NCBI GenBank assembly: GCA_015231885.1
Contig: JADGAT010000011.1
Location: 1-64,000, forward strand
From: SAR324 cluster bacterium
GTDB taxonomy: Bacteria > SAR324 > NAC60-12
DNA length: 64,000 nucleotides
Reading direction: 5' to 3'
Shown: positions 1-64,000 of the stretch, one piece after another
How the letters are laid out: each line of letters opens with the position of its first letter
Numbering within the stretch: position 1 is the first letter of the stretch
The notes under the pieces: model-generated
Told to the model about the DNA's origin: nothing
Database searches by the model: none
What the model saw: only the letters and a program-made list of their open reading frames with translations
Made by a program: the position numbers and the translations under genes

Positions 1-262
1 TAATTCTATTCTTGTGACCAATAATGAAAAGGAGTTCAGGAGAATTCCTGAATTAAAAATTGAAAATTGGGTAAACTCGCAAAATTGAAGCTTTCAATTG
101 ATGGTATAAAAACAGTATAAAAGTGGCTTGTCAACGCTACTTCAAGGTGTTAATATTATTAGTAACGGTTAAATTTAACTAAAGATATCAGGCAGTAAAG
201 CATACACTACCTGAATAAAGGTACTGGTCCTTCTAGGAGGTTCGACTCCCGCCACCTCCACC
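1..262 (+). ncRNA. ssrA: tmRNA 3' portion (probable, cut by window edge)
   Basis: The segment ends with a tRNA-like 3' end: TTCGACT loop, acceptor strand CCACCTCC and an encoded ACCA at 241-262. Upstream, AAGCAT with CTACC (about 198-211) resembles the conserved TAAGCATGTAG region near the 3' end of tmRNA. Several short hairpins precede it (for example TTCAGGA/TCCTGAA around 36-53 and AAGTGGC/GCTACTT around 120-142), as expected of tmRNA pseudoknot regions. The tag reading frame and 5' half would lie before base 1. The T stem 5' strand (AGGAGG) pairs poorly with CCCGCC, so this copy may be a rearranged remnant. Call rests on the 3' end and length only. Confidence 0.5.
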
Positions 263-267
263 ATTTC
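240..267 (+). repeat. Direct repeat, putative att site (left)
   Basis: These 28 bases match 2155-2182 with a single mismatch (C243 versus T2158). The repeat starts in the T loop of the tmRNA-like gene and runs through the CCA end into the following TTTC. Duplication of a tRNA or tmRNA 3' end on both sides of an integrase gene is the standard footprint of site-specific integration. Confidence 0.7.
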
Positions 268-554
268 GACCTCTCTATCTGTTATACTTATTTATACTTT
301 TTTATAATTATAACAATATCTTAGAGACTGAAATTTTTTAAATTCGATTTTCTGGATATACTCAAAAATACTAGCAAGTTTTCTGTTCTTGCTGACCACC
401 TCGCTGACCAAATACTGTAGCAAAGCCGCAAGGAGGGTCATTCGTTCTTTCCCCCTACCTATCATTTTTTTGAGTTTAGATAAACAATTGGTGTATGAAG
501 GATGGTGCCGAAGAAGGAGATCGTTAAGCAAAATTATTTACTCTTACAACAGGC

Positions 555-1280
555 TTGCTTGAGGAATATCAAATCACTCGCTCAGAAGAAGACTCACCCT
601 TCCGTAAAGGAGAAAAAACCGCTCCTGCTACAATCAATAAAGAACTGCAATGCCTAAGAGCCACACTTAATAAAGGGGTGGATTACAAAAAGATCTCTTC
701 TAATCCAATTTCCACACTACCACAACTCAAAGAAGATAACTTGAGGGATCGAGCCATCTCGTACGAAGAGTTTGAAGCATTCTTGCCTCACCTTCCTCAA
801 TATATGCAAAACATTACTCTGATGAGCTATTGGCTGGGAATGAGACAGGGAGAAGTGATAAACTTGCCCTGGAATAATGTGGATTTGAAAAATAGAGTCA
901 TTACCTTGTCAGCAAAAGAAACAAAAGAAGGAAATAAAAAAGTAATTCCTATTGTTGATGCTGTGATTCCAATGCTGCGATAAATCCCAAGAAGTCTACA
1001 CTCCGCACGGGTATTCTTAAAAAACGGAAAGTTTTTTAACTATGATGGCAACAGCAAACGATATTGAGAAAAAGCCTGCACAGAGTCAGGAATTAAAGAT
1101 TTTACCTTCCATGATCTTCGCCATACAGCAATCACAAGAATGGTTATTGAGGGCTACCCTGTGAGTTTTATCATGGAAATGACAGGACATACCAATTTCA
1201 ACACTCATAGTCGGTATTGCAATTTGAATCAAGAAAGCATGTGGGAGATTATTGAAAGGCATCAAAAACAATTAAAATAA
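555..1280 (+). pseudogene. Tyrosine recombinase (phage-type integrase), broken
   Basis: One reading frame spans this interval but is interrupted by TAA at 981-983 and TGA at 1065-1067. The first part holds the end of the core-binding domain and the Arg I box (GMRQGEV), followed by the beta-hairpin Lys region. After the stops the frame resumes with HDLRHTAIT (Arg II), MTGHT (His III) and SRYCN, whose Tyr would be the nucleophile. The N-terminus is missing: a stop lies at 525-527 and the only early start is TTG. Both stops sit between the Arg I and Arg II boxes, so no active protein is expected without readthrough. It lies between the two 28-bp repeats and was presumably the integrase of that element. 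Confidence 0.85.
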
Positions 1281-1376
1281 TGAGCGATCTCTGTTTTCTT
1301 TTCTTTTATTTGCGAATTTTTGATATCATCTGAAGAAATAATATCTTTCAATATAAAGCAAAAATAAGGATGCACC

Positions 1377-1601
1377 ATGCAAGCAATACGAAAAATAATT
1401 AACCTCGAAAATCTAAGGCGAGTCATTGATATACCGAAAGATTTCAATTACTCCAAGGTGGAAATCCTTATCCTTCCTGTGGAAGATGAGTCAAGAGAAG
1501 CCGAGGTAGGTTTTGATCCTGAAGAGTTCTATGGTGTTAGTCACATTAAAAATGTAGAGGGTGCTATTCAGGAGATGAGAAACGAATGGGATCGGCTATG
1601 A
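1377..1601 (+). CDS. VapB-like antitoxin
   Basis: A 74-residue protein preceded by an AAGGA ribosome binding site and overlapping the following PIN-domain gene by ATGA at 1598-1601. Its N-terminus (AIRKIINLENLRRVIDIPKDF) resembles the short beta-strand DNA-binding part of small antitoxins, and its C-terminus (about residues 55-74, ending NEWDRL) is the acidic helical tail that would wrap the toxin. By analogy with VapBC modules it should neutralise the toxin and repress the operon. The exact antitoxin family is not certain; the role is inferred mainly from the partner and the coupling. Confidence 0.7.
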   Translation: MQAIRKIINLENLRRVIDIPKDFNYSKVEILILPVEDESREAEVGFDPEEFYGVSHIKNVEGAIQEMRNEWDRL

Positions 1602-1978
1602 GTTATCTTATTGATACGAATATTTTAATCTATTTTTTTAATGGTTCACTGGCAGAAGAATCCAGGAAGAGAGTGACCGAGATGATGAAGCAGGCATTCC
1701 ATGTTTCAATCATTTCGAAGATGGAATTTCTTGGCTTTGATCGTTTTAGTGTTGAAGAACGCCAGAAAGCAGGAATGTTTCTTAGCAATGCTAGGGTTCT
1801 TGGGTTGGAGGATGCTATTGTAGATCGTGTGATTCAGATGAAACAAGAAAAGAAAATTAAACTTCCTGATGCGGTTATTGCCGCGACAGCTATCCATCAT
1901 GACCTGACTATTGTGACCCGAAACAGTAAAGATTTTAAAGGATTGGAGCTTTCAGTTTATAATCCGTTTCCTGAGTAA
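1598..1978 (+). CDS. VapC-like PIN-domain toxin ribonuclease
   Basis: A PIN-domain protein of 126 residues. It opens with SYLIDTNILIYFF, where the first Asp is the metal-binding acid typical of VapC. A second acid lies in SKMEFLGF, and the C-terminal half has LPDAVIAATAIHHDLTIVTRN followed by KDF, giving the remaining acidic residues. The ATG at 1598 is chosen over an upstream in-frame ATG because it gives the canonical VapC N-terminus and a 4-base ATGA overlap with the antitoxin. VapC toxins cleave tRNA or rRNA; the target here is unknown. Location inside the integrative element suggests a stabilisation function. Confidence 0.85.
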   Translation: MSYLIDTNILIYFFNGSLAEESRKRVTEMMKQAFHVSIISKMEFLGFDRFSVEERQKAGMFLSNARVLGLEDAIVDRVIQMKQEKKIKLPDAVIAATAIHHDLTIVTRNSKDFKGLELSVYNPFPE

Positions 1979-2154
1979 GCTCATGAGGACAAATGAAGAT
2001 GGAGAATTGGAAGAAGAAGTCCACAGAGCTACTCAATAATGCAGCAAATGAATGCTAAGAAAATGGAAGAAATTAGGAGCAAGTTTTCTCCAGTGGCTGC
2101 CCACCTGGCTGCCCAAGGCACATCAATCCCTTTAAAATCAGTCAAAGGACATGG

Positions 2155-2182
2155 GTTTGACTCCCGCCACCTCCACCATTTC
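2155..2182 (+). repeat. Direct repeat, putative att site (right)
   Basis: Second copy of the tmRNA-3'-end repeat (one mismatch to 240-267). Here the preceding bases are GGACATGGG, which pair better with CTCCC than the left copy does and resemble the usual GGACGCGGG of tmRNA. It marks the right end of the roughly 1.9-kb element containing the dead integrase and the toxin-antitoxin pair. Confidence 0.7.
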
Positions 2183-2531
2183 TTGAATTTACCTCTAGTT
2201 ACTTCATTATACTTTATCCTTTAAATTACAAGGAAATGCGGGGATTTTCATCCCTTTTTGCATTCATGCAATTTACTGCATTTTACCCCTCAAATAATGG
2301 CACTTGCCCCTATGCGCCCACCTAAATATTTATTGAATTGTTTAGGTTCTGTTGGCATTTCAAAAAAGGTTAAATCCGACCAGGCTCCTCTTAGACATTA
2401 TGATTGGAATGGAGCTGTAAGCTTGGATGAAAAGTAAAATTATGAGCGATTATCAACCCACTTAAAATATCAGCTGAATAGGAGATTCCTCAAGGAACCA
2501 GAGTATGAATATGAGGGTGGAAGTTCAGAAC
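2183..2531. other. Intergenic stretch with no recognised gene
   Basis: Apart from the terminator-like hairpin at 2241-2259 no gene is seen. Short frames here lack ribosome binding sites and recognisable products. The base composition matches the neighbours. Confidence 0.5.
2241..2259 (+). terminator. Intrinsic terminator candidate
   Basis: GGGAT, loop TTTC, ATCCC, followed directly by five T. It lies about 60 bases beyond the right repeat and could end transcription coming from the tmRNA side or from the toxin-antitoxin pair. The stem is only 5 bp. Confidence 0.45.
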
Positions 2532-3665
2532 TCAAAGGAAAGAACGGCATTCGACAACATGTTTACCATGCCGGATCTGATAGGGGTCCTGTATCATCGG
2601 GCTGAGAAGATAGTTATTGCCATCAGGGTATATGTTTCGAAACGCATTCAGAGCTTTGGGAGAAAAATTATCAGGATTGATTTTACATTCAACCGTATCA
2701 ACACGATTACCAGGCTTCTTAATGACAAAATCTATTTCTCTTTGTGATTTATCACGCCAATAGTACAGGTTGTTATTTATCTCGTTAACCCGAAGCTCAT
2801 CTAGTACAAGGTGCTCCCACATAATTCCTCTGTCTTCGTCTCGTATCTTTTCCCATCCCTTCACAAAAGTGACAAACCCTGTATCAAAAGCATAACACTT
2901 TGGGCGTCGGGTAATTTCCCTTTTTCCTCCTCCATGAAAAGGTGGTAATAAGTACACTGCATGAGCAATACTCATTGCTTCTACATGAGCAGTAACTGTT
3001 GGGCGGCTCAATCTACTGGCTTTAGCCAGTTGCGTATAGTCTATAAGGCCAGCGCTTTGAAGCATCATCAAGTGGAGAATCTTAAGAAATCCAGAGCGGT
3101 TTCTTATACCAAATAATTCCTGGATATCCCTGGCATAAAAACTATCCATCCATTCAGAAAAAAATGACCTATCCTTGTCTTTTGAAAGCAAGGATTCAGG
3201 CAGTCCTCCATGAAGTATACGGTGATCAAGATCTTTAATATCAAAATCTTTTATACACTCGCTCCACAAGACTGGGGGGAGAAATATCATTTCTTTTCTC
3301 CCGGTGAGACTGTCTCTAAATTTTTTAGTTGCCGCAAGTGTGGAGGAGCCAGTTGCCAGGATATTAAGGTTGGGATACGTGTCTGCCGCTATTTTCAGAA
3401 CACGGCTTGGATCATCTAAGCGATGAATCTCATCAAAAACGACAATGTTTTCTTTTTTTAACCCATTATAAAACAATTCTGGATCACTCAACTGACGTAC
3501 AACGGAAGGCAGATCACAGTTTAAATAAACGACATCACTGAGCATCCTCGATAACGTCGTTTTGCCAACTCTGCGCACACCAGAAAGCCATACAATGGAA
3601 CGCTGTTTCCATGCTTGTTTAACACGTTGTATCCAATAGTCTCTTTTAATCATGTCTGAAACCAT
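2532..3665 (-). CDS. AAA ATPase with DUF4143-type C-terminal domain
   Basis: A 377-residue protein with the AAA_14/DUF4143 arrangement. Walker A is GVRRVGKTT (about residues 29-37), Walker B is IVVFDEIHRL (about 93-102), and sensor-like ATGSST follows near 127. A winged-helix-like stretch (LSRPTVTAHVEAM) sits near 220-235. The C-terminus has REIDFVIKK and VECK, a pattern seen in the nuclease-like part of this family. Such ATPases are common and often mobile; their cellular role is poorly defined. Two starts are possible, ATG at 3665 or at 3653; the first lies inside a perfect inverted repeat. Neither has a clear Shine-Dalgarno sequence. A likely promoter is described separately. Confidence 0.85.
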   Translation of the reverse strand: MVSDMIKRDYWIQRVKQAWKQRSIVWLSGVRRVGKTTLSRMLSDVVYLNCDLPSVVRQLSDPELFYNGLKKENIVVFDEIHRLDDPSRVLKIAADTYPNLNILATGSSTLAATKKFRDSLTGRKEMIFLPPVLWSECIKDFDIKDLDHRILHGGLPESLLSKDKDRSFFSEWMDSFYARDIQELFGIRNRSGFLKILHLMMLQSAGLIDYTQLAKASRLSRPTVTAHVEAMSIAHAVYLLPPFHGGGKREITRRPKCYAFDTGFVTFVKGWEKIRDEDRGIMWEHLVLDELRVNEINNNLYYWRDKSQREIDFVIKKPGNRVDTVECKINPDNFSPKALNAFRNIYPDGNNYLLSPMIQDPYQIRHGKHVVECRSFL

Positions 3666-3706
3666 ACTTTACATTGAGTCGTCTATATGTAAAGTATGGT
3701 TTCAGA
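3655..3706. repeat. Perfect 20-bp inverted repeat over the ATPase start
   Basis: Arms 3655-3674 and 3687-3706 are exact reverse complements with a 12-base spacer. The left arm contains the first start codon of the ATPase (3663-3665) and its next two codons; the right arm contains its likely -10 box. It could be an operator at DNA level or a leader hairpin hiding the start codon in RNA. Confidence 0.9.
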
Positions 3707-3719
3707 TTTTAAAAGTCAA
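3691..3719 (-). promoter_or_regulatory. Likely sigma-70 promoter of the ATPase gene
   Basis: Read on the minus strand, TTGACT (3714-3719) is followed after 17 bases by TACTTT (3691-3696). The -35 matches the consensus at five of six bases, the -10 at three. Transcription would begin near 3684, in the loop of the inverted repeat, giving a very short leader. A repressor bound to the palindrome would cover the -10 box. Confidence 0.5.
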
Positions 3720-3740
3720 ATTTACTTTTAAAGGAACATG

Positions 3741-3768
3741 AAAACCTCCCTCGGCCAAGGGAGGCTTT
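3741..3768 (-). terminator. Intrinsic terminator after the FG-GAP lipoprotein gene
   Basis: CCTCCCT (3745-3751) pairs with AGGGAGG (3758-3764) around a 6-base loop; on the minus strand the stem is followed by four T. It separates the lipoprotein gene from the ATPase promoter. Confidence 0.7.
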
Positions 3769-3797
3769 CACGGGATTTCAATATGTTTTATTGGAGT

Positions 3798-5024
3798 CTA
3801 TAGGTTTTCATACCAGGCGATTTTGTTGTCATCTTGTGACGCCGAAAGTACATCCACATCGCCATCGCCATCCACATCAGCTGCAAAGATGGTCACGACC
3901 GTAAGGGCCTCTGTATTGATCGTCTGCATCGTAAAGTTTTGCAACCCATCATTTTCAAACCAAACAACATTGCTTTCCTGAGCATTTGCAATGACATCCA
4001 TGTCATTATCGCCATCAATGTCAGCAGCATAGACGGAGCGGACACTTTTGGCATCTGCGGTAATGATGTGAGTCGTGAAGCTCCCAGAACCATCGTTTTC
4101 GTACCAAGCCACTTTGCCGTCCGCGGTTGATCCCGAAAGGGCATCAATATCGCCATCGGCATCCAGGTCAATTGCATACACAGAACGCGCATCATCGGCA
4201 TCCGTCGTAATGGTATGGGCCGTGAAATTTTGAGCCCCATCGTTTTCGTACCAGGCAATCTTATCGTCATTCCATGAAGCCGAGAGCACATCCACATCAC
4301 CGTCTTTATCCAGATCAGCGGCCTGTACCGCTTTAGCTAAATCGGCATCCGTCGAAATGATATGAGTCGTGAAATTTTGCCCCCCATCATTTTCGTACCA
4401 GGCAATTTTTTTATCTTCTTGTGACGCCGACAACACATCGTTGTCTCCGTCGCCATCCACGTCCGCTACAAATACGGAATGTGCCTTATCCGCATCTGTG
4501 GCAATGCTGTGGGCTGTAAAATTTTGAGCCCCATCGTTTTCATACCAGGCAATCTTATCATCCTTTGTGGAAGCCGAAAGTGCATCCATGTCTCCATCAC
4601 CATCAAGGTCTGCTGCATGTACTGCATGAGCACCACGAGCATTTACTGAAATAGTAGCTGCCGTAAAATTCTGGGAGCCATCGTTTTGGTACCAGGCAAT
4701 AGTATTGTCATCGGCTGAAGCCGAGAGCACATCCATATCCCCATCGCCATCCATATCGGCAGCATAAACAAAGCGAGCTCCTGTTGCATCAGTAGTAATG
4801 GTATGGGCCGTAAATGGACGATCTGTGACAGCATCACTTGTATCTGAAGAAGTGTCATTTTGCATGTTCTGTGTACCGGAAAAACCACTTCCCGCAGAAC
4901 CGCTGCCGGAGGAATTATTAGAGGATCCTCCCCCTCCGCCGCCTCCACCACAAGCAGGGATGATCAAGGATAAAACAGCCATTATTATAACTAACCATAA
5001 ATTTATTTTTTTAAAGATTTTCAT
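3798..5024 (-). CDS. Lipoprotein with seven FG-GAP/VCBS-type repeats
   Basis: A 408-residue exported protein. A basic start and hydrophobic stretch end in LIIPAC, giving a lipid-modified Cys25, followed by eight glycines and a Ser/Gly-rich linker to about residue 65. The rest is seven repeats of about 48 residues, each with a DxDGDGDxDVLSAS calcium-binding loop and an IAWYENDG strand, as in FG-GAP beta-propellers. Seven such units fit one closed propeller. A strong AAGGAGG site precedes the ATG. It should sit at the outer membrane or cell surface and bind calcium; the ligand is unknown. Repeat six has diverged most (DGDNDMDVIANAQ). Confidence 0.85.
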   Translation of the reverse strand: MKIFKKINLWLVIIMAVLSLIIPACGGGGGGGGSSNNSSGSGSAGSGFSGTQNMQNDTSSDTSDAVTDRPFTAHTITTDATGARFVYAADMDGDGDMDVLSASADDNTIAWYQNDGSQNFTAATISVNARGAHAVHAADLDGDGDMDALSASTKDDKIAWYENDGAQNFTAHSIATDADKAHSVFVADVDGDGDNDVLSASQEDKKIAWYENDGGQNFTTHIISTDADLAKAVQAADLDKDGDVDVLSASWNDDKIAWYENDGAQNFTAHTITTDADDARSVYAIDLDADGDIDALSGSTADGKVAWYENDGSGSFTTHIITADAKSVRSVYAADIDGDNDMDVIANAQESNVVWFENDGLQNFTMQTINTEALTVVTIFAADVDGDGDVDVLSASQDDNKIAWYENL

Positions 5025-5262
5025 ATTCCTCCTTCAAAAGAATCGAGCCTAATAAATTTTTTATAGAGTCACATTGACTGTAAATTGTTTCCGAAGATAC
5101 GAATTTTATTGAAACCAAACGCTTCAACTGACAATTTAGGAAACATCATCAAATTAACAATAGCCAAGACAACATGTCGAGCTTTTTAAGACAAGCCACA
5201 CCTGATGTATTGCAAGCCATGTCAATTCATGGCTGGTATATCTACTGTTCACTAAAATTGAG

Positions 5263-5601
5263 TCAGTTCCACCTGCTCCGTGTCATGTTCCAAATATTCA
5301 TGGGATTTTCCCCTGCTTTTTCAGCAATTTCAATGATCCTCATGTCAGGTGTTGCCTGTATATTTGTTTTTTTGGCAATTTGTTCAATAGCCTCATCCAT
5401 CGCAATACCAGCATCACGACATACATGCTCTAAAGTCATTCGCCCTAAGCCGTCAGGAGCCATTGTTCCCGCACCTGGATAACTTTTTGCAGCTGTATTC
5501 ATTTTGGCCTTTTCCGTCAACAGAGCTACTATTGCCTGGGGAGAGGTATTGTTGGTACTGGAAAGATCTTTCAGGCTGATGACAGTGGAATCATGCTTCA
5601 A
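5263..5601 (-). CDS. Hypothetical protein, C-terminus like the DUF4405 tail
   Basis: A protein of about 112 residues whose second half (GLGRMTLEHVCRDAGI, then IQATPDMRIIEIAEKAGENPMNIW) resembles the short C-terminal domain found after the membrane helices of DUF4405 proteins. No membrane helices are present. The frame stays open upstream to about 5680 without an ATG, where it runs into a transposase fragment. This suggests that a mobile element replaced the N-terminal part, so the gene may be a truncated remnant. The ATG at 5599-5601 has no good ribosome binding site. Confidence 0.45.
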   Translation of the reverse strand: MKHDSTVISLKDLSSTNNTSPQAIVALLTEKAKMNTAAKSYPGAGTMAPDGLGRMTLEHVCRDAGIAMDEAIEQIAKKTNIQATPDMRIIEIAEKAGENPMNIWNMTRSRWN

Positions 5602-5632
5602 TGCGATTTGTTGAAAGGGACGATAAGAGTCC

Positions 5633-5891
5633 TCAAAGGCTTGAGCAGAAGCAGCATTGAATTCGCGAGATGCGGAGACCTCCTAAACGTACTCGGGCAT
5701 AGTGAGAGCAGCGAGTGAAGTTTGAACCGCCAGAACAATGCGATTTATGGAAAAACTGAAAACCAATGGAAAAGACATAAGCAACGACAAATTCAAGAAA
5801 TGCTGAACCATCCTCTATTACAATGATAATAGGTTGATTCATCTTGGAAATCAACGTGGACTGTGCGATTGTGACGTTTCGTTTTTTTCAT
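5633..5891 (-). pseudogene. Transposase N-terminal fragment, frameshifted
   Basis: An ATG at 5889-5891 follows GAAAGGAGGTAGCCCG and begins MKKTKRHNRTVHVDFQ, a typical lysine/arginine-rich start. After about 25 codons it runs to a stop, while a second frame continues with EDGSAFLEFVVAYVFSIGFQ and then SHYARVRLGGLRISRIQC, a zinc-finger-like start that I recall from insertion-sequence transposases. One frameshift around 5815-5825 would join the two frames. No catalytic domain follows; the sequence passes into the DUF4405-like tail. The transposase family assignment is from memory of the motif and is tentative. Confidence 0.45.
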
Positions 5892-5894
5892 CGG

Positions 5895-5928
5895 GCTACC
5901 TCCTTTCTCGTTGTTAGGTGGAGGTAGC
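5895..5928. promoter_or_regulatory. Hairpin sequestering the transposase ribosome binding site
   Basis: GCTACCTCC (5895-5903) and GGAGGTAGC (5920-5928) are perfect inverted repeats. On the minus strand the second arm carries the AGGAGG site of the transposase fragment, so the mRNA hairpin would hide it. Hidden translation starts are a known way for insertion sequences to limit transposition. On the plus strand the stem is followed by TTTT and could act as a weak terminator. Confidence 0.5.
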
Positions 5929-6051
5929 TTTTCTCTAATTTGAAGAAAAATGAAAAGACTTTTAAGACTTGATAATTATTGATGCTGGACCCAACCACTT
6001 AATCCGGGAGAATCAGCGAAAAGGCCCCCCCTTTAGAAAAAATATCGTCTA

Positions 6052-7068
6052 TTGTTACCGTCAAGCCATCGATCATTTTTTTCAGAAATTTACGATTTAT
6101 TGAAAGAGATTCCTGATTATCGTAAGAGTTCTCACTACGAATTGTTTGAGGTTTTATTCAATACGTTATTATTCACATGGTTTTGTATGGTTATCGAAAA
6201 TGCCATCTTATTTGCTCATGATGGTCTGGTAAAAACAAGGGATACACTGTATTTCCACTACCAAAAATATCTATGGGATTTATCGCATCCAACAAACAAT
6301 CCCAAAGACTGTGAGCACCAACGTCGTGTGGAGCATCGTATTCAATTACAGGATTTGAACACACCTCCTTCCCAGCAGCTTCCAGGAAAGTACATACTAG
6401 GTATTGCCCCTTTTGCCGCCAATCATTATCATTTTATTGCGGATTTGGCAGCTTGTTTAGCAACAGCCCCAAAATGGCCAGTTCTCTTACCAGAAAATAT
6501 GCCGAAGCACTACGTGGAATTTCTGCACTTGTGTCATTTTCCGACACGCTTTCTGTACCCACAGATCTATGAGGTCGAAAACCTTCTTATTCCTCCCTAC
6601 CAGGAATGGAATGCAAAAAAAATAGCAAGCATTCAAGAGTGGTTTGCACAAAATATCCCTAGTTTACCATCCAGCCATCCTTCACAAAAAGTATATATTT
6701 CCCGAAAACTTTCTCAAAAACGGCACCTGCGCAATGAAGAAGAGTTTTGGCCTGACCTGGAAAAGTATGGGTTTGAAAAGTTTTATCTGGAACACATGTC
6801 CATCGCCCATCAAGTACAATTGATGCGAAACACCTCTCATCTGATCGCCCCTCATGGAGGTGGGTTGATCAATCTTATTTTCAGTTCCAGCGATACAAAA
6901 ATCCTGGAAATTCGTCCAATTTTAAGCAGCGGGCAATTCTGCTACGGACAATTATTTTCTCATGGCTGGGCACATTATCAATACCTGGTTCCTTCACAAA
7001 AAGCTCATTTTCTGATGCCTGTTGCTGAATTGAGGATCATTTTACGACAGTGGTTTGGCAATTTTTAA
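6052..7068 (+). CDS. GT61-like (DUF563) glycosyltransferase
   Basis: A protein of up to 338 residues. The C-terminal half has the DUF563/GT61 signature: KVYISRK, then RNEEEFWPDLEKYGFEKFYLEHMSIAHQVQLMRN, then LIAPHGGGLINLIF and a closing KILEIRP. These enzymes transfer sugars (xylose or GlcNAc in plants and animals) and in bacteria usually sit in surface polysaccharide synthesis. The start is doubtful: a stop at 6034-6036 limits it, TTG at 6052 is the first start codon and no clear ribosome binding site is seen; ATG at 6187 is an alternative. Its 3' end overlaps the convergent Hsp70 gene by 27 bases. Confidence 0.75.
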   Translation: MLPSSHRSFFSEIYDLLKEIPDYRKSSHYELFEVLFNTLLFTWFCMVIENAILFAHDGLVKTRDTLYFHYQKYLWDLSHPTNNPKDCEHQRRVEHRIQLQDLNTPPSQQLPGKYILGIAPFAANHYHFIADLAACLATAPKWPVLLPENMPKHYVEFLHLCHFPTRFLYPQIYEVENLLIPPYQEWNAKKIASIQEWFAQNIPSLPSSHPSQKVYISRKLSQKRHLRNEEEFWPDLEKYGFEKFYLEHMSIAHQVQLMRNTSHLIAPHGGGLINLIFSSSDTKILEIRPILSSGQFCYGQLFSHGWAHYQYLVPSQKAHFLMPVAELRIILRQWFGNF

Positions 7069-9975
7069 GCCCACAGGCAGCGCATCTCCAAAAAGCCAAT
7101 CATTCATCTCTTGATTTTGCATTGTTGTTTCAACTGGAGCAGCTGGCTCCAATAACATTTTTTGCAAGTACTCTGTACCCTCGTGTTTTTTCATGTATTC
7201 GAGAATGTCTTGCTGTAAAGCAGAATCGATATCTCGTTTCCGGTCACCCGTTGATTGTCCCAAACGCATCAAAATCAAGGGAATCTCTGCCTGAAAAGGG
7301 AGATGATTTGCTGTAAGTAGCCACTTGATCCAGGGTTCGACAACACCCTGCGGAATGGCATGAACCGGGCTTCCATAAAGTGGGGCTCGCATCCCAAAAC
7401 GAGCCAGGCACCATCCATCTGATCCAGAAAATTTTTTGGATTTGATATGGCTCATCAGCTTTTCCCCAAATTTAATTTTAGCCTCTGCAGGAATGTTTTC
7501 AAGACTGGCAGCCATACGCCATAACTCGTTCAGGGAGGCAAAATCTAATTTAGGTTTAGTATTTTTTTTCTTTCCTGCTCGTTTTTTTGACAGTGGAGGC
7601 TTTGTGCTTCTTACAGATTCTTGCAGCCGGTCCCAGGCAAATTCAGACAGACTTTGCTGTACCTGTGCAGGAAGACCTCCCGCAATTCTTCGGCACATGA
7701 TCCACCACTCTATTTCAATGGCGCGTTCTTTTTTGAAATAGGGCCCTTCTCTCAACAATTCCTCCAATTGGCGGACTCTCCATTCGTCCTTTGCATACCC
7801 AAAACCCGGCCGCAGGCAAAATCCGGCTAACTTGATCCAATTTGATTCGTGATAACTAGAGCGGACACGATATGAGGCGCCTTCATACAAGAGATCCCAC
7901 AATTTTCGTAATACAAAAATAGACCACTCTTCCCTGGGGATTTCCAGTTCCTGCTCCAGCTGCTTGTACAAACTGAATGGACGCAGGTCTTCCTTGGGTT
8001 GCGTGCGGGAACGTTTGCCGTATCGTTGTCGAATGCACCGTTCTCCATTTTCCCACCCTGCTGGTAAAACGTTATCCACCAAAGAATTGGTGTGCTCTGC
8101 AGAGGAAGTCGCGGCTGGATGTGTTTGACGAATGAGGAATTCCATTTTCCATTCCTGCTGCCTTTGTGAATCCACACAGAATAAACTGAGGGTTCCAATC
8201 TCATTTAGCTGAACACGAAGTTTGACGGAGATTTCCCGGGCTTTCTTTGTGACCATTTTTTTATCGACCCGGATCAAAGTCTGGACAGGAGGCAGCAGAA
8301 CAAAATCATTTTCCATTTCATCTTCTGCAAAGTGGAAAGTTTGCCCGGGGACATCATAGGGACGGTGGATAGATGAAAGCAGGCGAAGCTGAACAGGCTG
8401 GTTGATGCTCAATAAAAACTCCACATCAGAAACAGGCAATGCCGTTTCCATAGTGGCCTGTTGAGGAAGGACACAGAGCCATCCTTCTTCAAAACAATCC
8501 TGATCCGGGTCATGAATCATCAGGCTGATATAGTAAGACCGTGCACTTCCCCCGGTGATACGGATCCCCAAACCGAGCCTGGCCAAATGGAAAGCTACGG
8601 CACCTCTGGCAACCGCCAGCTGCATATCAACTGTTTTCATTATTTGAATGGGACTGTTTGTAACCTTTACCTGTTGCTCCAATAATTCCAGGCGCCACTG
8701 TTCAAGCTGCTGCTGCAATCTTGCCTGCAGCAGCACGGAAGACAATGTTCCTCCGTTGAACAAAATCTGGTCGGGAAATACAACAGACTCTGGGTGCTCG
8801 GCGATATATCGTTTCAAAAAAGTACAAAGATGGCGTGTAATTGCAGGATCCTGTGCATAAGGCAAACCCAGCTGTTTCAAACCATGCTGACGGGATTGCA
8901 CGCTTGGTGTGTTCCAGGGAACTAAAGGAAAAAAACCATCCAGTATAATTTTTTTGATCATGTCCAGAGTCACCGTCAATGTCTGTGTCTCTCCAACCAT
9001 CCGGCTGCCTGCTTTCGCGATCGTTATCTGATAATTATCATTTTCACCACAGAGCAGCACTTCCTTAGCACGGCGGCACTGAGCAACAACAGATTCCCAT
9101 ACACGGGGCGGCAATTGCCGATTTCCTCCTGTCAAAAGATGCTCCATACGGGTGGCCATGGTTAAATCAATATTGTCCCCGCCCAGCAGGATATGCTCTC
9201 CTACAGCAATGCGCTCAAAGCTTAATTGAGAAGAACCGTCTACCGCTAAATTTCCCATACGTACGAGGCTAAAATCCGTTGTCCCTCCTCCAATATCAAT
9301 CACAACGGCAATGTGCTCATCACCCTCTTTTTCTTCCAGTTTGTATTCATTCGAAGAAATCCAGGAATAAAATGCTGCTTGCGGTTCTTCCAGCAAGGTA
9401 AAATGCTGCAAACCGGCTTGCTGAATGGCATGAGCCGTATACTCACGTGCTGCCTCATCAAATGATGCAGGAACAGTCAGCACAACTTGCTGGTTTTCAA
9501 GACAATCTTTGGGCTCATCCTGTGCAAAATAAGCATTCCAGGCAGCCACAATGTGAGAGATATAAAAAGAGGTAACATCAATAGGAGAATAGTGAGGGAG
9601 GCCTTCGATATCTGATTGGGGCAGTATTTTCGAATGAGGATCAATCTGGTGGTAACATAACCAGGATTTTACAGAGTTGATGACGCGTCCTGGATTTTGA
9701 GATTGCTGGAGTCGAGCCCACACACCCGCAATATAAGCAGGAGAGCCTGCTTCCCAGGGAAGCTGAAACTGATTGGACTTCATCTCCTCGTCTGTCAGCA
9801 AATACAAGTACGAGGGCAGGGTTGGGCGACTATGGATTTGCCCTCTTTCAATCCATTGGGAAATTGGAAAATGGTGAAATTCCTGCTCTAGGTCCTCCCG
9901 ATCCAAGTAAAACACGGCACTATTGCTGGTTCCCAGATCAATTCCAACCAAAAACCGACTACTGACAGATTCCAT
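7042..9975 (-). CDS. Hsp70 family protein with long C-terminal DUF3731-type region
   Basis: A 977-residue protein. The N-terminal actin-like ATPase has phosphate-1 motif GIDLGTSNSAVFY (about residues 11-23), a second phosphate loop at VVIDIGGGTTDFSLV (about 225-240), and ILLGGDNIDL nearby. The usual DnaK substrate domain is replaced by an unrelated region; the last 350 residues match what is annotated as DUF3731 in YegD-like relatives. It is the last gene of a three-gene operon (DUF2760, Hsp70, Hsp70-DUF3731), 18 bases after its paralogue. No DnaJ or GrpE lies nearby. The role is unknown; an ATP-driven clamp or chaperone for a specific partner is plausible. Confidence 0.85.
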   Translation of the reverse strand: MESVSSRFLVGIDLGTSNSAVFYLDREDLEQEFHHFPISQWIERGQIHSRPTLPSYLYLLTDEEMKSNQFQLPWEAGSPAYIAGVWARLQQSQNPGRVINSVKSWLCYHQIDPHSKILPQSDIEGLPHYSPIDVTSFYISHIVAAWNAYFAQDEPKDCLENQQVVLTVPASFDEAAREYTAHAIQQAGLQHFTLLEEPQAAFYSWISSNEYKLEEKEGDEHIAVVIDIGGGTTDFSLVRMGNLAVDGSSQLSFERIAVGEHILLGGDNIDLTMATRMEHLLTGGNRQLPPRVWESVVAQCRRAKEVLLCGENDNYQITIAKAGSRMVGETQTLTVTLDMIKKIILDGFFPLVPWNTPSVQSRQHGLKQLGLPYAQDPAITRHLCTFLKRYIAEHPESVVFPDQILFNGGTLSSVLLQARLQQQLEQWRLELLEQQVKVTNSPIQIMKTVDMQLAVARGAVAFHLARLGLGIRITGGSARSYYISLMIHDPDQDCFEEGWLCVLPQQATMETALPVSDVEFLLSINQPVQLRLLSSIHRPYDVPGQTFHFAEDEMENDFVLLPPVQTLIRVDKKMVTKKAREISVKLRVQLNEIGTLSLFCVDSQRQQEWKMEFLIRQTHPAATSSAEHTNSLVDNVLPAGWENGERCIRQRYGKRSRTQPKEDLRPFSLYKQLEQELEIPREEWSIFVLRKLWDLLYEGASYRVRSSYHESNWIKLAGFCLRPGFGYAKDEWRVRQLEELLREGPYFKKERAIEIEWWIMCRRIAGGLPAQVQQSLSEFAWDRLQESVRSTKPPLSKKRAGKKKNTKPKLDFASLNELWRMAASLENIPAEAKIKFGEKLMSHIKSKKFSGSDGWCLARFGMRAPLYGSPVHAIPQGVVEPWIKWLLTANHLPFQAEIPLILMRLGQSTGDRKRDIDSALQQDILEYMKKHEGTEYLQKMLLEPAAPVETTMQNQEMNDWLFGDALPVGLKIAKPLS

Positions 9976-9993
9976 AATATGTTTATGAAGAGA

Positions 9994-11832
9994 TTAGGAC
10001 TGCTCTTCGCGTAAATTGAATTCCAGCTTCCAGCTTTGATCTCCTTCGATGGCGTCACACCAAAGTTCCAGGGAACCAATTTCTGAGAGAATCACCCGCA
10101 GTCTCACAGGAATGACGGTTTGATCCGCAGATTCTCCTTCTTCCACAGAAAAGTGAACTTCCAGTGTTGTCAGCTCTTCCAATGATTCTTCAGCATTCTC
10201 TACAGTCTCTCCCAATTGGTCTTCTGGGCGATCTCTTCCGATAAAAAATCGAAAATCAACGGGTTCTCCAACAACCAGCCCAAATTCCAAACCGGGAATA
10301 TCGAAACTGCTTCCTTCTTCTGTCCCGACTGGTACCACACAAAGCCCATTGAGCAAAGCAGGCATGCCAGGAATAGCAGGCATTGCTGATTCAACGCCAA
10401 TATAGTAAGAAAAGGCTGAAGCACTTTTTACCCGCACCCCTTTGCCGCGTCGCACACTTCCATAATAAGCAGCCCCAAGCGAAACAGCCAAATCAGGATT
10501 CTCTGCCTGCAGAGTAGATACGGGAGAACCGTTGTCATCCTGTAGCCACTGATTAATCACGGCCATGATACGTTCCTGGAAAATACCGGCTTTGGTAACT
10601 CCCCCATTGAACAAAATCGCGGTGGGGTGCACAAAAGCAGAAGCCCCTATTTTTTCGGCAAGGGGGCTGTCCGAGTCAACATATTTTTTGCTTTCTGACA
10701 AAAACCTGGCCAAGTGTTTCAAAATGGCAGAGTCAGCCGCATAATTGAGTCCAATGGTGCGCAAGCCAGTCCTGCGTGCTACTTGCGGATGATCATTAAC
10801 ACCACACTCTCCAAAAAAGCCCTCCAGCAATGTTCCTTCAATTTCGTTACGGGTCAGGTTGCTGGAAAGCGTACCACCGATGAGCTTGCTTCCTCTACCA
10901 GGAATAACAACCGACACTTCTCCGAGAGAGGGGTCCGACAACAACGATTCTTTGGCTTTTCGACAACTATGAGCCAGTCCGAAAAACTGCCATTGTTCGA
11001 GTTTTTTTCCGTCTTGCTCCATCTTCACCTGAACCGTCCGAGCCAATGCGAGATCCATGTTGTCACCTCCCAGGAGAATATGTTCACCCACGGCAATCCG
11101 GGAAAGAGTCAAGTTTCCTTCTTCTTCGGAAACAGAAATCAAGCTAAAGTCCGTTGTTCCTCCACCAATATCACAAACCAGGACCACATCACCCACATTG
11201 ATGATAGTTCTCCAATCGTCCTGATTCTCAGCAATCCAGGCATAAAATGCTGCAATGGGTTCTTCCAGCAGGGTGATTTCGCCAAATCCAGCATTTTTGG
11301 CAGCATCCATGCTCAGATCTCTGGCAACCACATCAAAAGAAGCTGGGACTGTGAGGGTCACATCCTGTGTGGATAGCCCGTCTTCAGGATTTGCATGGTT
11401 CCAGGCATCAAACAAATGTTTCAGATAGGCAGAGGACGCTTCAACCGCCGACATTTTTTCAATTTCTGGTGGAGCTGCCAACGGAAGAATTTTTGCGTGG
11501 CGACCTTCTTGAGAACATAACCAGGATTTGGCGGAGCTGCTCAAGCGCTGCGGAGTTTTTTCTCCCTGATCACGAGCGTAAGCTCCCACAATGTGAGAAG
11601 GATTCTCGTTCCAGGGAAGTTGAAAAACCTTTCCTTCCATTTCATGCTCGGCAGGATGATACAGAAAAGAAGACAAGGATGGAAGTGCATCCACCATAGA
11701 TTGATCAATTAACTGAGGAATCATGAATGAACGGGCCTGCTCTGACTCCTCATCATGATGATTATAGGAAGCAAAGGCGCTATTGGTTGTGCCTAAATCA
11801 ATACCAATACTGTATTTACTGTCATTACTCAT
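9994..11832 (-). CDS. Hsp70 family protein (YegD/HscC-like)
   Basis: A 612-residue protein with the actin-like ATPase fold: GIDLGTTNSAFASY at the N-terminus, VVLVCDIGGGTTDFSLI in the middle and LFNGGVTKAGIF later. It is a paralogue of the next gene: both share the segments KSWLCSQEG/KSWLCYHQ, TLTVPASFD and LLEEPQAAFYAW/IAAFYAW. The C-terminal 130 residues (LEELTTLEVHFSVEEGE to SWKLEFNLREEQS) align with an internal part of the larger paralogue. The gene pair therefore probably arose by duplication, with the larger copy gaining the DUF3731 region. A heteromeric Hsp70 pair is a reasonable hypothesis. Confidence 0.85.
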   Translation of the reverse strand: MSNDSKYSIGIDLGTTNSAFASYNHHDEESEQARSFMIPQLIDQSMVDALPSLSSFLYHPAEHEMEGKVFQLPWNENPSHIVGAYARDQGEKTPQRLSSSAKSWLCSQEGRHAKILPLAAPPEIEKMSAVEASSAYLKHLFDAWNHANPEDGLSTQDVTLTVPASFDVVARDLSMDAAKNAGFGEITLLEEPIAAFYAWIAENQDDWRTIINVGDVVLVCDIGGGTTDFSLISVSEEEGNLTLSRIAVGEHILLGGDNMDLALARTVQVKMEQDGKKLEQWQFFGLAHSCRKAKESLLSDPSLGEVSVVIPGRGSKLIGGTLSSNLTRNEIEGTLLEGFFGECGVNDHPQVARRTGLRTIGLNYAADSAILKHLARFLSESKKYVDSDSPLAEKIGASAFVHPTAILFNGGVTKAGIFQERIMAVINQWLQDDNGSPVSTLQAENPDLAVSLGAAYYGSVRRGKGVRVKSASAFSYYIGVESAMPAIPGMPALLNGLCVVPVGTEEGSSFDIPGLEFGLVVGEPVDFRFFIGRDRPEDQLGETVENAEESLEELTTLEVHFSVEEGESADQTVIPVRLRVILSEIGSLELWCDAIEGDQSWKLEFNLREEQS

Positions 11833-11872
11833 AGTATTTTTTTAAATGGATGTGTGTGTAATAAAGGCGGTC

Positions 11873-12535
11873 TCAAATCTCAATTTCAGCAGGAGCAAGA
11901 ATATTGCGTTGGTGAGAAGCTGTTAATTTTGGCAATTGATGTTTGGTGACCTGCCAGCCATGATGGATCAATTCTCCCTGAAAAGGAGGAGTTTTTTGTA
12001 CATTTCCACTAAGACGGATTTGTGCCGGGTCAAACTCCTTTTCAACCTGAACACGGCTCCCTTCTTCTTCGGCACGAATGGGGTCAATCGTAAAATACTC
12101 ATTCAAAACCTGAGCACAACCCTCATGCACCACACGTGCTGCCTCTCCGATTTCTGCATTAGAGAAAGTTTTCACATCCTGCTGTAAAAAATCAATCAAA
12201 CGGCCTGATTTTTGAAACAGGGAAAGTAGATACATACCGTCTGTCGGCTCTTCTTCAGGAGCAGGTTGCTCTTTTTGGGGTGATATCACTTCTACTTGTT
12301 CAGCACCATCAGAAGAAGCTGTACTGTCTACAGCGTCAGGCATTTCTCCTTCAGATTCAGAAATTTCTTCGGACGCTTCGGATTTTGCTTGCTCAATGGC
12401 AGCAAGTTTTTCTGCTTTGAGATCCAGTGTGACCTGATACACACGGTCAGCAAACTTTCGGCTGAAAACAATTCGCCAAAAACAAGCGATAGAATAAATG
12501 AAAATTCGATAAAACATGTTCAAACTTTTTTGCAT
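11873..12535 (-). CDS. DUF2760 domain protein
   Basis: A 220-residue protein that heads the Hsp70 operon. A hydrophobic N-terminal stretch (FYRIFIYSIACFWRIVF) suggests membrane association. Residues about 45-105 are acidic and low in complexity. The C-terminal half (LFQKSGRLIDFLQQDV, EIGEAARVVHEGC, PFQGELIHHGWQV) fits DUF2760. In other bacteria DUF2760 genes sit beside the same two Hsp70 genes, so it is probably their partner. The tail FQGELIHHGW and the preceding GNVQ segment look like a small beta domain. Function is not established. Confidence 0.75.
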   Translation of the reverse strand: MQKSLNMFYRIFIYSIACFWRIVFSRKFADRVYQVTLDLKAEKLAAIEQAKSEASEEISESEGEMPDAVDSTASSDGAEQVEVISPQKEQPAPEEEPTDGMYLLSLFQKSGRLIDFLQQDVKTFSNAEIGEAARVVHEGCAQVLNEYFTIDPIRAEEEGSRVQVEKEFDPAQIRLSGNVQKTPPFQGELIHHGWQVTKHQLPKLTASHQRNILAPAEIEI

Positions 12536-12589
12536 ATTTCCTTATTTGAATAGGTAGAAAAGAAGGTACCATCCAAAAACAACAATCAT

Positions 12590-13747
12590 TCATGATAATG
12601 CTGTTTCCACCAGTTTTATCCAGTAGTTGGCACCTATTGGTAAAATATCATCGTTGAAATCATAATTAGCATTATGAAGCATACAGCCGCCCTCGACCAT
12701 CCCGTTACCAATCCACACGTAGCATCCCGGCTTCTTTTGCAGCATGAAAGCAAAATCTTCTGCTCCCATACTGGGTTGTAGCTGTTGAATCACATTGGAT
12801 TCACCCACCACTTTCGCTGCTGCGGTTACAGCTAATTCTGCTTCCGACTCATGGTTGATGGTTGGAGGATAACATCGCTTGTAATGAACATCTGTTTTTG
12901 CTCCAAAACCAGAGCTAATAGACTCTGCAATATGGGAGATACGCTCTTCTATCATGTCCTGTACTTCTGTTTGAAACGCACGGGCTGTTCCCTGTAAAAT
13001 GACTTCATTAGGAATCACATTGCCCGTTGAACCTCCATGAATTTGGGTGACACTGACAACAGCAGCATCAAGAGGGTCGGCATTGCGACTGGTGATGGTC
13101 TGCAAGGCTGTCACAATTTGTGCAGCAACAACAACGGGGTCCACACTCAATTGAGGAATTGCGGCATGCCCTCCTTTTCCCTGGACAACAATGCGAAAAT
13201 AGTCGGATGCGGCCATCATCGGGCCAGAGCGGACCCCCATTTTACCCACAGGCATCCCGGGCCAATTGTGCATGCCATAGACTCCTTCCATCGGAAACTG
13301 TTCAAACAACCCTTCTTCCACCATCACCCGGCCTCCACTCTCATTTTCTTCTGCTGGCTGAAAAATAAAGTGCACCGTACCATCAAACTTTTTGATTTTT
13401 GATAAATATTTTGCGGCCCCCAGCAGCATGCCGCAATGGCCATCGTGTCCGCATGCATGCATTTTTCCTTGATGTCGGGATTTATGAGCAAATTCATTTT
13501 TTTCTTCAAGAAACAAAGCATCCATATCAGCGCGCAAACCAATTGCATGCCTGCCATTACCAGCTTTGAGAGTCGCCACCACTCCTGTTTTGGCCAAACC
13601 TCGTTGAACCGTCAATCCAAATTCTGTCAACTTTTCAGCAATAAAATCAGAGGTCAGGAATTCAGCAAATGCCGTTTCCGGGTATTGGTGCAGATTTCTG
13701 CGCCATTCTACCATATCCCTGTGTGCTGTTGAATTGGACTCAATCAT
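12590..13747 (-). CDS. M20 family metallo-amidohydrolase
   Basis: A 385-residue zinc hydrolase of the hippurate/IAA-amino acid hydrolase (AbgB/HipO-like) group. Metal ligands are visible in MHACGHDGH and in IFQPAEENESGG; a dimerisation domain follows (VVQGKGGHAAIPQLSVDP), and GAEDFAFML near the C-terminus carries the last ligand. The ATG at 13745-13747 is chosen because it overlaps the upstream stop as ATGA and has GGAGG just before it, inside the preceding gene. The enzyme would release amino acids from N-acylated or aminoacylated substrates in the cytoplasm; the natural substrate is unknown. Confidence 0.9.
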   Translation of the reverse strand: MIESNSTAHRDMVEWRRNLHQYPETAFAEFLTSDFIAEKLTEFGLTVQRGLAKTGVVATLKAGNGRHAIGLRADMDALFLEEKNEFAHKSRHQGKMHACGHDGHCGMLLGAAKYLSKIKKFDGTVHFIFQPAEENESGGRVMVEEGLFEQFPMEGVYGMHNWPGMPVGKMGVRSGPMMAASDYFRIVVQGKGGHAAIPQLSVDPVVVAAQIVTALQTITSRNADPLDAAVVSVTQIHGGSTGNVIPNEVILQGTARAFQTEVQDMIEERISHIAESISSGFGAKTDVHYKRCYPPTINHESEAELAVTAAAKVVGESNVIQQLQPSMGAEDFAFMLQKKPGCYVWIGNGMVEGGCMLHNANYDFNDDILPIGANYWIKLVETALS

Positions 13748-14655
13748 ATCCGTCCTCCTATCAGATTCCCAATTTTTTTCACGACTCTTACTGCCAAAGA
13801 AGGAGCACAATAGTCCTTCTGGAGCTGAAGATCATGTCGATATGGCTCCATTTTTTCAGGAGGAAGCTCCGACAGTGTGCTTTTTGTTTTGTTACCAAGG
13901 GCTTTTAAAAAATGCAAATCATAGACTGGAACTGCCATGGCCTGCCAGCGCCCTGTTAATGCATGCTCATTTAGGATAGAGCGAATTTTGCTGTAAAATC
14001 GTTCCCAGGTAGTATCTGACAAAGTAAATGCACTATGCCAATCCCGGGTGAGCCATTGTTCCAGATAAACCTGATAATCATGGCTCAGCGGGCTGTCCAG
14101 CTTGAACGCCCGGCCCTCATAATGCTGGTCACAAAACGGGGCTGTGTCTGGAATCGAAACAAGAGTTTTCATCTGTAAAATAACTGGATGAGGGACAAAA
14201 TAAAAGCTACTGCGCACCCAATGGGTTAGTTGCCAATCCAATAATCTCAGGTTCTTAAAATCGGCTGGAGGCGGGTCAACCAAACCTGCAACAGCAGATT
14301 CTGTGATTAAAAACTGCAATAAATTTGAGTTGACCAGGTCACGATACTCATCACCGTATACTAAAAAGGCTTCTGTCACAAATAAATAGCAATCGCATTG
14401 CCCCTGATACTGCTTTAAAGTCTCCCAGCCTTTCATCCAACCGGAAAATTCATACAACGAGTTGTCCCCTCCTGTTTCGATGAGAGACGGGTCTATCAGT
14501 TTTGCTTCCTGTTGTTCATACTTATTGTCCACTTTGACAATAACGACTTTCCATTCTTCCAATAGTCGTACAATCTCAACAAGCGTAGAAAACGCATTTT
14601 TGTAGCGCTCTGGATAGTATTGAACAAAAATGACTCCCAATCGTGGCATAATCAC
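13744..14655 (-). CDS. Unknown protein, translationally coupled to the M20 hydrolase
   Basis: A 303-residue soluble protein. The start MPRLGVIFVQYYPERYKNAFSTLVEIVRLLEEW and the segment GGDNSLYEFSGWMKGWETL resemble uncharacterised proteins of polysaccharide loci that look like glycosyltransferases, followed by YLFVTEAFLVYG. No firm family can be named. Two starts, two codons apart, are possible. It ends in the ATGA overlap with the M20 gene, and an esterase-like gene lies 18 bases upstream, so the three probably form an operon. A role in glycan modification is only a suggestion. Confidence 0.6.
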   Translation of the reverse strand: MIMPRLGVIFVQYYPERYKNAFSTLVEIVRLLEEWKVVIVKVDNKYEQQEAKLIDPSLIETGGDNSLYEFSGWMKGWETLKQYQGQCDCYLFVTEAFLVYGDEYRDLVNSNLLQFLITESAVAGLVDPPPADFKNLRLLDWQLTHWVRSSFYFVPHPVILQMKTLVSIPDTAPFCDQHYEGRAFKLDSPLSHDYQVYLEQWLTRDWHSAFTLSDTTWERFYSKIRSILNEHALTGRWQAMAVPVYDLHFLKALGNKTKSTLSELPPEKMEPYRHDLQLQKDYCAPSLAVRVVKKIGNLIGGRI

Positions 14656-14673
14656 CTACCAACCAAGAAAATA

Positions 14674-15966
14674 TCAATCATGAGCAGGATAAGTACCTGC
14701 CTTGGCATGCTGAGACACATATTCTGTGCGTAAAAGCGACAAATACTGTTCTACCGCAGGAAGTACACTTTGAGTCGTCAGAGTTGGGAGTGTATCAAAA
14801 CCATGTTCTACCAACGGCAGTTGCAAAAAGGTCAAATGATGGGTATTTGCTTCCTGCAGTAATTGATAAAATTTTCTCGCCTCACCGATGGAAACTAATG
14901 CATCCGCCTCCCCTTGAATTATCATAAAAGGAGGTGGATTTTCAAAAATCTGTTGAGTGGGTGATGCCTTGCAATACAACTGCGGATTGTTTTCTGGTGT
15001 ACTATCCGTTACTATTTCCAGCAGCTTGGCAAGAGGCTTCTGCATGCGATCTTTAAAGGGAGCAGCAAAGTCATAAATTCCGTAAAATGCCACACATCCC
15101 TGCACCGCAGTATCTGCTGATTCAAATCCTGGTTGAAACTCCTCATGATTTGGTGTTAAAGCGGTTAAAGCCGCCAGATGCCCTCCGGCAGAACCACCAG
15201 TGAGTATAATGAAATTTGGGTCAGCACCATACTGTGTTCCGTTTTCTTTAATCCAGCATATTGCCTGTTTACAATCAATGACATGGTCTGGAAATATGGC
15301 TTTCGGGCTCAGGCGGTATGTAATCGCAAAGCAGGCCCATCCCTGTGCAGCCATTCGAGTCATTAAAGGAATTCCCTGTATTTTTGTTCCAATTGTCCAT
15401 GCTCCTCCATGAATCTGTAACAAAACCGGGCATGCTCCTGTATGTTGCTTTGGACGATAAATATCCAACTTCAAGCAGAAATCATCATTTTCATGAAATA
15501 CAATATTACGAATTATATCAATATTTGGATTTTTCAGTAAACTAGTTGGATTCCAGTATACTTTCCAATCAAATCTGGAGGGAGTGAAATTTTGACGAAA
15601 TTGTGAGAGGATTTGTTCTTCGTAACCAATTCCCAAGGCTACATTCATCTGCTGCTGTACTAAAGACGGCAAGCGAAACAACTGCTCAATTCGAACAGCA
15701 AGAGCAAAACAGCTAGCCGTCATGAGAATCAAGGCTGTTTGTCCCACAATGTTATCCAGGGCGCCACTAAAATAAAACAGAAGCACCACCCCCAGATTGA
15801 ACACAATCCAATGGAACACTAAATCACCTATCAACCATCCTAAAACAAACGTGGAGAAAATAAACAGCCCATTGTTACTCCATTGGAGGGGCCTGAATAC
15901 ATTATACACCAGGATAACATTGACCACCCCCCAAAGCAAAAACAAGAATGCCATCATTATCCCCAT
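14674..15966 (-). CDS. Membrane-anchored alpha/beta hydrolase (HSL/BD-FAE esterase type)
   Basis: A 430-residue protein. The first 100 residues hold about three hydrophobic segments, then a catalytic domain of the hormone-sensitive-lipase type: oxyanion HGGAW (about residue 190), nucleophile elbow GGSAGG (about 260), Asp in GEADALV and His in EHGF near the C-terminus. Such enzymes hydrolyse short esters and often deacetylate or transfer acyl groups on carbohydrates. The membrane anchor suggests that the catalytic domain faces the envelope. ATG codons 1, 4 and 5 are possible starts; no strong ribosome binding site decides between them. Confidence 0.8.
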   Translation of the reverse strand: MGIMMAFLFLLWGVVNVILVYNVFRPLQWSNNGLFIFSTFVLGWLIGDLVFHWIVFNLGVVLLFYFSGALDNIVGQTALILMTASCFALAVRIEQLFRLPSLVQQQMNVALGIGYEEQILSQFRQNFTPSRFDWKVYWNPTSLLKNPNIDIIRNIVFHENDDFCLKLDIYRPKQHTGACPVLLQIHGGAWTIGTKIQGIPLMTRMAAQGWACFAITYRLSPKAIFPDHVIDCKQAICWIKENGTQYGADPNFIILTGGSAGGHLAALTALTPNHEEFQPGFESADTAVQGCVAFYGIYDFAAPFKDRMQKPLAKLLEIVTDSTPENNPQLYCKASPTQQIFENPPPFMIIQGEADALVSIGEARKFYQLLQEANTHHLTFLQLPLVEHGFDTLPTLTTQSVLPAVEQYLSLLRTEYVSQHAKAGTYPAHD

Positions 15967-16006
15967 GTTGTATCATCTAATAACAAATGGAGGCTGTAAA
16001 AAAAAT

Positions 16007-16399
16007 TTAACGCTTGGAATATTGGTAGCGTTTCCGTGCGCCAGGCTGACCATATTTTTTTCTCTCCACTCGACGTGCATCACGTGTGAGCATTTTTGCC
16101 TTCTTCAAAACCGGACGAAGTTCCTGGTCACCTTCCTGTAATGCCCTTGCAAGACCATGTCGAATGGCTCCTGCCTGCCCAGACAACCCACCACCTTGCA
16201 CATTGATCAAAATATCAAATTGCTCGGTCGTTTCTGTCAGTTCCAAAGGCTGGCGGACGATCATTTTTAAGGTTTCTCGCGGGAAATAGTCATCTATACT
16301 TTTTTTGTTGATGACAATATTACCAGTTCCTGGCCGTAAATAAACCCGAGCCACCGAGCTTTTTCGACGTCCCGTAGCGTAGTGTTGCTCTGCTATCAT
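16007..16399 (-). CDS. rpsI: 30S ribosomal protein S9
   Basis: A 130-residue protein of normal length. It shows [18 protein letters not shown] at the start, [19 protein letters not shown] in the middle, and the conserved basic C-terminal tail ending KRYQYSKR, which reaches the P-site tRNA. It follows the L13 gene by 14 bases, the universal L13-S9 pairing. Confidence 0.97.
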
Positions 16400-16413
16400 A
16401 GTAACTCGTTTTC

Positions 16414-16857
16414 TTAAATTTCTAGAGGTTGTGGTTGTTGTGCCTGGTGAGGGTGTTCAGGACCTGCATAAATCTTTAATTTCTGTAAAGAAATCCGATT
16501 CAACGCATTCTTCGGCATCATTCCTTTCACTGCTTTATACACTAGATCTGTTGGTTTCTTGGCAAGAAGCTCTTCAGCTCTTGCTGATTTTAAACCGCCT
16601 GGATAACCTGTATGGTGATAGTAAATTTTATCTTTAACTTTGTTACCAGTCAGGGCTATTTTTTCAGCATTCACCACTATGACAAAATCTCCTGTATCTA
16701 CATGTGGTGTGAAAATTGGTTTATGTTTTCCCCTTAATACAGTAGCAATTCTGGTGGCAAGGCGCCCTAAAGTTTGCCCCTCTCCATCAATAATCCACCA
16801 CTGGCGAGGATATGTGCCATCCTGTATCTCTTCTTTTTTGATTGATCTTGTTTTCAT
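16414..16857 (-). CDS. rplM: 50S ribosomal protein L13
   Basis: A 147-residue protein of normal length with the L13 signature: [41 protein letters not shown] and HTGYPGGLK, ending in the [10 protein letters not shown] and EHPHQAQQP segments. L13 binds early in 50S assembly. It is the first gene of the L13-S9 pair; the 127-base gap upstream probably contains the promoter, though no convincing boxes are seen. Confidence 0.97.
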
Positions 16858-16984
16858 AAAAGACCTTACTGATCGTAACTAAATCGTACTTGAATAGAAA
16901 AATTAAACTTGAATTATTACATGACATCCAAATGGATTACAAGTTTTTTAAAATATGAAATCTTTTTAAAAATAGCCTTCAATT

Positions 16985-18706
16985 TTATTTTTCATGCAGA
17001 AAATGGAGCATTTGTTGGATATGTCTTTTTTCTCTAGACTCATCAGGAAGACTATCAATCACTCGAATCAAGCCTTGGAAAGCGGCCTTGTGGGAGCCGA
17101 TCTGCTTCAATGGTATTTCTTTATAGGTCAAACTATCAAAATTCCGGAACCCATCACCAGAGTGATTTTTCGAAATTTTTTCATACCACTGGAAGTAAGC
17201 ATAGGGAGCTGGATGGATATTATAATCTTTGAATGACATTTCAAAATACGAATTCCCCAACACCAGTAAATACTTGCCTTCAACCGGAATAGCAAGGCAG
17301 TGTTCTTCAAACTCGAGACCACGGTTATTATCACTCATGGTAAGCTGAAAAGGGGTATTTTCGATGCAGGAAAAATCATTTTCCTCATACCTCATTAGTA
17401 TTTCCAGGATGGTCTCTTCAAATGCAGGAAAAAAATTAGTGCGAGAACGAGTCAAAAATAATGAAAATTGTTTGGGAACGGAAGAAGGATAATCCTTCGG
17501 AAAGACTTGGCCAAATCGCATACAATCAGTATTTACTGTCGATAACAAGCCTTCTGGATAGACCCTGTCAATGAATGCTATTTCCAGTTCCGGTTCTTTT
17601 GCAGTTGGATGAAATATTTCCTTCACTTTTCCCACAATCAGCCCCAGCCACGATGATTTACGCCCATCCTTTGTCTCTGCTTCAACAATCTCATCCAGGA
17701 TTTCATCGTACAGGGCCGCTTCATCCAAAGAGCTCTCCGCTACACCCAAATCGACTTTTGGTAGTTCTTTGCCCTCAGTCATTTGCCGACGAATCTTTAA
17801 AACCAGCTCCAGCAGAATATTAGAAGGCAAACGTTCAAGCAGGACCTTTTCTGCACGAATGGTGGTTTCCGTATTAAACGTTTGGAGATGACGTAAATTC
17901 GCATTAAGGCGCCGGGCAATTTTTGTCCAATTGATGTATTCAACATACAGCTCTGCTTTTGCCGCGCTCAATTCAGGAGTGGCCGCCTTTGCAGCACGAT
18001 CCTCTTCCCGCAAAACCGAGACCAACCAGTGCTTCAAATATTGATCTTTCCATTTGAAATAAAAAGGGAGTTGTTCATGGCTAAAAATAGTATAGAGTAA
18101 ATCCGTGAATTGTTGGGTGATTTCGCTATAAGAAACTTTCGACTCATTAAAAAAATTATCCTGTTTTGCAAGAATTTTGAGCAAATTACTCACAGTTAAT
18201 GAATCCTTACTCGCCCCGCGCACAGAACGAGGAATCATGCTCATATAGCCATTGCTCAGGGAATCAATAAAATTCTGAAGGCGAAATCTCACATCTTCTT
18301 CTATTTCTTGAGATTCAAATAACACTTTAGTGGACAAAACACACTGAATCACTTCATTGGTAGCTCTTAACTTATGAGCCAAAGCACGGAATATATTTTC
18401 CTTGGTTTCCATTCCTCCATGGAACATCAATTTTAAAAACAGAGTGAACTGATAACCTGACGAGAAAAATTCATAATTCTGGATGATCAGCTGCTTTTCT
18501 GCTTCATCAAGATTTTCAAAGCAGATATCGATCTTCTCGCAAAGACGTATTGCATTATCAATACTCTCCGAATCAAATTCTCCGTCAGTAGCCCCGCGAA
18601 GGCTTGTCAATTCCTGAACAACATCTTCCAGCTTTTCAGAAGACAGGATCTGGACCTCATGTTCTTCTGTTGAAATAGTAGTTGCGTATCCAGCACCCTT
18701 TGTCAT
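16985..18706 (-). CDS. Unrecognised 573-residue protein
   Basis: I do not recognise this family. The protein is soluble-looking, without signal peptide or membrane segments. It is mostly helical and charged to about residue 340 (for example FLKLMFHGGMETKENIFRALAHKLRATNEV and the ETKDGRKSSWLGLIVGKVKEIFHP linker). A more mixed C-terminal part follows, with FPKDYPSSVPKQFSLFLTRSRTNFF and LLVLGNSYFEMSFKDYNIHPAPYAYFQWYEK. It lies upstream of rplM on the same strand and downstream of alr. Gene-like codon structure and length make it a real gene; function unknown. Confidence 0.7.
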   Translation of the reverse strand: MTKGAGYATTISTEEHEVQILSSEKLEDVVQELTSLRGATDGEFDSESIDNAIRLCEKIDICFENLDEAEKQLIIQNYEFFSSGYQFTLFLKLMFHGGMETKENIFRALAHKLRATNEVIQCVLSTKVLFESQEIEEDVRFRLQNFIDSLSNGYMSMIPRSVRGASKDSLTVSNLLKILAKQDNFFNESKVSYSEITQQFTDLLYTIFSHEQLPFYFKWKDQYLKHWLVSVLREEDRAAKAATPELSAAKAELYVEYINWTKIARRLNANLRHLQTFNTETTIRAEKVLLERLPSNILLELVLKIRRQMTEGKELPKVDLGVAESSLDEAALYDEILDEIVEAETKDGRKSSWLGLIVGKVKEIFHPTAKEPELEIAFIDRVYPEGLLSTVNTDCMRFGQVFPKDYPSSVPKQFSLFLTRSRTNFFPAFEETILEILMRYEENDFSCIENTPFQLTMSDNNRGLEFEEHCLAIPVEGKYLLVLGNSYFEMSFKDYNIHPAPYAYFQWYEKISKNHSGDGFRNFDSLTYKEIPLKQIGSHKAAFQGLIRVIDSLPDESREKRHIQQMLHFLHEK

Positions 18707-18756
18707 AATTTTCCTTTTTTCTATTGTAATGAAATTTTATTTAGTAACTTGCCCTG

Positions 18757-19902
18757 TCATTGCACATAAACTCGCGGAATTCGATTATTAAAACGTGTGA
18801 GGATTTCATAAGGAATGGTCCCTGCTTTTTCTGCCATGTCTTCGACTGTCAACATTTCTCCATTTTGCATCCCAATCAAGACAACTTCATCTCCATTGTA
18901 GGCAGACCCATCCTCCAGATTGACCATAAATTGATCCATACAGACACGTCCCACGATAGGATAGCGTGTTCCTCCAATCAAAACTTCTCCACGATTCGAC
19001 AAGGAACGGCAATATCCATCCCCATATCCTATGGGTATCGTCACAACACGAATCATATGATCCGATTGCCAGGTTGCCCCATAGCTGATGGGTCTTCCGG
19101 GTTGCACAACCTTAAAATAGACGACCCTGGAGCACAAAGAAAGAACTGGCTTGACATCCAAAATTCGGTGACTGGCCATATCAGGATAAATACCATAGAG
19201 TATAATACCAGGACGTACCATATCTAAATGAGTTTGAGGAAAGTGCAGCACACCACCAGAGTTAGCAAGATGACGCACGGGGGTGGGGACTTGCAAACGC
19301 TCAAAATGCAGAAGCATCTCAAAAAACCTTTCCATTTGTTCTAATGTCATGGGAGACTTAGGATCATCCGCACAAGCAAGATGTGAATACACTCCCTTAA
19401 CAACACATTGCTTCGAACGGACAGCGGCCTCGATAAAAGGTCCTGCTGAGTAACTATGCACTCCCAGTCTTTCCATGCCTGTATCTATTTTTAGATGAAT
19501 CACTGCTTTTTTCTTTTTAACAACGGCCACTTCTTCTACCTGACGTAATTTATCAATAGAAGAAACCGTTATTTCCAAATCGAAGTCCAAAAAATACTGT
19601 ATCTGGGTATTCAGTATTCCCCCCAGTACCAGTATGGGCAATTGGATGCCAGATTTTCGCAGACTGACGCCTTCTTCTAAAAAAGCCACCCCCAACTGTT
19701 CTACTCCTTGCTGAGCTAAATGTTGTGCCACTGGTACCAAACCATGCCCATAGGCATTTGCTTTGACAATTGCCATGATTTTGCTACCGTTGATTTGGTG
19801 CTTGATTATTTCCAAATTATGGCTCAGGTGACTGAGATTGATTTTAGCTACAGTTGGTCGAAGTGTAATTTCGGACTGTTGATCAGAGATGTTCGCCATC
19901 AA
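18757..19902 (-). CDS. alr: Alanine racemase
   Basis: A 381-residue PLP enzyme that interconverts L- and D-alanine for peptidoglycan. The PLP lysine is in MAIVKANAYGHG (about residue 47), the catalytic Tyr in ISYGATW (about 265), and RVCMDQFMVNL completes the active site. Length is normal. TTG at 19902 or the next codon, ATG at 19899, could be the start; a GAAGGAG site lies upstream with better spacing to the TTG. It follows an unknown 210-residue protein gene by 17 bases. Confidence 0.95.
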   Translation of the reverse strand: MMANISDQQSEITLRPTVAKINLSHLSHNLEIIKHQINGSKIMAIVKANAYGHGLVPVAQHLAQQGVEQLGVAFLEEGVSLRKSGIQLPILVLGGILNTQIQYFLDFDLEITVSSIDKLRQVEEVAVVKKKKAVIHLKIDTGMERLGVHSYSAGPFIEAAVRSKQCVVKGVYSHLACADDPKSPMTLEQMERFFEMLLHFERLQVPTPVRHLANSGGVLHFPQTHLDMVRPGIILYGIYPDMASHRILDVKPVLSLCSRVVYFKVVQPGRPISYGATWQSDHMIRVVTIPIGYGDGYCRSLSNRGEVLIGGTRYPIVGRVCMDQFMVNLEDGSAYNGDEVVLIGMQNGEMLTVEDMAEKAGTIPYEILTRFNNRIPRVYVQ

Positions 19903-19919
19903 ACGGTTTGCTCCTTCAC

Positions 19920-20540
19920 TTATTGTAATTGGCTATAAAAACCAAACAAAGCACTGCAAAAAAACTCAAAGTTTTCCAATTCATTGTCCTGGCTGATTTT
20001 TGTCAAGGTTTCTAAAAACTGTTCAGTACTGTAAAAAATTCGGAAAGCGTCATAAACCTTAATTTGAATTTGGTATTCTAAAAATAAAGGAATCAATTCA
20101 TTAATAATGATTGACAGCTCATCCGCGTCATACCGGAGACGTCCCAAAACATGCTGAAAAAAAGTATCAATTGCTGATTTTAATTTAGTCGAATCTTCCT
20201 TCAATGTTTCAACATTAGAAAACATTGGTTTTTTTTCAGCCGGTTCTTTTTGATCGACAACTTTTCGTTTATGGTGAGGAGATCTTTTTGTGGGCAGTCC
20301 TAATTGATACTGCCCCTGTCCCTGTAAGTATTGAAACAAAGCCTGTACTTTTTCAGGTGCCAATTGAGATGGCGTCTGCTGGGCAGACAACACCCGGTCT
20401 ATAAATGGATTTTGACGATTAGCATATTGTTCATAAATATCGGCTCCAAATTGATAAGGGCACGGTTTTTTACCTGAAACTTTATTTTTATTTTGCTGCA
20501 AAATTAGAGGAACGACTGGCTCCTTTTTACTGGCACTCAT
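19920..20540 (-). CDS. Unrecognised protein of about 206 residues
   Basis: No family is recognised. The N-terminus is basic and rich in Gln, Pro and Lys (QQNKNKVSGKKPCPYQFGADIYEQYANRQNPF), residues 75-105 form a charged linker, and the C-terminal 100 residues look like an alpha-helical domain (SAIDTFFQHVLGRL, ELSIIINELIPLFLEYQIQIKVYDAF). ATG at 20538-20540 is the preferred start (an upstream GTG adds four residues). It is adjacent to alr on the same strand and divergent from the transglycosylase gene. Both neighbours act on the cell wall, but a wall function is only guessed. Confidence 0.6.
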   Translation of the reverse strand: MSASKKEPVVPLILQQNKNKVSGKKPCPYQFGADIYEQYANRQNPFIDRVLSAQQTPSQLAPEKVQALFQYLQGQGQYQLGLPTKRSPHHKRKVVDQKEPAEKKPMFSNVETLKEDSTKLKSAIDTFFQHVLGRLRYDADELSIIINELIPLFLEYQIQIKVYDAFRIFYSTEQFLETLTKISQDNELENFEFFCSALFGFYSQLQ

Positions 20541-20611
20541 GATCAACACCAATTGAACATCAAGACAAAAACTCCCGTTTGACTACTATTTCCCCATCCT
20601 CCATATTGAAC

Positions 20612-22816
20612 ATGAAGCGATTATTAATGGCTGCTGTAATATCACTCATTCTTTGGATTCCTAACACCCAGGCCCAAAGAAGCCATACACGATTGCTGAA
20701 AAAAACTATTCCTGCACAATCACCTCTCCCTCCTTGGTCTGAAGTACTAAAGCTTTACAAGCAACGTGCCTGGAAGCATGTGATTCTGCAATTGACTCCT
20801 GTTGTTGCTGCAAAAACCAATGACCAGGAATACCGAAAACGTGCCTGGTTTCTTTTAGGGCAGAGTTATCTGGCCCTAAAAGAATATCAATATGCTCAAA
20901 CAAGTTTCCGGACAGGACAAAAACTAGACAACAAATATCCAAACTTATGGACTTACCATCAAATGAGGACTTACTTACAAAGTAGTGAATACGAAAAAGC
21001 AATTCCTCTAATAAAGGCCTTGCTCCAGCCTCCGGTCAATGCATTCTATCTCAAAAAAATAAAAGCCAATATCAAAAACTTCTATAACACCCAAGAAACC
21101 ATTCCACTGATATATCCTGTTTTACATGCATTTGCCAGCCAACCTTCTTTATTGCTCCATGATCACGAAATCATAAATATTTATGCTAAAGGAGCATCTT
21201 TTAGAAAAACAGCATTTCCTCAACAACTGTATATTACCCAATGGCTCCATCCAGAAAACAGAAAAACAGCTGAAGAATCCGATACAAAAATAGAAGAGTT
21301 GATCAACCAAAAGCTAATTCGCCCAACTGCTGCACAGTACCTAAAACGGTTTAACGCACTTGAAAAGCTAAAATTGTATCGCTACTTAACCCAAGTGATA
21401 CCAAAACAAATCCATGAGATCAATAATTTCCGTATTCGGGCACAGGTGGGAAACATTTATCTACGGACTTTGTTTAAGGAAAAACGATATAATAAAATTT
21501 TAGAACTGCGTAAAAAAAACATACTGACCAACCAATACAAGGCTTTCCAGACATCTCAATTGTTTTGGAGTATGCGTTCTTATCAAAGGCTCAACAGGTT
21601 GGGATCTGCAAAAAGAATGTTGGCACAGCTGGAACAAACAAACCCGGCATCCACTTGGCGCCCCACTGCCTATCGAAAAATGGCAGAATCCTATGAGGTG
21701 CAAGAAAATGAAAAGCGTGCTGGCATCTGGTGGAAAAAAGTAACAAAGGCCTTTCCAGGCACCAAAGAAGCAGAAGTTGCTTACTGGAAAATGACTTGGC
21801 TACGCTACCGCCACAAGCGATATAGCGATGCATTATACTATGTCAACCAGGCACTAAAGCATCAAACATTGTCTCCTGAAGTCCTGGCCAAATTTTTATA
21901 CTGGAAAGGGAAGTTGCAGTACCTGCTAGGCAAAAAGAAAGAAGCTGCTCAAACATTAAAAGGGTTGCAGCGCAATTGGCCAAATACTTATTATAATTTC
22001 CGTTTTCTAAGTCAACCTGCTGATTGGGTAAGTTCTATCAACACCCTTGGAACCCCTCCCCCCCAGCGTACATTATGGCACAGTGACCCGCCGCCACCAC
22101 TTGGAAAAATAAAGGAACTGACCAATAGGCATGAATTCCTATTCATGATTGGAGAAAACGAGCATGCTGTCTTTGAGCTACAGAAGGATACAAAAAAACA
22201 CCATAAATATGCGATCATCTGGAAAAGCAGTGAGTTGCTCTACGAATACTCAGAGTTTCACGAACTACAGACATTGATCAGTGATTACTATTTATTGGAT
22301 TTAAAGAAATTGCCTATCGAAAATCAGCGTGCTTGGCAATTCGCTTATCCTAGACCTTACTGGCCTTATATTCAGAAACAAAGCAAGAAAACAAAACTGG
22401 ATCCTTACTGGATCCTGGCAATCATTCGTGAAGAAAGCCGGTATGATCCGATGGCACTCTCCGTTGCCAATGCACGAGGACTCATGCAATTGATTTCACC
22501 TACCGCCAAACAAGTAGCAAGACAACAAAAAGTGCGTCTAAAAAATATCAACCGTCTTTACGACCCGTCTTTTAATATCCTTTTGGGCTCTTCTTACCTG
22601 GGAAAGCTGGCAACTCGATTCGGGAATGAGTTGATTTATGCAGCTGGTGGATATAACGCAGGACCACACAGGATGAAAAAATGGCGAAAAAGTTTTGGTA
22701 AACTGCCCATGGATGAGTTTGTCGAATCAATTCCGTTCCGAGAAACTCGCAACTATGTCAAGCGGGTATTCACCACTTACACCATTTACAAAAAAATCTA
22801 TGCAGATACAAACTGA
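20612..22816 (+). CDS. slt: Soluble lytic murein transglycosylase
   Basis: A 734-residue periplasmic enzyme cleaving the MurNAc-GlcNAc bond with formation of the 1,6-anhydro ring. The ATG at 20612 is chosen because it starts a clean signal peptide (KRLLMAAVISLILWIPNTQA). A long alpha-superhelical region with TPR-like repeats follows (about 30-560). The C-terminal SLT domain has ILAIIREESRYDP (catalytic Glu), SVANARGLMQLISPTA, and YAAGGYNAGPHRMKKW. Length and layout match E. coli Slt70-type proteins, with a somewhat longer superhelix. It is transcribed divergently from the 206-residue protein gene and ends 5 bases before the convergent acylphosphatase gene. Confidence 0.9.
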   Translation: MKRLLMAAVISLILWIPNTQAQRSHTRLLKKTIPAQSPLPPWSEVLKLYKQRAWKHVILQLTPVVAAKTNDQEYRKRAWFLLGQSYLALKEYQYAQTSFRTGQKLDNKYPNLWTYHQMRTYLQSSEYEKAIPLIKALLQPPVNAFYLKKIKANIKNFYNTQETIPLIYPVLHAFASQPSLLLHDHEIINIYAKGASFRKTAFPQQLYITQWLHPENRKTAEESDTKIEELINQKLIRPTAAQYLKRFNALEKLKLYRYLTQVIPKQIHEINNFRIRAQVGNIYLRTLFKEKRYNKILELRKKNILTNQYKAFQTSQLFWSMRSYQRLNRLGSAKRMLAQLEQTNPASTWRPTAYRKMAESYEVQENEKRAGIWWKKVTKAFPGTKEAEVAYWKMTWLRYRHKRYSDALYYVNQALKHQTLSPEVLAKFLYWKGKLQYLLGKKKEAAQTLKGLQRNWPNTYYNFRFLSQPADWVSSINTLGTPPPQRTLWHSDPPPPLGKIKELTNRHEFLFMIGENEHAVFELQKDTKKHHKYAIIWKSSELLYEYSEFHELQTLISDYYLLDLKKLPIENQRAWQFAYPRPYWPYIQKQSKKTKLDPYWILAIIREESRYDPMALSVANARGLMQLISPTAKQVARQQKVRLKNINRLYDPSFNILLGSSYLGKLATRFGNELIYAAGGYNAGPHRMKKWRKSFGKLPMDEFVESIPFRETRNYVKRVFTTYTIYKKIYADTN

Positions 22817-22821
22817 GTTCC

Positions 22822-23094
22822 TCAATAACGAACCTCAAAGACTGAAAAATCTCTGCCCCCCCCTTCATCCATAAGCACTTTGTTGACCCTTGCCGCTGGA
22901 GCCCCTTGGTGGCACCAAGCCACAAAAGTTTTTAGTTCCTGCTCCTCTCCTTCCGCTTCAATATAGACAGACCCATCAACCTGATTCTTCACAAAACCTT
23001 TGATTCCCAGCTTGTTTGCCTCTTCTGTTGTATAATGTCGAAAAGCCACACCCTGCACTCTGCCAAACACTTGTATATTCAGGTGCTTTCTCAT
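22822..23094 (-). CDS. acyP: Acylphosphatase
   Basis: A 90-residue enzyme hydrolysing carboxyl-phosphate bonds. It has the family signature VFGRVQGVAFRHYTTEEA with the catalytic Arg, then GIKGFVKNQVDGSVYIEAEG with the catalytic Asn. ATG at 23092-23094 gives the normal family length; an in-frame ATG ten codons upstream is possible. It is convergent with slt. Confidence 0.93.
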   Translation of the reverse strand: MRKHLNIQVFGRVQGVAFRHYTTEEANKLGIKGFVKNQVDGSVYIEAEGEEQELKTFVAWCHQGAPAARVNKVLMDEGGGRDFSVFEVRY

Positions 23095-23170
23095 TTTCTC
23101 TATCCCTTTTCTGAATTCATTCAATTACAAACAACATCTAACTGTAATTTTAAAACAAACGCAACGAAAA

Positions 23171-25054
23171 TTATAGACAATATTTTCTTTTTTTAAAAAA
23201 ATCATAATATTCACAGAGCCCCAGTTGACAAGCCTGCTGCAAATCAAGACATCCTTTTTGAGGGCTTTGCATTTTTGTTAAATAAAGCAAACCCCGGCTA
23301 TTATAGGCTTTACTGAAATTTGGATTCAACTGCAGCACTTCATTATAATCATCAAGCGCAGATTGATTTTCCTGCAAAAGTGCATAAGCGTTCCCACGAT
23401 TGTATCGAGCATCTACATCATCACGATTTATTGTTAATACATGGCTAAAATCCTCTATTGCTTGTTTGTATTTCCTGGAATGAAAATAGACATGGCCTCT
23501 GTTGTAATAAGCTTTAACATAGCTTGGATCAATTCGCAGGGCATGGCTATAATCCTCCAGAGCCCGTTGATACTGAGTCAAATGAAAATAGGCAATTCCT
23601 CGGTTATAGTAGGCATCTACAAAACCAGGATAAATTTTTAAAGCCTCATTATAATTCTGGATGGCCTGATTGTACTGCTTCAAATCGGCATAAACATTTC
23701 CTTTGTTATTATAAGCTCGGAAAGGATTTTTTTTCAATTGAATTGCTTGATTGGAATGCTTTAAAGCCTGTTCATGCTGTTTTTCTTCTCTAAAAATCCT
23801 GCCAAGCTCCTGATGGGCCACCCAGGATCTTTCATTTTGCTGGATGGTTGCCAGCCATAATGTTTTTAAATCTTGGTAAATCAGGGATTGGTTCCAGGTC
23901 AAAATACTCAAAATCACCACAACGGCCGCTGCAAAAAAAGGCCAAAGGTATCTCCTAATTTGATCAAAAAAATGGAACTTCTCTATTCCCCAATAGGCTC
24001 CCTGTGCAAACAAAATCAGAATAGGAATACTGGGAAGATGGAACCAATGGTCGGCAACATAAGAGAATTGTGTCCAGGCATTTGTGAAAAAACCCGAAAC
24101 AGGAAACAAGGTAACCAAGCATGCTGCCAATCCACAAAATAAATACCTTCCCCAGCTCTGGTATTTCCAGACCAACACCAGCAAAATGAGCAGTAAACTG
24201 ACGATGGGAACATAAACAGACGCCAGAGAGGAATCGATCTCCCATTTAGGATACGTAAAAATCAGAGGATATGGAAACAGCAGTTTGGTGAAATAAAAAA
24301 ATGGGACATGAATGGCTGTCAATATTTTTTCTAAAAAAGTACCTGTACTGGTAATGGCATCAAAGGCATGCAGCTCAAACCACACACGGACATAACCCAT
24401 GACTAGGCTTAATAGAAAAAAAGGAAGGAGCATCCAGCAGTCTTTTACGGTGAAACGCAGTCGAAATAACAGGCGTAGAATCACCAAGATCACCGGCAAC
24501 ATCACCACAGAAGTCTTACTCAGCAAAGCGCACAAAAACAGTAACAAGGCAGTTCCATACCACTTCCAATTATTATTTTTAGCGAAATGTAAATAAGACC
24601 AGAGGCACAGGATATAAAACACAGCTGCCACAACATTTTTACGCTCGGCAACCCAGGCAACTGACTGGACGTAAACAGGATGAATGGCGAATAGAGTCCC
24701 AATCCACCATGCTCCTGGCAAATGAAAATGTTCGAGAGCATGCCATAAAAGCACTGCAGCAAGGAGGTGCAGGAGAATATTAATCCAGTGGGCAATCTGA
24801 GGGGCCAAGCCCCACAGTTGATTCTCCAGCCAAAAGGTCATTCGGGTAATGGGAAGGTAAGGCCAAACACGATTGTTGTCGGTAGGATGAAACCAGATTC
24901 TGTACAAACCATCTGAAGCGGTCACCACAGAATCTTCCAGAAAAAATTCTTTATCATCAATAATGAAACCCGCTTCGCTTGCAGGATAATATGCCGCAAT
25001 TGTGAGTAAAATCAAAATGAACAGCTTAGGCAGCAACCATGTTCTCAAATCCAC
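23171..25054 (-). CDS. TMTC-like multipass membrane protein with TPR repeats
   Basis: A 627-residue protein. About ten membrane segments fill residues 8-385, with the motif FHPTDNNRVWPYLPITRMTFWLEN and AIHPVYVQSVAWVAERKN, as in TMTC and related lipid-linked sugar transferases. The C-terminal 230 residues are about six TPR units (for example FRAYNNKGNVYADLKQYNQAIQNYNEAL). TMTC proteins in animals are O-mannosyltransferases; bacterial homologues are uncharacterised. The GTG start at 25052-25054 directly abuts the stop of the upstream aminotransferase gene, so the two are cotranslated. Confidence 0.8.
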   Translation of the reverse strand: MDLRTWLLPKLFILILLTIAAYYPASEAGFIIDDKEFFLEDSVVTASDGLYRIWFHPTDNNRVWPYLPITRMTFWLENQLWGLAPQIAHWINILLHLLAAVLLWHALEHFHLPGAWWIGTLFAIHPVYVQSVAWVAERKNVVAAVFYILCLWSYLHFAKNNNWKWYGTALLLFLCALLSKTSVVMLPVILVILRLLFRLRFTVKDCWMLLPFFLLSLVMGYVRVWFELHAFDAITSTGTFLEKILTAIHVPFFYFTKLLFPYPLIFTYPKWEIDSSLASVYVPIVSLLLILLVLVWKYQSWGRYLFCGLAACLVTLFPVSGFFTNAWTQFSYVADHWFHLPSIPILILFAQGAYWGIEKFHFFDQIRRYLWPFFAAAVVVILSILTWNQSLIYQDLKTLWLATIQQNERSWVAHQELGRIFREEKQHEQALKHSNQAIQLKKNPFRAYNNKGNVYADLKQYNQAIQNYNEALKIYPGFVDAYYNRGIAYFHLTQYQRALEDYSHALRIDPSYVKAYYNRGHVYFHSRKYKQAIEDFSHVLTINRDDVDARYNRGNAYALLQENQSALDDYNEVLQLNPNFSKAYNSRGLLYLTKMQSPQKGCLDLQQACQLGLCEYYDFFKKRKYCL

Positions 25055-26128
25055 CTACCCACCCTTGCTTTCCAGTTGTTTGAAAACTGAAGCAGCCATT
25101 CGCATACTGTGTTCTTCCTTAACAGAAATTCGAATAAACGACTGGTTCAATCCAACAAAATTACTGCAGTCACGGATCAGCATTTTTTGTTGAGCAAACG
25201 TGTCATACATCTCATGAGCAGTATACTTGCTAGACTTGATCAGGACAAAATTGGCCTGACCAGGAAATGGACGAAATTCCTGCATTACCAAGAGTTGTTC
25301 GATAAATTTTGCCTTAATCTTCTGAATGTAATGCACCAAATCCGAAGCATCGGCACAAATTAATTTTTCTGCAATCAACTGGGCCAACGAATTGACTGAC
25401 CAGGGAGACATCAAACTTCGAATTTTTTCATTCAATACTAGGTTGGAGGAAAATAACCAACCAATTCTCAATCCAGAAACGGCAAAAATTTTAGACATGG
25501 AGCGAAGCACAACCAAATTTGGAAAAGCCATGCCCACCAGGCTAAAAGACACTTGTGTTTCAACAAATGGCATATAGGACTCATCCACTACAAACAAAGT
25601 GTCCGGAAATCGTTCCACAAGATCGGTAATCACATCTTTTTCCAACAGTATCCCGGTGGGATTATTGGGATTGCACAAAAAAACAACCTGGACAGCTGCT
25701 GCTAATTGACAAAAAGCCTCTATATTGAAACCAAATTCATTAGATTCTTCTAAAATTAAATAATTTATTGTGCACCCATAGCATGAAGTACATCTCTCAT
25801 AATCAGAATAAGTCGGCTGTACAATCAATACATTCTTGGAAGCATAACAATATCCCAACCACTGCAGCAGCTCGGTTGTACCTGCGCCACAAATGAAATG
25901 AGAGGAAGGAAAATAATATTGTTCTGATAATCGTTGAAGCAACGATTGTGAGTAAGGTTCCGGCAAATGATGTACCGCATCCCAATGCTGCTGCAGAGAG
26001 GTACGAATAAATTCAGGGGCTTGATAGGAGATATTACTGCTCAAGTCCACAATTTCGGAGGGCTCAACTCCCAATTTACGTGCTATTCCAAAAATATCAC
26101 CGCCATGAGCATATTTAGGGCTCTGCAT
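25055..26128 (-). CDS. Class I/II PLP aminotransferase (HisC/CobD-like)
   Basis: A 357-residue fold-type I PLP enzyme. The start YAHGGDIFGIARKLGVEPSEIVDLSSN resembles CobD-type threonine-phosphate decarboxylases more than HisC. NPNNPTGILL binds PLP, VVDESYMPF carries the Asp, and RSMSKIFAVSGLRIGW contains the Schiff-base Lys. FIRISVKEE at the C-terminus holds the carboxylate-binding Arg. No cobalamin or histidine genes are nearby, so histidinol-phosphate aminotransferase, CobD or another role cannot be separated. It is the first gene of a pair with the TMTC-like protein. Confidence 0.8.
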   Translation of the reverse strand: MQSPKYAHGGDIFGIARKLGVEPSEIVDLSSNISYQAPEFIRTSLQQHWDAVHHLPEPYSQSLLQRLSEQYYFPSSHFICGAGTTELLQWLGYCYASKNVLIVQPTYSDYERCTSCYGCTINYLILEESNEFGFNIEAFCQLAAAVQVVFLCNPNNPTGILLEKDVITDLVERFPDTLFVVDESYMPFVETQVSFSLVGMAFPNLVVLRSMSKIFAVSGLRIGWLFSSNLVLNEKIRSLMSPWSVNSLAQLIAEKLICADASDLVHYIQKIKAKFIEQLLVMQEFRPFPGQANFVLIKSSKYTAHEMYDTFAQQKMLIRDCSNFVGLNQSFIRISVKEEHSMRMAASVFKQLESKGG

Positions 26129-26242
26129 TAATTGCTACCTGATCTACATCTTTTCCAACGATTTTTGCTTTTGATACATGATAGGATATTCTGACTCATC
26201 GCAATAGAATCTTCAAGGAAGAACCCATTCCATGAACTCACA

Positions 26243-27619
26243 TTATTTGGTATCAAGGTGAGTGACTCCATCCCACTCTTCATCACACCCTTCTTTCAAA
26301 AAAATCTGGCAGCGTTCTAAATAAAGCCGGGCTGTTTTATCTTCTGGAACTTGAGTCACGCATTGCTGAAACAATGATATTGCCTCCTTAAATTCACGGG
26401 CCTGGTATGACTTCCAACCTTGCTCAAATATAGCAGCAGTTGCCACTTTTTTTTCTAATACATCAAGAGTCTCCCCATCCATGACAGCATAAATAACAAC
26501 TGGTTTCATCTTTCCTTTCACCTGAACTCGATCAACATAACGAATCGTATATTGCGAAGCGTCTTTGAGGTGATGGTAAGTGTATTCGCTGATTAATAAA
26601 GGGGCTCCATAAAATTTTGTCAATCCTTCCAAACGGGAAGCCAGGTTGACTGCATCACTAATCACCGTACCTTCCATTCGATTGTGTTCACCAATTGTTC
26701 CCAGCATCAAATCGCCTGTATTGATACCAATCCCAATCTGCAGCGGTTGATAACCGGCTTTTTTTCGACCAGTATTGTATTCAGTGAGTTTATGAAACAT
26801 GGCAATGGCACCTTTCACAGCATCATCAGCTTCCACATCAAAAAGAGCCATAATCGCATCACCAATATATTTATCAATAAAACCACGATGGCTTCTGACT
26901 AATGGTCCTATTTGACTGAGATAAGAGTTGAGGAGTTTGAATGTTTCCTCAGGCGTCATGCTTTCTGAAATTGTGGTAAACGAGCGAATATCAGCAAATA
27001 AAACCGACATCTTCTGCTCAACATTATTTCCCAGTGCAACATCTATGATATTTTTTTTATTGAGATGCCTCAGGAAATCACGAGGGACAAAGCGCTCATA
27101 GGCTCGATTGGTATACAACAATTCTCGTTTTGACCTATGCAGTGCTTTTTCTTTTTGTTTACGCTCATTGACCTCTCGTGTCAGTTTTACGTTAATCGAT
27201 TGCAAATCGGCAATACGTGCTTCTACGCGTTTTTCCAGGTATTTTTCATATTCTCTGGCAGCCAGGGCCGTTTTAATTCTAGCCTTAAATACAAGCTTAT
27301 CAACGGGCAGTTTGATGAAGTCAATTGCCCCTCCTTCAAAGCTATCTACCAGCAGTTGATCATTGGCCTTATCGGTCAGCATCACAACAGGAATATGTCG
27401 ATATTTTTGATGAAGTTTCAGCTGTCTCAGCAAGCTCAAACCATTAATTTTTGGAAGATTGTGCCCCATTAAGATCAAATCAAAAGCTTCTTTTTCCAAA
27501 GCAGGAAACAAGAAACGATGCTGAGATATCAACAGGAAGCGATGACCAAAATTAGTCAGGTAGGCTCGAATTTTTGTAATAATTTGAGGACTATCACTGA
27601 CTACTAAAACTTGCGACAT
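26243..27619 (-). CDS. Class III nucleotide cyclase with degenerate receiver domain
   Basis: A 458-residue protein. Residues 1-120 form a receiver-like domain, but the usual phosphorylated Asp is replaced by Gly52 (LILMGHNLP), while the conserved Lys103 (FIKLPV) remains. A coiled coil spans about 125-175. The cyclase domain (about 200-385) has both metal-binding aspartates, Asp210 in LFADIRSFT and Asp254 in DKYIGDAIMALF, plus EGTVISDAVNLASRLE. A TPR-like stretch ends the protein. It should make cAMP or cGMP; substrate choice is not decidable here. The receiver probably responds by a route other than phosphorylation. Confidence 0.88.
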   Translation of the reverse strand: MSQVLVVSDSPQIITKIRAYLTNFGHRFLLISQHRFLFPALEKEAFDLILMGHNLPKINGLSLLRQLKLHQKYRHIPVVMLTDKANDQLLVDSFEGGAIDFIKLPVDKLVFKARIKTALAAREYEKYLEKRVEARIADLQSINVKLTREVNERKQKEKALHRSKRELLYTNRAYERFVPRDFLRHLNKKNIIDVALGNNVEQKMSVLFADIRSFTTISESMTPEETFKLLNSYLSQIGPLVRSHRGFIDKYIGDAIMALFDVEADDAVKGAIAMFHKLTEYNTGRKKAGYQPLQIGIGINTGDLMLGTIGEHNRMEGTVISDAVNLASRLEGLTKFYGAPLLISEYTYHHLKDASQYTIRYVDRVQVKGKMKPVVIYAVMDGETLDVLEKKVATAAIFEQGWKSYQAREFKEAISLFQQCVTQVPEDKTARLYLERCQIFLKEGCDEEWDGVTHLDTK

Positions 27620-27748
27620 TCACCAGTTCTGCACGAAGGTTTATTTACCACAATGGTGCTCACCTACTTTCAATGCAATAGATAGCATAATCTGAAAGAT
27701 TCGTTAAGACTTCTGTCATAAAAAGGAAGGATTGCATTAGGGATGATA

Positions 27749-30286
27749 CTAAAACTCAAACCCTATTACATCTTGATACAATTTTTTTCCACTCTGTACA
27801 AGAGGATCTCTTTCAGAAAAAATAGAAATAGTTTGCTCAATCAGCAATTCAAGCCGCTGCTCGTAGTCATCTAATTCTAATATCTGAAAAAAACGTTCAG
27901 CAATTTTCGAGGGTCTGGGCAGGGAACTAGTATTGAATACCTCTGGATCTTTGACAGCATTTTCTATTTTTTGAAAAGCCTCTACTAAGCGTTGTACTCG
28001 AAGAACATGCTCTGTCACTCTCAATGAATTCACTAAATATTCCACCCGGTCTTCTGAACTCTGTTCAATGGATGTTTCATCAGATTGTGTCAACATTTCT
28101 TTAAATTTGGCAACAATATCTTTTCCTTCCTGGTCCATACTGGCAAGAGCAGGTTCCGAGATCAATTTTAATATTTTCTGAATTAAACCAGGCGAAACAG
28201 GAGACGATGTCAAATCGTCCCAGTCGATGCTTTGATGACTGGTTTTTGCTGCTAATAATCCCTTTTTTATTTCCTCCTGCTTTTCCGGTGCAATCAACAA
28301 AATACCCCACCCCACAAGATGGATCAATAAATCGGACCCGATGGGGATTTCAAAGCAAGTGTTTACTAATTTGCGACTTGATTCCAGCTGGTCTGTTTCA
28401 GGACCTGGACAAACTTTTTTTAAAGCAGATAATGCGTTGCCCTCAAAATAGAAGGGATCTTTTTTTAATATGTCCTGTACAACATGAAATAATAAAGGGG
28501 ACGCGGTTTCATAGTGCAAAGCACTCAAACGGGATTTATCAGCAGCCGTCTTTTGCAGTTCGTTCAATAAAGCATATTTCTGAAAACATTTCTCAACCCA
28601 TAATTTTCTTTGACTGTAAGGTTTATTCACATTTTTGATTTCAGACAATTCTTCTATAGTTAGCTCCCAATCCGCTTCATATTTTTTCAAGGTTTCCAAT
28701 AATTTAAAAGCCTCTGTGTCCACTTTGATGTTTTGCTGAATTTCTTCTTCCCATTTGTCCAATAATTTTTCCGGATGGTCTTGCGCACTTAGCTTTTTTT
28801 GTTCCCATTTTTGCTGCAGTAGCGTCAGTTTTTGCTGATAAGCATGGACTGTTTCAGAAAACAGCAACGACCGTTCACCCAGCAGATCTACAGCATCCTG
28901 AGCCCCATCAGCCGATCCTATGATTTCCTTTTGTACCTCGAAAGCCTTGTTAAGCTGCTGCTGAAGACTCTCTACCTTTCGGGCAAACGGCATTGGCTCT
29001 GCAACAGAACTTTTTTGTTTGGCAGGCGGCCTCTCCTCAGGATTCGTCGGCATTAAGGTTTGTTGAGATTTGCTGAGGGTTTGTTGAAAAGTTTTTACTG
29101 CAGATGTTTGATTTGACGGTCTTGCAGGAACTTGTTTCACATATTTTTTCAACAGGTCGGCAATTTCTGTAATAGTTAATTCAGGCTCTCGTTCCTGCCA
29201 GGATTTTTTCTGCAGCAGTTCCCTCCAAAACGAATGCAAAACCTTGACAGATGTCGAGAGTTCCGAAAGCTGGTTCGCCATTTTAACTTCTTGCTCCGCG
29301 CCTTTAATCTTAACACGTATCAAACTAACTTCTTTTTTAATACTAAACTTCTCCAGAGTTGCCAAAAGAGGAGCCACTTGCTGAGATTGACTGGTTTTTA
29401 GAATACTTTCAATCTGCTTGGGGGCAATCCATTTTTGCTGATACAAATCCATCATTAACTGCACCAAAGACGTTCTATTTTCGAGTTCTTTTGTGATATT
29501 TCGTATTCCTTGTTTGCGCAGCAGAAGAAACAGTTTTGTACTCAAAAACTGAAATTCATGCAGCATATCCAGCCTGCTGATCACCATTCCTGTTTTTAAT
29601 GCCTCATCAAATTTATCTCCTTTGGTCGCAATGATCTGTACAAAACAAAGATAACTAAAACGCCCCTGCAGTACCAGGTCGATCAGTTGCAATCCCACTT
29701 CTCCCCGTCGTACCAAACGATAAGCAACCGGAAATATAGCATCCAGCAATTTCTGGCTTTCAGCAGGAACAGGACCATCATTTTTCCCATCCTTCATACA
29801 TTGAAGAAATCTTTTTAAATCTTCATCATAAACATGATCAAAATGTGTGAGGGATTCGACGTGTTTTACTCTTTTTTCCCATTCAGCAAGGTCAAAACCC
29901 TTGACTGCCTGATTGAATCCGTTTTCAGTGGGATTGTTGAGCAATTCCTGAATAATCGGGTCCTGAATCAGAGAATAACACTGACGTTCAACATTCAACA
30001 ACTCCTGCAAATCATCTCCTAGGGCAAACGGGCGATCCCGCAGGTTCTTCAAATACGGATCTTCTACAGCAAATTGCTGCAATAATAACTGAATTGCTTT
30101 GATAGGATCTGGAAAATCAACGGGGTCGTCCGTTAAATTGTTCAAATATAAAGCACGGATCAAATCATGGGTAAGCGATTCTGTAAAAGCACGAATGACT
30201 TTCTCAATTTCTGCAGCATCCTCTGCTAAAATATTTTTATTGTAAGAATACTGTTTGAACAAATTTTTGACATCATCACTTATCAT
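27749..30286 (-). CDS. Unrecognised 845-residue protein, partner of TPR protein
   Basis: No family is recognised. There is no signal peptide or membrane segment. Residues 1-380 are mainly helical (for example EAAEIEKVIRAFTESLTHDLIRALYLNN near the start), 390-440 form a Gln/Pro/Lys-rich linker, and 440-520 look like a coiled coil (FARKVESLQQQLNKAFEVQKEI). The C-terminal 330 residues are helical again, with a hydrophobic patch at GSDLLIHLVGWGILLIAPEK. It follows the TPR protein gene by 18 bases and is likely cotranslated. A scaffold in a signalling or envelope complex is conceivable, but only from context. Confidence 0.7.
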   Translation of the reverse strand: MISDDVKNLFKQYSYNKNILAEDAAEIEKVIRAFTESLTHDLIRALYLNNLTDDPVDFPDPIKAIQLLLQQFAVEDPYLKNLRDRPFALGDDLQELLNVERQCYSLIQDPIIQELLNNPTENGFNQAVKGFDLAEWEKRVKHVESLTHFDHVYDEDLKRFLQCMKDGKNDGPVPAESQKLLDAIFPVAYRLVRRGEVGLQLIDLVLQGRFSYLCFVQIIATKGDKFDEALKTGMVISRLDMLHEFQFLSTKLFLLLRKQGIRNITKELENRTSLVQLMMDLYQQKWIAPKQIESILKTSQSQQVAPLLATLEKFSIKKEVSLIRVKIKGAEQEVKMANQLSELSTSVKVLHSFWRELLQKKSWQEREPELTITEIADLLKKYVKQVPARPSNQTSAVKTFQQTLSKSQQTLMPTNPEERPPAKQKSSVAEPMPFARKVESLQQQLNKAFEVQKEIIGSADGAQDAVDLLGERSLLFSETVHAYQQKLTLLQQKWEQKKLSAQDHPEKLLDKWEEEIQQNIKVDTEAFKLLETLKKYEADWELTIEELSEIKNVNKPYSQRKLWVEKCFQKYALLNELQKTAADKSRLSALHYETASPLLFHVVQDILKKDPFYFEGNALSALKKVCPGPETDQLESSRKLVNTCFEIPIGSDLLIHLVGWGILLIAPEKQEEIKKGLLAAKTSHQSIDWDDLTSSPVSPGLIQKILKLISEPALASMDQEGKDIVAKFKEMLTQSDETSIEQSSEDRVEYLVNSLRVTEHVLRVQRLVEAFQKIENAVKDPEVFNTSSLPRPSKIAERFFQILELDDYEQRLELLIEQTISIFSERDPLVQSGKKLYQDVIGFEF

Positions 30287-30304
30287 TCGTCACTCTTCCT
30301 AAAA

Positions 30305-32098
30305 TTAGTCTTCTTCATCTTCTTCAGCAGCCCGTTTACTTCTCTTCAAATCTTCTTCATATTGAGCTCTTTTTTGTTCCAATTCGACCATCTTATTAAA
30401 ACGCTGTGTCAAATCTTCCACCATGCCCAACTGTCTTGTCTTTTGATAAAGAGCAGCCAGTTTTAAAAAAACTTCCCTATCCGGCTTCAACCTTAAAGCA
30501 TCTTCATAGAATTCAATGGCTTTGTGAGGTTGGCGGCGGCTCAGCTTGCGTGCTTCAGCAATCCGTTCTTGACGATGCTTTTCTTTTTCCTGTTTGGCTT
30601 CTTCTGCTTTGATGAATGCCAATTCTTCTCTCAATAGCTTAATTTTGGGCTCATCTTGCAGCATATTGTAAATATCGATCAGACGTTCAACCACCGATGT
30701 TGTCCGTTTGATCTGCCCTGACAGCTCTAGAAAGTCTTTTGCTCCTGAAAACTTTCGATCATTAATCAAGATTTCAGCTTGTTGTAAAAATTTTTGATTC
30801 AGTTCTTGAAACATTTCTTTCACATAAGTATTGTCAGGAGAAAGTTCTCGAATCCGGTGAAAGCATTCCAATGCTTCTTTATATTGTTCCAGTTTGATAT
30901 AGATATCACCAATGCGGCTCAGCAATTTTATCGTTTCTTTTTCTTCCAGAATCACTCGATAGACCTTCAAAGCACTGGTATAAGATTCATCCTGATAGTA
31001 TTTGTCTCCAAGTGCCCGAAATTCCGACATATCATAGTAACCTTCCGACTTATCTAACAACATTTTTGTTTGAATAAAATACTTCCTTGCCAACAAAGCA
31101 TTTCCTTGTTGTTGGTACATAAAGCCTAAATTCACATTGACATACCGATTGTGGGGGTACTTGCCCAGAAATGAAATCAATTTATCCTCATCGACACGTC
31201 CTTTCTTACGCAGAGCACTGGCAATTGCCACAAAAGCATGCAGGTCTTCAATTTCCGGTTCTACAAACGACACACGGGTAAACGCTCTCCAGGCAAGATC
31301 AGGCATATCATGGCGTAAACAGTAAAACCCCAAACTACGAGTTAAAGTAAATCCTTCTGCTGACTCCACCTTTATCTTGGAGCGGATATACTGAAAAATT
31401 TCTATCGGGTTGATTTCGACAGCTTTTGGTTTTTCTTCTTGTTTTTCTTCTTCCTGCTGATCACCTTGCAGCTCTGATTCGATATTTTCTGCCCAGTCTG
31501 TCAGTTTTTTCTGTTCTGCAATTTCTGATTTCTCTGATTTTTCCTGTCCTGAAGATTCTGAATCAGCATTCCCTTTTTCCGAATTTGGGGGAGTTTTTTT
31601 TTGACTTAAGATTTCCCTCTGAATATCCTCGAGCCTCTGCTCCCCATGTTCATTGTCAGGGAGTTTGTACTCTGTCATGGATTCAAATTCAGAAATTGCG
31701 GAGATGATAGAATTATCATATAGATCACTGCGGGCCATTGTCGCTGCGATACTATAAGCAGCAATCTGATGATCCGGGTCATACTGGATGCAATGCTCAT
31801 ATAGTTTTTCTGCCTGAGTGAAATCTTCGATTCGACGATAGGCATTTCCCAGTAGAATTGCCATTTCGGTGTTGGAAGGTTTTTTTAAAAGTAAATTGGA
31901 CCCCACCGCAATCAACCCGGCATAATTCCCCTCAGCCATGCAACGCTGGTAGATTCCTTCTAATGTGCGTCCCACTGCAACTTCGTTAAGTTCCAATGCT
32001 TTACTAAACTCGATCATGGATCGCTCATAAAGCTTGCTACTCATTAGCTTTTCAGCATCCGCCAAGTATTTATCTATTAACTCTTCATTGCTTTCCAT
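30305..32098 (-). CDS. TPR repeat protein
   Basis: A 597-residue cytoplasmic-looking protein, upstream of the 845-residue gene. TPR units are seen at about 8-140 (LMSSKLYERSMIEFSKALELN, RRIEDFTQAEKLYEHCIQYDPDHQIA), 255-460 and 525-560. A charged low-complexity segment separates the first two groups (about 165-230), and the C-terminus is a highly charged helix ending EEDEED. TPR arrays bind peptides of partner proteins; the obvious candidate partner is the next gene. Upstream, 240 bases separate it from a divergent small gene. Confidence 0.8.
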   Translation of the reverse strand: MESNEELIDKYLADAEKLMSSKLYERSMIEFSKALELNEVAVGRTLEGIYQRCMAEGNYAGLIAVGSNLLLKKPSNTEMAILLGNAYRRIEDFTQAEKLYEHCIQYDPDHQIAAYSIAATMARSDLYDNSIISAISEFESMTEYKLPDNEHGEQRLEDIQREILSQKKTPPNSEKGNADSESSGQEKSEKSEIAEQKKLTDWAENIESELQGDQQEEEKQEEKPKAVEINPIEIFQYIRSKIKVESAEGFTLTRSLGFYCLRHDMPDLAWRAFTRVSFVEPEIEDLHAFVAIASALRKKGRVDEDKLISFLGKYPHNRYVNVNLGFMYQQQGNALLARKYFIQTKMLLDKSEGYYDMSEFRALGDKYYQDESYTSALKVYRVILEEKETIKLLSRIGDIYIKLEQYKEALECFHRIRELSPDNTYVKEMFQELNQKFLQQAEILINDRKFSGAKDFLELSGQIKRTTSVVERLIDIYNMLQDEPKIKLLREELAFIKAEEAKQEKEKHRQERIAEARKLSRRQPHKAIEFYEDALRLKPDREVFLKLAALYQKTRQLGMVEDLTQRFNKMVELEQKRAQYEEDLKRSKRAAEEDEED

Positions 32099-32338
32099 AG
32101 TTCATACTCCCAACAATCATACAATGTCCCCTTAATTTAAGAATATCATGCCTTAACCTCCTTTGCACGTTCTTGACCAAAGTTGTATTTATTCATAGGT
32201 TTCTACCTACAAGAGAATTATTTGTTACAAGCTATCCGATCAACTCAAAAAATAAAAAAATGAGAACTTTTTTGATTGGAACGTTACTACCTTTTAAAAG
32301 CTGCAACATTTACAAGAAAACTAGAATAAGGAGTGTTT

Positions 32339-32518
32339 ATGCAAAGCCATTGCGTCAAAAAAAATATCAATCACGAATTTATAGAGGCTTCCATTAAAAA
32401 TTTTTTAGAAAAAGGTGGCCAAATTAGGATCCTGCCACCACAAAAACATCAAACAAGAACCGTTATCATGGGCAACGAATGGGGGGCATATGAAGCACTG
32501 GGGGAACTCTCGTACTAG
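32339..32518 (+). CDS. Small protein with FLEKGGQIRILPP motif
   Basis: A 59-residue protein with a good AGGAG site 6 bases before ATG 32339 (a GTG two codons upstream is less well placed). The middle, FIEASIKNFLEKGGQIRILPP, matches the pattern FLxxGGxIxxLPP seen in many short uncharacterised proteobacterial proteins, including putative regulators. No other domain fits in this length. It is divergent from the TPR protein operon and convergent with the STAS gene. Confidence 0.65.
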   Translation: MQSHCVKKNINHEFIEASIKNFLEKGGQIRILPPQKHQTRTVIMGNEWGAYEALGELSY

Positions 32519-32659
32519 CACTTCACTAATTAATTACGACTCAAATACCTGATTTTTCCGGCTACCAGGCTTCCTTTTTTCGCAACAGAGGGGGAGACTT
32601 ATTGTTTATGGAGTCCAGAAGATTCCTGATGTATCAATTTGATTGGCGTTCCTCTCTGT

Positions 32660-33004
32660 TTATGATGGTTCAAGACTGGCAATGGCTTCTTCTTCCGTAG
32701 GAAGAATCGTAAGGACCGAATTAAGTCCTGTCAAGGTGTAAGCTTCTAAGACATATTCTCTCAACTGGCAAAGTATAAATTTTACCTGGGTTTCTTTAAG
32801 CTGTTTATACAAGGAAATCGTCAACCCGATTCCTGAAGAATCAATCGTCTCGACTTCCCTCATATTGACAACCACACCTATCAGATTTTTATCTTCCAAT
32901 AATGGTTTGATGTATTTTTGTACTTCTACATCAGCACCTAAGGCAATATCCCCTTGCAGTTTAATAACACATACATTCTTTTCAACTCGATGCTCTACCT
33001 TCAT
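32660..33004 (-). CDS. STAS domain protein (anti-sigma factor antagonist type)
   Basis: A 114-residue single STAS domain of normal length. It has the core strand CVIKLQGDIALGADVEV, then VVVNMREVETIDSSGIGLTISLYKQLK, whose DSSGIG carries the serine phosphorylated in SpoIIAA/RsbV proteins. In a partner-switching pathway the unphosphorylated form sequesters an anti-sigma kinase. A PP2C phosphatase that could act on it is encoded 1.8 kb away; no anti-sigma kinase is seen in the window. Confidence 0.88.
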   Translation of the reverse strand: MKVEHRVEKNVCVIKLQGDIALGADVEVQKYIKPLLEDKNLIGVVVNMREVETIDSSGIGLTISLYKQLKETQVKFILCQLREYVLEAYTLTGLNSVLTILPTEEEAIASLEPS

Positions 33005-33464
33005 AAATTCCTTGTCAATTTAAACTATCTAATGATGCATCCGCAATCCTGTTCAACCTACTCTCCAAATTCATCCACAATATAATATCTGAGATTGAAT
33101 TAAAGTTATAGTTTAAAAGGTTGCCATTTGTAGATAACACGATGCTTATAAAAAGATTTCCATGAAACTGCACAAACAAGTAGAAATATCTTTTCTTAGC
33201 TCAAGAACCCATGTAAAAATGTACAAATTATATGAATCCCGAGTTGAAAACGATGTCATTTTGGGCCCGACCACGAATCTAAAAGAATTCCTAGAGTTTT
33301 CTGGATGCCGGATCAAGTCCGGCATGACAAATCAATTTTGTAAAGCATTGTTTTTATAAAATAAATTTCAACTCTGGATTCGCATAAAAATTCTCAAAAA
33401 TAATAATCAATAAGCGTGCCCAAAACACCAATTCTTCTTAAACACTTCATAATAAAAACCTAGA
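33005..33464. other. Intergenic region between divergent STAS genes
   Basis: About 460 bases without a supported gene. It should hold the promoters of both STAS genes, but no convincing boxes are recognised. A dispersed-type palindrome lies at 33305-33325. A short frame at 33162-33359 has no ribosome binding site and is not believed. Confidence 0.6.
33305..33325. repeat. REP-like palindrome
   Basis: ATGCCGGA, loop TCAAG, TCCGGCAT: a perfect 8-bp stem. The unit GGATGCCGGATCAAGTCCGG resembles a dispersed palindrome found in intergenic regions of several proteobacteria. It is GC-rich in an AT-rich gap, so it probably arrived as a repeat unit. Confidence 0.6.
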
Positions 33465-33914
33465 ATGGAAGAATTATCATTCACAGATTACATAGAAAAA
33501 AACGTATACGTTGTTGCCATTGCTGGCAATATCACCAGTCAATCCGTTCGGTTGTTCAATCAATTCATTTCCCCTATTTTAAACCAGGTTACAAAGCATA
33601 CTAAAATAAACAGTCTGGTTTTAGACATGAAAGCTGTTTCGCTTTTGGACTCTTCAGGAATCGGACTCATTTGCGGAAAATATGTCCGCATGAAAAAATC
33701 CGGTAAAAAATTAGCACTGTGCAATGTGCATCCAAGCGTACAAGAGATACTGAAAACCAGTGGATTGGGAAGCACTTTTACATATTATCAGAATGTTCCT
33801 GAAAGCTTGGCAATTTTGGGAACAGAATCGAATGATACTGCCATAAATCCGACAGGACCGACAGGAAAAAGCTTTCAAGACGTTATTGAACAAAAATTAG
33901 TGACCCGTAAATAA
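33465..33914 (+). CDS. STAS domain protein (second copy)
   Basis: A 149-residue protein with a STAS domain over residues 1-120: VYVVAIAGNITSQSVRLFNQFI, then SLVLDMKAVSLLDSSGIGLICGKYVRMKKSGKKLALCNVHPSV. DSSGIG holds the candidate phosphoserine. A tail of about 30 residues follows the domain. It heads a plus-strand set with the receiver-HPt and receiver-PP2C genes, 137 bases upstream of the former, making it the likely substrate of that phosphatase. Confidence 0.88.
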   Translation: MEELSFTDYIEKNVYVVAIAGNITSQSVRLFNQFISPILNQVTKHTKINSLVLDMKAVSLLDSSGIGLICGKYVRMKKSGKKLALCNVHPSVQEILKTSGLGSTFTYYQNVPESLAILGTESNDTAINPTGPTGKSFQDVIEQKLVTRK

Positions 33915-34051
33915 TTTGCATTAAAGTTATTTTGGTCTCAGTCAGCATCTAAACAGTCACAATATTCAACTGTTCTATTGCGGTCCAATCTGTTTTTCAA
34001 CAGCAGACAAATCCATGTAGCAAAAAGCCATTGCAATAGGTAGAAATCATC

Positions 34052-34798
34052 ATGAATAAACCAGAACAATTGGCCAAACACAAAAATTTACGAGTATTGC
34101 TAGTGGAAGATTCAGAAGATAATCAATTGGTTTTCCGTTATCACCTCCAATCATTTGGGGCAACGGTTGACATTGCAAAGAATGGTAAAGATGCTGTAGA
34201 ACAATTTACCAAGAATACATATGATTTAGTGTTAATGGATTTACAAATGCCCATCATGGATGGGTATGATGCAACCCGCATGATCCGAAAATGGGAAAAA
34301 GATCACCAATTTCCAGCAGTACCGGTCATTGCCTTAACAGCATCTTCCTCAGAAGAAGAGTTACAGAAAGCTCTTGATGCCGGGTGTATGGAGCATCTGA
34401 CGAAGCCCATACAAAAAGAAGACCTGCAGAAAATAATTTTCCAGATAGGTGAAGAAAAAGAACAAGTACAATCACCACCAACCTCCGTATCGGCAAAGTC
34501 GAGCGATCAATACACTGTCATGCTCGATCCAGATTTAGAGGAATTGATCCCGAAGATTCTTGAAATCAAACGAAAACAAGCACAAGAAATTCAAGAAGCC
34601 TTCAACGATAATAATTTTCAAAAGCTCCAAAAGTTAGGGCATAAAATGAAGGGATCTCATGGAATCGATACCATTAATAACCTAGCACAATCCATCGAAT
34701 CTGCAGCAAAAAAACAAGACCTGCCCACCATCAAAGTGCTGATTCATCAGATCTATGATTATCTTGATCATATAGAAGTCCGCTTTCAAAAGGAGTAG
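34052..34798 (+). CDS. Response regulator with C-terminal HPt domain
   Basis: A 248-residue protein. The receiver (about 12-135) has acidic EDSED, phosphoacceptor Asp63 in LVLMDLQMP, Thr/Ser in ALTASS and Lys118 in LTKP. After a Ser/Pro linker, the HPt domain (about 155-245) has LGHKMKGSHG with phosphorylatable His197. The combination moves phosphate between a hybrid kinase and a final regulator. The hybrid kinase at 36083-37909 is the obvious source and the receiver of the next gene the obvious target. It ends 2 bases before that gene. Confidence 0.92.
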   Translation: MNKPEQLAKHKNLRVLLVEDSEDNQLVFRYHLQSFGATVDIAKNGKDAVEQFTKNTYDLVLMDLQMPIMDGYDATRMIRKWEKDHQFPAVPVIALTASSSEEELQKALDAGCMEHLTKPIQKEDLQKIIFQIGEEKEQVQSPPTSVSAKSSDQYTVMLDPDLEELIPKILEIKRKQAQEIQEAFNDNNFQKLQKLGHKMKGSHGIDTINNLAQSIESAAKKQDLPTIKVLIHQIYDYLDHIEVRFQKE

Positions 34799-34800
34799 AC

Positions 34801-36018
34801 ATGCTCAAAAAGGTTATCAAGGTACTCCTCATTGATGATGATGAACTGCAATATATAATCATTGAAAAACTTTTAGAAAAAATTCCCAGCCCCCAATACA
34901 AATTAGACTGGGCATGTAATTATGAAGAAGCCATGATTGCGATTGAAACCAATCAACATGATGCCTACTTAGTCGATTATCATTTGGATGCCTGCCAGGG
35001 AACAACGATTATCCGCAATGCAATTAATAAAGGATGCACTGCACCCATGATTTTACAAACTTCTGACACACACCGGAGTGTTGATCTAGAGGCCATGGAA
35101 GCAGGTGCCGTCGATTATCTGGTTAAATCACAAATCAATGGAGTTCTACTGGAACGTTCCATACGTTATGCCATAGAGCGCAAGGAAACAGAGCGTCAGC
35201 TTGAAAGACAAAACAGCATCATCGCAGATCATGTTCAAGAAGCTGAAAGAACAAATCATTATCTCATTCAGCTCACTCAAAGGATTACCCAAGAGCTGGA
35301 ACAAGCACGAAAAACTCAGCGAGCACTCCTTCCCGCACCTCCTTCTATTCCTGGATGCCTGATAGCAACAAAGTATGAACCTATGGAACAAATCGGTGGT
35401 GATTTCTACGATATTTTTGAATTGAATCGCCATGAAATAGGACTTCTCGTAGCCGATGTGACAGGGCACGGAATTCCGGCAGCATTGATTTCTTTTATGG
35501 TTTCGAGCTTGTTCAAAACAACGGCTCCCAAATTACAAGATATCGAGGAAACCATATTTCAGGTAAACAATGCTCTGGAAGGAAAAATTCCCCAAGACAA
35601 GTTTGCAACCACCTTTTATTGTATTTACAATACCCATACAAACGAACTGACTTATTCAAACATGGGACACCCCCCAGGGTATTTAATACGTCCTCAAACT
35701 CAGGAAATTCTGGAATTGCAATCTGGTGGAATTTTACTGGGAATTCTTCCCATCAAACGGAATCAATACAAAAGCAGTTCTGTCCTGTTAAAGCCTGGAG
35801 ATAAAGTTTTCCTTTATACCGACGGACTTATTGAAATGCCCAACCAGTCTGGTAATATATTTGGCAGAAAAAAATTAGAAGAATTCTTATTGAACCATCA
35901 ACACCTCCCCATCAACGATTTGATTGAAGAGGCCTATCTCTATATATTGACGTATTCAGGTGCCGAAGCTTACACGGATGATATTACTCTGGTTGGACTG
36001 GAGCTAACAGACGTTTAA
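34801..36018 (+). CDS. Response regulator with PP2C-type phosphatase (RsbU/SpoIIE-like)
   Basis: A 405-residue protein. The receiver (1-125) has IDDDE, phosphoacceptor Asp59 in YLVDYHLD and Lys in LVKSQ. A coiled coil lies at about 130-180. The PP2C domain (about 185-403) has metal ligands in QIGGDFYDIF, VADVTGHGIPAAL, GDKVFLYTDGLIE and a final TDDITLVGLEL. Such phosphatases dephosphorylate STAS proteins to switch an anti-sigma partner; the two STAS proteins nearby are likely substrates. It follows the receiver-HPt gene by 2 bases. Confidence 0.92.
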   Translation: MLKKVIKVLLIDDDELQYIIIEKLLEKIPSPQYKLDWACNYEEAMIAIETNQHDAYLVDYHLDACQGTTIIRNAINKGCTAPMILQTSDTHRSVDLEAMEAGAVDYLVKSQINGVLLERSIRYAIERKETERQLERQNSIIADHVQEAERTNHYLIQLTQRITQELEQARKTQRALLPAPPSIPGCLIATKYEPMEQIGGDFYDIFELNRHEIGLLVADVTGHGIPAALISFMVSSLFKTTAPKLQDIEETIFQVNNALEGKIPQDKFATTFYCIYNTHTNELTYSNMGHPPGYLIRPQTQEILELQSGGILLGILPIKRNQYKSSSVLLKPGDKVFLYTDGLIEMPNQSGNIFGRKKLEEFLLNHQHLPINDLIEEAYLYILTYSGAEAYTDDITLVGLELTDV

Positions 36019-36082
36019 GGTAAGAACTGTTTCACAGAAATCTACGAAATCGTTTTGTGAGGCTTACGAACGTAGCAAATTC

Positions 36083-37909
36083 TTATTTTTTTAGCAATTT
36101 TTGAATCGTGTGATTGAGCTGTGAGACCGCTATCGGTTTCATGAATAATTCTTGGATACCAATTTTTTTTGCTTGTTCTTCAGAAATAGCACTATTGTAT
36201 CCGGTCGCCAAAATGATAGGAACATCCTTTCGGATTTTTAAAATTTCCTGACTTAGTTTATCTCCTGTTAAACCTGCCATCATGTAGTCAGTAAAAATCA
36301 GATCAACCTGATCTGGATTTTCCCGGAATACTTCCAATGCCCTCAGACCATTATTTGCCACGGAGACCTCATATCCCAGTTTTGTTAATGCAATTTTATA
36401 AAAGTGAGCCAAATATTCTTCATCATCAACCACTAGAATCTTCCCGCTTCCCTTTCCAATCGAAACTTCCACTACTGCTTCTACCACCGATTCTTTTTTT
36501 GCTGCAGGAAAATATATAGTAAAAGTGGTTCCTTCCCCTAATTTGCTGTCTACAGTAATAAGGCCTTGGTGTTGTTTTACAATACCGTGGACTACTGAAA
36601 GCCCTAGACCTGTCCCCTTTCCAATCTCTTTAGTGGTAAAAAATGGATCAAACACCCTTTCTATCGCGTCGTCACTAATACCACAACCCGTATCCTTGAC
36701 TGTGACGACAGCATATTTTCCCTCGTTTATTTCAAATCCAACAGGCGGATTGTTCTCATCATAAACCACTTCATCCAGCTTAACCAGGAGCTCCCCCTCC
36801 CCATCATCTATTGCATGCAAGGCATTGGTAAACAAATTCACAATGACCTGATGAATTTGATCTGGATCTGCAATAATTTGGAATTGACTGCTTTTTAACT
36901 CTTGTACAATTTTAATGGAAGCCGGAAAAGTAGACCGCATCATCTCCAAGGCTTCTTGAATGAGGGGAGACAGATGAACGGGTATGAATTTTTGCTGATT
37001 TTTCCGACTGAACGTCAAAATTTGTTGAACCAGGTTTTTACCACGCTCTCCTGCAATAAAAATACGGTCAAGGCTCTGTTTTTGTTCTGTACCGTTTGCA
37101 AAGTCAGGCATCAGCAATTCAGCATACCCCATGATAATGGCCAGAATATTATTAAATTCATGAGCAATGCCTCCTGCCAACGTCCCAATGGCATTCATTT
37201 TCTGTGTATGCCTCAATTCTCCTTCCAAGCGGAGACGTTCTTCTTCGGCCTGCTTTCGATCCGCAATTTCCTGTTGCAGGTTTTCATTTGCCTGCTTTAA
37301 CTCAATTGTCCTTTCTTCGACCAATTGCTCAAGAACACTTCGATATTTTGCCAATATCTCTTCAGCCTGCTTGCTTTCTGTAATGTCACGAATGATTCCA
37401 TCATAGGCCAGTAGCTCCCCATCAGGGTTTTTGTGCAAAACAGGAGTATTTTTTACCCACCGAATGGAGCCATCTTTATGAATAATACGGTGTTCAATAA
37501 ATCCTGAATCTTCACCAGCAATCAATTTATTGGAGAACTCGAGTATCCTATCCTGATCTTCGGCATGAATCATCCGGTACCAAAGATTTGGATCATCCTG
37601 ATACTCTTCGGAGGTATAACCCGTCACATTGACACATCCAGGATGATGGTATGTCGAAACCACTGCCCCATCTTCCAGGTGTACCGTGTAGACATAATCA
37701 GTCACTGCTTCCAACAAGGCTTTGTAATGCAGTTTGTTCTCTAGTAAAGCTTTATCGGTATAGTCCGTTTCATCGGATGCTGACGCCACTGGTCTGTTTT
37801 TTATTTCTGATTTGTTTTGATCCTTAATGTTATCTTCCAAATCAGTCATTTGACGCTGAATATTTTTTAATTTCCTAATTAGCTGGTCGGTTCCTTTTTG
37901 TTTTTTCAT
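36083..37909 (-). CDS. PAS-containing hybrid histidine kinase
   Basis: A 608-residue soluble kinase. After a coiled start, a PAS domain spans about 60-185 (VTDYVYTVHLEDG to GIIRDITESKQAEE). A coiled linker leads to HisKA with IGTLAGGIAHEFNN (His250), then the ATP-binding domain with DTGCGISDD and GKGTGLGLSVVHG. The C-terminal receiver (about 487-605) has VVDDEE, LIFTDYMM with the acceptor Asp, and KPI. No membrane segment is present, so the signal is cytoplasmic. It is convergent with the receiver-PP2C gene and probably feeds the neighbouring HPt protein. Confidence 0.92.
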   Translation of the reverse strand: MKKQKGTDQLIRKLKNIQRQMTDLEDNIKDQNKSEIKNRPVASASDETDYTDKALLENKLHYKALLEAVTDYVYTVHLEDGAVVSTYHHPGCVNVTGYTSEEYQDDPNLWYRMIHAEDQDRILEFSNKLIAGEDSGFIEHRIIHKDGSIRWVKNTPVLHKNPDGELLAYDGIIRDITESKQAEEILAKYRSVLEQLVEERTIELKQANENLQQEIADRKQAEEERLRLEGELRHTQKMNAIGTLAGGIAHEFNNILAIIMGYAELLMPDFANGTEQKQSLDRIFIAGERGKNLVQQILTFSRKNQQKFIPVHLSPLIQEALEMMRSTFPASIKIVQELKSSQFQIIADPDQIHQVIVNLFTNALHAIDDGEGELLVKLDEVVYDENNPPVGFEINEGKYAVVTVKDTGCGISDDAIERVFDPFFTTKEIGKGTGLGLSVVHGIVKQHQGLITVDSKLGEGTTFTIYFPAAKKESVVEAVVEVSIGKGSGKILVVDDEEYLAHFYKIALTKLGYEVSVANNGLRALEVFRENPDQVDLIFTDYMMAGLTGDKLSQEILKIRKDVPIILATGYNSAISEEQAKKIGIQELFMKPIAVSQLNHTIQKLLKK

Positions 37910-38180
37910 TGTTCTTTTACTGAATCTCTCAGAGTTTGCCTGTACGAATCAAAAAATGTTTTATGCTGATTCTATATTCCCATTTCTTGATTTATCCACG
38001 ATAAGTGTTATTGTGTTAGGGGGTATTTCTTTAATAGAGAACCCTATTTGTCTCCTAAAAAGCAGACATATTCAAGGTGATAATTCAACCGTTTTAAAAT
38101 CAAACCCCATCTTTTTTCAGATTACTACCTGTTCTTCAACAGAATGGCTCTTTAGAAAACCATTATCCAAAGATCTCACC

Positions 38181-39593
38181 ATGAAACACTATGACATTAT
38201 TGTAATTGGTTCAGGGGGTGGTTCAAAAATTTCAACACCTTCTTCCAAATTAGGTTACAAAGTTGCTCTTGTTGAAAAAGGGCCATTAGGCGGAACCTGT
38301 CTCAACCGCGGATGCATTCCTTCTAAAATGCTGATCCATGCCGCAGATGTTGCCCATGTAATTCAAGAAGCAAATCGTTTTGAGATTTTTCCAAAAGGGT
38401 ATGACATCGACTTTCCTGCACTCGTCCACCGAGTTTGTAACACCATTGACGCAGAATCTTCGAGCATTAATCCCGCTATTGAAGCAAATCCTAATATTGA
38501 CTGGTATCGACATCATGGAAAATTTACAGGAGACAAACAACTGGAAGCTGGAGGCGAAACCATCACGGGCGATAAAATATTTATTACTGCTGGAGCACGC
38601 CCTCGTATTCCTAACATCCCAGGACTGCAAGATGTCCCTTTTATTACGAGCACAGAAGCTTTGCGCCTGGATCAATTTCCTAAAAAGATGGTCGTTCTTG
38701 GCGGTGGGTATATTGCAGCAGAACTATCTCATTATTTTCAAGCACTAGGCACCGAAATTCATATGTTTGTCCGCAGTCGCATGCTTAAAGGAGAAGATTT
38801 TGAAGTTCGTGATGAATTTGAAAAGGTTTTTGGTCAAAGACACCACCTTTATTTTGGCATTCAACCAAATAAAATTCAGCATACCAATGGGGAATTTGAG
38901 GTGACTTACAGTGATCAGGAAGGAAAGTCGCACTGCATCAATTGTGATCAAGTATTTGTTGCAACAGGAGTGGTGCCCAATAGTGACCAACTGGACCTTG
39001 AAAAAACAGGGGTAGAAATCAATGAAAAAGGTTTTATTAAAGTAGACGATCACTTACGAACCACGGCCGATAATATTTGGGCATTTGGAGATATTGCAGG
39101 AAATTATTTATTTCGTCACAGTGCCAATTTTGAAGGCCAATATTTATTTGCTTCCGTCATTCACGAAGCAACGAAGTCTCCGATTGACTACACTGGGATG
39201 CCCCATGCGGTATTCACTCAGCCTCAAATTGCAGGTGTAGGGGAACTGGAACAAGACCTAATGGCCCGTGGTGCCAACTATGTCAAAGGCATCAACCTGT
39301 ATGCCAGCAGTGCAATGGGCATGGCACTTCGTTCTGATCATGGATTTGTCAAGATACTTATTGAAAAGAAGACTCACAAGATTTTAGGCTGCCATATTAT
39401 TGGCCACGAAGCGAGTGTGTTGATTCATCAAATCATTCCATTGATGCGCCTGGAAGGAAAATTAGAAGATCTGCTCTACATGATCCATATTCATCCGGCT
39501 CTCTCTGAAATTGTCCGCAATGCTGCACGGAAAGCACGTGATGAACTAATCAAGGATGGTGAAGAACTGCCCATTGAGCTGCAGATCGCCTGA
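38181..39593 (+). CDS. Pyridine nucleotide-disulfide oxidoreductase (mycothione reductase-like)
   Basis: A 470-residue flavoprotein disulfide reductase. ATG 38181 begins the first beta strand (KHYDIIVIGSGGGSK); the open frame upstream adds 75 residues that match nothing. The redox pair is in GGTCLNRGCIPSKML, the NAD(P)H-binding motif in VVLGGGYIAAELSHYFQALG, and the active-site His in HIHPALSE near the C-terminus. The first dinucleotide motif, GSGGGS, has Ser instead of the last Gly, as mycothione reductases also deviate there. It is not next to 2-oxoacid dehydrogenase genes, so a lipoamide role is unlikely; the disulfide substrate is unknown. Confidence 0.85.
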   Translation: MKHYDIIVIGSGGGSKISTPSSKLGYKVALVEKGPLGGTCLNRGCIPSKMLIHAADVAHVIQEANRFEIFPKGYDIDFPALVHRVCNTIDAESSSINPAIEANPNIDWYRHHGKFTGDKQLEAGGETITGDKIFITAGARPRIPNIPGLQDVPFITSTEALRLDQFPKKMVVLGGGYIAAELSHYFQALGTEIHMFVRSRMLKGEDFEVRDEFEKVFGQRHHLYFGIQPNKIQHTNGEFEVTYSDQEGKSHCINCDQVFVATGVVPNSDQLDLEKTGVEINEKGFIKVDDHLRTTADNIWAFGDIAGNYLFRHSANFEGQYLFASVIHEATKSPIDYTGMPHAVFTQPQIAGVGELEQDLMARGANYVKGINLYASSAMGMALRSDHGFVKILIEKKTHKILGCHIIGHEASVLIHQIIPLMRLEGKLEDLLYMIHIHPALSEIVRNAARKARDELIKDGEELPIELQIA

Positions 39594-39632
39594 TTCCATT
39601 GAAATTCTGATTTATTGACCATTGGAGGTTCT

Positions 39633-40868
39633 ATGTACAAGTACTTTGTTCTTAGCTTATTATTCCTTTCTTTTTTTATCAGCACAAGTGGGTGCCATCT
39701 CATTCAAACACCGCCAGTTTCCACATCTTCTGTTCCATATGCGGCACTTTCTGATCAGGAAGTGCAAGCACTTGATTGGTCAGATGATTTGGATTTTACA
39801 GGACTGGCAGAAGCCATTGAACAATCCAACCGGTTTTTTCGTAGACTCCCGCAATATTACAAATTTGAGTACGGGGATACTGTTTACTCTCCTAAAGAAA
39901 TGGAGGCGTCCCTTGAGCTTCTTTTACAGACCCTCCGTACCTTCCAAGGGGAAGAAAGAATTCGCCAAATACAAAAAAAGTTTATTTTCTTTGAAAGCAA
40001 AAATGATCAGGGAGGGGCTTTTTTCACAGGATACTATGAGCCCATCCTGTCAGGAAGTTTAGAATCAAATCATAAATTCAAAACGCCATTGTATCAAACC
40101 CCCAATGATCTTATTAAAGCCGACTTAGAAAAGTTTGATCCAGAGTGGGAAGGAACGCGAATTATAGGAAAAGTAGAAGGGAATCAATTCATTCCGTACG
40201 ATTCTCGTGAAAAGATCGTGGACTCTCAATCACTTGATAATAGGGCCATACCAATTGCCTACGTAGAAAATAATATTGAATTGTTTTTTCTGCAAATCCA
40301 GGGGTCGGGACTGCTTCAGCTTCCCGACGGCAGCTTGAAAAGAGTGAATTATGCTGCACAAAACGGACATACGTACCGCTCCATTGGAAAACTACTCATT
40401 GAGGAAAATAAAATTCCACGAGAGAAAATGTCCATGCAAGCATTAAAAGCTTATTTATATCAACATCCTGAGGAAGTTCGCCGTATTTTAAACCACAATC
40501 CAAGCTACACTTTTTTTAGGGAAGTCGACGAAGGTCCTCTCGGTTATATTGAAGTTCCCTTAACCCCACAACGCTCTATCGCAATGGACCGAAAGCTGGT
40601 CCCACGAGGAGGACTTGCTTTCATCACCACACAAGCTCCTGTGTTTGAGAACAACCAGCTGATTACTCGGAAAAAACTGCATCGTTTTGTTCTTGTACAG
40701 GACACAGGAGGAGCAATACGCGGCCATGGCAGAGCTGACATTTTCTGGGGACACGGCCCACTTGCCGAGTTAAAAGCAGGTCACATGCAGCAAACCGGAC
40801 GTCTATTCTTACTTGTTGCACGCAAAGAATTTTTGAGTCCCTCTCTGGAGCTAATCAGCCAACACTAA
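39633..40868 (+). CDS. mltA: Membrane-bound lytic murein transglycosylase A
   Basis: A 411-residue outer-membrane lipoprotein. ATG 39633 has a GGAGG site 4 bases upstream and starts a lipoprotein signal ending FISTSGC (Cys21). The MltA domain has GGAFFTGYYEPILSGS and FFLQIQGSGLLQLPDG; the 3D domain has FVLVQDTGGAIRGHGRADIFWGHG, with the catalytic Asp expected in this last part. It cleaves glycan strands non-hydrolytically. It follows the flavoprotein gene by 39 bases and precedes the PhzE-like gene by 26. Confidence 0.93.
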   Translation: MYKYFVLSLLFLSFFISTSGCHLIQTPPVSTSSVPYAALSDQEVQALDWSDDLDFTGLAEAIEQSNRFFRRLPQYYKFEYGDTVYSPKEMEASLELLLQTLRTFQGEERIRQIQKKFIFFESKNDQGGAFFTGYYEPILSGSLESNHKFKTPLYQTPNDLIKADLEKFDPEWEGTRIIGKVEGNQFIPYDSREKIVDSQSLDNRAIPIAYVENNIELFFLQIQGSGLLQLPDGSLKRVNYAAQNGHTYRSIGKLLIEENKIPREKMSMQALKAYLYQHPEEVRRILNHNPSYTFFREVDEGPLGYIEVPLTPQRSIAMDRKLVPRGGLAFITTQAPVFENNQLITRKKLHRFVLVQDTGGAIRGHGRADIFWGHGPLAELKAGHMQQTGRLFLLVARKEFLSPSLELISQH

Positions 40869-40894
40869 ATACACCATTTTCTTAAGACTTGATT

Positions 40895-42754
40895 ATGAGT
40901 TATCATAAAGAATTTAACTTCGAAGCACCCTTTGCCATCATAAAAAAAAGAATTGATGAGCATGCATTGATCCTGGAGGGCGATGCGCTCAAATTCGATT
41001 TGCTGTCAGATATTCCAAGGAAACAAGGCATGGATCCAAAAGGAGAAATTTTTGATACCATTTCCATGATACCTTTCTGCCAGCTAAAAGAAAGAAAGTT
41101 CAAAGTCCATGATGCCGGAGAAAAAATATTATCCATTCAGGTGCGCAAACATACAAAAATTGCGACGGAGAACTTATTACAGTTACTACCACAAGAACAA
41201 ATTTCTTTTGAAAAAGAGATTGCATACAATTATTCCTGCGAAGAATATGAAGATATAATCCGTTCCATTGTAGAAAAAGAGATTGGTAATGGAGAAGGTG
41301 CAAATTTTGTGATTCCCCGTAAAGGAGAAGCAACCATTTCTAACATGAGTTTGGAAAAAGTTTTGGGTATCTATAAAAATCTGCTCGAAAACGAAATGGG
41401 AAGTTACTGGAAATTTGTTTTTTTCAATGGTGAAAAATATTTCATTGGCGCCACCCCGGAACGGCACATTACGGTGCAGGGCGGACAAGTAAAAATGAAT
41501 CCTATCAGTGGAACATTCCGCAAAAAAACAAATGATATAAGCCGAATCGAATTCAAAAAAGATTTTCTGGAGTTTCTGACCAATCAGAAAGAAATCAATG
41601 AATTATTTATGGTGGTTGATGAGGAACTCAAAATGATGGCAAGGTTTTGTGAGCAGGGCGGTATGATTGTTGGTCCTTTGTTAAAAGAGATGTCCAAACT
41701 GATTCATACAGAATATCTGCTTGTCGGTAAATCGACACATGATATCATCAAATTACTGCGCGACTCGATGTATGCGGCAACAGTAACAGGCAGTCCTGTG
41801 GAAAATGCATGCAATATTATTCATAAATATGAAAATGAATCCCGCAGTTATTATGCTAGTGCTATCGCACTCATTGGCCGTGATGCGAAAGGAAATGACG
41901 TGTTAGACAGTCCTATCACCATCCGGACTGTAGAAATTGATCCAGACGGTTCTTTACTTCTCAGAGTCGGCGCCACTCTGGTTCGTGACTCTACTCCTTC
42001 AGAAGAAGTAAAAGAAACCGTGGCGAAAATAGGAGGGATGCAAGAAAACATTGAAAATCCTCCCCAAACTCCTCCGCGTTCCGTTCTATCTCATTTTATG
42101 GGAGATGATGAAGTCCAAATCGTGCTTCAACAACGCAACCAGTACCTTTCTAAATTTTGGTTCTTTAATCAAGAAGACTATCAAATTTTTTCAAATTATA
42201 AGATCACAATCATTGATAACGAAGATGACTTCTGTTTGATGATGCAGCACATGATCAACCGTATGGGAGCCACTACCCAAGTGATACGCTTTTCTAGTTA
42301 TAACCTGAATAATGATGATTCAGATCTCGTGATTATTGGGCCAGGACCTGGCAACCCCAATGATTTTGCAAACCCTAAAATGAAAATTAATTTAGATCTC
42401 ACCCAGCAGCTGCTTCAAAACAAAAGCCCTTTTTTATCTGTTTGTCTTGGACAACAGATCCTCTGTAAAGCCTTGGGCATAGAAGTCATCAAAAAGGCAC
42501 AACCGTTCCAGGGCACTCAAGAAAAAATAGATTATTTTGGTCAGTTGGAAAGAGTTGGATTTTATAATACCTTTGTTGGCAAGTACCACCAAACCCTGGA
42601 AGGAGTGGAGATTTCAATGGACCCAGACAACCAGGAAATTCACGCTCTCCGTGCCAAACAATTTATCGGGCTACAGTTCCATGCAGAATCAATTTTGACA
42701 CAAAATGGTTATGATATTTTAAAGGATGCGCTACAATGGCTAAAACCTCATTAA
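40895..42754 (+). CDS. PhzE-like chorismate enzyme (fused synthase and glutaminase)
   Basis: A 619-residue fusion. The chorismate-utilising domain (about 1-400) has FIGATPERHI, VKMNPISGTFRK, NELFMVVDEELKMMARFC, HTEYLLVGKS, TVTGSPVENACNII and VGATLVRDSTPSEEV, closer to PhzE (2-amino-2-deoxyisochorismate synthase) than to TrpE. The C-terminal class I glutaminase has GPGPGNP, nucleophile Cys in SVCLGQQIL and the His-Glu pair in FHAES. Expected reaction: chorismate plus glutamine to ADIC, or to anthranilate. No other phenazine or tryptophan gene is in the window. ATG 40895 is preferred over an in-frame TTG two codons upstream. The 3' end overlaps the convergent gene by 4 bases. Confidence 0.8.
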   Translation: MSYHKEFNFEAPFAIIKKRIDEHALILEGDALKFDLLSDIPRKQGMDPKGEIFDTISMIPFCQLKERKFKVHDAGEKILSIQVRKHTKIATENLLQLLPQEQISFEKEIAYNYSCEEYEDIIRSIVEKEIGNGEGANFVIPRKGEATISNMSLEKVLGIYKNLLENEMGSYWKFVFFNGEKYFIGATPERHITVQGGQVKMNPISGTFRKKTNDISRIEFKKDFLEFLTNQKEINELFMVVDEELKMMARFCEQGGMIVGPLLKEMSKLIHTEYLLVGKSTHDIIKLLRDSMYAATVTGSPVENACNIIHKYENESRSYYASAIALIGRDAKGNDVLDSPITIRTVEIDPDGSLLLRVGATLVRDSTPSEEVKETVAKIGGMQENIENPPQTPPRSVLSHFMGDDEVQIVLQQRNQYLSKFWFFNQEDYQIFSNYKITIIDNEDDFCLMMQHMINRMGATTQVIRFSSYNLNNDDSDLVIIGPGPGNPNDFANPKMKINLDLTQQLLQNKSPFLSVCLGQQILCKALGIEVIKKAQPFQGTQEKIDYFGQLERVGFYNTFVGKYHQTLEGVEISMDPDNQEIHALRAKQFIGLQFHAESILTQNGYDILKDALQWLKPH

Positions 42755-43221
42755 AATATATACTTCACTTTCTGTCCTACTTTTAAATTGAGCGACTCTG
42801 CCTGCCCGGCAGCCAGCTCCAATACAAAATTGACTTCCTGTTCAGGGTTTAATGTAATAGGCGACTCACCATCCACAGGAGGTGGTACAGAATGTTCAAT
42901 GTGCGCAATTCGATGATTATCGAGCCATATAATATCTATGGGAATGAACATATCCTTCATCCAAAAAGAATGCATCTGCCTCCTTTCGAAGATAAATAGC
43001 ATTCCTTTTTTAGGTTTTAATTCCTTACGAAAGCTAAGTCCCAGATGCCTTTTCTCTGGTGTATCGGCAACTTCCACATCAATCTGAACTCCTGCAGAGG
43101 TGACAACGGAAGCATGAGCGTAGCTGAAACGTTTTGCACCAACAGCAAGACAACTAGTGCTCAAACAAAAAATCACAAAAATATTAATGCATTGGAGCGT
43201 AAGACGAGATCTATAATTCAT
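42751..43221 (-). CDS. DUF192 family exported protein
   Basis: A 156-residue protein with an N-terminal signal peptide (LQCINIFVIFCLSTSCLAVGA). The DUF192 domain follows: VEVADTPEKRHLGLSFRKELKPKKGMLFIF, HSFWMKDMFIPIDIIWLD and the closing VNFVLELAAG. The family is a small beta-barrel whose role is not firmly known. Its start overlaps the stop of the deformylase gene by 4 bases (ATGA), so the two are coupled. Confidence 0.88.
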   Translation of the reverse strand: MNYRSRLTLQCINIFVIFCLSTSCLAVGAKRFSYAHASVVTSAGVQIDVEVADTPEKRHLGLSFRKELKPKKGMLFIFERRQMHSFWMKDMFIPIDIIWLDNHRIAHIEHSVPPPVDGESPITLNPEQEVNFVLELAAGQAESLNLKVGQKVKYIF

Positions 43222-43736
43222 GCAGATTTTTTGGCTTGCTTGGTCAGTTTTTTCTTGATGATTTTTTGTTTCAAGGGAGAAAGGTGATCGATAAATAAAA
43301 TACCATCCAAATGATCTAATTCATGCTGAAGACAAATTGCCAGAAGTCCATCTGCCTGTATTTGATGAAGCTCACCAATAAAATCCTGGTACTCCAAGGT
43401 CAATGATTCCGACCTCTTTACCTCTGCGTTAAACTCCACAACACTTAAACACCCTTCTTCAGAAATAACTTCCCCCTTCTTTTCAACAATTGCTGGATTG
43501 ACAAAAATATGAGGTTCCCGTTTAGAGATATCTTCTTCACCGCTGTATATGTCAATCACCACAAGGCGTTTCAATATGCCTACCTGATTGGCCGCCAGCC
43601 CAATGCCATTGAACCCATACATGGTATCTAACATATTGTCTGCGAGTTTTTGCAGCTCTTCATCAAATGTTGCAATAGTCTTAGCTGTTTGTTTTAAAAC
43701 AGGGTCAGGAAAAGTATATACGTTGAGTATAGCCAT
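43218..43736 (-). CDS. def: Peptide deformylase
   Basis: A 172-residue metalloenzyme removing the formyl group from new proteins. All three motifs are present: GIGLAANQVG, EGCLSV with the metal Cys, and QHELDHLDG with the two metal His and catalytic Glu. Length is typical. No methionyl-tRNA formyltransferase gene lies beside it; instead a DUF192 gene overlaps downstream, and lpxK lies upstream on the same strand after 62 bases. Confidence 0.97.
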   Translation of the reverse strand: MAILNVYTFPDPVLKQTAKTIATFDEELQKLADNMLDTMYGFNGIGLAANQVGILKRLVVIDIYSGEEDISKREPHIFVNPAIVEKKGEVISEEGCLSVVEFNAEVKRSESLTLEYQDFIGELHQIQADGLLAICLQHELDHLDGILFIDHLSPLKQKIIKKKLTKQAKKSA

Positions 43737-43798
43737 TGTTTCTATGATTGAAAAAGCAAGAGTAAGAAATAAAAATACGATAAGTTGAATAAACTGGA

Positions 43799-44887
43799 TT
43801 AATCTAACTTCATTTTATTCAAAAAATCAACAAAGAATTCCTGCCAAGTGCTATCTGGAAGAACTTGCATCTCTAACGTCCACACCTCAGTTGCCAATTG
43901 AGGAAATTGCTTGAGTTTAACCGCATCTTTTTCTGTAGTAATCCATATGTCCGGTTCGATTTTCTTTTTTTGGAGCAGCAATTTCGTAACGGCTGTTTCA
44001 GAATATGGATAATGATCATCAAAACGAATGAGATCCACAACCTCTGCTCCCAACTGATTCAGTGCCGTGGCAAACCCATCTGGTTGTGCCACTCCACAAC
44101 TCAACAAAACTTGCTTTTCACGGAGGTTTTCCAAAGAGATGGACACTTGTTTATCCAAGCGTGTTAGCCGTAAAGGTTTATAATCAAATTTAAATACAGG
44201 GCATGTGATATTCAACTGGGTATGGAGTTGATGCAACAGCCGATCAGCAAACCCTAAATTGCTTTTTGTCAGGATAATGGCATCTGCTCTTTCCCAATGA
44301 TGTTCAGGCTCCCTCAATTGTCCAAGAGGCAGCAAATAACCATTTCCCAATCCCCGTTCAACATCAATTAATAATAAATTGAGTTGACGATGCAGTTTCA
44401 AATATTGATAACCATCATCCAATATTAAAATATCAGGAGAATCCAAAATAGTTGCCAATTGTGCAGCAATCGTTCTATCCCTTCCAACATAGACAGGTAC
44501 ATTTGGGTTCATGGATGCCAAAAGATAAGGCTCATCTCCCAAGGAAATCGGCCCCGTTGGTAATGCTTCTGACGCACAAATCCGTTGCAGCGAGGATTGA
44601 GTCTGATTCCCATAGCCTCTACTCAAAATAGAACTCGTTTTACCTAACTTAGATAACTCTTTTACCAAGAAATCAACCATCGGAGTTTTTCCGGATCCAC
44701 CAACCGTTAAATTTCCTACAGAAATAATAGGGGTGGATGATTTTTTGGTGAAAATAATTCCCTTTTGATAAAGGGTCAGTCTCAATAAAACCAATGCTTC
44801 GTAAACCAACGATATTCCTAACAAAGGCACATAAAATAAGGCCTTTCTCCAAGATATTTTCACATTTTGGAAAAATAAAGGATTCAT
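43799..44887 (-). CDS. lpxK: Tetraacyldisaccharide 4'-kinase
   Basis: A 362-residue inner-membrane enzyme that phosphorylates lipid A disaccharide at the 4' position. An N-terminal membrane helix (FYVPLLGISLVYEALVLLRL) is followed by Walker A in ISVGNLTVGGSGKTPM, the SRGYG motif, and ILDDGYQYLKLHRQLNLLLID, typical of LpxK. Its presence shows that the organism makes lipid A. It follows a small membrane protein gene by 6 bases. Confidence 0.95.
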   Translation of the reverse strand: MNPLFFQNVKISWRKALFYVPLLGISLVYEALVLLRLTLYQKGIIFTKKSSTPIISVGNLTVGGSGKTPMVDFLVKELSKLGKTSSILSRGYGNQTQSSLQRICASEALPTGPISLGDEPYLLASMNPNVPVYVGRDRTIAAQLATILDSPDILILDDGYQYLKLHRQLNLLLIDVERGLGNGYLLPLGQLREPEHHWERADAIILTKSNLGFADRLLHQLHTQLNITCPVFKFDYKPLRLTRLDKQVSISLENLREKQVLLSCGVAQPDGFATALNQLGAEVVDLIRFDDHYPYSETAVTKLLLQKKKIEPDIWITTEKDAVKLKQFPQLATEVWTLEMQVLPDSTWQEFFVDFLNKMKLD

Positions 44888-44893
44888 GGTTTA

Positions 44894-45310
44894 TTAGGAA
44901 ATCACACGGTATCGCATATCGGATTCAGGAGTCAGTTCTGTACCAACAGGCTCAATGAAACCATTTTTAATCAGCTCATCAAGCAGCAGATCTGTTTTCT
45001 CTGGAGTCAACTGAAATGTAAGAAATACATCTGTTCGGGTAAGTTCTCTTTTTAAAGAACGGCCCAATTGAAGGGCTTCATACATGGGCAACTTAGAATA
45101 ATTTTTGAATTGTTGGTAGCCATAATAGAGCAAAACACTGCCTAAGAAGAAGGAAGGGGCTCCTACGATCGGCACTGGAAATGGTGAATAACTGTCCAAT
45201 AAGACCAATCCGCCTAAGCTGATAAAAAACCATGCTCTCCATTTTTCACGCTTTTTGCGTGAAAAATAAGCATCTTGATCAAATGGTTTTTTCTGGCCCG
45301 ATACCATCAT
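44894..45310 (-). CDS. Small membrane protein of unknown function
   Basis: A 138-residue protein with two probable membrane helices at about 24-70 (WRAWFFISLGGLVLLDSY and VGAPSFFLGSVLLYYGY) and a cytoplasmic C-terminal part. That part (LGRSLKRELTRTDVFLTFQLTPEKTDLLLDELIKNGFIEPVG) looks like a winged helix, with the DLLLDELIKNGFI helix typical of such folds. It is 6 bases upstream of lpxK and probably cotranscribed. ATG codons 1 and 2 are alternatives. Confidence 0.6.
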   Translation of the reverse strand: MMVSGQKKPFDQDAYFSRKKREKWRAWFFISLGGLVLLDSYSPFPVPIVGAPSFFLGSVLLYYGYQQFKNYSKLPMYEALQLGRSLKRELTRTDVFLTFQLTPEKTDLLLDELIKNGFIEPVGTELTPESDMRYRVIS

Positions 45311-45473
45311 ACCTTTTACCGTTTAACACTACACTCATAAATAACCTACCAGAGAACCTTCCAAGTCAAATAATGTAACATGAAAAAATTATATCACTAC
45401 ACTCAATCACTTGTCTACAATATCTATAGAAATATCAATGTCATCAAAAAAAGTACAAAACAAAGGCTCTTCA

Positions 45474-47366
45474 TCAGGGCAGATCCAACAGTGCTTTAGC
45501 AGGAGGTTTCCCTAACTGAGGCATATCCGGTAGTACCTGGCTTTCCTGAGAAGAAACAAGAGTTGGGGTGACAAAGACTAAAATATGATTGAAACTGTCA
45601 ATATCTGTTTTTGTTTTAAAAAAATACCCCAGCAAAGGAATATCTTTCAATAGGGGCACCCCACTGTCTGATTCATTCAAGTTACTACGAATCAGGCCTC
45701 CTAGCAAAAAAGGTTCTCCATTGCGGACAATTACCTGGCTTCTCGCCGTTTGGCTATTGATTTGAGGAATTCCTTCTGTCGTCTGATTGATCTGACCACT
45801 GCTTTCTGCAAAAACATTCAGTCTGATTTTATATTTTTCGGTACCGTCTTTTGTTTCTGTAATCAAACGAGGGGTGACTCTCAGGGCGACCCCTGTCTTG
45901 ATTTCTTTCAATGTTGGCTTATCTTCAATCACTACTTTCACATTAATAATATTTCCACTTCTCATCTCTGCTTCAATATTATTTGTTGTCACCACAACAG
46001 GCCTGGAGAGCACTCTTCCTTTTCCCCGTGTTTCTATAAATCGCAATAATGCATCTACTTGAAAGGCCGTGGTGGTCTGTAATGGCCCCAAAATAGCTCC
46101 TGCTGTAAATTCTCCAGCATTAGTTGCATTCGGAACCTCTGCTCCTTCTGCAAATCCCTGAGCACCAAACTGTGCCCCCAATTCACGCGAAACCGTATCT
46201 GAGGTTTCAAATATATGCGCTTCAATCTTGATCAATGGTTGGGGTTTATCCCAGGCAATCAGAAGCTCTTTAGCTAGGTGAACCTGTTCTTTTGTTCCCT
46301 GAAGAATAACTGAATTGCTCACAAAATCAGGGATTATTTTTAAAGAATTAATGCCTGAGGCCGCTTTTGCTTTATCCTTTATGTTTTGCTGAAAGAACTG
46401 CTGCAATTTGGTTTCCACCCCTGGGATAGTAACCGTCTGCCCTTCACTGAGCATCGTTTTAGTTTTTACGTGCAAATACTTGAAATCAAACCGTTTTATG
46501 ACCAAAGGCTGGCTCTTTTGATAAGTACGATCCAATTTTTTAATAACATCCGTCATCCTTTGTACATTTGTTTTATCCCCATAAAGAGAAACCACTGTAA
46601 TAGGAAACAAGGCTGACTCAGCGTTTTTTTCTTTTTCCCAATGAATAACTAGCTGACTCTTTAAATTTTTATTTTGACGAAAAATTGATTGTAGATGAGG
46701 CTCAATCCGATCCGGAGAGGCTTTCATTATAATTGTTTCAAAAGAAAAATTCTTTATTGCGATTTCTTGTTTCTTCGTTAAATAAAGTGTGTGAAAATCC
46801 TCATCATAGTTCGTAATCCAGCCAAACTGGGTTACTAAATCAGTGATTCCTTTTTCCACAGTAGGATACAATAAATTTCGACTTATCATTTGCTGCTTAG
46901 CTTGTTCTTGATCAAACATAATGGTAATTTGTCCCACATGGGAGAAATCATTCAATACTTTGTCCAAAGGTATGGGAGAAATTACAAGCTTGTGATAAGG
47001 TACCTGGCGCCAAACTTCTTTTTTAGGAACAATACGCCAGTGTTCATTTTTATAAATAGTGGATAATGAAAAACGGGCAAGAATCCATTCAAACGCAGCA
47101 TCCATGGAAGAAGCTGTGATGCGAGGTTCGTAAAAGCGACCAAACACAGAAGGATCAATAAGAATATTTTTTGGATTTTCAGCATAACGATCAATAATTC
47201 TCTGTATCGCTTCTTGTAAAGGCATTTCTTCTGCCATGGAAGGAAGATTGACTCGTCCGTTATGTTTCCAGGTAATCCCCTGTGGCATCGCAAATAATGC
47301 GGTTGTATGCCAAACGACGCATATAAGCATCACCAAATAGCTTCCATATCTTGAGATCTTAAACAT
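45474..47366 (-). CDS. Secretin (GspD/PilQ-like outer membrane channel)
   Basis: A 630-residue protein. ATG 47366 starts a signal peptide (FKISRYGSYLVMLICVVWHTTALFA); an upstream ATG would overlap ispH. Short N domains follow (MPLQEAIQRIIDRY, ISPIPLDKVLNDFSHVGQI), then N1-like ring-building modules, and a C-terminal secretin domain with GRVLSRPVVVTTNNIEAEMRSG, VALRVTPRLI, PFLLGGLIRS and VFVTPTL. It would form a large outer-membrane pore. No other type II, type III or type IV pilus gene is in the window, so its partners must be elsewhere. No ribosome binding site is obvious. Confidence 0.85.
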   Translation of the reverse strand: MFKISRYGSYLVMLICVVWHTTALFAMPQGITWKHNGRVNLPSMAEEMPLQEAIQRIIDRYAENPKNILIDPSVFGRFYEPRITASSMDAAFEWILARFSLSTIYKNEHWRIVPKKEVWRQVPYHKLVISPIPLDKVLNDFSHVGQITIMFDQEQAKQQMISRNLLYPTVEKGITDLVTQFGWITNYDEDFHTLYLTKKQEIAIKNFSFETIIMKASPDRIEPHLQSIFRQNKNLKSQLVIHWEKEKNAESALFPITVVSLYGDKTNVQRMTDVIKKLDRTYQKSQPLVIKRFDFKYLHVKTKTMLSEGQTVTIPGVETKLQQFFQQNIKDKAKAASGINSLKIIPDFVSNSVILQGTKEQVHLAKELLIAWDKPQPLIKIEAHIFETSDTVSRELGAQFGAQGFAEGAEVPNATNAGEFTAGAILGPLQTTTAFQVDALLRFIETRGKGRVLSRPVVVTTNNIEAEMRSGNIINVKVVIEDKPTLKEIKTGVALRVTPRLITETKDGTEKYKIRLNVFAESSGQINQTTEGIPQINSQTARSQVIVRNGEPFLLGGLIRSNLNESDSGVPLLKDIPLLGYFFKTKTDIDSFNHILVFVTPTLVSSQESQVLPDMPQLGKPPAKALLDLP

Positions 47367-47410
47367 AAAAACACGAATCAAATTGTTCACAATCTTGCTT
47401 TGAGATAAAT

Positions 47411-48361
47411 ATGACACATTCACTAGATTTAATTCTTGCGAAACCGCGCGGTTTTTGCGCAGGGGTCGATCGAGCCATTACAATTGTTGAAAAAACACTG
47501 GATTTGTATGGTCCTCCAATCTATATTCGACACGAAATCGTACATAATCCTCATGTTGTGGAACGATTACGGAAAAGAGGTGCTATTTTTGTTGAAGAGC
47601 TGGACAATATTCCCAAGGGGGCCAAAGTCATTTTTTCTGCGCATGGAGTTTCTCCTGCTATACGACAAGAAGCAAAACAATTAGGATTAGAAGCGCTGGA
47701 TGCCACCTGTCCACTCGTCACGAAAGTCCACAATGAAGCACAACGATACGCCAAAAACGAATTTACCATCATTCTCATTGGCCACCGTGACCATGTAGAG
47801 GTACAAGGAACCGTCGGTGAAGCTCCCAATCGTATCTTAGTCGTCAGCACCGTTGATGATATCAATAGCCTCCATGTTCCCAATAAAGATAAAGTTGCCT
47901 ACTTAACACAAACCACGCTGTCTCTGGATGATACCGCAGAAATCATTGCCGCTTTGAAAGAGAAGTTTCCAAAAATTCAAGGCCCCTCAAAAGAAGATAT
48001 TTGTTATGCTACCCAAAACAGGCAAAATGCTGTCAAAGCAATCGCAAAAGAAGTAGACTTGGTTTTAGTAGTTGGTGCACCAAACAGTTCCAATACACTA
48101 CGGCTGGTTGAAGTTGCAAAAGCCTGTGGAATTTCTGCAAAGCGCATTGAGTCTGCCATGGAAATTCAAGCTAAATGGCTTGATGGGGTTCAGCAAATTG
48201 GTGTTACAGCAGGAGCTTCTGCCCCTGAAGATATCGTACAAGACATCATTAGAACTTTACAAGGTATAGTGCCCAACAATACCGTAAAAGAATTTACACT
48301 GGTTGAGGAGCATGTAATATTCCCATTGCCTACCATTCTCAATTCTAAACTTTCTGAGTGA
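47411..48361 (+). CDS. ispH: 4-hydroxy-3-methylbut-2-enyl diphosphate reductase
   Basis: A 316-residue iron-sulfur enzyme, last step of the MEP isoprenoid pathway (HMBPP to IPP and DMAPP). The three cluster cysteines are in KPRGFCAGVDRAI, DATCPLVTKVH and DICYATQNRQ. The substrate-binding regions RHEIVHNPHVVE, GHRDHVEVQGTVGE and GAPNSSNTLRLVEVA are intact. Length is normal. It is divergent from the secretin gene. Confidence 0.97.
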   Translation: MTHSLDLILAKPRGFCAGVDRAITIVEKTLDLYGPPIYIRHEIVHNPHVVERLRKRGAIFVEELDNIPKGAKVIFSAHGVSPAIRQEAKQLGLEALDATCPLVTKVHNEAQRYAKNEFTIILIGHRDHVEVQGTVGEAPNRILVVSTVDDINSLHVPNKDKVAYLTQTTLSLDDTAEIIAALKEKFPKIQGPSKEDICYATQNRQNAVKAIAKEVDLVLVVGAPNSSNTLRLVEVAKACGISAKRIESAMEIQAKWLDGVQQIGVTAGASAPEDIVQDIIRTLQGIVPNNTVKEFTLVEEHVIFPLPTILNSKLSE

Positions 48362-48386
48362 TCCTCCTGTTAGTGAAATTTGTGCT

Positions 48387-48953
48387 TCATTCGCGTTTTT
48401 CTAAAAATGCTCTGAATTGATCTAAAGCTTGACGCCGTATCGACACTTTATTTTTTTCAGCAGAAGTCATCTCACCATAAGTTAACAAGCTGCCCTCCGG
48501 CTGGAAAATACAATCCCAGCCAAACCCATTATCTCCACGAGGAGACACAATTTTCCCCTTTACGCTTCCTTGAAAAATATGAATTGCTTGACCATCAGTA
48601 TATCCTAAAGCACAGACGGCCTTTGCCGCTTTCTCCTCAAAACAGGACAAAGCGTGTACTAATTTTTCTACTCCTAATTCTCTGAGAAACCATTTTATCA
48701 AAGGACCTGGTAGTGCATTCCAAGCATTAAAAAAAAGAGCAACATCCTCCACAATAATTGGAAATTGAACGATGCCATAAGCACATTGAACTTTATGGCG
48801 TAAAATTTCTTCCAAATCCGTCCCCTGAATTTCTTCTAATTCCAAATTTACATTTTCTACAGGAATGTTCAGCAGTTCGCGTACTTCTTGGAGTTTATTC
48901 TGATTTGATGTTACAAAGTAAACAGGTGTTTGTATAGAATTATTATAAGCCAT
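48387..48953 (-). CDS. Ham1/ITPA-like nucleoside triphosphate pyrophosphatase
   Basis: A 188-residue enzyme that removes ITP and XTP from the nucleotide pool. VTSNQNKLQEV is the Ham1 start, VEDVALFF holds the acidic metal ligand, and DNGFGWDCIFQPEG and EMTSAEKNKVSIRRQAL follow. The motif PGPLIKWFLRELG and the spacing resemble eukaryotic/archaeal ITPA rather than bacterial RdgB, which reads SGLxVDAL and SARYAG there. It is convergent with ispH and divergent from the probable small RNA. Confidence 0.88.
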   Translation of the reverse strand: MAYNNSIQTPVYFVTSNQNKLQEVRELLNIPVENVNLELEEIQGTDLEEILRHKVQCAYGIVQFPIIVEDVALFFNAWNALPGPLIKWFLRELGVEKLVHALSCFEEKAAKAVCALGYTDGQAIHIFQGSVKGKIVSPRGDNGFGWDCIFQPEGSLLTYGEMTSAEKNKVSIRRQALDQFRAFLEKRE

Positions 48954-48985
48954 TGAAATTTTTAATTATTTATGAAAGTAATAAA

Positions 48986-49040
48986 TTTTTTAATTTAAAT
49001 TAAAAAAATAATTGACATTCTATATCGGTTGCTATATTGT
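48986..49040 (+). promoter_or_regulatory. Strong sigma-70 promoter with AT-rich upstream palindrome
   Basis: TTGACA (49012-49017), 17-base spacer, TATTGT (49035-49040). Just upstream is an exact 22-base AT palindrome (48986-49007) that may act as an UP element or operator. Transcription should start near 49047, more than 350 bases before the next gene, so it seems to drive an RNA rather than the fxsA gene directly. Confidence 0.65.
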
Positions 49041-49046
49041 ATGTTC

Positions 49047-49201
49047 AATATCTGAACAACATGATTTTCCATTTCTTGATTCTTAATTGATTTCCTCCGC
49101 AACGGCAGTCTCCATCACTGTCGTTCAACAGTTTCTATCGACTTTGGATGCTAGCCATATCCCTCCTTCTTCCAAAGTCGATAGTTGTTTTCTAAAACAG
49201 A
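49047..49201 (+). ncRNA. Candidate small RNA with two hairpins
   Basis: Downstream of a strong promoter, hairpin 1 pairs 49101-49109 with 49117-49125 (9 bp, one G-U, 7-base loop). Hairpin 2 pairs 49135-49148 with 49171-49184 (14 bp, perfect) around a 22-base pyrimidine-rich loop containing TCCCTCCTTC. The tail TTGTTTTCT is U-rich. Outer bases 49051-49059 can also pair with 49185-49201, closing the structure. CCTCC runs at 49094-49098 and in loop 2 are complementary to Shine-Dalgarno sequences, as in trans-acting sRNAs. No family is recognised. The region up to 49260 remains strongly pyrimidine-rich, so the transcript may be longer. Confidence 0.55.
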
Positions 49202-49411
49202 TTCTTTCTCTAACCTTCTCATTTCTTCCAGTATTTCAACTCTCTTGTTTATTTCTTTCAATTATTCTAATGCGAATAGCATGAATGGGCTTTTATTAAA
49301 AGTTCTTTCAATATATCTTTTCTGTATTGTTCTCATGCAGTAACACATAGATCTTGTTTTAATCAGTTCTAAAAAAGATAGCAACCAGAACAAAGAACAC
49401 AAAGAGATAAT

Positions 49412-49777
49412 TTGAGTTGCCTACTATTTTTTCTTTTTCTTATTATTCCCATTATTGAAATATGGATTCTATTCCAAGTAGGCAATATAATGCCCTTATT
49501 GAGTATTTTTTTTATTTGTATAGCAACAGGTGGGTTTGGCCTATGGTTAATGCGAACAGAAGACATTTCTCTCTGGACATTGCTAGAATCCGAGTTCGTG
49601 AACAAACGATTACCGACAGAAGAATTATTGGATGCCATCCTGCTATATTTTGCAGGAGTCGACCTTCTAATACCTGGTTTCATGACTGATGCCATCGGGT
49701 TTGCATTGATTTTACCCCATTTTAGAAACTGGATTGTCGTCCTCACACGAAAGTATTTAAAAAATAAATTACAGTAA
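49412..49777 (+). CDS. fxsA: FxsA family membrane protein
   Basis: A 121-residue inner-membrane protein with segments at about 3-40 (LLFFLFLIIPIIEIWILFQVG, IMPLLSIFFICIATGGFGLWLM) and a C-terminal hydrophobic part. The family features are LLDAILLYFAGVDLLIPGFMTDAIGFALILP, near-diagnostic for FxsA. In E. coli FxsA relieves exclusion of phage T7 by plasmid F. The start codon appears to be TTG at 49412, since no ATG gives a complete N-terminus. It lies downstream of the small RNA promoter and 38 bases before the next gene. Confidence 0.88.
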   Translation: MSCLLFFLFLIIPIIEIWILFQVGNIMPLLSIFFICIATGGFGLWLMRTEDISLWTLLESEFVNKRLPTEELLDAILLYFAGVDLLIPGFMTDAIGFALILPHFRNWIVVLTRKYLKNKLQ

Positions 49778-49815
49778 AAGAACTGACTCACATCAGTAGT
49801 AAAATCAACAAGCCT

Positions 49816-51135
49816 ATGAACCATATTTCCACATATTTTCGTTCTATTAGCTCATGGAATAGCCTTCTCTTGTATGGTTTGTTTTGTTTCAGCACCTTTT
49901 CCATTGCAGGAAGTGATATTTCTATAACAGGACTCTATTTAATCTTCATCTGGCAAGCTATAAAAAATCCTTCCTTGTTGATTATACCTCATGCAACGCT
50001 GCGCGCCCTGCTTATTTTTTTGTGTTTTAATCTACTTTCTGGAGTACTTTCTCCATACTCTGTAGGTATCGGATTTGCGATACACGATAACTTACGTTTA
50101 TTTTTGCCCCTGATTTTATATTTTGCCCTGGAACATATCAACAATCAAAAGTTGATGCGCATCTTTTTCTTTTTCCTCGTTCTAGTTTCCATTTATGGCA
50201 TAATTCAATATTTTACTGGAGCAGATTGGTTTCGTTCTCCTGAAAGACAATCCCCCACTCCTTATAAGCATCCTTGTTATTCATTGCATGGGATGACCAA
50301 TGTATTTCATGCTAAGGGAAACTATACGCATCATTTAACATTTGGAGGAGTGTTACTTCTGTGCTTTCCTCTCTTCGTATCTCTCAGTTTCTGCAAAGAG
50401 CTCTCATCAAAAATACTCTGGTACTATAGAGTCGGTATTATTTTTGTATTTGCCGCAATATTAGCTTCATTAGCGAGAAGTATATGGCTTGGCAGTGCCG
50501 TTGCCTTGTTCGTACTCAGCCTGCAACTCCCCAAAAAATGGTTTTTCTCTTTCTCCTGTATAGGGATCGGAATGCTGGGAGTCATGCTGTGGCAATACAC
50601 TTTTAAAGCGCCAAAATTGGAGGAACAATCATCCGGGGTTGGTTTGGTTTGGCAACGCTTAGAGAGTAGTTTTGTATTGGAGTACAATAAAGACCGTTTA
50701 CTGCTATGGGAAACTGCATGGCAGGCAATCAAAGAACATCCATGGCTCGGCATAGGCCTGGCAAATGATTCGGAAGTGATGCCTGAGTACCGAAAAGCAT
50801 TAACAGAAAGAACAGGACACCGTTTCTTCAATTCTGCAAGTGCCGGAGTTCATAATATTTATTTGCAGACATGGATAAATCTTGGAATCTTAGGTTTGGC
50901 CAGTTATATCTCCATTTGGATACTATTTTTTCGAGAAGTTTGGATAACTCTCAAAAATACTTATTCCTCCCAGTATTATACTTCTGTGATATGGGGAGGG
51001 TGTGCAGGAATATTTGGTTTCCTGACAGCTGGTATGTTTGAAAACAACTTTCGTGATGCAGAAGTACAAATTGTTTTATTAATGATCCTGTCCATTTCAA
51101 TACATGCAATGCGCCAATGCAAGGCCTCTCAATGA
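49816..51135 (+). CDS. O-antigen ligase / polymerase family membrane protein
   Basis: A 439-residue protein with about ten to twelve membrane segments. A periplasmic loop contains WQRLESSFVLEYNKDRLLLWETAWQAIKEHPWLGIGLAN, with R and the later H-N segment (GHRFFNSASAGVHNIYLQTWINLGILG) typical of the WaaL/Wzy_C family. It attaches or polymerises O-antigen, or another lipid-linked glycan, at the periplasmic face. No LPS glycosyltransferase genes flank it. It follows fxsA on the same strand. Confidence 0.87.
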   Translation: MNHISTYFRSISSWNSLLLYGLFCFSTFSIAGSDISITGLYLIFIWQAIKNPSLLIIPHATLRALLIFLCFNLLSGVLSPYSVGIGFAIHDNLRLFLPLILYFALEHINNQKLMRIFFFFLVLVSIYGIIQYFTGADWFRSPERQSPTPYKHPCYSLHGMTNVFHAKGNYTHHLTFGGVLLLCFPLFVSLSFCKELSSKILWYYRVGIIFVFAAILASLARSIWLGSAVALFVLSLQLPKKWFFSFSCIGIGMLGVMLWQYTFKAPKLEEQSSGVGLVWQRLESSFVLEYNKDRLLLWETAWQAIKEHPWLGIGLANDSEVMPEYRKALTERTGHRFFNSASAGVHNIYLQTWINLGILGLASYISIWILFFREVWITLKNTYSSQYYTSVIWGGCAGIFGFLTAGMFENNFRDAEVQIVLLMILSISIHAMRQCKASQ

Positions 51136-51301
51136 AAAAAAATAATTTGTAATAATGTTTTGACTTCGCCCAAGCAATTGCGTCCTTCAGATCTTAAAAA
51201 TAACACATAATTCCACCCGGACCACAATACAAATCCAAAGCATCCCAATGCTAACATCATCATCAATGGTTTCATTACCCTGTCATTTCTAATGAAAAGT
51301 G

Positions 51302-52444
51302 TTATATTAACTCTTTGAGCTGGCCTACAGCCTTAGAAAAACGCCGGAACATGTCGTGTTGGTCCTCTAGCGAGTTTTTTGCAGAAAAACTTAAACGAAT
51401 CATAGATTTTGCAATGTATGGGCTCATTCCAATTGCTTGTGATACATGAGAAATTTGAGTTTTTTTTGAAGAACATGCTGAACCGCTAGAGACATAAATG
51501 CCTTCTGCTTCCAGGTGATGCAAAAATACTTCTGCAGGAATGGGTGGAAACGCTACGCTTAAAAAATATGGTAGCACTGCAGGAGAATGGAACACCTCAA
51601 TCTGAGCACATTCACTACTAAGGAATTCTAACCATTGTTGCTTATAATGGATAAGAGACTCAAAAACCGATTCACGCTTTTGCTCTTTTAGAAAAGCTGC
51701 TTCTGCGAGTGCTACAATGCCAAAAACATTTTCCGTTCCACTCCGCATTCCATGTTCTTGTCCTCCTCCTAAAATTACAGGAGAGAAAGAAATATTATCA
51801 GCAAAAATAAGAGCGGCTATTCCTTTTGGAGCTCCAATCTTGTGCCCACTAATCGAAAGTAAGTCAATTTTTCCAGATTTCATGAGGAGAGGAATTTTGG
51901 TAAACGCCTGAACAGCATCCACATGAAAAATAATGTGTGGATACTTCTTTTTCAACATGGTTCCTATCTCTTCCAGAGGCTGTTTTGTACCTATTTCATT
52001 ATTGACAGCCATACAGGAAACCAATCGTGTTTCTTCGGAAATCAAAGTTTCTAAATGTGCTATATCAATGACACCCGTCGGTAACACACGAATCAAGCTG
52101 GTATGATAATCTCGTGTTTGCAATGCTTCCAATGTTCTCAGGACACTAGGATGTTCGATACTGGAAGCAATAATATGATTTCCTTTCAAACGTGACGAGT
52201 GTGCAATTCCCCACAATGCCAGATGATTTGCTTCCGTACCGCTACTGCAAAAAATTACATTTTCCTTAGATAAATGGAACATGTTAGCAAGTGCCTCTCG
52301 TGCAGTTTTTACTGCTCGAGCAGCACCGACACCAAGGTGGTGGAGGGAAGAAGGATTGCCAAAGTGTTCATTCAAATACGGTAGGCTTTTTTCAAGTACA
52401 GCAGACAAAACGGGGGTTGTTGCAGCATTATCTAAGTAAAACAT
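51302..52444 (-). CDS. Cysteine desulfurase (NifS/IscS family)
   Basis: A 380-residue PLP enzyme that takes sulfur from cysteine. YLDNAATTPVLSAV is the start signature, SISGHKIGAPKGIAAL holds the PLP Lys (about residue 204), GGGQEHGMRSGTEN is conserved, and VSSGSACSSKKTQ holds the persulfide Cys (about residue 326). IscU, IscA and MnmA genes are not near, so FeS or tRNA thiolation use cannot be distinguished. It follows a hydrolase-like gene by 6 bases and is probably cotranscribed. Confidence 0.92.
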   Translation of the reverse strand: MFYLDNAATTPVLSAVLEKSLPYLNEHFGNPSSLHHLGVGAARAVKTAREALANMFHLSKENVIFCSSGTEANHLALWGIAHSSRLKGNHIIASSIEHPSVLRTLEALQTRDYHTSLIRVLPTGVIDIAHLETLISEETRLVSCMAVNNEIGTKQPLEEIGTMLKKKYPHIIFHVDAVQAFTKIPLLMKSGKIDLLSISGHKIGAPKGIAALIFADNISFSPVILGGGQEHGMRSGTENVFGIVALAEAAFLKEQKRESVFESLIHYKQQWLEFLSSECAQIEVFHSPAVLPYFLSVAFPPIPAEVFLHHLEAEGIYVSSGSACSSKKTQISHVSQAIGMSPYIAKSMIRLSFSAKNSLEDQHDMFRRFSKAVGQLKELI

Positions 52445-52450
52445 ATACGA

Positions 52451-53200
52451 TTAATCAATAATGGTCTGCAAGTCTTTTTGTATAAGAGGCCAGACCAAAT
52501 TTGGCATTGCACCATGCAGATCACATGGAATCAGATGGGGGGTAATTTTAAGACGCATCTTAGTAAGTTCAGCAAACTCTCCAGGCTTGCCTTCTTGATC
52601 ACACAGTCCATAAAAAAAAGCATGATCAACAAGTTCCAAAACTTTTGGTGCTAATTTACGCCGTCCCAGGCTGGGTGGGGTAGGATCAATCAAAATCAAT
52701 TTATGAATTCTATCCAGTTGATCAGGGTTTTGCTGCAAAAATTGTATAATTCCTTCTCCACCAAGTGAGTAACCCATCAGCAGAAGTTTGATACTTTTGC
52801 TTTGAGTCAAATATCGACATAGGGCTTTTAGTTGAGAGACATATATGGCAATTGAATCATGAGGCTGCATTTCTAATTTTTCGGCATGTGGATTCATGAC
52901 AACGATGCCTATTTGTTCTGGAATCTCTTGAAAATAGCATTCCATAGAAATTTTTTTCAGTGAGCCCTTACCATGCCTGCTTTCTTCAAGCAAAGTATAA
53001 GACCACACACCAGCATGTTCTGGATACCCTGAACAAACAATCATCACATATTTGTTATTTTCCACATTTATTGAGGCTGGTAATTTTATATTTAATTCTG
53101 GAACTGAAATATACTTAGCCAAGCCTTGGTTGATCACTTTTTCCAGGATTTTATCGGCCTTAGTATCTAGTTCCTGCAAATTCCACTCTTCTGAAAACAT
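52451..53200 (-). CDS. Alpha/beta hydrolase-like protein
   Basis: A 249-residue protein. A first part of 65 residues has no known motif. The hydrolase core has MIVCSGYPEHAGVW (oxyanion region), MGYSLGGEGIIQFLQ with the nucleophile Ser in GYSLGG (about 144) and ILIDPTPPSLGRRK. A His in CDLHGAMPN could complete the triad; the acidic residue is unclear. No substrate can be suggested. It sits 6 bases before the desulfurase gene and 32 after the arrestin-like gene, so the three may share a transcript. Confidence 0.7.
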   Translation of the reverse strand: MFSEEWNLQELDTKADKILEKVINQGLAKYISVPELNIKLPASINVENNKYVMIVCSGYPEHAGVWSYTLLEESRHGKGSLKKISMECYFQEIPEQIGIVVMNPHAEKLEMQPHDSIAIYVSQLKALCRYLTQSKSIKLLLMGYSLGGEGIIQFLQQNPDQLDRIHKLILIDPTPPSLGRRKLAPKVLELVDHAFFYGLCDQEGKPGEFAELTKMRLKITPHLIPCDLHGAMPNLVWPLIQKDLQTIID

Positions 53201-53232
53201 AATCCAATGACTATTTTAAAATTCATTTAAGC

Positions 53233-53994
53233 TCAAAAAATGACCCGGGGTTTGGCTTGATCTACCGCTTCTTGAATGGCTTGACGAAAAAATTCTCGGT
53301 TAGGAAAACCTCCTGTAGTATATTGTTCTGCTGTAAACTCTTGTTGGTACTCCTTCTTTTTTCTCATTACTTTCATATTCTCGCTGTCTCCACGTCCTAA
53401 CGACTTCATTTTAAAGAGATACCGTATTTCCATTTTATCTTCATGAATTCGCATTAAGCATAAAACATGATCGAGGGAGGGGAAGTCTTGAGAATCTGGT
53501 GGAACCAGTTTGATTTCTGTATATTCGTTTTTCGATTTTTCATAATTTTTCTTAAAACGAAATTGGGTTTCAAATGTTTGAAGAAAACTTTGTAATATCG
53601 GCAAAAGATTCACCCGCACATCAATTTTTCCTTGAGAAGCTGAATTTCCCGATCCGTACCGCAAAAATAAACTACCTCCTTTATCTGTTATCTGGCAATC
53701 AGTGGGTAAATCAAATTCCCAATTATAACTCTGCTCTTCTTGGGGAGAGAGCTTTATGTTTTCTGCAAGAATTTGGGTCTCTACTTCTGTCCAGGCATCG
53801 GTATCCTTGTCCTTAATTTTTTTATAAACTCCATATGCTAATACAATCTGGAATCGTTCTGAGCCGATTGGATCCTTGTCTATATTTTTCACACGCAGTG
53901 TTCCTTGCAACCTCCCACCCTGTTCCCACTCTTCGCCATCTGTTTCCAAGTGATATTCCAGAGGCCGCTCAAAAAAAAATCCTTTCATAAACAA
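53233..53994 (-). CDS. Possible arrestin-like (Spo0M-type) protein
   Basis: A 253-residue protein. It starts FFFERPLEYHLETDGEEWEQGGRLQGTLRVKN and continues with PQEEQSYNWEFDLPTDCQITDKGGSLFLRY, the alternating beta pattern of Spo0M and other arrestin-fold proteins. The C-terminal part is helical (EFTAEQYTTGGFPNREFFRQAIQEAVDQ). Spo0M proteins act in sporulation control or vesicle-like sorting, and their bacterial role is unclear. The fold call is tentative. ATG at 53992-53994 or two codons on are possible starts. Confidence 0.45.
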   Translation of the reverse strand: MFMKGFFFERPLEYHLETDGEEWEQGGRLQGTLRVKNIDKDPIGSERFQIVLAYGVYKKIKDKDTDAWTEVETQILAENIKLSPQEEQSYNWEFDLPTDCQITDKGGSLFLRYGSGNSASQGKIDVRVNLLPILQSFLQTFETQFRFKKNYEKSKNEYTEIKLVPPDSQDFPSLDHVLCLMRIHEDKMEIRYLFKMKSLGRGDSENMKVMRKKKEYQQEFTAEQYTTGGFPNREFFRQAIQEAVDQAKPRVIF

Positions 53995-54017
53995 TAGCTG
54001 ATCAAAGAGGTTAATAT

Positions 54018-54677
54018 TTACACGGGAACCCAGACAGAGGTCATCACCATATCTTCTACAATCTGATAGGTTCCCTGATGCTGGAATCCTTCACGAAATT
54101 CAGGACCACATGTTTTGAATAGCTTAAATTCAAAGCAAGAAGAATCCTTAGTAAATGTTATTTGGGCATCATGAAAATGGAGATATACATTAGAAAGAGG
54201 AAAAAAACATTTAAAAATAGATTCTTTTGCCGAAAAAATGATTTTCAGGTATTTTGATAATTCACTGGATGGTAATTGGGCCAGCCATTCTTTTTCCTCG
54301 GAAACACAAACATGGCGCTGAATGCTTAGGTTGATCGAACGTTCTAAATCTTCTATATCAATTCCAATTCCTTGTACCATTGTTTGTTTTCCGGCACAAG
54401 CAACAGCCTTGTTCTTTGCATGAGCAATGCTACCTATCACCGTTTCCGGCCAAATAGGAGCACTGTTTTTATCTTTTAAAATGGGTGAGTTTGACAATTG
54501 AAAGGCTATCAACGCTTGGTGTGCACAAGCACGCCCTAATAAGAATTCAACTCTACGTTGGTTTACCTTTATTGATTGGATGTATGCTTCTTCTTCTGGC
54601 AATAATACATGGGAAGACAAATCAGATGCTTCTAAATAGCAAAACTGAATAAACTCGGGAAAAGGACTAGAAAACAT
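54018..54677 (-). CDS. 4'-phosphopantetheinyl transferase (EntD/Sfp type)
   Basis: A 219-residue enzyme that loads the phosphopantetheine arm onto carrier proteins. SIAHAKNKAVACAG, GIGIDIEDLERSI with the Mg-binding Asp-Glu pair, and KIIFSAKESIFKC follow the EntD pattern. No carrier protein, NRPS or PKS gene is in the window; an AcpS is not seen either, so it may serve fatty acid synthesis. Its ATG overlaps the stop of the upstream exported protein gene by one base. Confidence 0.85.
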   Translation of the reverse strand: MFSSPFPEFIQFCYLEASDLSSHVLLPEEEAYIQSIKVNQRRVEFLLGRACAHQALIAFQLSNSPILKDKNSAPIWPETVIGSIAHAKNKAVACAGKQTMVQGIGIDIEDLERSINLSIQRHVCVSEEKEWLAQLPSSELSKYLKIIFSAKESIFKCFFPLSNVYLHFHDAQITFTKDSSCFEFKLFKTCGPEFREGFQHQGTYQIVEDMVMTSVWVPV

Positions 54678-55276
54678 TACAATGCAATCGTAATTCCAAT
54701 AGTAGTCAGTCCTCCTGATAGGTCGACTTTCTCTTTCACTCCACTGATTTCCGTTTCGCTATCTTCCACTAATTTAATTTCACCTGTGCTGACAAAATGA
54801 TAGCCTATATGGAAATCAAAAAAATGGAAAAAGGGAAGACCAAATCGAATAAACCCTTCTCCAATAGGGCTGGAAACCTCTATGGTCTCTACACGTCCAA
54901 TGTTTGTGATAATATCAGTTTTTGTTATGATATTACCAGCTCCAGCTCCCACACTCATTGTAAAAATAGGGACAGGAATATTATAATACAAGTTCCCTGT
55001 AGCAGCTGTTACCTTTGTTGCTAAGGTTATTCCTTCCGCTCCTTTATTACGCCGTTCAAAGAAAAATCCCATTCCACCAATATTGGGAACAAAAGGAATC
55101 GGATGGGTAATTCCAAAGCTACTACCTGAAATCCCTTCCTCATTTGCAGAATATGCAATAGCCCCATCGGCACTAAATCCAAAAAATTGCGCATGTGCTG
55201 TTGTCATAGACCAGAAAAAGCACCCCAAACCAACCAGTGCACACGGTATGATCTTGTTAATTGTTCCTGTCATCAT
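54677..55276 (-). CDS. Exported beta-strand-rich protein, probably outer membrane
   Basis: A 199-residue protein with a signal peptide (INKIIPCALVGLGCFFWSMTTAHAQ). The mature part has repeated alternating hydrophobic strands and glycine turns (SSFGITHPIPFVPNIGGMGFFF, VSSPIGEGFIRFGLPFFHFF) and ends LTTIGITIAL, the pattern of a small outer-membrane barrel. No family is recognised. ATG codons 1 and 2 are both possible. It is cotranslated with the phosphopantetheinyl transferase gene. Confidence 0.6.
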   Translation of the reverse strand: MMTGTINKIIPCALVGLGCFFWSMTTAHAQFFGFSADGAIAYSANEEGISGSSFGITHPIPFVPNIGGMGFFFERRNKGAEGITLATKVTAATGNLYYNIPVPIFTMSVGAGAGNIITKTDIITNIGRVETIEVSSPIGEGFIRFGLPFFHFFDFHIGYHFVSTGEIKLVEDSETEISGVKEKVDLSGGLTTIGITIAL

Positions 55277-55327
55277 ATACTACGTACCTTTTGGTAGAAA
55301 ATTCAGCTAATATTCGATTTTTTCTCC

Positions 55328-55708
55328 TCACTCCATCTGAGCCCGCGTACTTCCTTCTGGTTCATCCGTTGCTCCGTTTTCTTCTAGTCTGGAGCGCCAT
55401 TCATAAAATTGTCCAAGGGGGCGGACAAACGTGAATAAAAAAGGATCGACAACTAAGGCATCCCAAGCAGTTCCCACATCTGTAAACACAGTAAAAGGCA
55501 AACTCACTACAAAAACAGCACCTCCAACCACAGTAACTGCTAAGCCTGCGATGCGAACAGGAATCGCATCAATGGCAACCAAAGTACCACTTGGCCGATT
55601 TTGCTTGTCTTCAACCGCTTGAACCATACAGGTATTTCCTACGATTCCAATAAGCAGTAAGGAGATAAACAATGGCTTCCAGATATTCATGAATTCCTTC
55701 CTATTCAT
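55328..55708 (-). CDS. Small exported or membrane protein of unknown function
   Basis: A 126-residue protein. The first 30 residues form a signal peptide or helix (LFISLLLIGIVGNTCMVQA); an alternative ATG six codons on gives a cleaner signal. A central hydrophobic stretch, GLAVTVVGGAVFVVSLPFTVF, may be a second membrane segment or lipid-facing strand. FTFVRPLGQFYEW resembles small envelope proteins of unknown function. It precedes the exported protein gene by 51 bases on the same strand. Confidence 0.55.
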   Translation of the reverse strand: MNRKEFMNIWKPLFISLLLIGIVGNTCMVQAVEDKQNRPSGTLVAIDAIPVRIAGLAVTVVGGAVFVVSLPFTVFTDVGTAWDALVVDPFLFTFVRPLGQFYEWRSRLEENGATDEPEGSTRAQME

Positions 55709-56035
55709 TGAATAAATATTTTGTGTGTAACACCGTATTTCAAAAGTGTTTCTACTGTCTATGATTTGTATTTAAGGTGAGGAACTTAGCGCAATAAGTC
55801 AATTTAATAATTATATAGGGAACCATTATTTTGAAGAGATAAAATTCAGCAATTTGTTGTTCACATAAAACTCTACATGAATGAGAGTTTTCACTTTTGC
55901 CAAATTAAATGGGAAGGCCGGAGATCAAGAAATATATTGAAGAATCAAGAAATATTGACCAAGCTTGTGTTTACTGTACCTGGTGTTTCACACATGCTTA
56001 GTCAGAGAGGTAAGAATATCGGATGAGAATGGGCT
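55709..56035. other. Intergenic region after rplQ
   Basis: About 330 bases without a gene. It contains the probable terminator of the ribosomal operon (55866-55890) and a short direct repeat ATCAAGAAATAT near 55923-55935 and 55942-55955. The remainder must hold the promoter of the small exported protein gene; no boxes are convincing. Confidence 0.5.
55866..55890 (-). terminator. Probable terminator of the rpoA-rplQ operon
   Basis: AAAACTCT (55866-55873) and AGAGTTTT (55883-55890) form an 8-bp stem with a 9-base loop, 145 bases beyond the rplQ stop. On the minus strand the stem ends in TTTT. The pairing is AT-rich, so the stem is weak. Confidence 0.45.
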
Positions 56036-56680
56036 TCAGACCCCTTCCTCTTTTTTAGCAGAATCACTTTTTGCTGTTGGCTGATCATCCCTTTCTTGAG
56101 TCGAAGGTTCCTCTGCATCTTCTACGTGACTTTCTTTTTGAGCAGTTTGATTTTCTTCTCGAGCCGCTACCTGCTCATCCTGCTCTACCTTTTCAGAAAC
56201 TTCTTCTGCAACTTTTTCGCTGGAAAGCTCCTGGCTGACTTCCTCAAGGACCGTTTCCTTAGGAACCGATTTGCTTTTTTTAGAAACAGATTTTTCTTTC
56301 AACTCAGAAAGCACATCCTCCGGCCCATCAATCAATTGGATAATAGCCATTTCTGCACCATCGCCTAGTCTTCGCTTGCCAAGCCGAACAATTCTGGAAT
56401 ACCCTCCTTCTCTTTCTTTATAACGCTCAGCCAACTCTCCAAACAATGATTTCATGGCCGTTTTTGTTTTAACAAATTTCAACGCCTGCCTCCGGGCATG
56501 AAGATCTCCTCGTTTTCCTAAGGTAATCATCTTATCCAAAGGTTTTCTCATTTCTTTCGCACGAGTCAATGTACATGTGATTTGCTCATGTTCGATAACA
56601 GAGGTGACCAAATTTCTCATCATGGCTCGGCGATGGGAAGTAGTTACTCCTAATCTTTTGCCTGCTTTTAAATGACGCAT
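56036..56680 (-). CDS. rplQ: 50S ribosomal protein L17 with long acidic tail
   Basis: A 214-residue L17. The normal domain covers about 1-121: MRHLKAGKRLGVTTSHRRAMMRNLVTSVIEH, RAKEMRKPLDKMITLGKRGDLHARR, and GGYSRIVRLGKRRLGDGAEMAIIQL. The remaining 90 residues are a low-complexity tail rich in Glu, Lys, Ser and Gln (for example VLEEVSQELSSEKVAEEVSEKVEQ), ending DSAKKEEGV. Bacterial L17 is usually 115-130 residues. The tail is presumably disordered and exposed on the 50S surface. It is the last gene of the alpha operon, 34 bases after rpoA. Confidence 0.95.
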   Translation of the reverse strand: MRHLKAGKRLGVTTSHRRAMMRNLVTSVIEHEQITCTLTRAKEMRKPLDKMITLGKRGDLHARRQALKFVKTKTAMKSLFGELAERYKEREGGYSRIVRLGKRRLGDGAEMAIIQLIDGPEDVLSELKEKSVSKKSKSVPKETVLEEVSQELSSEKVAEEVSEKVEQDEQVAAREENQTAQKESHVEDAEEPSTQERDDQPTAKSDSAKKEEGV

Positions 56681-56714
56681 AGTAGCTTATCAACTTATAA
56701 AATTCAGAATAATA

Positions 56715-57725
56715 TCAACTGGTTTTTTTCTTTTCGTAAGGGTTGTTATTGGGATCGAAATTCTCTAATTTCATTCCCAGCGTCAGTCCCATCGAAGAAA
56801 GAATTGTTTTGATTTCATTTAAAGATTTTCGACCAAAATTTTTAGTTTTTAGCATTTCCTGTTCAGTTTTTTGGACTAAATCCCCTATTGATTCAATTTT
56901 TGCATTTTGCAAACAATTGATTGAGCGTACAGAAAGTTCTAACTCACTGACACTTCGATAAAGATTTTCATTAAACTTTGGAACATCTTCTTCTTCTTCC
57001 GGTTCTGGTTCCACAGCTTTTTCATCAAAATTAATGAATATATCCATATGCTCTTTTAAAATTTTTGAAGCATACGCAATGGCATCATCTGGAGTCACAG
57101 AGCCATTACTCCATAATTCAAAAATTAATTTGTCATACTCCGTCTGCTGTCCAACCCGTGCATTTTGGACTTCATAATTGATTCTAGTAATTGGCGAATG
57201 GTTCGAATCCAAATAAATGACATTCACCGGCAATTCATCTTCGTGATTTTCCTCTGAAGTCACAAATCCTTTATTTTGCCTCACATAAAGAGTCATGCCT
57301 AGCTTGGCATCACCATTTAAGGTGGCCAACTTCAAATCTGGATTCAATACTTCCACTTTGCCAAAAGCCGCTATATCAGCTCCTGTCAATGTGCAGGCAC
57401 CTTGTCCTATCAATTCCAACTCAACAATTCCTTCTTCAAATTGTTTGAGTTGTAATTCTTTGAGGTTTAATATAATTTCAACTATATCTTCTACCACTCC
57501 AGGGATATGAGTAAATTCATGAGCAACACCCTCTATTTGTACAGCAAAAACGGCACTACCCCAAATAGAGGATAATAAAATTCTACGTAATGAATTTCCT
57601 ATAGTCACCCCATATCCTGGCTCCAGAGGCTCTACGATAAACTTCGCATAGGAGTCACTAAACGTGCTTGGTTCAACTTGTAGGCGCTTTGGTTTGGCTA
57701 TAGCAGTCCAATTTTTTGCAAACAT
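56715..57725 (-). CDS. rpoA: RNA polymerase alpha subunit
   Basis: A 336-residue protein of normal length. The N-terminal domain has [25 protein letters not shown] and [21 protein letters not shown], which dimerise and bind beta and beta-prime. After an acidic linker ([14 protein letters not shown]) the C-terminal domain has [45 protein letters not shown], which binds UP elements and activators. It follows the S11 gene directly; the S4 gene usually found between them is absent. Confidence 0.98.
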
Positions 57726-57743
57726 ATTTTTCCCACACTCAAA

Positions 57744-58130
57744 TTAAATTCTACGTTGTTTCGGGGGACGACACCCATTATGGGGAATCGGCGTAACATC
57801 TCGAATGCTGGTAACTTTAATACCTTCTGCAGCAATTGCTCGTAAGGCCGATTCACGTCCGGCTCCAGGACCTTTGATAAAAACCTGTACTTCTTTCATA
57901 CCAAGATCTCTAGCCTTTCGGGTCGCATCCTCTGCAGTCACTTTAGCGGCAAATGGTGTGCTTTTGCGAGAGCCTTTAAAATTATGCAAGCCGGTACTTG
58001 ACCAGGCAATTACGTTTCCTTGCATATCCGTTACACTAACAATGGTATTGTTAAAAGATGCTTGAATATGCACAATACCTTGCTCTACTACTTTTTTTTC
58101 TTTTTTCTTTACTGTTCTTTTTTTTGCCAT
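57744..58130 (-). CDS. rpsK: 30S ribosomal protein S11
   Basis: A 128-residue protein of normal length with [47 protein letters not shown] and the C-terminal [22 protein letters not shown]. The N-terminus is very lysine-rich. S11 forms part of the 30S platform near the mRNA exit. It lies 24 bases downstream of the S13 gene. Confidence 0.98.
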
Positions 58131-58154
58131 TCACTTTCTCTTAAGAAAGATGGA

Positions 58155-58520
58155 TTATTTTCGTTTTCCTACAATACGTCTGGGGCCCTTACGAGTTCGT
58201 GCATTCGTTTTTGTACGCTGCCCTCGAACAGGCAATCCGCGACGATGACGCAAGCCTCGATAATTCCCTAAATCCATCAAACGTTTGATATTCAAATTGA
58301 TTTCTCTACGTAAATCACCTTCGACCTGGCATTCGTTTTCAATCAATGTACGAATTTTATTGACCTCTTCATCAGTCAAACTATGAACTTTCGTATCTTT
58401 ATTGATTTCAGCTTTTTCTAAAATTTTATTAGAAATAGATCGCCCAATTCCATAGATGTATGTCAACCCTATTTCAACCCGTTTATTATTGGGCAGGTCC
58501 ACACCTGCAATTCTTGCCAC
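58155..58520 (-). CDS. rpsM: 30S ribosomal protein S13
   Basis: A 121-residue protein of normal length: [26 protein letters not shown], then [36 protein letters not shown]. It sits at the head of the 30S subunit and contacts P-site tRNA through the basic tail. It follows the L36 gene by 20 bases. Confidence 0.98.
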
Positions 58521-58540
58521 GTTATGCTCCTAAATTATGT

Positions 58541-58654
58541 CTAACCTTGACGTTGCTTATGTTTTGGATTCTCACAGATCACACGCAATATCCCATGACG
58601 ACGAATCACTTTACATTTGTCACATATTTTTTTAACAGATGAACGAACTTTCAT
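58541..58654 (-). CDS. rpmJ: 50S ribosomal protein L36
   Basis: A 37-residue protein: [16 protein letters not shown], then [22 protein letters not shown]. The two Cys pairs and the His make this the zinc-binding form of L36 (C, C, C, H). It lies between secY and rpsM, its usual place, though infA, often just before it, is absent. Confidence 0.95.
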
Positions 58655-58684
58655 AATCTTCTCATATTCCAAGATAAAGTAACT

Positions 58685-60016
58685 TCAGATTCGTAACCTT
58701 CTAGAACTTGACTGCCGCCTTTTACTCTTACGCATGAATCCGTCATAATTGCGATTGAGTAAAAATGTCTCAACTTGATTTACTGTGTCTAAAGCAACAC
58801 CCACCACAATCAGCAGTGCAGTGCCTCCAAACATGAACGGCACTCCCATTTGCAGAAAAAATATTGGAGGAACTACACAAATGGCTGAGAGATACAATCC
58901 TCCTCCAAAAGTAAGGCGCGTCAGCACCATGTTGATGTATTCTGCCGTCTTTTTACCAGGCCGAATCCCGGGAATATACCCTCCATATCGTTTCATCTCA
59001 TCTGCAATTTTTACAGGATTATACTGAATCGCTGTATAAAAGAAGCAGAAGAAAAAAGTCATTACTGCAAATAAGAAGGAATATACAAACTTTCCAGGAA
59101 CCAATTGTCCACCAATTGCTTGCACCCAGGGAACCGCAATAAATCCAGTGATTGTTGCGGGAAAGGCCAAGATAGAAGAAGCGAAAATAGGAGGAATTAC
59201 ACCGGCTGAATTAATCTTTAACGGTAGATTTGAAGATTGTCCTCCATACATTTTATTTCCCTGCACCTGTTTGGCATATTGGACAGGAATTTTCCGGTAG
59301 GCTGTCTCCATGAATATGACACAGAAAAGAACAGCAACCATGATTAAAACAACTAAAGTCATCATCAATTCCGACAACTGTCCACTTTGCATCAGCTGAA
59401 TCGAATTAATCAAGGCTCCAGGTACATCAACAACAATACCAGCAAAAATCAACAAAGAGATTCCGTTTCCAATTCCTCTTTCGTTGATTTGCTCACCCAT
59501 CCACATCAAAAATGTAGTACCTGTAGTCAGCGTAATAATTGTCAATGCTCGAAATCCCCATGCATTCATCGTCGAAATGACGACAGGAGATCCATCTGGT
59601 GCAGCCATACTTTGGATACCAACGGCAATCCCAAACGACTGAATAATGCTCAATACGATAGTCCCATATCGAGTGTAGGTAGTAATCTTCCTGCGCCCCG
59701 CATCTCCTTCTTTTGACAAGCGTTCTAAATATGGAAAAACAACGGTCAATAATTGAATAATAATCGACGCACTAATATAGGGCATGACCCCAAGAGCAAA
59801 TATGGTCAAGCGCCCCAGCGCTCCTCCAGTGAACATATCAAAAAAGCCCAGAATGGAACCGGCTTGTGCCTCAAAAAAACGACTCAGCGCTTCCCCATCA
59901 ATACCTGGAGTAGGAATATGAGCACCAATTCTAAAAATAATCAACATCGAGATAGTGAATAAAATCCGATCTCTTAGCTCTTCAATTCTAAAAATATTTT
60001 GAATCGTTGCCCACAT
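58685..60016 (-). CDS. secY: Protein translocase subunit SecY
   Basis: A 443-residue inner-membrane channel with ten membrane segments. LRDRILFTISMLIIFRIGAHIPTPGID starts the first helix; GALGRLTIFALGVMPYISASIIIQLL, GMEQINERGIGNG-type sequence (here GEQINERGIGNGISLLIFAGIV) and GYIPGIRPGKKTAEYI are conserved. It forms the pore of the Sec pathway with SecE and SecG. It follows rplO by 10 bases; the adk and map genes that often come next are missing. Confidence 0.98.
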   Translation of the reverse strand: MWATIQNIFRIEELRDRILFTISMLIIFRIGAHIPTPGIDGEALSRFFEAQAGSILGFFDMFTGGALGRLTIFALGVMPYISASIIIQLLTVVFPYLERLSKEGDAGRRKITTYTRYGTIVLSIIQSFGIAVGIQSMAAPDGSPVVISTMNAWGFRALTIITLTTGTTFLMWMGEQINERGIGNGISLLIFAGIVVDVPGALINSIQLMQSGQLSELMMTLVVLIMVAVLFCVIFMETAYRKIPVQYAKQVQGNKMYGGQSSNLPLKINSAGVIPPIFASSILAFPATITGFIAVPWVQAIGGQLVPGKFVYSFLFAVMTFFFCFFYTAIQYNPVKIADEMKRYGGYIPGIRPGKKTAEYINMVLTRLTFGGGLYLSAICVVPPIFFLQMGVPFMFGGTALLIVVGVALDTVNQVETFLLNRNYDGFMRKSKRRQSSSRRLRI

Positions 60017-60026
60017 ATATGAATAC

Positions 60027-60479
60027 CTATTTCAGCAGAAGGACTTCGCCACCTGCTGCTTTTACTTTTTCCATGGCAGACTGGCTTGCTTTATCAACTT
60101 GAATTTTTACAGCTTTTGAGAGATCGCCATTTCCCAGTAACTTGACAGGGTGTTTTAAATTGCGGATTATCTTTTTTGATTGGAGTATTTCTTTTGTAAT
60201 CACATCTGATGCATCAAAATCTCCAAGTTTGTCCAAAGTGCTAAGGTTGATGATTGTATATTCTATTCTGAAGATGTTGGTGAAACCAAATTTTGGCAAT
60301 CGGCGATGAATTGGCATTTGCCCACCTTCAAAGCCTCGTCTTCTTTTTGCCCCAGAACGTGATTTATAACCTTTATGCCCACGACCACATGTTTTTCCTG
60401 TACCACTTCCAGGACCACGACCAATACGTTTTCTTGGTTTTGTGGATCCTTCTGGTTTTTCTAAGTTGTGCAGCTGCAT
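60027..60479 (-). CDS. rplO: 50S ribosomal protein L15
   Basis: A 150-residue protein of normal length: MQLHNLEKPEGSTKPRKRIGRGPGSGTGKTCGRGHKGYKSRSG at the start, FEGGQMPIHRRLPKFGF and a C-terminal AVKIQVDKASQSAMEKVKAAGG. It lies between rpmD (33 bases before) and secY. Confidence 0.97.
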   Translation of the reverse strand: MQLHNLEKPEGSTKPRKRIGRGPGSGTGKTCGRGHKGYKSRSGAKRRRGFEGGQMPIHRRLPKFGFTNIFRIEYTIINLSTLDKLGDFDASDVITKEILQSKKIIRNLKHPVKLLGNGDLSKAVKIQVDKASQSAMEKVKAAGGEVLLLK

Positions 60480-60512
60480 TCTTTAAACTCTTTCAATAAA
60501 TGAGAAGCCAAA

Positions 60513-60695
60513 TTATATTGTTTGAATTTCTACCAAATGTTGTACTTTTCGGATCATTCCACGAACACATGCGGTATTTTTCAGAATTCGCTCTTGATTA
60601 ATTCGTTTTAAGCCCAAACCTTTCAAGTTTGCCTTTTGATTCTCGCTACGTTCAATGGTGCTTCTGATCAGTTTCACTTTTATTTTTTGTGACAT
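60513..60695 (-). CDS. rpmD: 50S ribosomal protein L30
   Basis: A 60-residue protein of normal length: KIKVKLIRSTIERSENQKANLKGLGLKRINQERIL, then CVRGMIRKVQHLVEI. The start lies 8 bases after the S5 stop codon. Confidence 0.96.
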   Translation of the reverse strand: MSQKIKVKLIRSTIERSENQKANLKGLGLKRINQERILKNTACVRGMIRKVQHLVEIQTI

Positions 60696-60703
60696 GCCCT
60701 ACC

Positions 60704-61192
60704 TCAATCTAATTGTATACCACGACCTTCAGCAATAGCTTCATGCGATTTCAATTTGACAAGAGCATCAAAGGTAGCACGAACCAAGTTATGGGGATTA
60801 CGTGATCCTAAACACTTCACACTGATATCATGAATTCCTGTTGCTTCAAGGATGGACCGGATCGGTCCTGCTGCAATTACTCCATGTCCTTTTTTTGCAG
60901 GGCGCATGTAGACTCGGCCTGCTCCAAAATGACCTACAATACTGTGAGGAATTGTTGTTCCAGTAAAAGAGATCGAAGTCATTGCTTTAGTAGCTCGGCT
61001 AATACCTTTACGAATCGCTTCTGTCACTTCACCAGCTTTTCCCAATCCATAACCAATGCGACCTTTCCCATCACCAACCACAACTAATGCACTAAAACTA
61101 AACCGTCGACCGCCTTTCACTACTTTGGCGACACGATTAACCCGGATGACTCGTTCTATTAATTCGTTTTTTTCTACTACTTTCTCAGCCAA
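60704..61192 (-). CDS. rpsE: 30S ribosomal protein S5
   Basis: A 162-residue protein of normal length. The N-terminal double-stranded RNA-binding domain has [42 protein letters not shown], and the C-terminal half has [43 protein letters not shown]5 helps keep decoding accurate. It follows rplR by 31 bases. Confidence 0.98.
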
Positions 61193-61223
61193 TGGGATAC
61201 CTCACTGTTGACATTATTACAAA

Positions 61224-61595
61224 TTAAAAGCTTAACCCCGCTTCACGTGCTGCATCTGCAAGAGCCTGAACACGTCCATGATACATAAACCCCCCTCGGT
61301 CAAATACAACAGAGGATACCGACTTTTCGAGAAGACGTTCTGCAATTGCTTTACCGACAACACCAGCTGCTGTTTTATTACCAGTACAGCCTGAAATCGA
61401 TTCCTGTAATCCTTTATCAACCGTTGATGCCGCAGCCAAAGTTTTTCCTTGTTCATCATCAATTGCTTGCACATAAATATGTTTAGCAGAACGGAACACA
61501 GCTAAACGAGGCCGTTTTTCGGTACCAAATATTTTGCGTCGAACCCTTTTTTGTCGATGTTTTCTTGCAATCAAGCGTTTTGCTGTTTTTTTCAT
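61224..61595 (-). CDS. rplR: 50S ribosomal protein L18
   Basis: A 123-residue 5S-rRNA-binding protein: [50 protein letters not shown], and [31 protein letters not shown] at 61593-61595 is chosen since AGAGGAA lies 4 bases before it; a GTG eight codons upstream gives an unusual extension. Confidence 0.97.
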
Positions 61596-61627
61596 GCACT
61601 TCCTCTTACTTGCTTCCACTTATTTTA

Positions 61628-62170
61628 TTAACTCTTACCAGCCTTACCAGCTTTTTTACGTATCACCTCTCCTGCGAATAAAATACCTTTTCCCTTATAG
61701 GGTTCAGGTGGTCGAAAACAACGAATATCTGCGGCAACCTGCCCAATAAGTTGTTTGTCACAGCTTTCCAGAATAATGTGTGTATTTGTTTCGACTTTTG
61801 CCTTCACGCCTTCTGGCAAAGTAAAGCCAATGGGGTGAGAGTATCCTAAATTCAGTTCCAGTTTATTCCCAGAAACAGAGGCCCGATACCCGACTCCCAC
61901 CAAATTTAACTGTTTTTGAAACCCTTCTGTGACACCAATAACCATGTTTGTAACGAGGGCCTGTACTGTTCCCATCAATGCTTTTGCTTTGACATCATTT
62001 TCATAATCTGCCTGCAAAGCCATCTCTTTATCTTGAATATCCAACTCCACCAATTCTGGAACTAAAAATTGCAAAGCACCTTTAGGTCCTTTTACTTCAA
62101 GCTGCTTATTTTGATAAGTGAGAGTTACTTTATCTGGTATAGTGATAGGACGTTTTCCTATTCTGGACAT
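61628..62170 (-). CDS. rplF: 50S ribosomal protein L6
   Basis: A 180-residue protein of normal length: MSRIGKRPITIPDKVTLTYQNKQLEVKGPKG, then VGYRASVSGNKLELNLGYSHPIGFTLPEGV and the C-terminal RPPEPYKGKGILFAGEVIRKKAGKAGKS. It lies 19 bases after rpsH. Confidence 0.98.
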   Translation of the reverse strand: MSRIGKRPITIPDKVTLTYQNKQLEVKGPKGALQFLVPELVELDIQDKEMALQADYENDVKAKALMGTVQALVTNMVIGVTEGFQKQLNLVGVGYRASVSGNKLELNLGYSHPIGFTLPEGVKAKVETNTHIILESCDKQLIGQVAADIRCFRPPEPYKGKGILFAGEVIRKKAGKAGKS

Positions 62171-62189
62171 CTATCTGCTCCTAACTAAA

Positions 62190-62588
62190 TTACCATACAT
62201 GGCAAAGAACTTCGCCACCCGTATTTTTTTCTCTACATTGCCGATCAGACATCACACCGGCTGAAGTTGTTACGACAGCTATCCCCTGGCCACCTAAAAT
62301 TGGTTTAATGTCAGAGACTTTTTTATGCACCCTGCATCCAGGTTTGCTAATGCGTTTGATGGTACGAATAACACTTTCTCCCCATTGATCGTATTTTAGT
62401 GATACAATCAACTGAGATTGAGGCGTCATTTCCTTAAATTCCCATTTCACAATAAAACCTTCTGCTTGCAGTACTTCCAAGATATGTTCTTTTATTTTGG
62501 AATGAGGGATTATCACTGTAGGATAGTTCCTCATTTTCGCATTACGAATGCGAGTACACAAATCAGAAATTGGGTCAGACATGGACAT
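62190..62588 (-). CDS. rpsH: 30S ribosomal protein S8
   Basis: A 132-residue protein of normal length: MSMSDPISDLCTRIRNAKMRNYPTVIIPHSKIK, ISKPGCRVHKKVSDIKPILGGQGIAVVTTSAGVMSDRQC and the C-terminal GGEVLCHVW. In E. coli S8 also represses its own operon by binding mRNA; whether that applies here is not shown. It follows the S14 gene by 30 bases. Confidence 0.98.
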   Translation of the reverse strand: MSMSDPISDLCTRIRNAKMRNYPTVIIPHSKIKEHILEVLQAEGFIVKWEFKEMTPQSQLIVSLKYDQWGESVIRTIKRISKPGCRVHKKVSDIKPILGGQGIAVVTTSAGVMSDRQCREKNTGGEVLCHVW

Positions 62589-62618
62589 AAAGCGGTTCCT
62601 TACATTATAATACTGCTA

Positions 62619-62804
62619 TTACCAACTCGATTTTGTCACTCCTGGAATGACACCAAACCCAGCTTTTTCTCGAAAACAAAGTCGACACATTCCAAACTTA
62701 CGGAGATATGCCCGTGGACGACCGCAAAATGAGCAACGGTTATATTCACGCACTTTGAATTTTTGTTTTTTTGCAGCTTTTTGTATTAGTGATTTTTTTG
62801 CCAT
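62619..62804 (-). CDS. rpsN: 30S ribosomal protein S14, zinc-binding form
   Basis: A 61-residue protein. It carries two Cys pairs, [38 protein letters not shown], the C+ short form, rather than the longer zinc-free form. It is in its normal place between L5 and S8. Confidence 0.97.
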
Positions 62805-62820
62805 AATTATCTACAGATGA

Positions 62821-63372
62821 TCATTTCCGAAATGGGAATCCCAAACTCTCTAACAATGCTCTTGCTTCCTCATCGGAAGAAGTAGAGGTCACAATTGTGA
62901 TATTCATTCCGCGAACTTTATCAATTTTATCGTAATTAATTTCAGGAAAAATTAGCTGTTCTTTCACTCCCATTGTGTAATTTCCTGCACCATCAAAGGC
63001 TTTCGGCGATAAACCCCGAAAATCCCTGACGCGAGGTAGCGCAATTGTAATCAAGCGCTCCAAAAACTCCCACATTCGTGTTGAGCGTAAAGAAACGGTA
63101 CATCCAATTTGCATTCCTTCTCTGAGCTTAAAACTTGCAATGGATTTCTTTGCTCGGGTCACCACCGCTTTTTGCCCTGCAATTAAACTTAACTGTTCTG
63201 CGGCTGCTTCAATTGCTTTTGGATTTTGGATTGCTTCCCCCAATCCCATGTTCAAGACAACTTTTTGCACTGCTGGAATTTGGTGTACGTTTTTAAAACT
63301 AAACTGTGATTTCAAATTTGGGGCTATTGTTGTTTTATATGTTTCTTGTAGCTGGCTCACGTCAAATCTCAC
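62821..63372 (-). CDS. rplE: 50S ribosomal protein L5
   Basis: A 183-residue 5S-rRNA-binding protein: [80 protein letters not shown] and [22 protein letters not shown]. Its start overlaps the stop of rplX by 4 bases (ATGA), so translation is coupled. Confidence 0.98.
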
Positions 63373-63719
63373 TCAATAATATTTGATGATTTCACACAAA
63401 TTCTTTTTTTTACTTTACCAGTTCGCTCAACACGAACACGGACTCCTTTTTTTTCCGCAGGAGAATACAGCAACACATTAGAATAATGAATGGAGGCTTC
63501 GGCAACATTTATACTTCCTTGTTGATTTTGCTGATTTGGTTTCTGGTGATGATAGACTTTATTAATACCATCCACCAAAATTCGTTCATTTTTCCAATCA
63601 ATCTTCAAAACCTTGCCTATTTGTCCCTTATCTTTACCAGAAATCACCTGAACCGTATCACCAACACGAATGGTAGGATGCTTCTTTTTGCGTTGTTTTT
63701 TGTCTTTTACAGATTTCAT
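63369..63719 (-). CDS. rplX: 50S ribosomal protein L24
   Basis: A 116-residue protein. The KOW motif is in [35 protein letters not shown], then [19 protein letters not shown] and a basic C-terminus. The N-terminus is lysine-rich ([15 protein letters not shown]). It starts 50S assembly. It follows rplN by 25 bases. Confidence 0.97.
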
Positions 63720-63744
63720 AATATATCCAATGTAAAGCCAGAGA

Positions 63745-64000
63745 TTACAATACTTCAGGAGCTAAAGAAAGGATCTTCATAAATTTTCCTTGTCTCAACT
63801 CCCGTGCTACTGGGCCAAAAATCCGTGATCCTACAGGTTCACGTTTGTTGTCAACAATGACTGCCGCATTTTTATCAAACTTAATATAACTGCCATCACG
63901 GCGTCGAACCTCTTTTCGTGTTCGTACAATCACTGCTTTGACGATATCTCCAGATTTAACATTTGAGTTTGGCAACGCCGCTTTCACGGAAGCTACTACG
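63745..64000 (-). CDS. rplN: 50S ribosomal protein L14 (partial, cut by window edge)
   Basis: The C-terminal 84 codons of L14 reach the window edge: [36 protein letters not shown], then [44 protein letters not shown]. The N-terminal third lies beyond base 64000. Confidence 0.97.

Follow-up and report, generated by a model that had tools for sequence, protein, structure and literature searches.

A candidate small RNA with CU-rich loops in SAR324 bacteria, predicted to share an operator with surface-polysaccharide genes

Between a divergent rdgB-type gene (Ham1 family, Pfam PF01725; 48387–48953, minus strand) and a downstream fxsA gene (Pfam PF04186; 49412–49777, plus strand, start codon uncertain), a SAR324 bacterium carries a structured intergenic region that raises a simple question: is it a small RNA gene in its own right, or part of the message of a neighbour? 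The region lies in a window of 64,000 nucleotides of contig JADGAT010000011.1, the whole stretch of DNA analysed here. A sequence-only reading had favoured a probable new small RNA, expressed from a promoter of its own and with a possible anti-Shine–Dalgarno mode of action, with a long structured leader of fxsA as the alternative. Here we address the question by comparing the locus with its relatives across SAR324. The closest named relative of the rdgB-type gene is that of SAR324 PL24a_bin.25 (75% identity); the rdgB-type match in another genome, G006 (L065, contig 1, 218093–218635), contains one in-frame TAA.

Promoter and putative RNA together (48990–49193) form a sharply conserved block in two SAR324 relatives, with 95% identity to G001 over 48990–49191 and 87% to G003 over 48990–49195, TTGACA included; the flanks of the block are unalignable or only patchily alignable in both. 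Each relative was counted once, as the same G001 contig is present as L031 and L002/L056, and the same G003 contig as L032 and L003/L058. A covariance model of the three copies, from which G005 was absent, identified a fourth and diverged copy in that genome (59.2 bits, E = 8e-8), and this copy is syntenic, located upstream of an rdgB-type gene with fxsA beyond. Since a four-copy covariance model found copies in these four and in no other of 52 SAR324 genomes, the RNA is, judged by sequence, confined to three genera of one SAR324 family. Weak matches of the three-copy model to contig 11 of G001 (E = 0.047) and to G030 (E = 0.053) come without the start-site palindrome described below or a matching promoter and were taken as chance, and the short matches L012 and L015 were judged accidental.

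The −35 hexamer TTGACA (49012–49017, plus strand), also present in G001, G003 and G005, is separated by 17 bases from the −10 hexamer TATTGT (49035–49040, plus strand), which reads TATCGT, TAGTTT and TAGAGT in the relatives; the near-consensus promoter of the sequence-only reading is thus present at 49012–49040. Promoter-like sites are as common as chance predicts (6 found versus 5.4 expected), and the promoter pattern alone is not significant. Retention of TTGACA and the 17-base spacing in all four copies points, by sequence comparison, to a conserved promoter belonging to the element itself. Immediately upstream, the 22-base AT palindrome that had also been noted (TTTTTTAATTTAAATTAAAAAA; 48986–49007, no strand) is perfect in the window, but its inverted symmetry is lost in the aligned relatives, and it may be only an AT-rich, UP-like upstream tract.

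Downstream of this promoter we place a candidate small RNA gene of about 147 nt (49047–49193, plus strand), identified from the conservation block, its fold energy, the G005 homologue and covariation; its start is set 7 bases past the −10 hexamer and its end at a T-rich tail. The fold-energy z-score is −4.67, with none of 200 shuffles equally stable. Two hairpins, both claimed earlier and both recovered here, contain the best conserved parts of the transcript, namely hairpin 1 and stem 2. Hairpin 1 (49101–49125, plus strand) has nine pairs (49101–49109 with 49117–49125) closing the loop CUCCAUC, and its stem is kept in G005. Hairpin 2 (49135–49184, plus strand), supported by fold and covariation, has 14 perfect pairs (49135–49148 with 49171–49184; −20.1 kcal/mol) and a 22-nt loop containing CCCUCCUU at 49161–49168. 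The pairing of the transcript ends, a further element of the original description, is weakly supported, with 84% of cells paired in the closing helix 3.

Covariation analysis finds compensatory changes in the stems, all from the diverged G005 copy. In the four-copy alignment, 96.9% of cells are paired, compared with 27–47% in controls with the partners slid. Both sides have changed in four pairs, two each in stem 2 and in the weak helix 3 that closes the fold; within stem 2 of G005, a U–A pair becomes C–G, which is compensatory, and an A–U pair becomes U–G. One hairpin 1 position reads G–U in the window, A–C in G001 and G003, and A–U in G005. The structure itself was used to fit the alignment and, three of the four copies being near-identical, the covariation rests on a single diverged sequence; we therefore regard the compensatory change as good but thin support for a conserved structure. 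Identity to G005 follows the same architecture, being high in the start-site palindrome (88%), hairpin 1 (80%) and the stem 2 arms (79% and 86%) and low in the linker (36%), loop 2 (32%) and the tail (22%). Owing to the sharp conservation block combined with a diverged, syntenic homologue carrying compensatory changes, the element stands above chance.

A short leader-peptide or small-protein gene could occupy the same bases, given that an ATG at 49061 opens the frame MIFHFLILN in the window and in G001, and that the frame stays open for about 40 codons in G003. Yet the frame stops after nine codons in two genomes, lacks a Shine–Dalgarno sequence and has no start codon in G005, and the changes preserve the stems rather than the reading frame, so that we consider a coding function very improbable.

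Where the transcript ends bears directly on the fxsA question. Hairpin 2 is followed by the T-rich tail TTGTTTTCT (49185–49193, plus strand), with T-rich counterparts in G001 and G003 and none in G005; the tails in the window and the two relatives are TTGTTTTCT, TTGTTTTTC and TTTTGTTTC. Because conservation ends at this tail, hairpin 2 with its tail is likely to be an intrinsic terminator in the three genomes. That role is not universal, as G005 lacks the T-rich tail; a strong hairpin with such a tail occurs there about 100 nt further on, before an opposite-strand gene. Were the region instead a long 5′ leader, transcription from the promoter would run through both hairpins into fxsA, with hairpin 2 acting as a conditional terminator. 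Such a leader would fit the co-directional position of fxsA, some 220 bases further downstream, and the presence of fxsA on the same side and strand in all four RNA-bearing genomes. Against this, the sequence at 49195–49400, beyond the T-rich tail, cannot be aligned across all copies, and in G005 both the distal T-tailed hairpin and an opposite-strand helix-turn-helix gene (L059, 706–1386; plus strand in the locus, where the RNA is on minus) lie between the RNA and fxsA. The RNA is therefore not contiguous and co-directional with fxsA in every carrier, and this intervening gene, seen in G005 only, makes the leader proposed as the earlier alternative improbable. The independent small RNA of the original proposal is very probable: the unit is conserved as a whole and probably ends at a terminator-like hairpin.

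A functional product of the minus strand could be a CsrB-like RNA rich in GGA, or else the leader of the rdgB-type gene; in that orientation, loops and linkers read as GGA motifs. However, the plus strand is favoured by the conserved promoter, by the start-site palindrome and by the T-rich tail, and conservation does not reach a minus-strand promoter upstream of 49195. We judge a minus-strand product slightly less probable still than an fxsA leader, and continue with a plus-strand small RNA.

What controls this RNA is suggested by a second palindrome, missed by the sequence-only reading. TGTTCA-ATATC-TGAACA (17 bases; 49042–49058, no strand) spans approximately −5 to +12 relative to the predicted start. 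Its 12 arm bases are identical in all four copies, whereas two spacer bases are changed in G005. A reading of the palindrome as an RNA hairpin was rejected, because transcription from 49047 would omit most of the left arm and because the arms never vary. Its overlap with the start site suggests an operator at which a bound protein would repress transcription, the sign being read from position.

Exact TGTTCA-N5-TGAACA occurs at 16 sites in eight genomes, versus 2 sites for a reversed-pattern control. The window's own genome (G000) has just two exact sites: one is at the RNA promoter and the other in that of a contig 209 winged-helix gene (11800–12369, within 11618–12369; L093, L100 and L112), whose orthologues are L113–L126. 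The encoded regulator matches TIGR04176 (MarR_EPS; E = 1e-17 to 1e-19) with scores of 62.7–70.5 bits, below the cut-off of 88, so that these proteins are relatives rather than members of the equivalog. In SAR324, nearly all orthologues of the regulator gene carry such a site with at most one mismatch. The phylum yielded 18 matches to the regulator. The palindrome is perfect upstream of nine, in most cases preceded by a TTGAC-like −35 hexamer; five others, from genus g2, have a site with one mismatch and one has a site with two, and the palindrome is lacking at two distant matches (2 and 4 mismatches). The remaining match, the regulator copy L122 (G025 contig 3, 8758–9327), carries four in-frame stops and has lost the palindrome; the Wzz gene of G025 keeps one. 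The regulator gene, with a perfect site, is present in all four RNA-bearing genomes; the close genome G006, which lacks the RNA, lacks both. Identical arms at the promoters of the small RNA and the regulator, as expected of a shared operator, make a link between the MarR_EPS-like regulator and the RNA well supported; the regulator probably binds the palindrome. Among the papers searched, none was on the binding site of the MarR_EPS family; TGTTCA-N5-TGAACA is the operator we propose for the MarR_EPS-like protein.

Further palindromes lie by surface-polysaccharide genes (L103 1542 and L101 9891 in G001; L106 8001 and L107 8001 in G005; L110 8001 in G025). They adjoin a NusG-like antiterminator gene, first in a sugar-transferase cluster, and a DegT aminotransferase/cytidylyltransferase pair in G001, a PseB-type gene and cytidylyltransferase cluster in G005, and the Wzz gene in G025; one G001 site, on contig 26, has no polysaccharide context. 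The number of motifs within these loci was left out as evidence because the loci were selected by the motif.

How the RNA might act is suggested by its unpaired regions. CU-rich stretches are found in the linker, which contains an unpaired CCUCC (49094–49098, plus strand; CCUCU in G005), in the hairpin 1 loop (CUCC) and in the terminator-like loop. The last holds the second of the two CCTCC motifs reported earlier, both of which are present (49162–49166 for the second), within CCCUCCUU, a sequence resembling the 3′ tail of 16S rRNA. Two CCTCC in 151 nt arise in about 2% of shuffles and in a similar 2% of plus-strand window tiles, so the count alone is weak. In the three close copies, G makes up 4–5% of unpaired bases versus 29–36% for C, and in G005 the values are 10% and 34%. 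Such G-poor, CU-rich unpaired motifs are what characterizes the class of CU-rich small RNAs that pair with Shine–Dalgarno sequences. The anti-Shine–Dalgarno mechanism proposed at the outset is partly supported, with CU-rich unpaired motifs in all four copies; because each of the close copies keeps CCUCC whereas G005 has lost it and retains CUCC and CU-rich motifs, the strict anti-Shine–Dalgarno letters are not universal. From this anatomy we infer that the CU-rich loops and linker may pair with Shine–Dalgarno sequences of mRNAs. Target prediction, run as a simple duplex-energy scan, returned long, gapped, stem-dominated duplexes and nothing usable.

The same RNA could instead act without Shine–Dalgarno pairing, for example by titrating a CU-preferring RNA-binding protein or through pairing of hairpin 1 with one specific target. 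Hairpin 1, at 80% identity in G005, is better kept than the linker (36%) or the CCUCC-bearing loop 2 (32%), as this explanation would have it. But the unpaired regions remain CU-rich and G-poor in G005, as expected of Shine–Dalgarno-pairing RNAs, and we think this alternative unlikely, although the most credible of the rivals. As regards protein partners, none of the 52 SAR324 genomes gave an Hfq match exceeding the Pfam cut-off, and profile searches of the four RNA-carrying genomes did not detect ProQ; control searches gave matches. A single weak, partial Hfq match was seen in G047.

Taken together, we favour, with moderate confidence, a trans-acting small RNA of about 147 nt that needs no Hfq, is under a MarR_EPS-like regulator, belongs to a surface-polysaccharide regulon and represses through Shine–Dalgarno pairing. 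The RNA would be read on the plus strand from 49047 as an independent transcript, and the regulator would bind the palindrome over its start site; the shared palindrome would place the RNA in the regulon. The RNA would work in trans, independently of Hfq, through pairing of its loops and linker, which are rich in C and U and poor in G, with purine-rich Shine–Dalgarno regions, lowering translation of the targets.

No Rfam family was matched, either in 6 kb searched up to E = 1 or in the whole window at the gathering score. 6S RNA (RF00013) is similarly long and structured, and the genome's only match to it lies elsewhere (G000 C182, 67.9 bits). In its anatomy—CU-rich motifs in linker, hairpin loop and terminator-like loop—the predicted RNA is like the LhrC and alpha-r14/cuckoo RNAs. 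The LhrC family of Listeria (PMC4132741) is likewise G-poor, does not need Hfq and is linked to envelope control, with a length of about 110 nt versus 147 here; it differs in phylum, in being multicopy and in its control by LisRK, whereas the SAR324 RNA is single-copy, probably under a MarR_EPS-like regulator, and matches no Rfam family. The alpha-r14/NfeR1/cuckoo RNAs of Alphaproteobacteria (PMC10746234, PMC3927594, PMC4504443) share with it at least two hairpins with anti-Shine–Dalgarno loop motifs and a sigma-70 promoter of their own that has a conserved upstream element. Those RNAs carry identical CCUCCUCCC loops on variable stems; the SAR324 RNA has conserved stems and, in place of repeated CCUCCUCCC loops, a CUCCAUC loop and one of 22 nt that contains CCCUCCUU; these motifs are shorter, differ from each other and are not strictly kept in G005. 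In the icaR mRNA of Staphylococcus aureus, a C-rich motif in the 3′-UTR pairs with a Shine–Dalgarno sequence to control a polysaccharide regulator (PMC3868564), a comparable arrangement, except that this 3′-UTR acts on its own mRNA rather than as a separate small RNA and that pairing in SAR324 is inferred. By analogy, the SAR324 RNA may work like the CU-rich-loop small RNAs, of which it is not a member by sequence.

More broadly, and tentatively, we suggest that in a phylum without recognizable Hfq, a MarR_EPS-like autorepressor may use one operator for its own gene, for several surface-glycan clusters and for a CU-rich-loop small RNA that would add a translational layer to a surface-polysaccharide switch. 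A literature search on small RNAs in SAR324, an uncultured group, returned nothing relevant, and the candidate appears not to have been described before; a specific regulator and DNA site can be predicted for it. It thereby offers a testable link between the control of surface polysaccharides and the control of translation in bacteria without recognizable Hfq.
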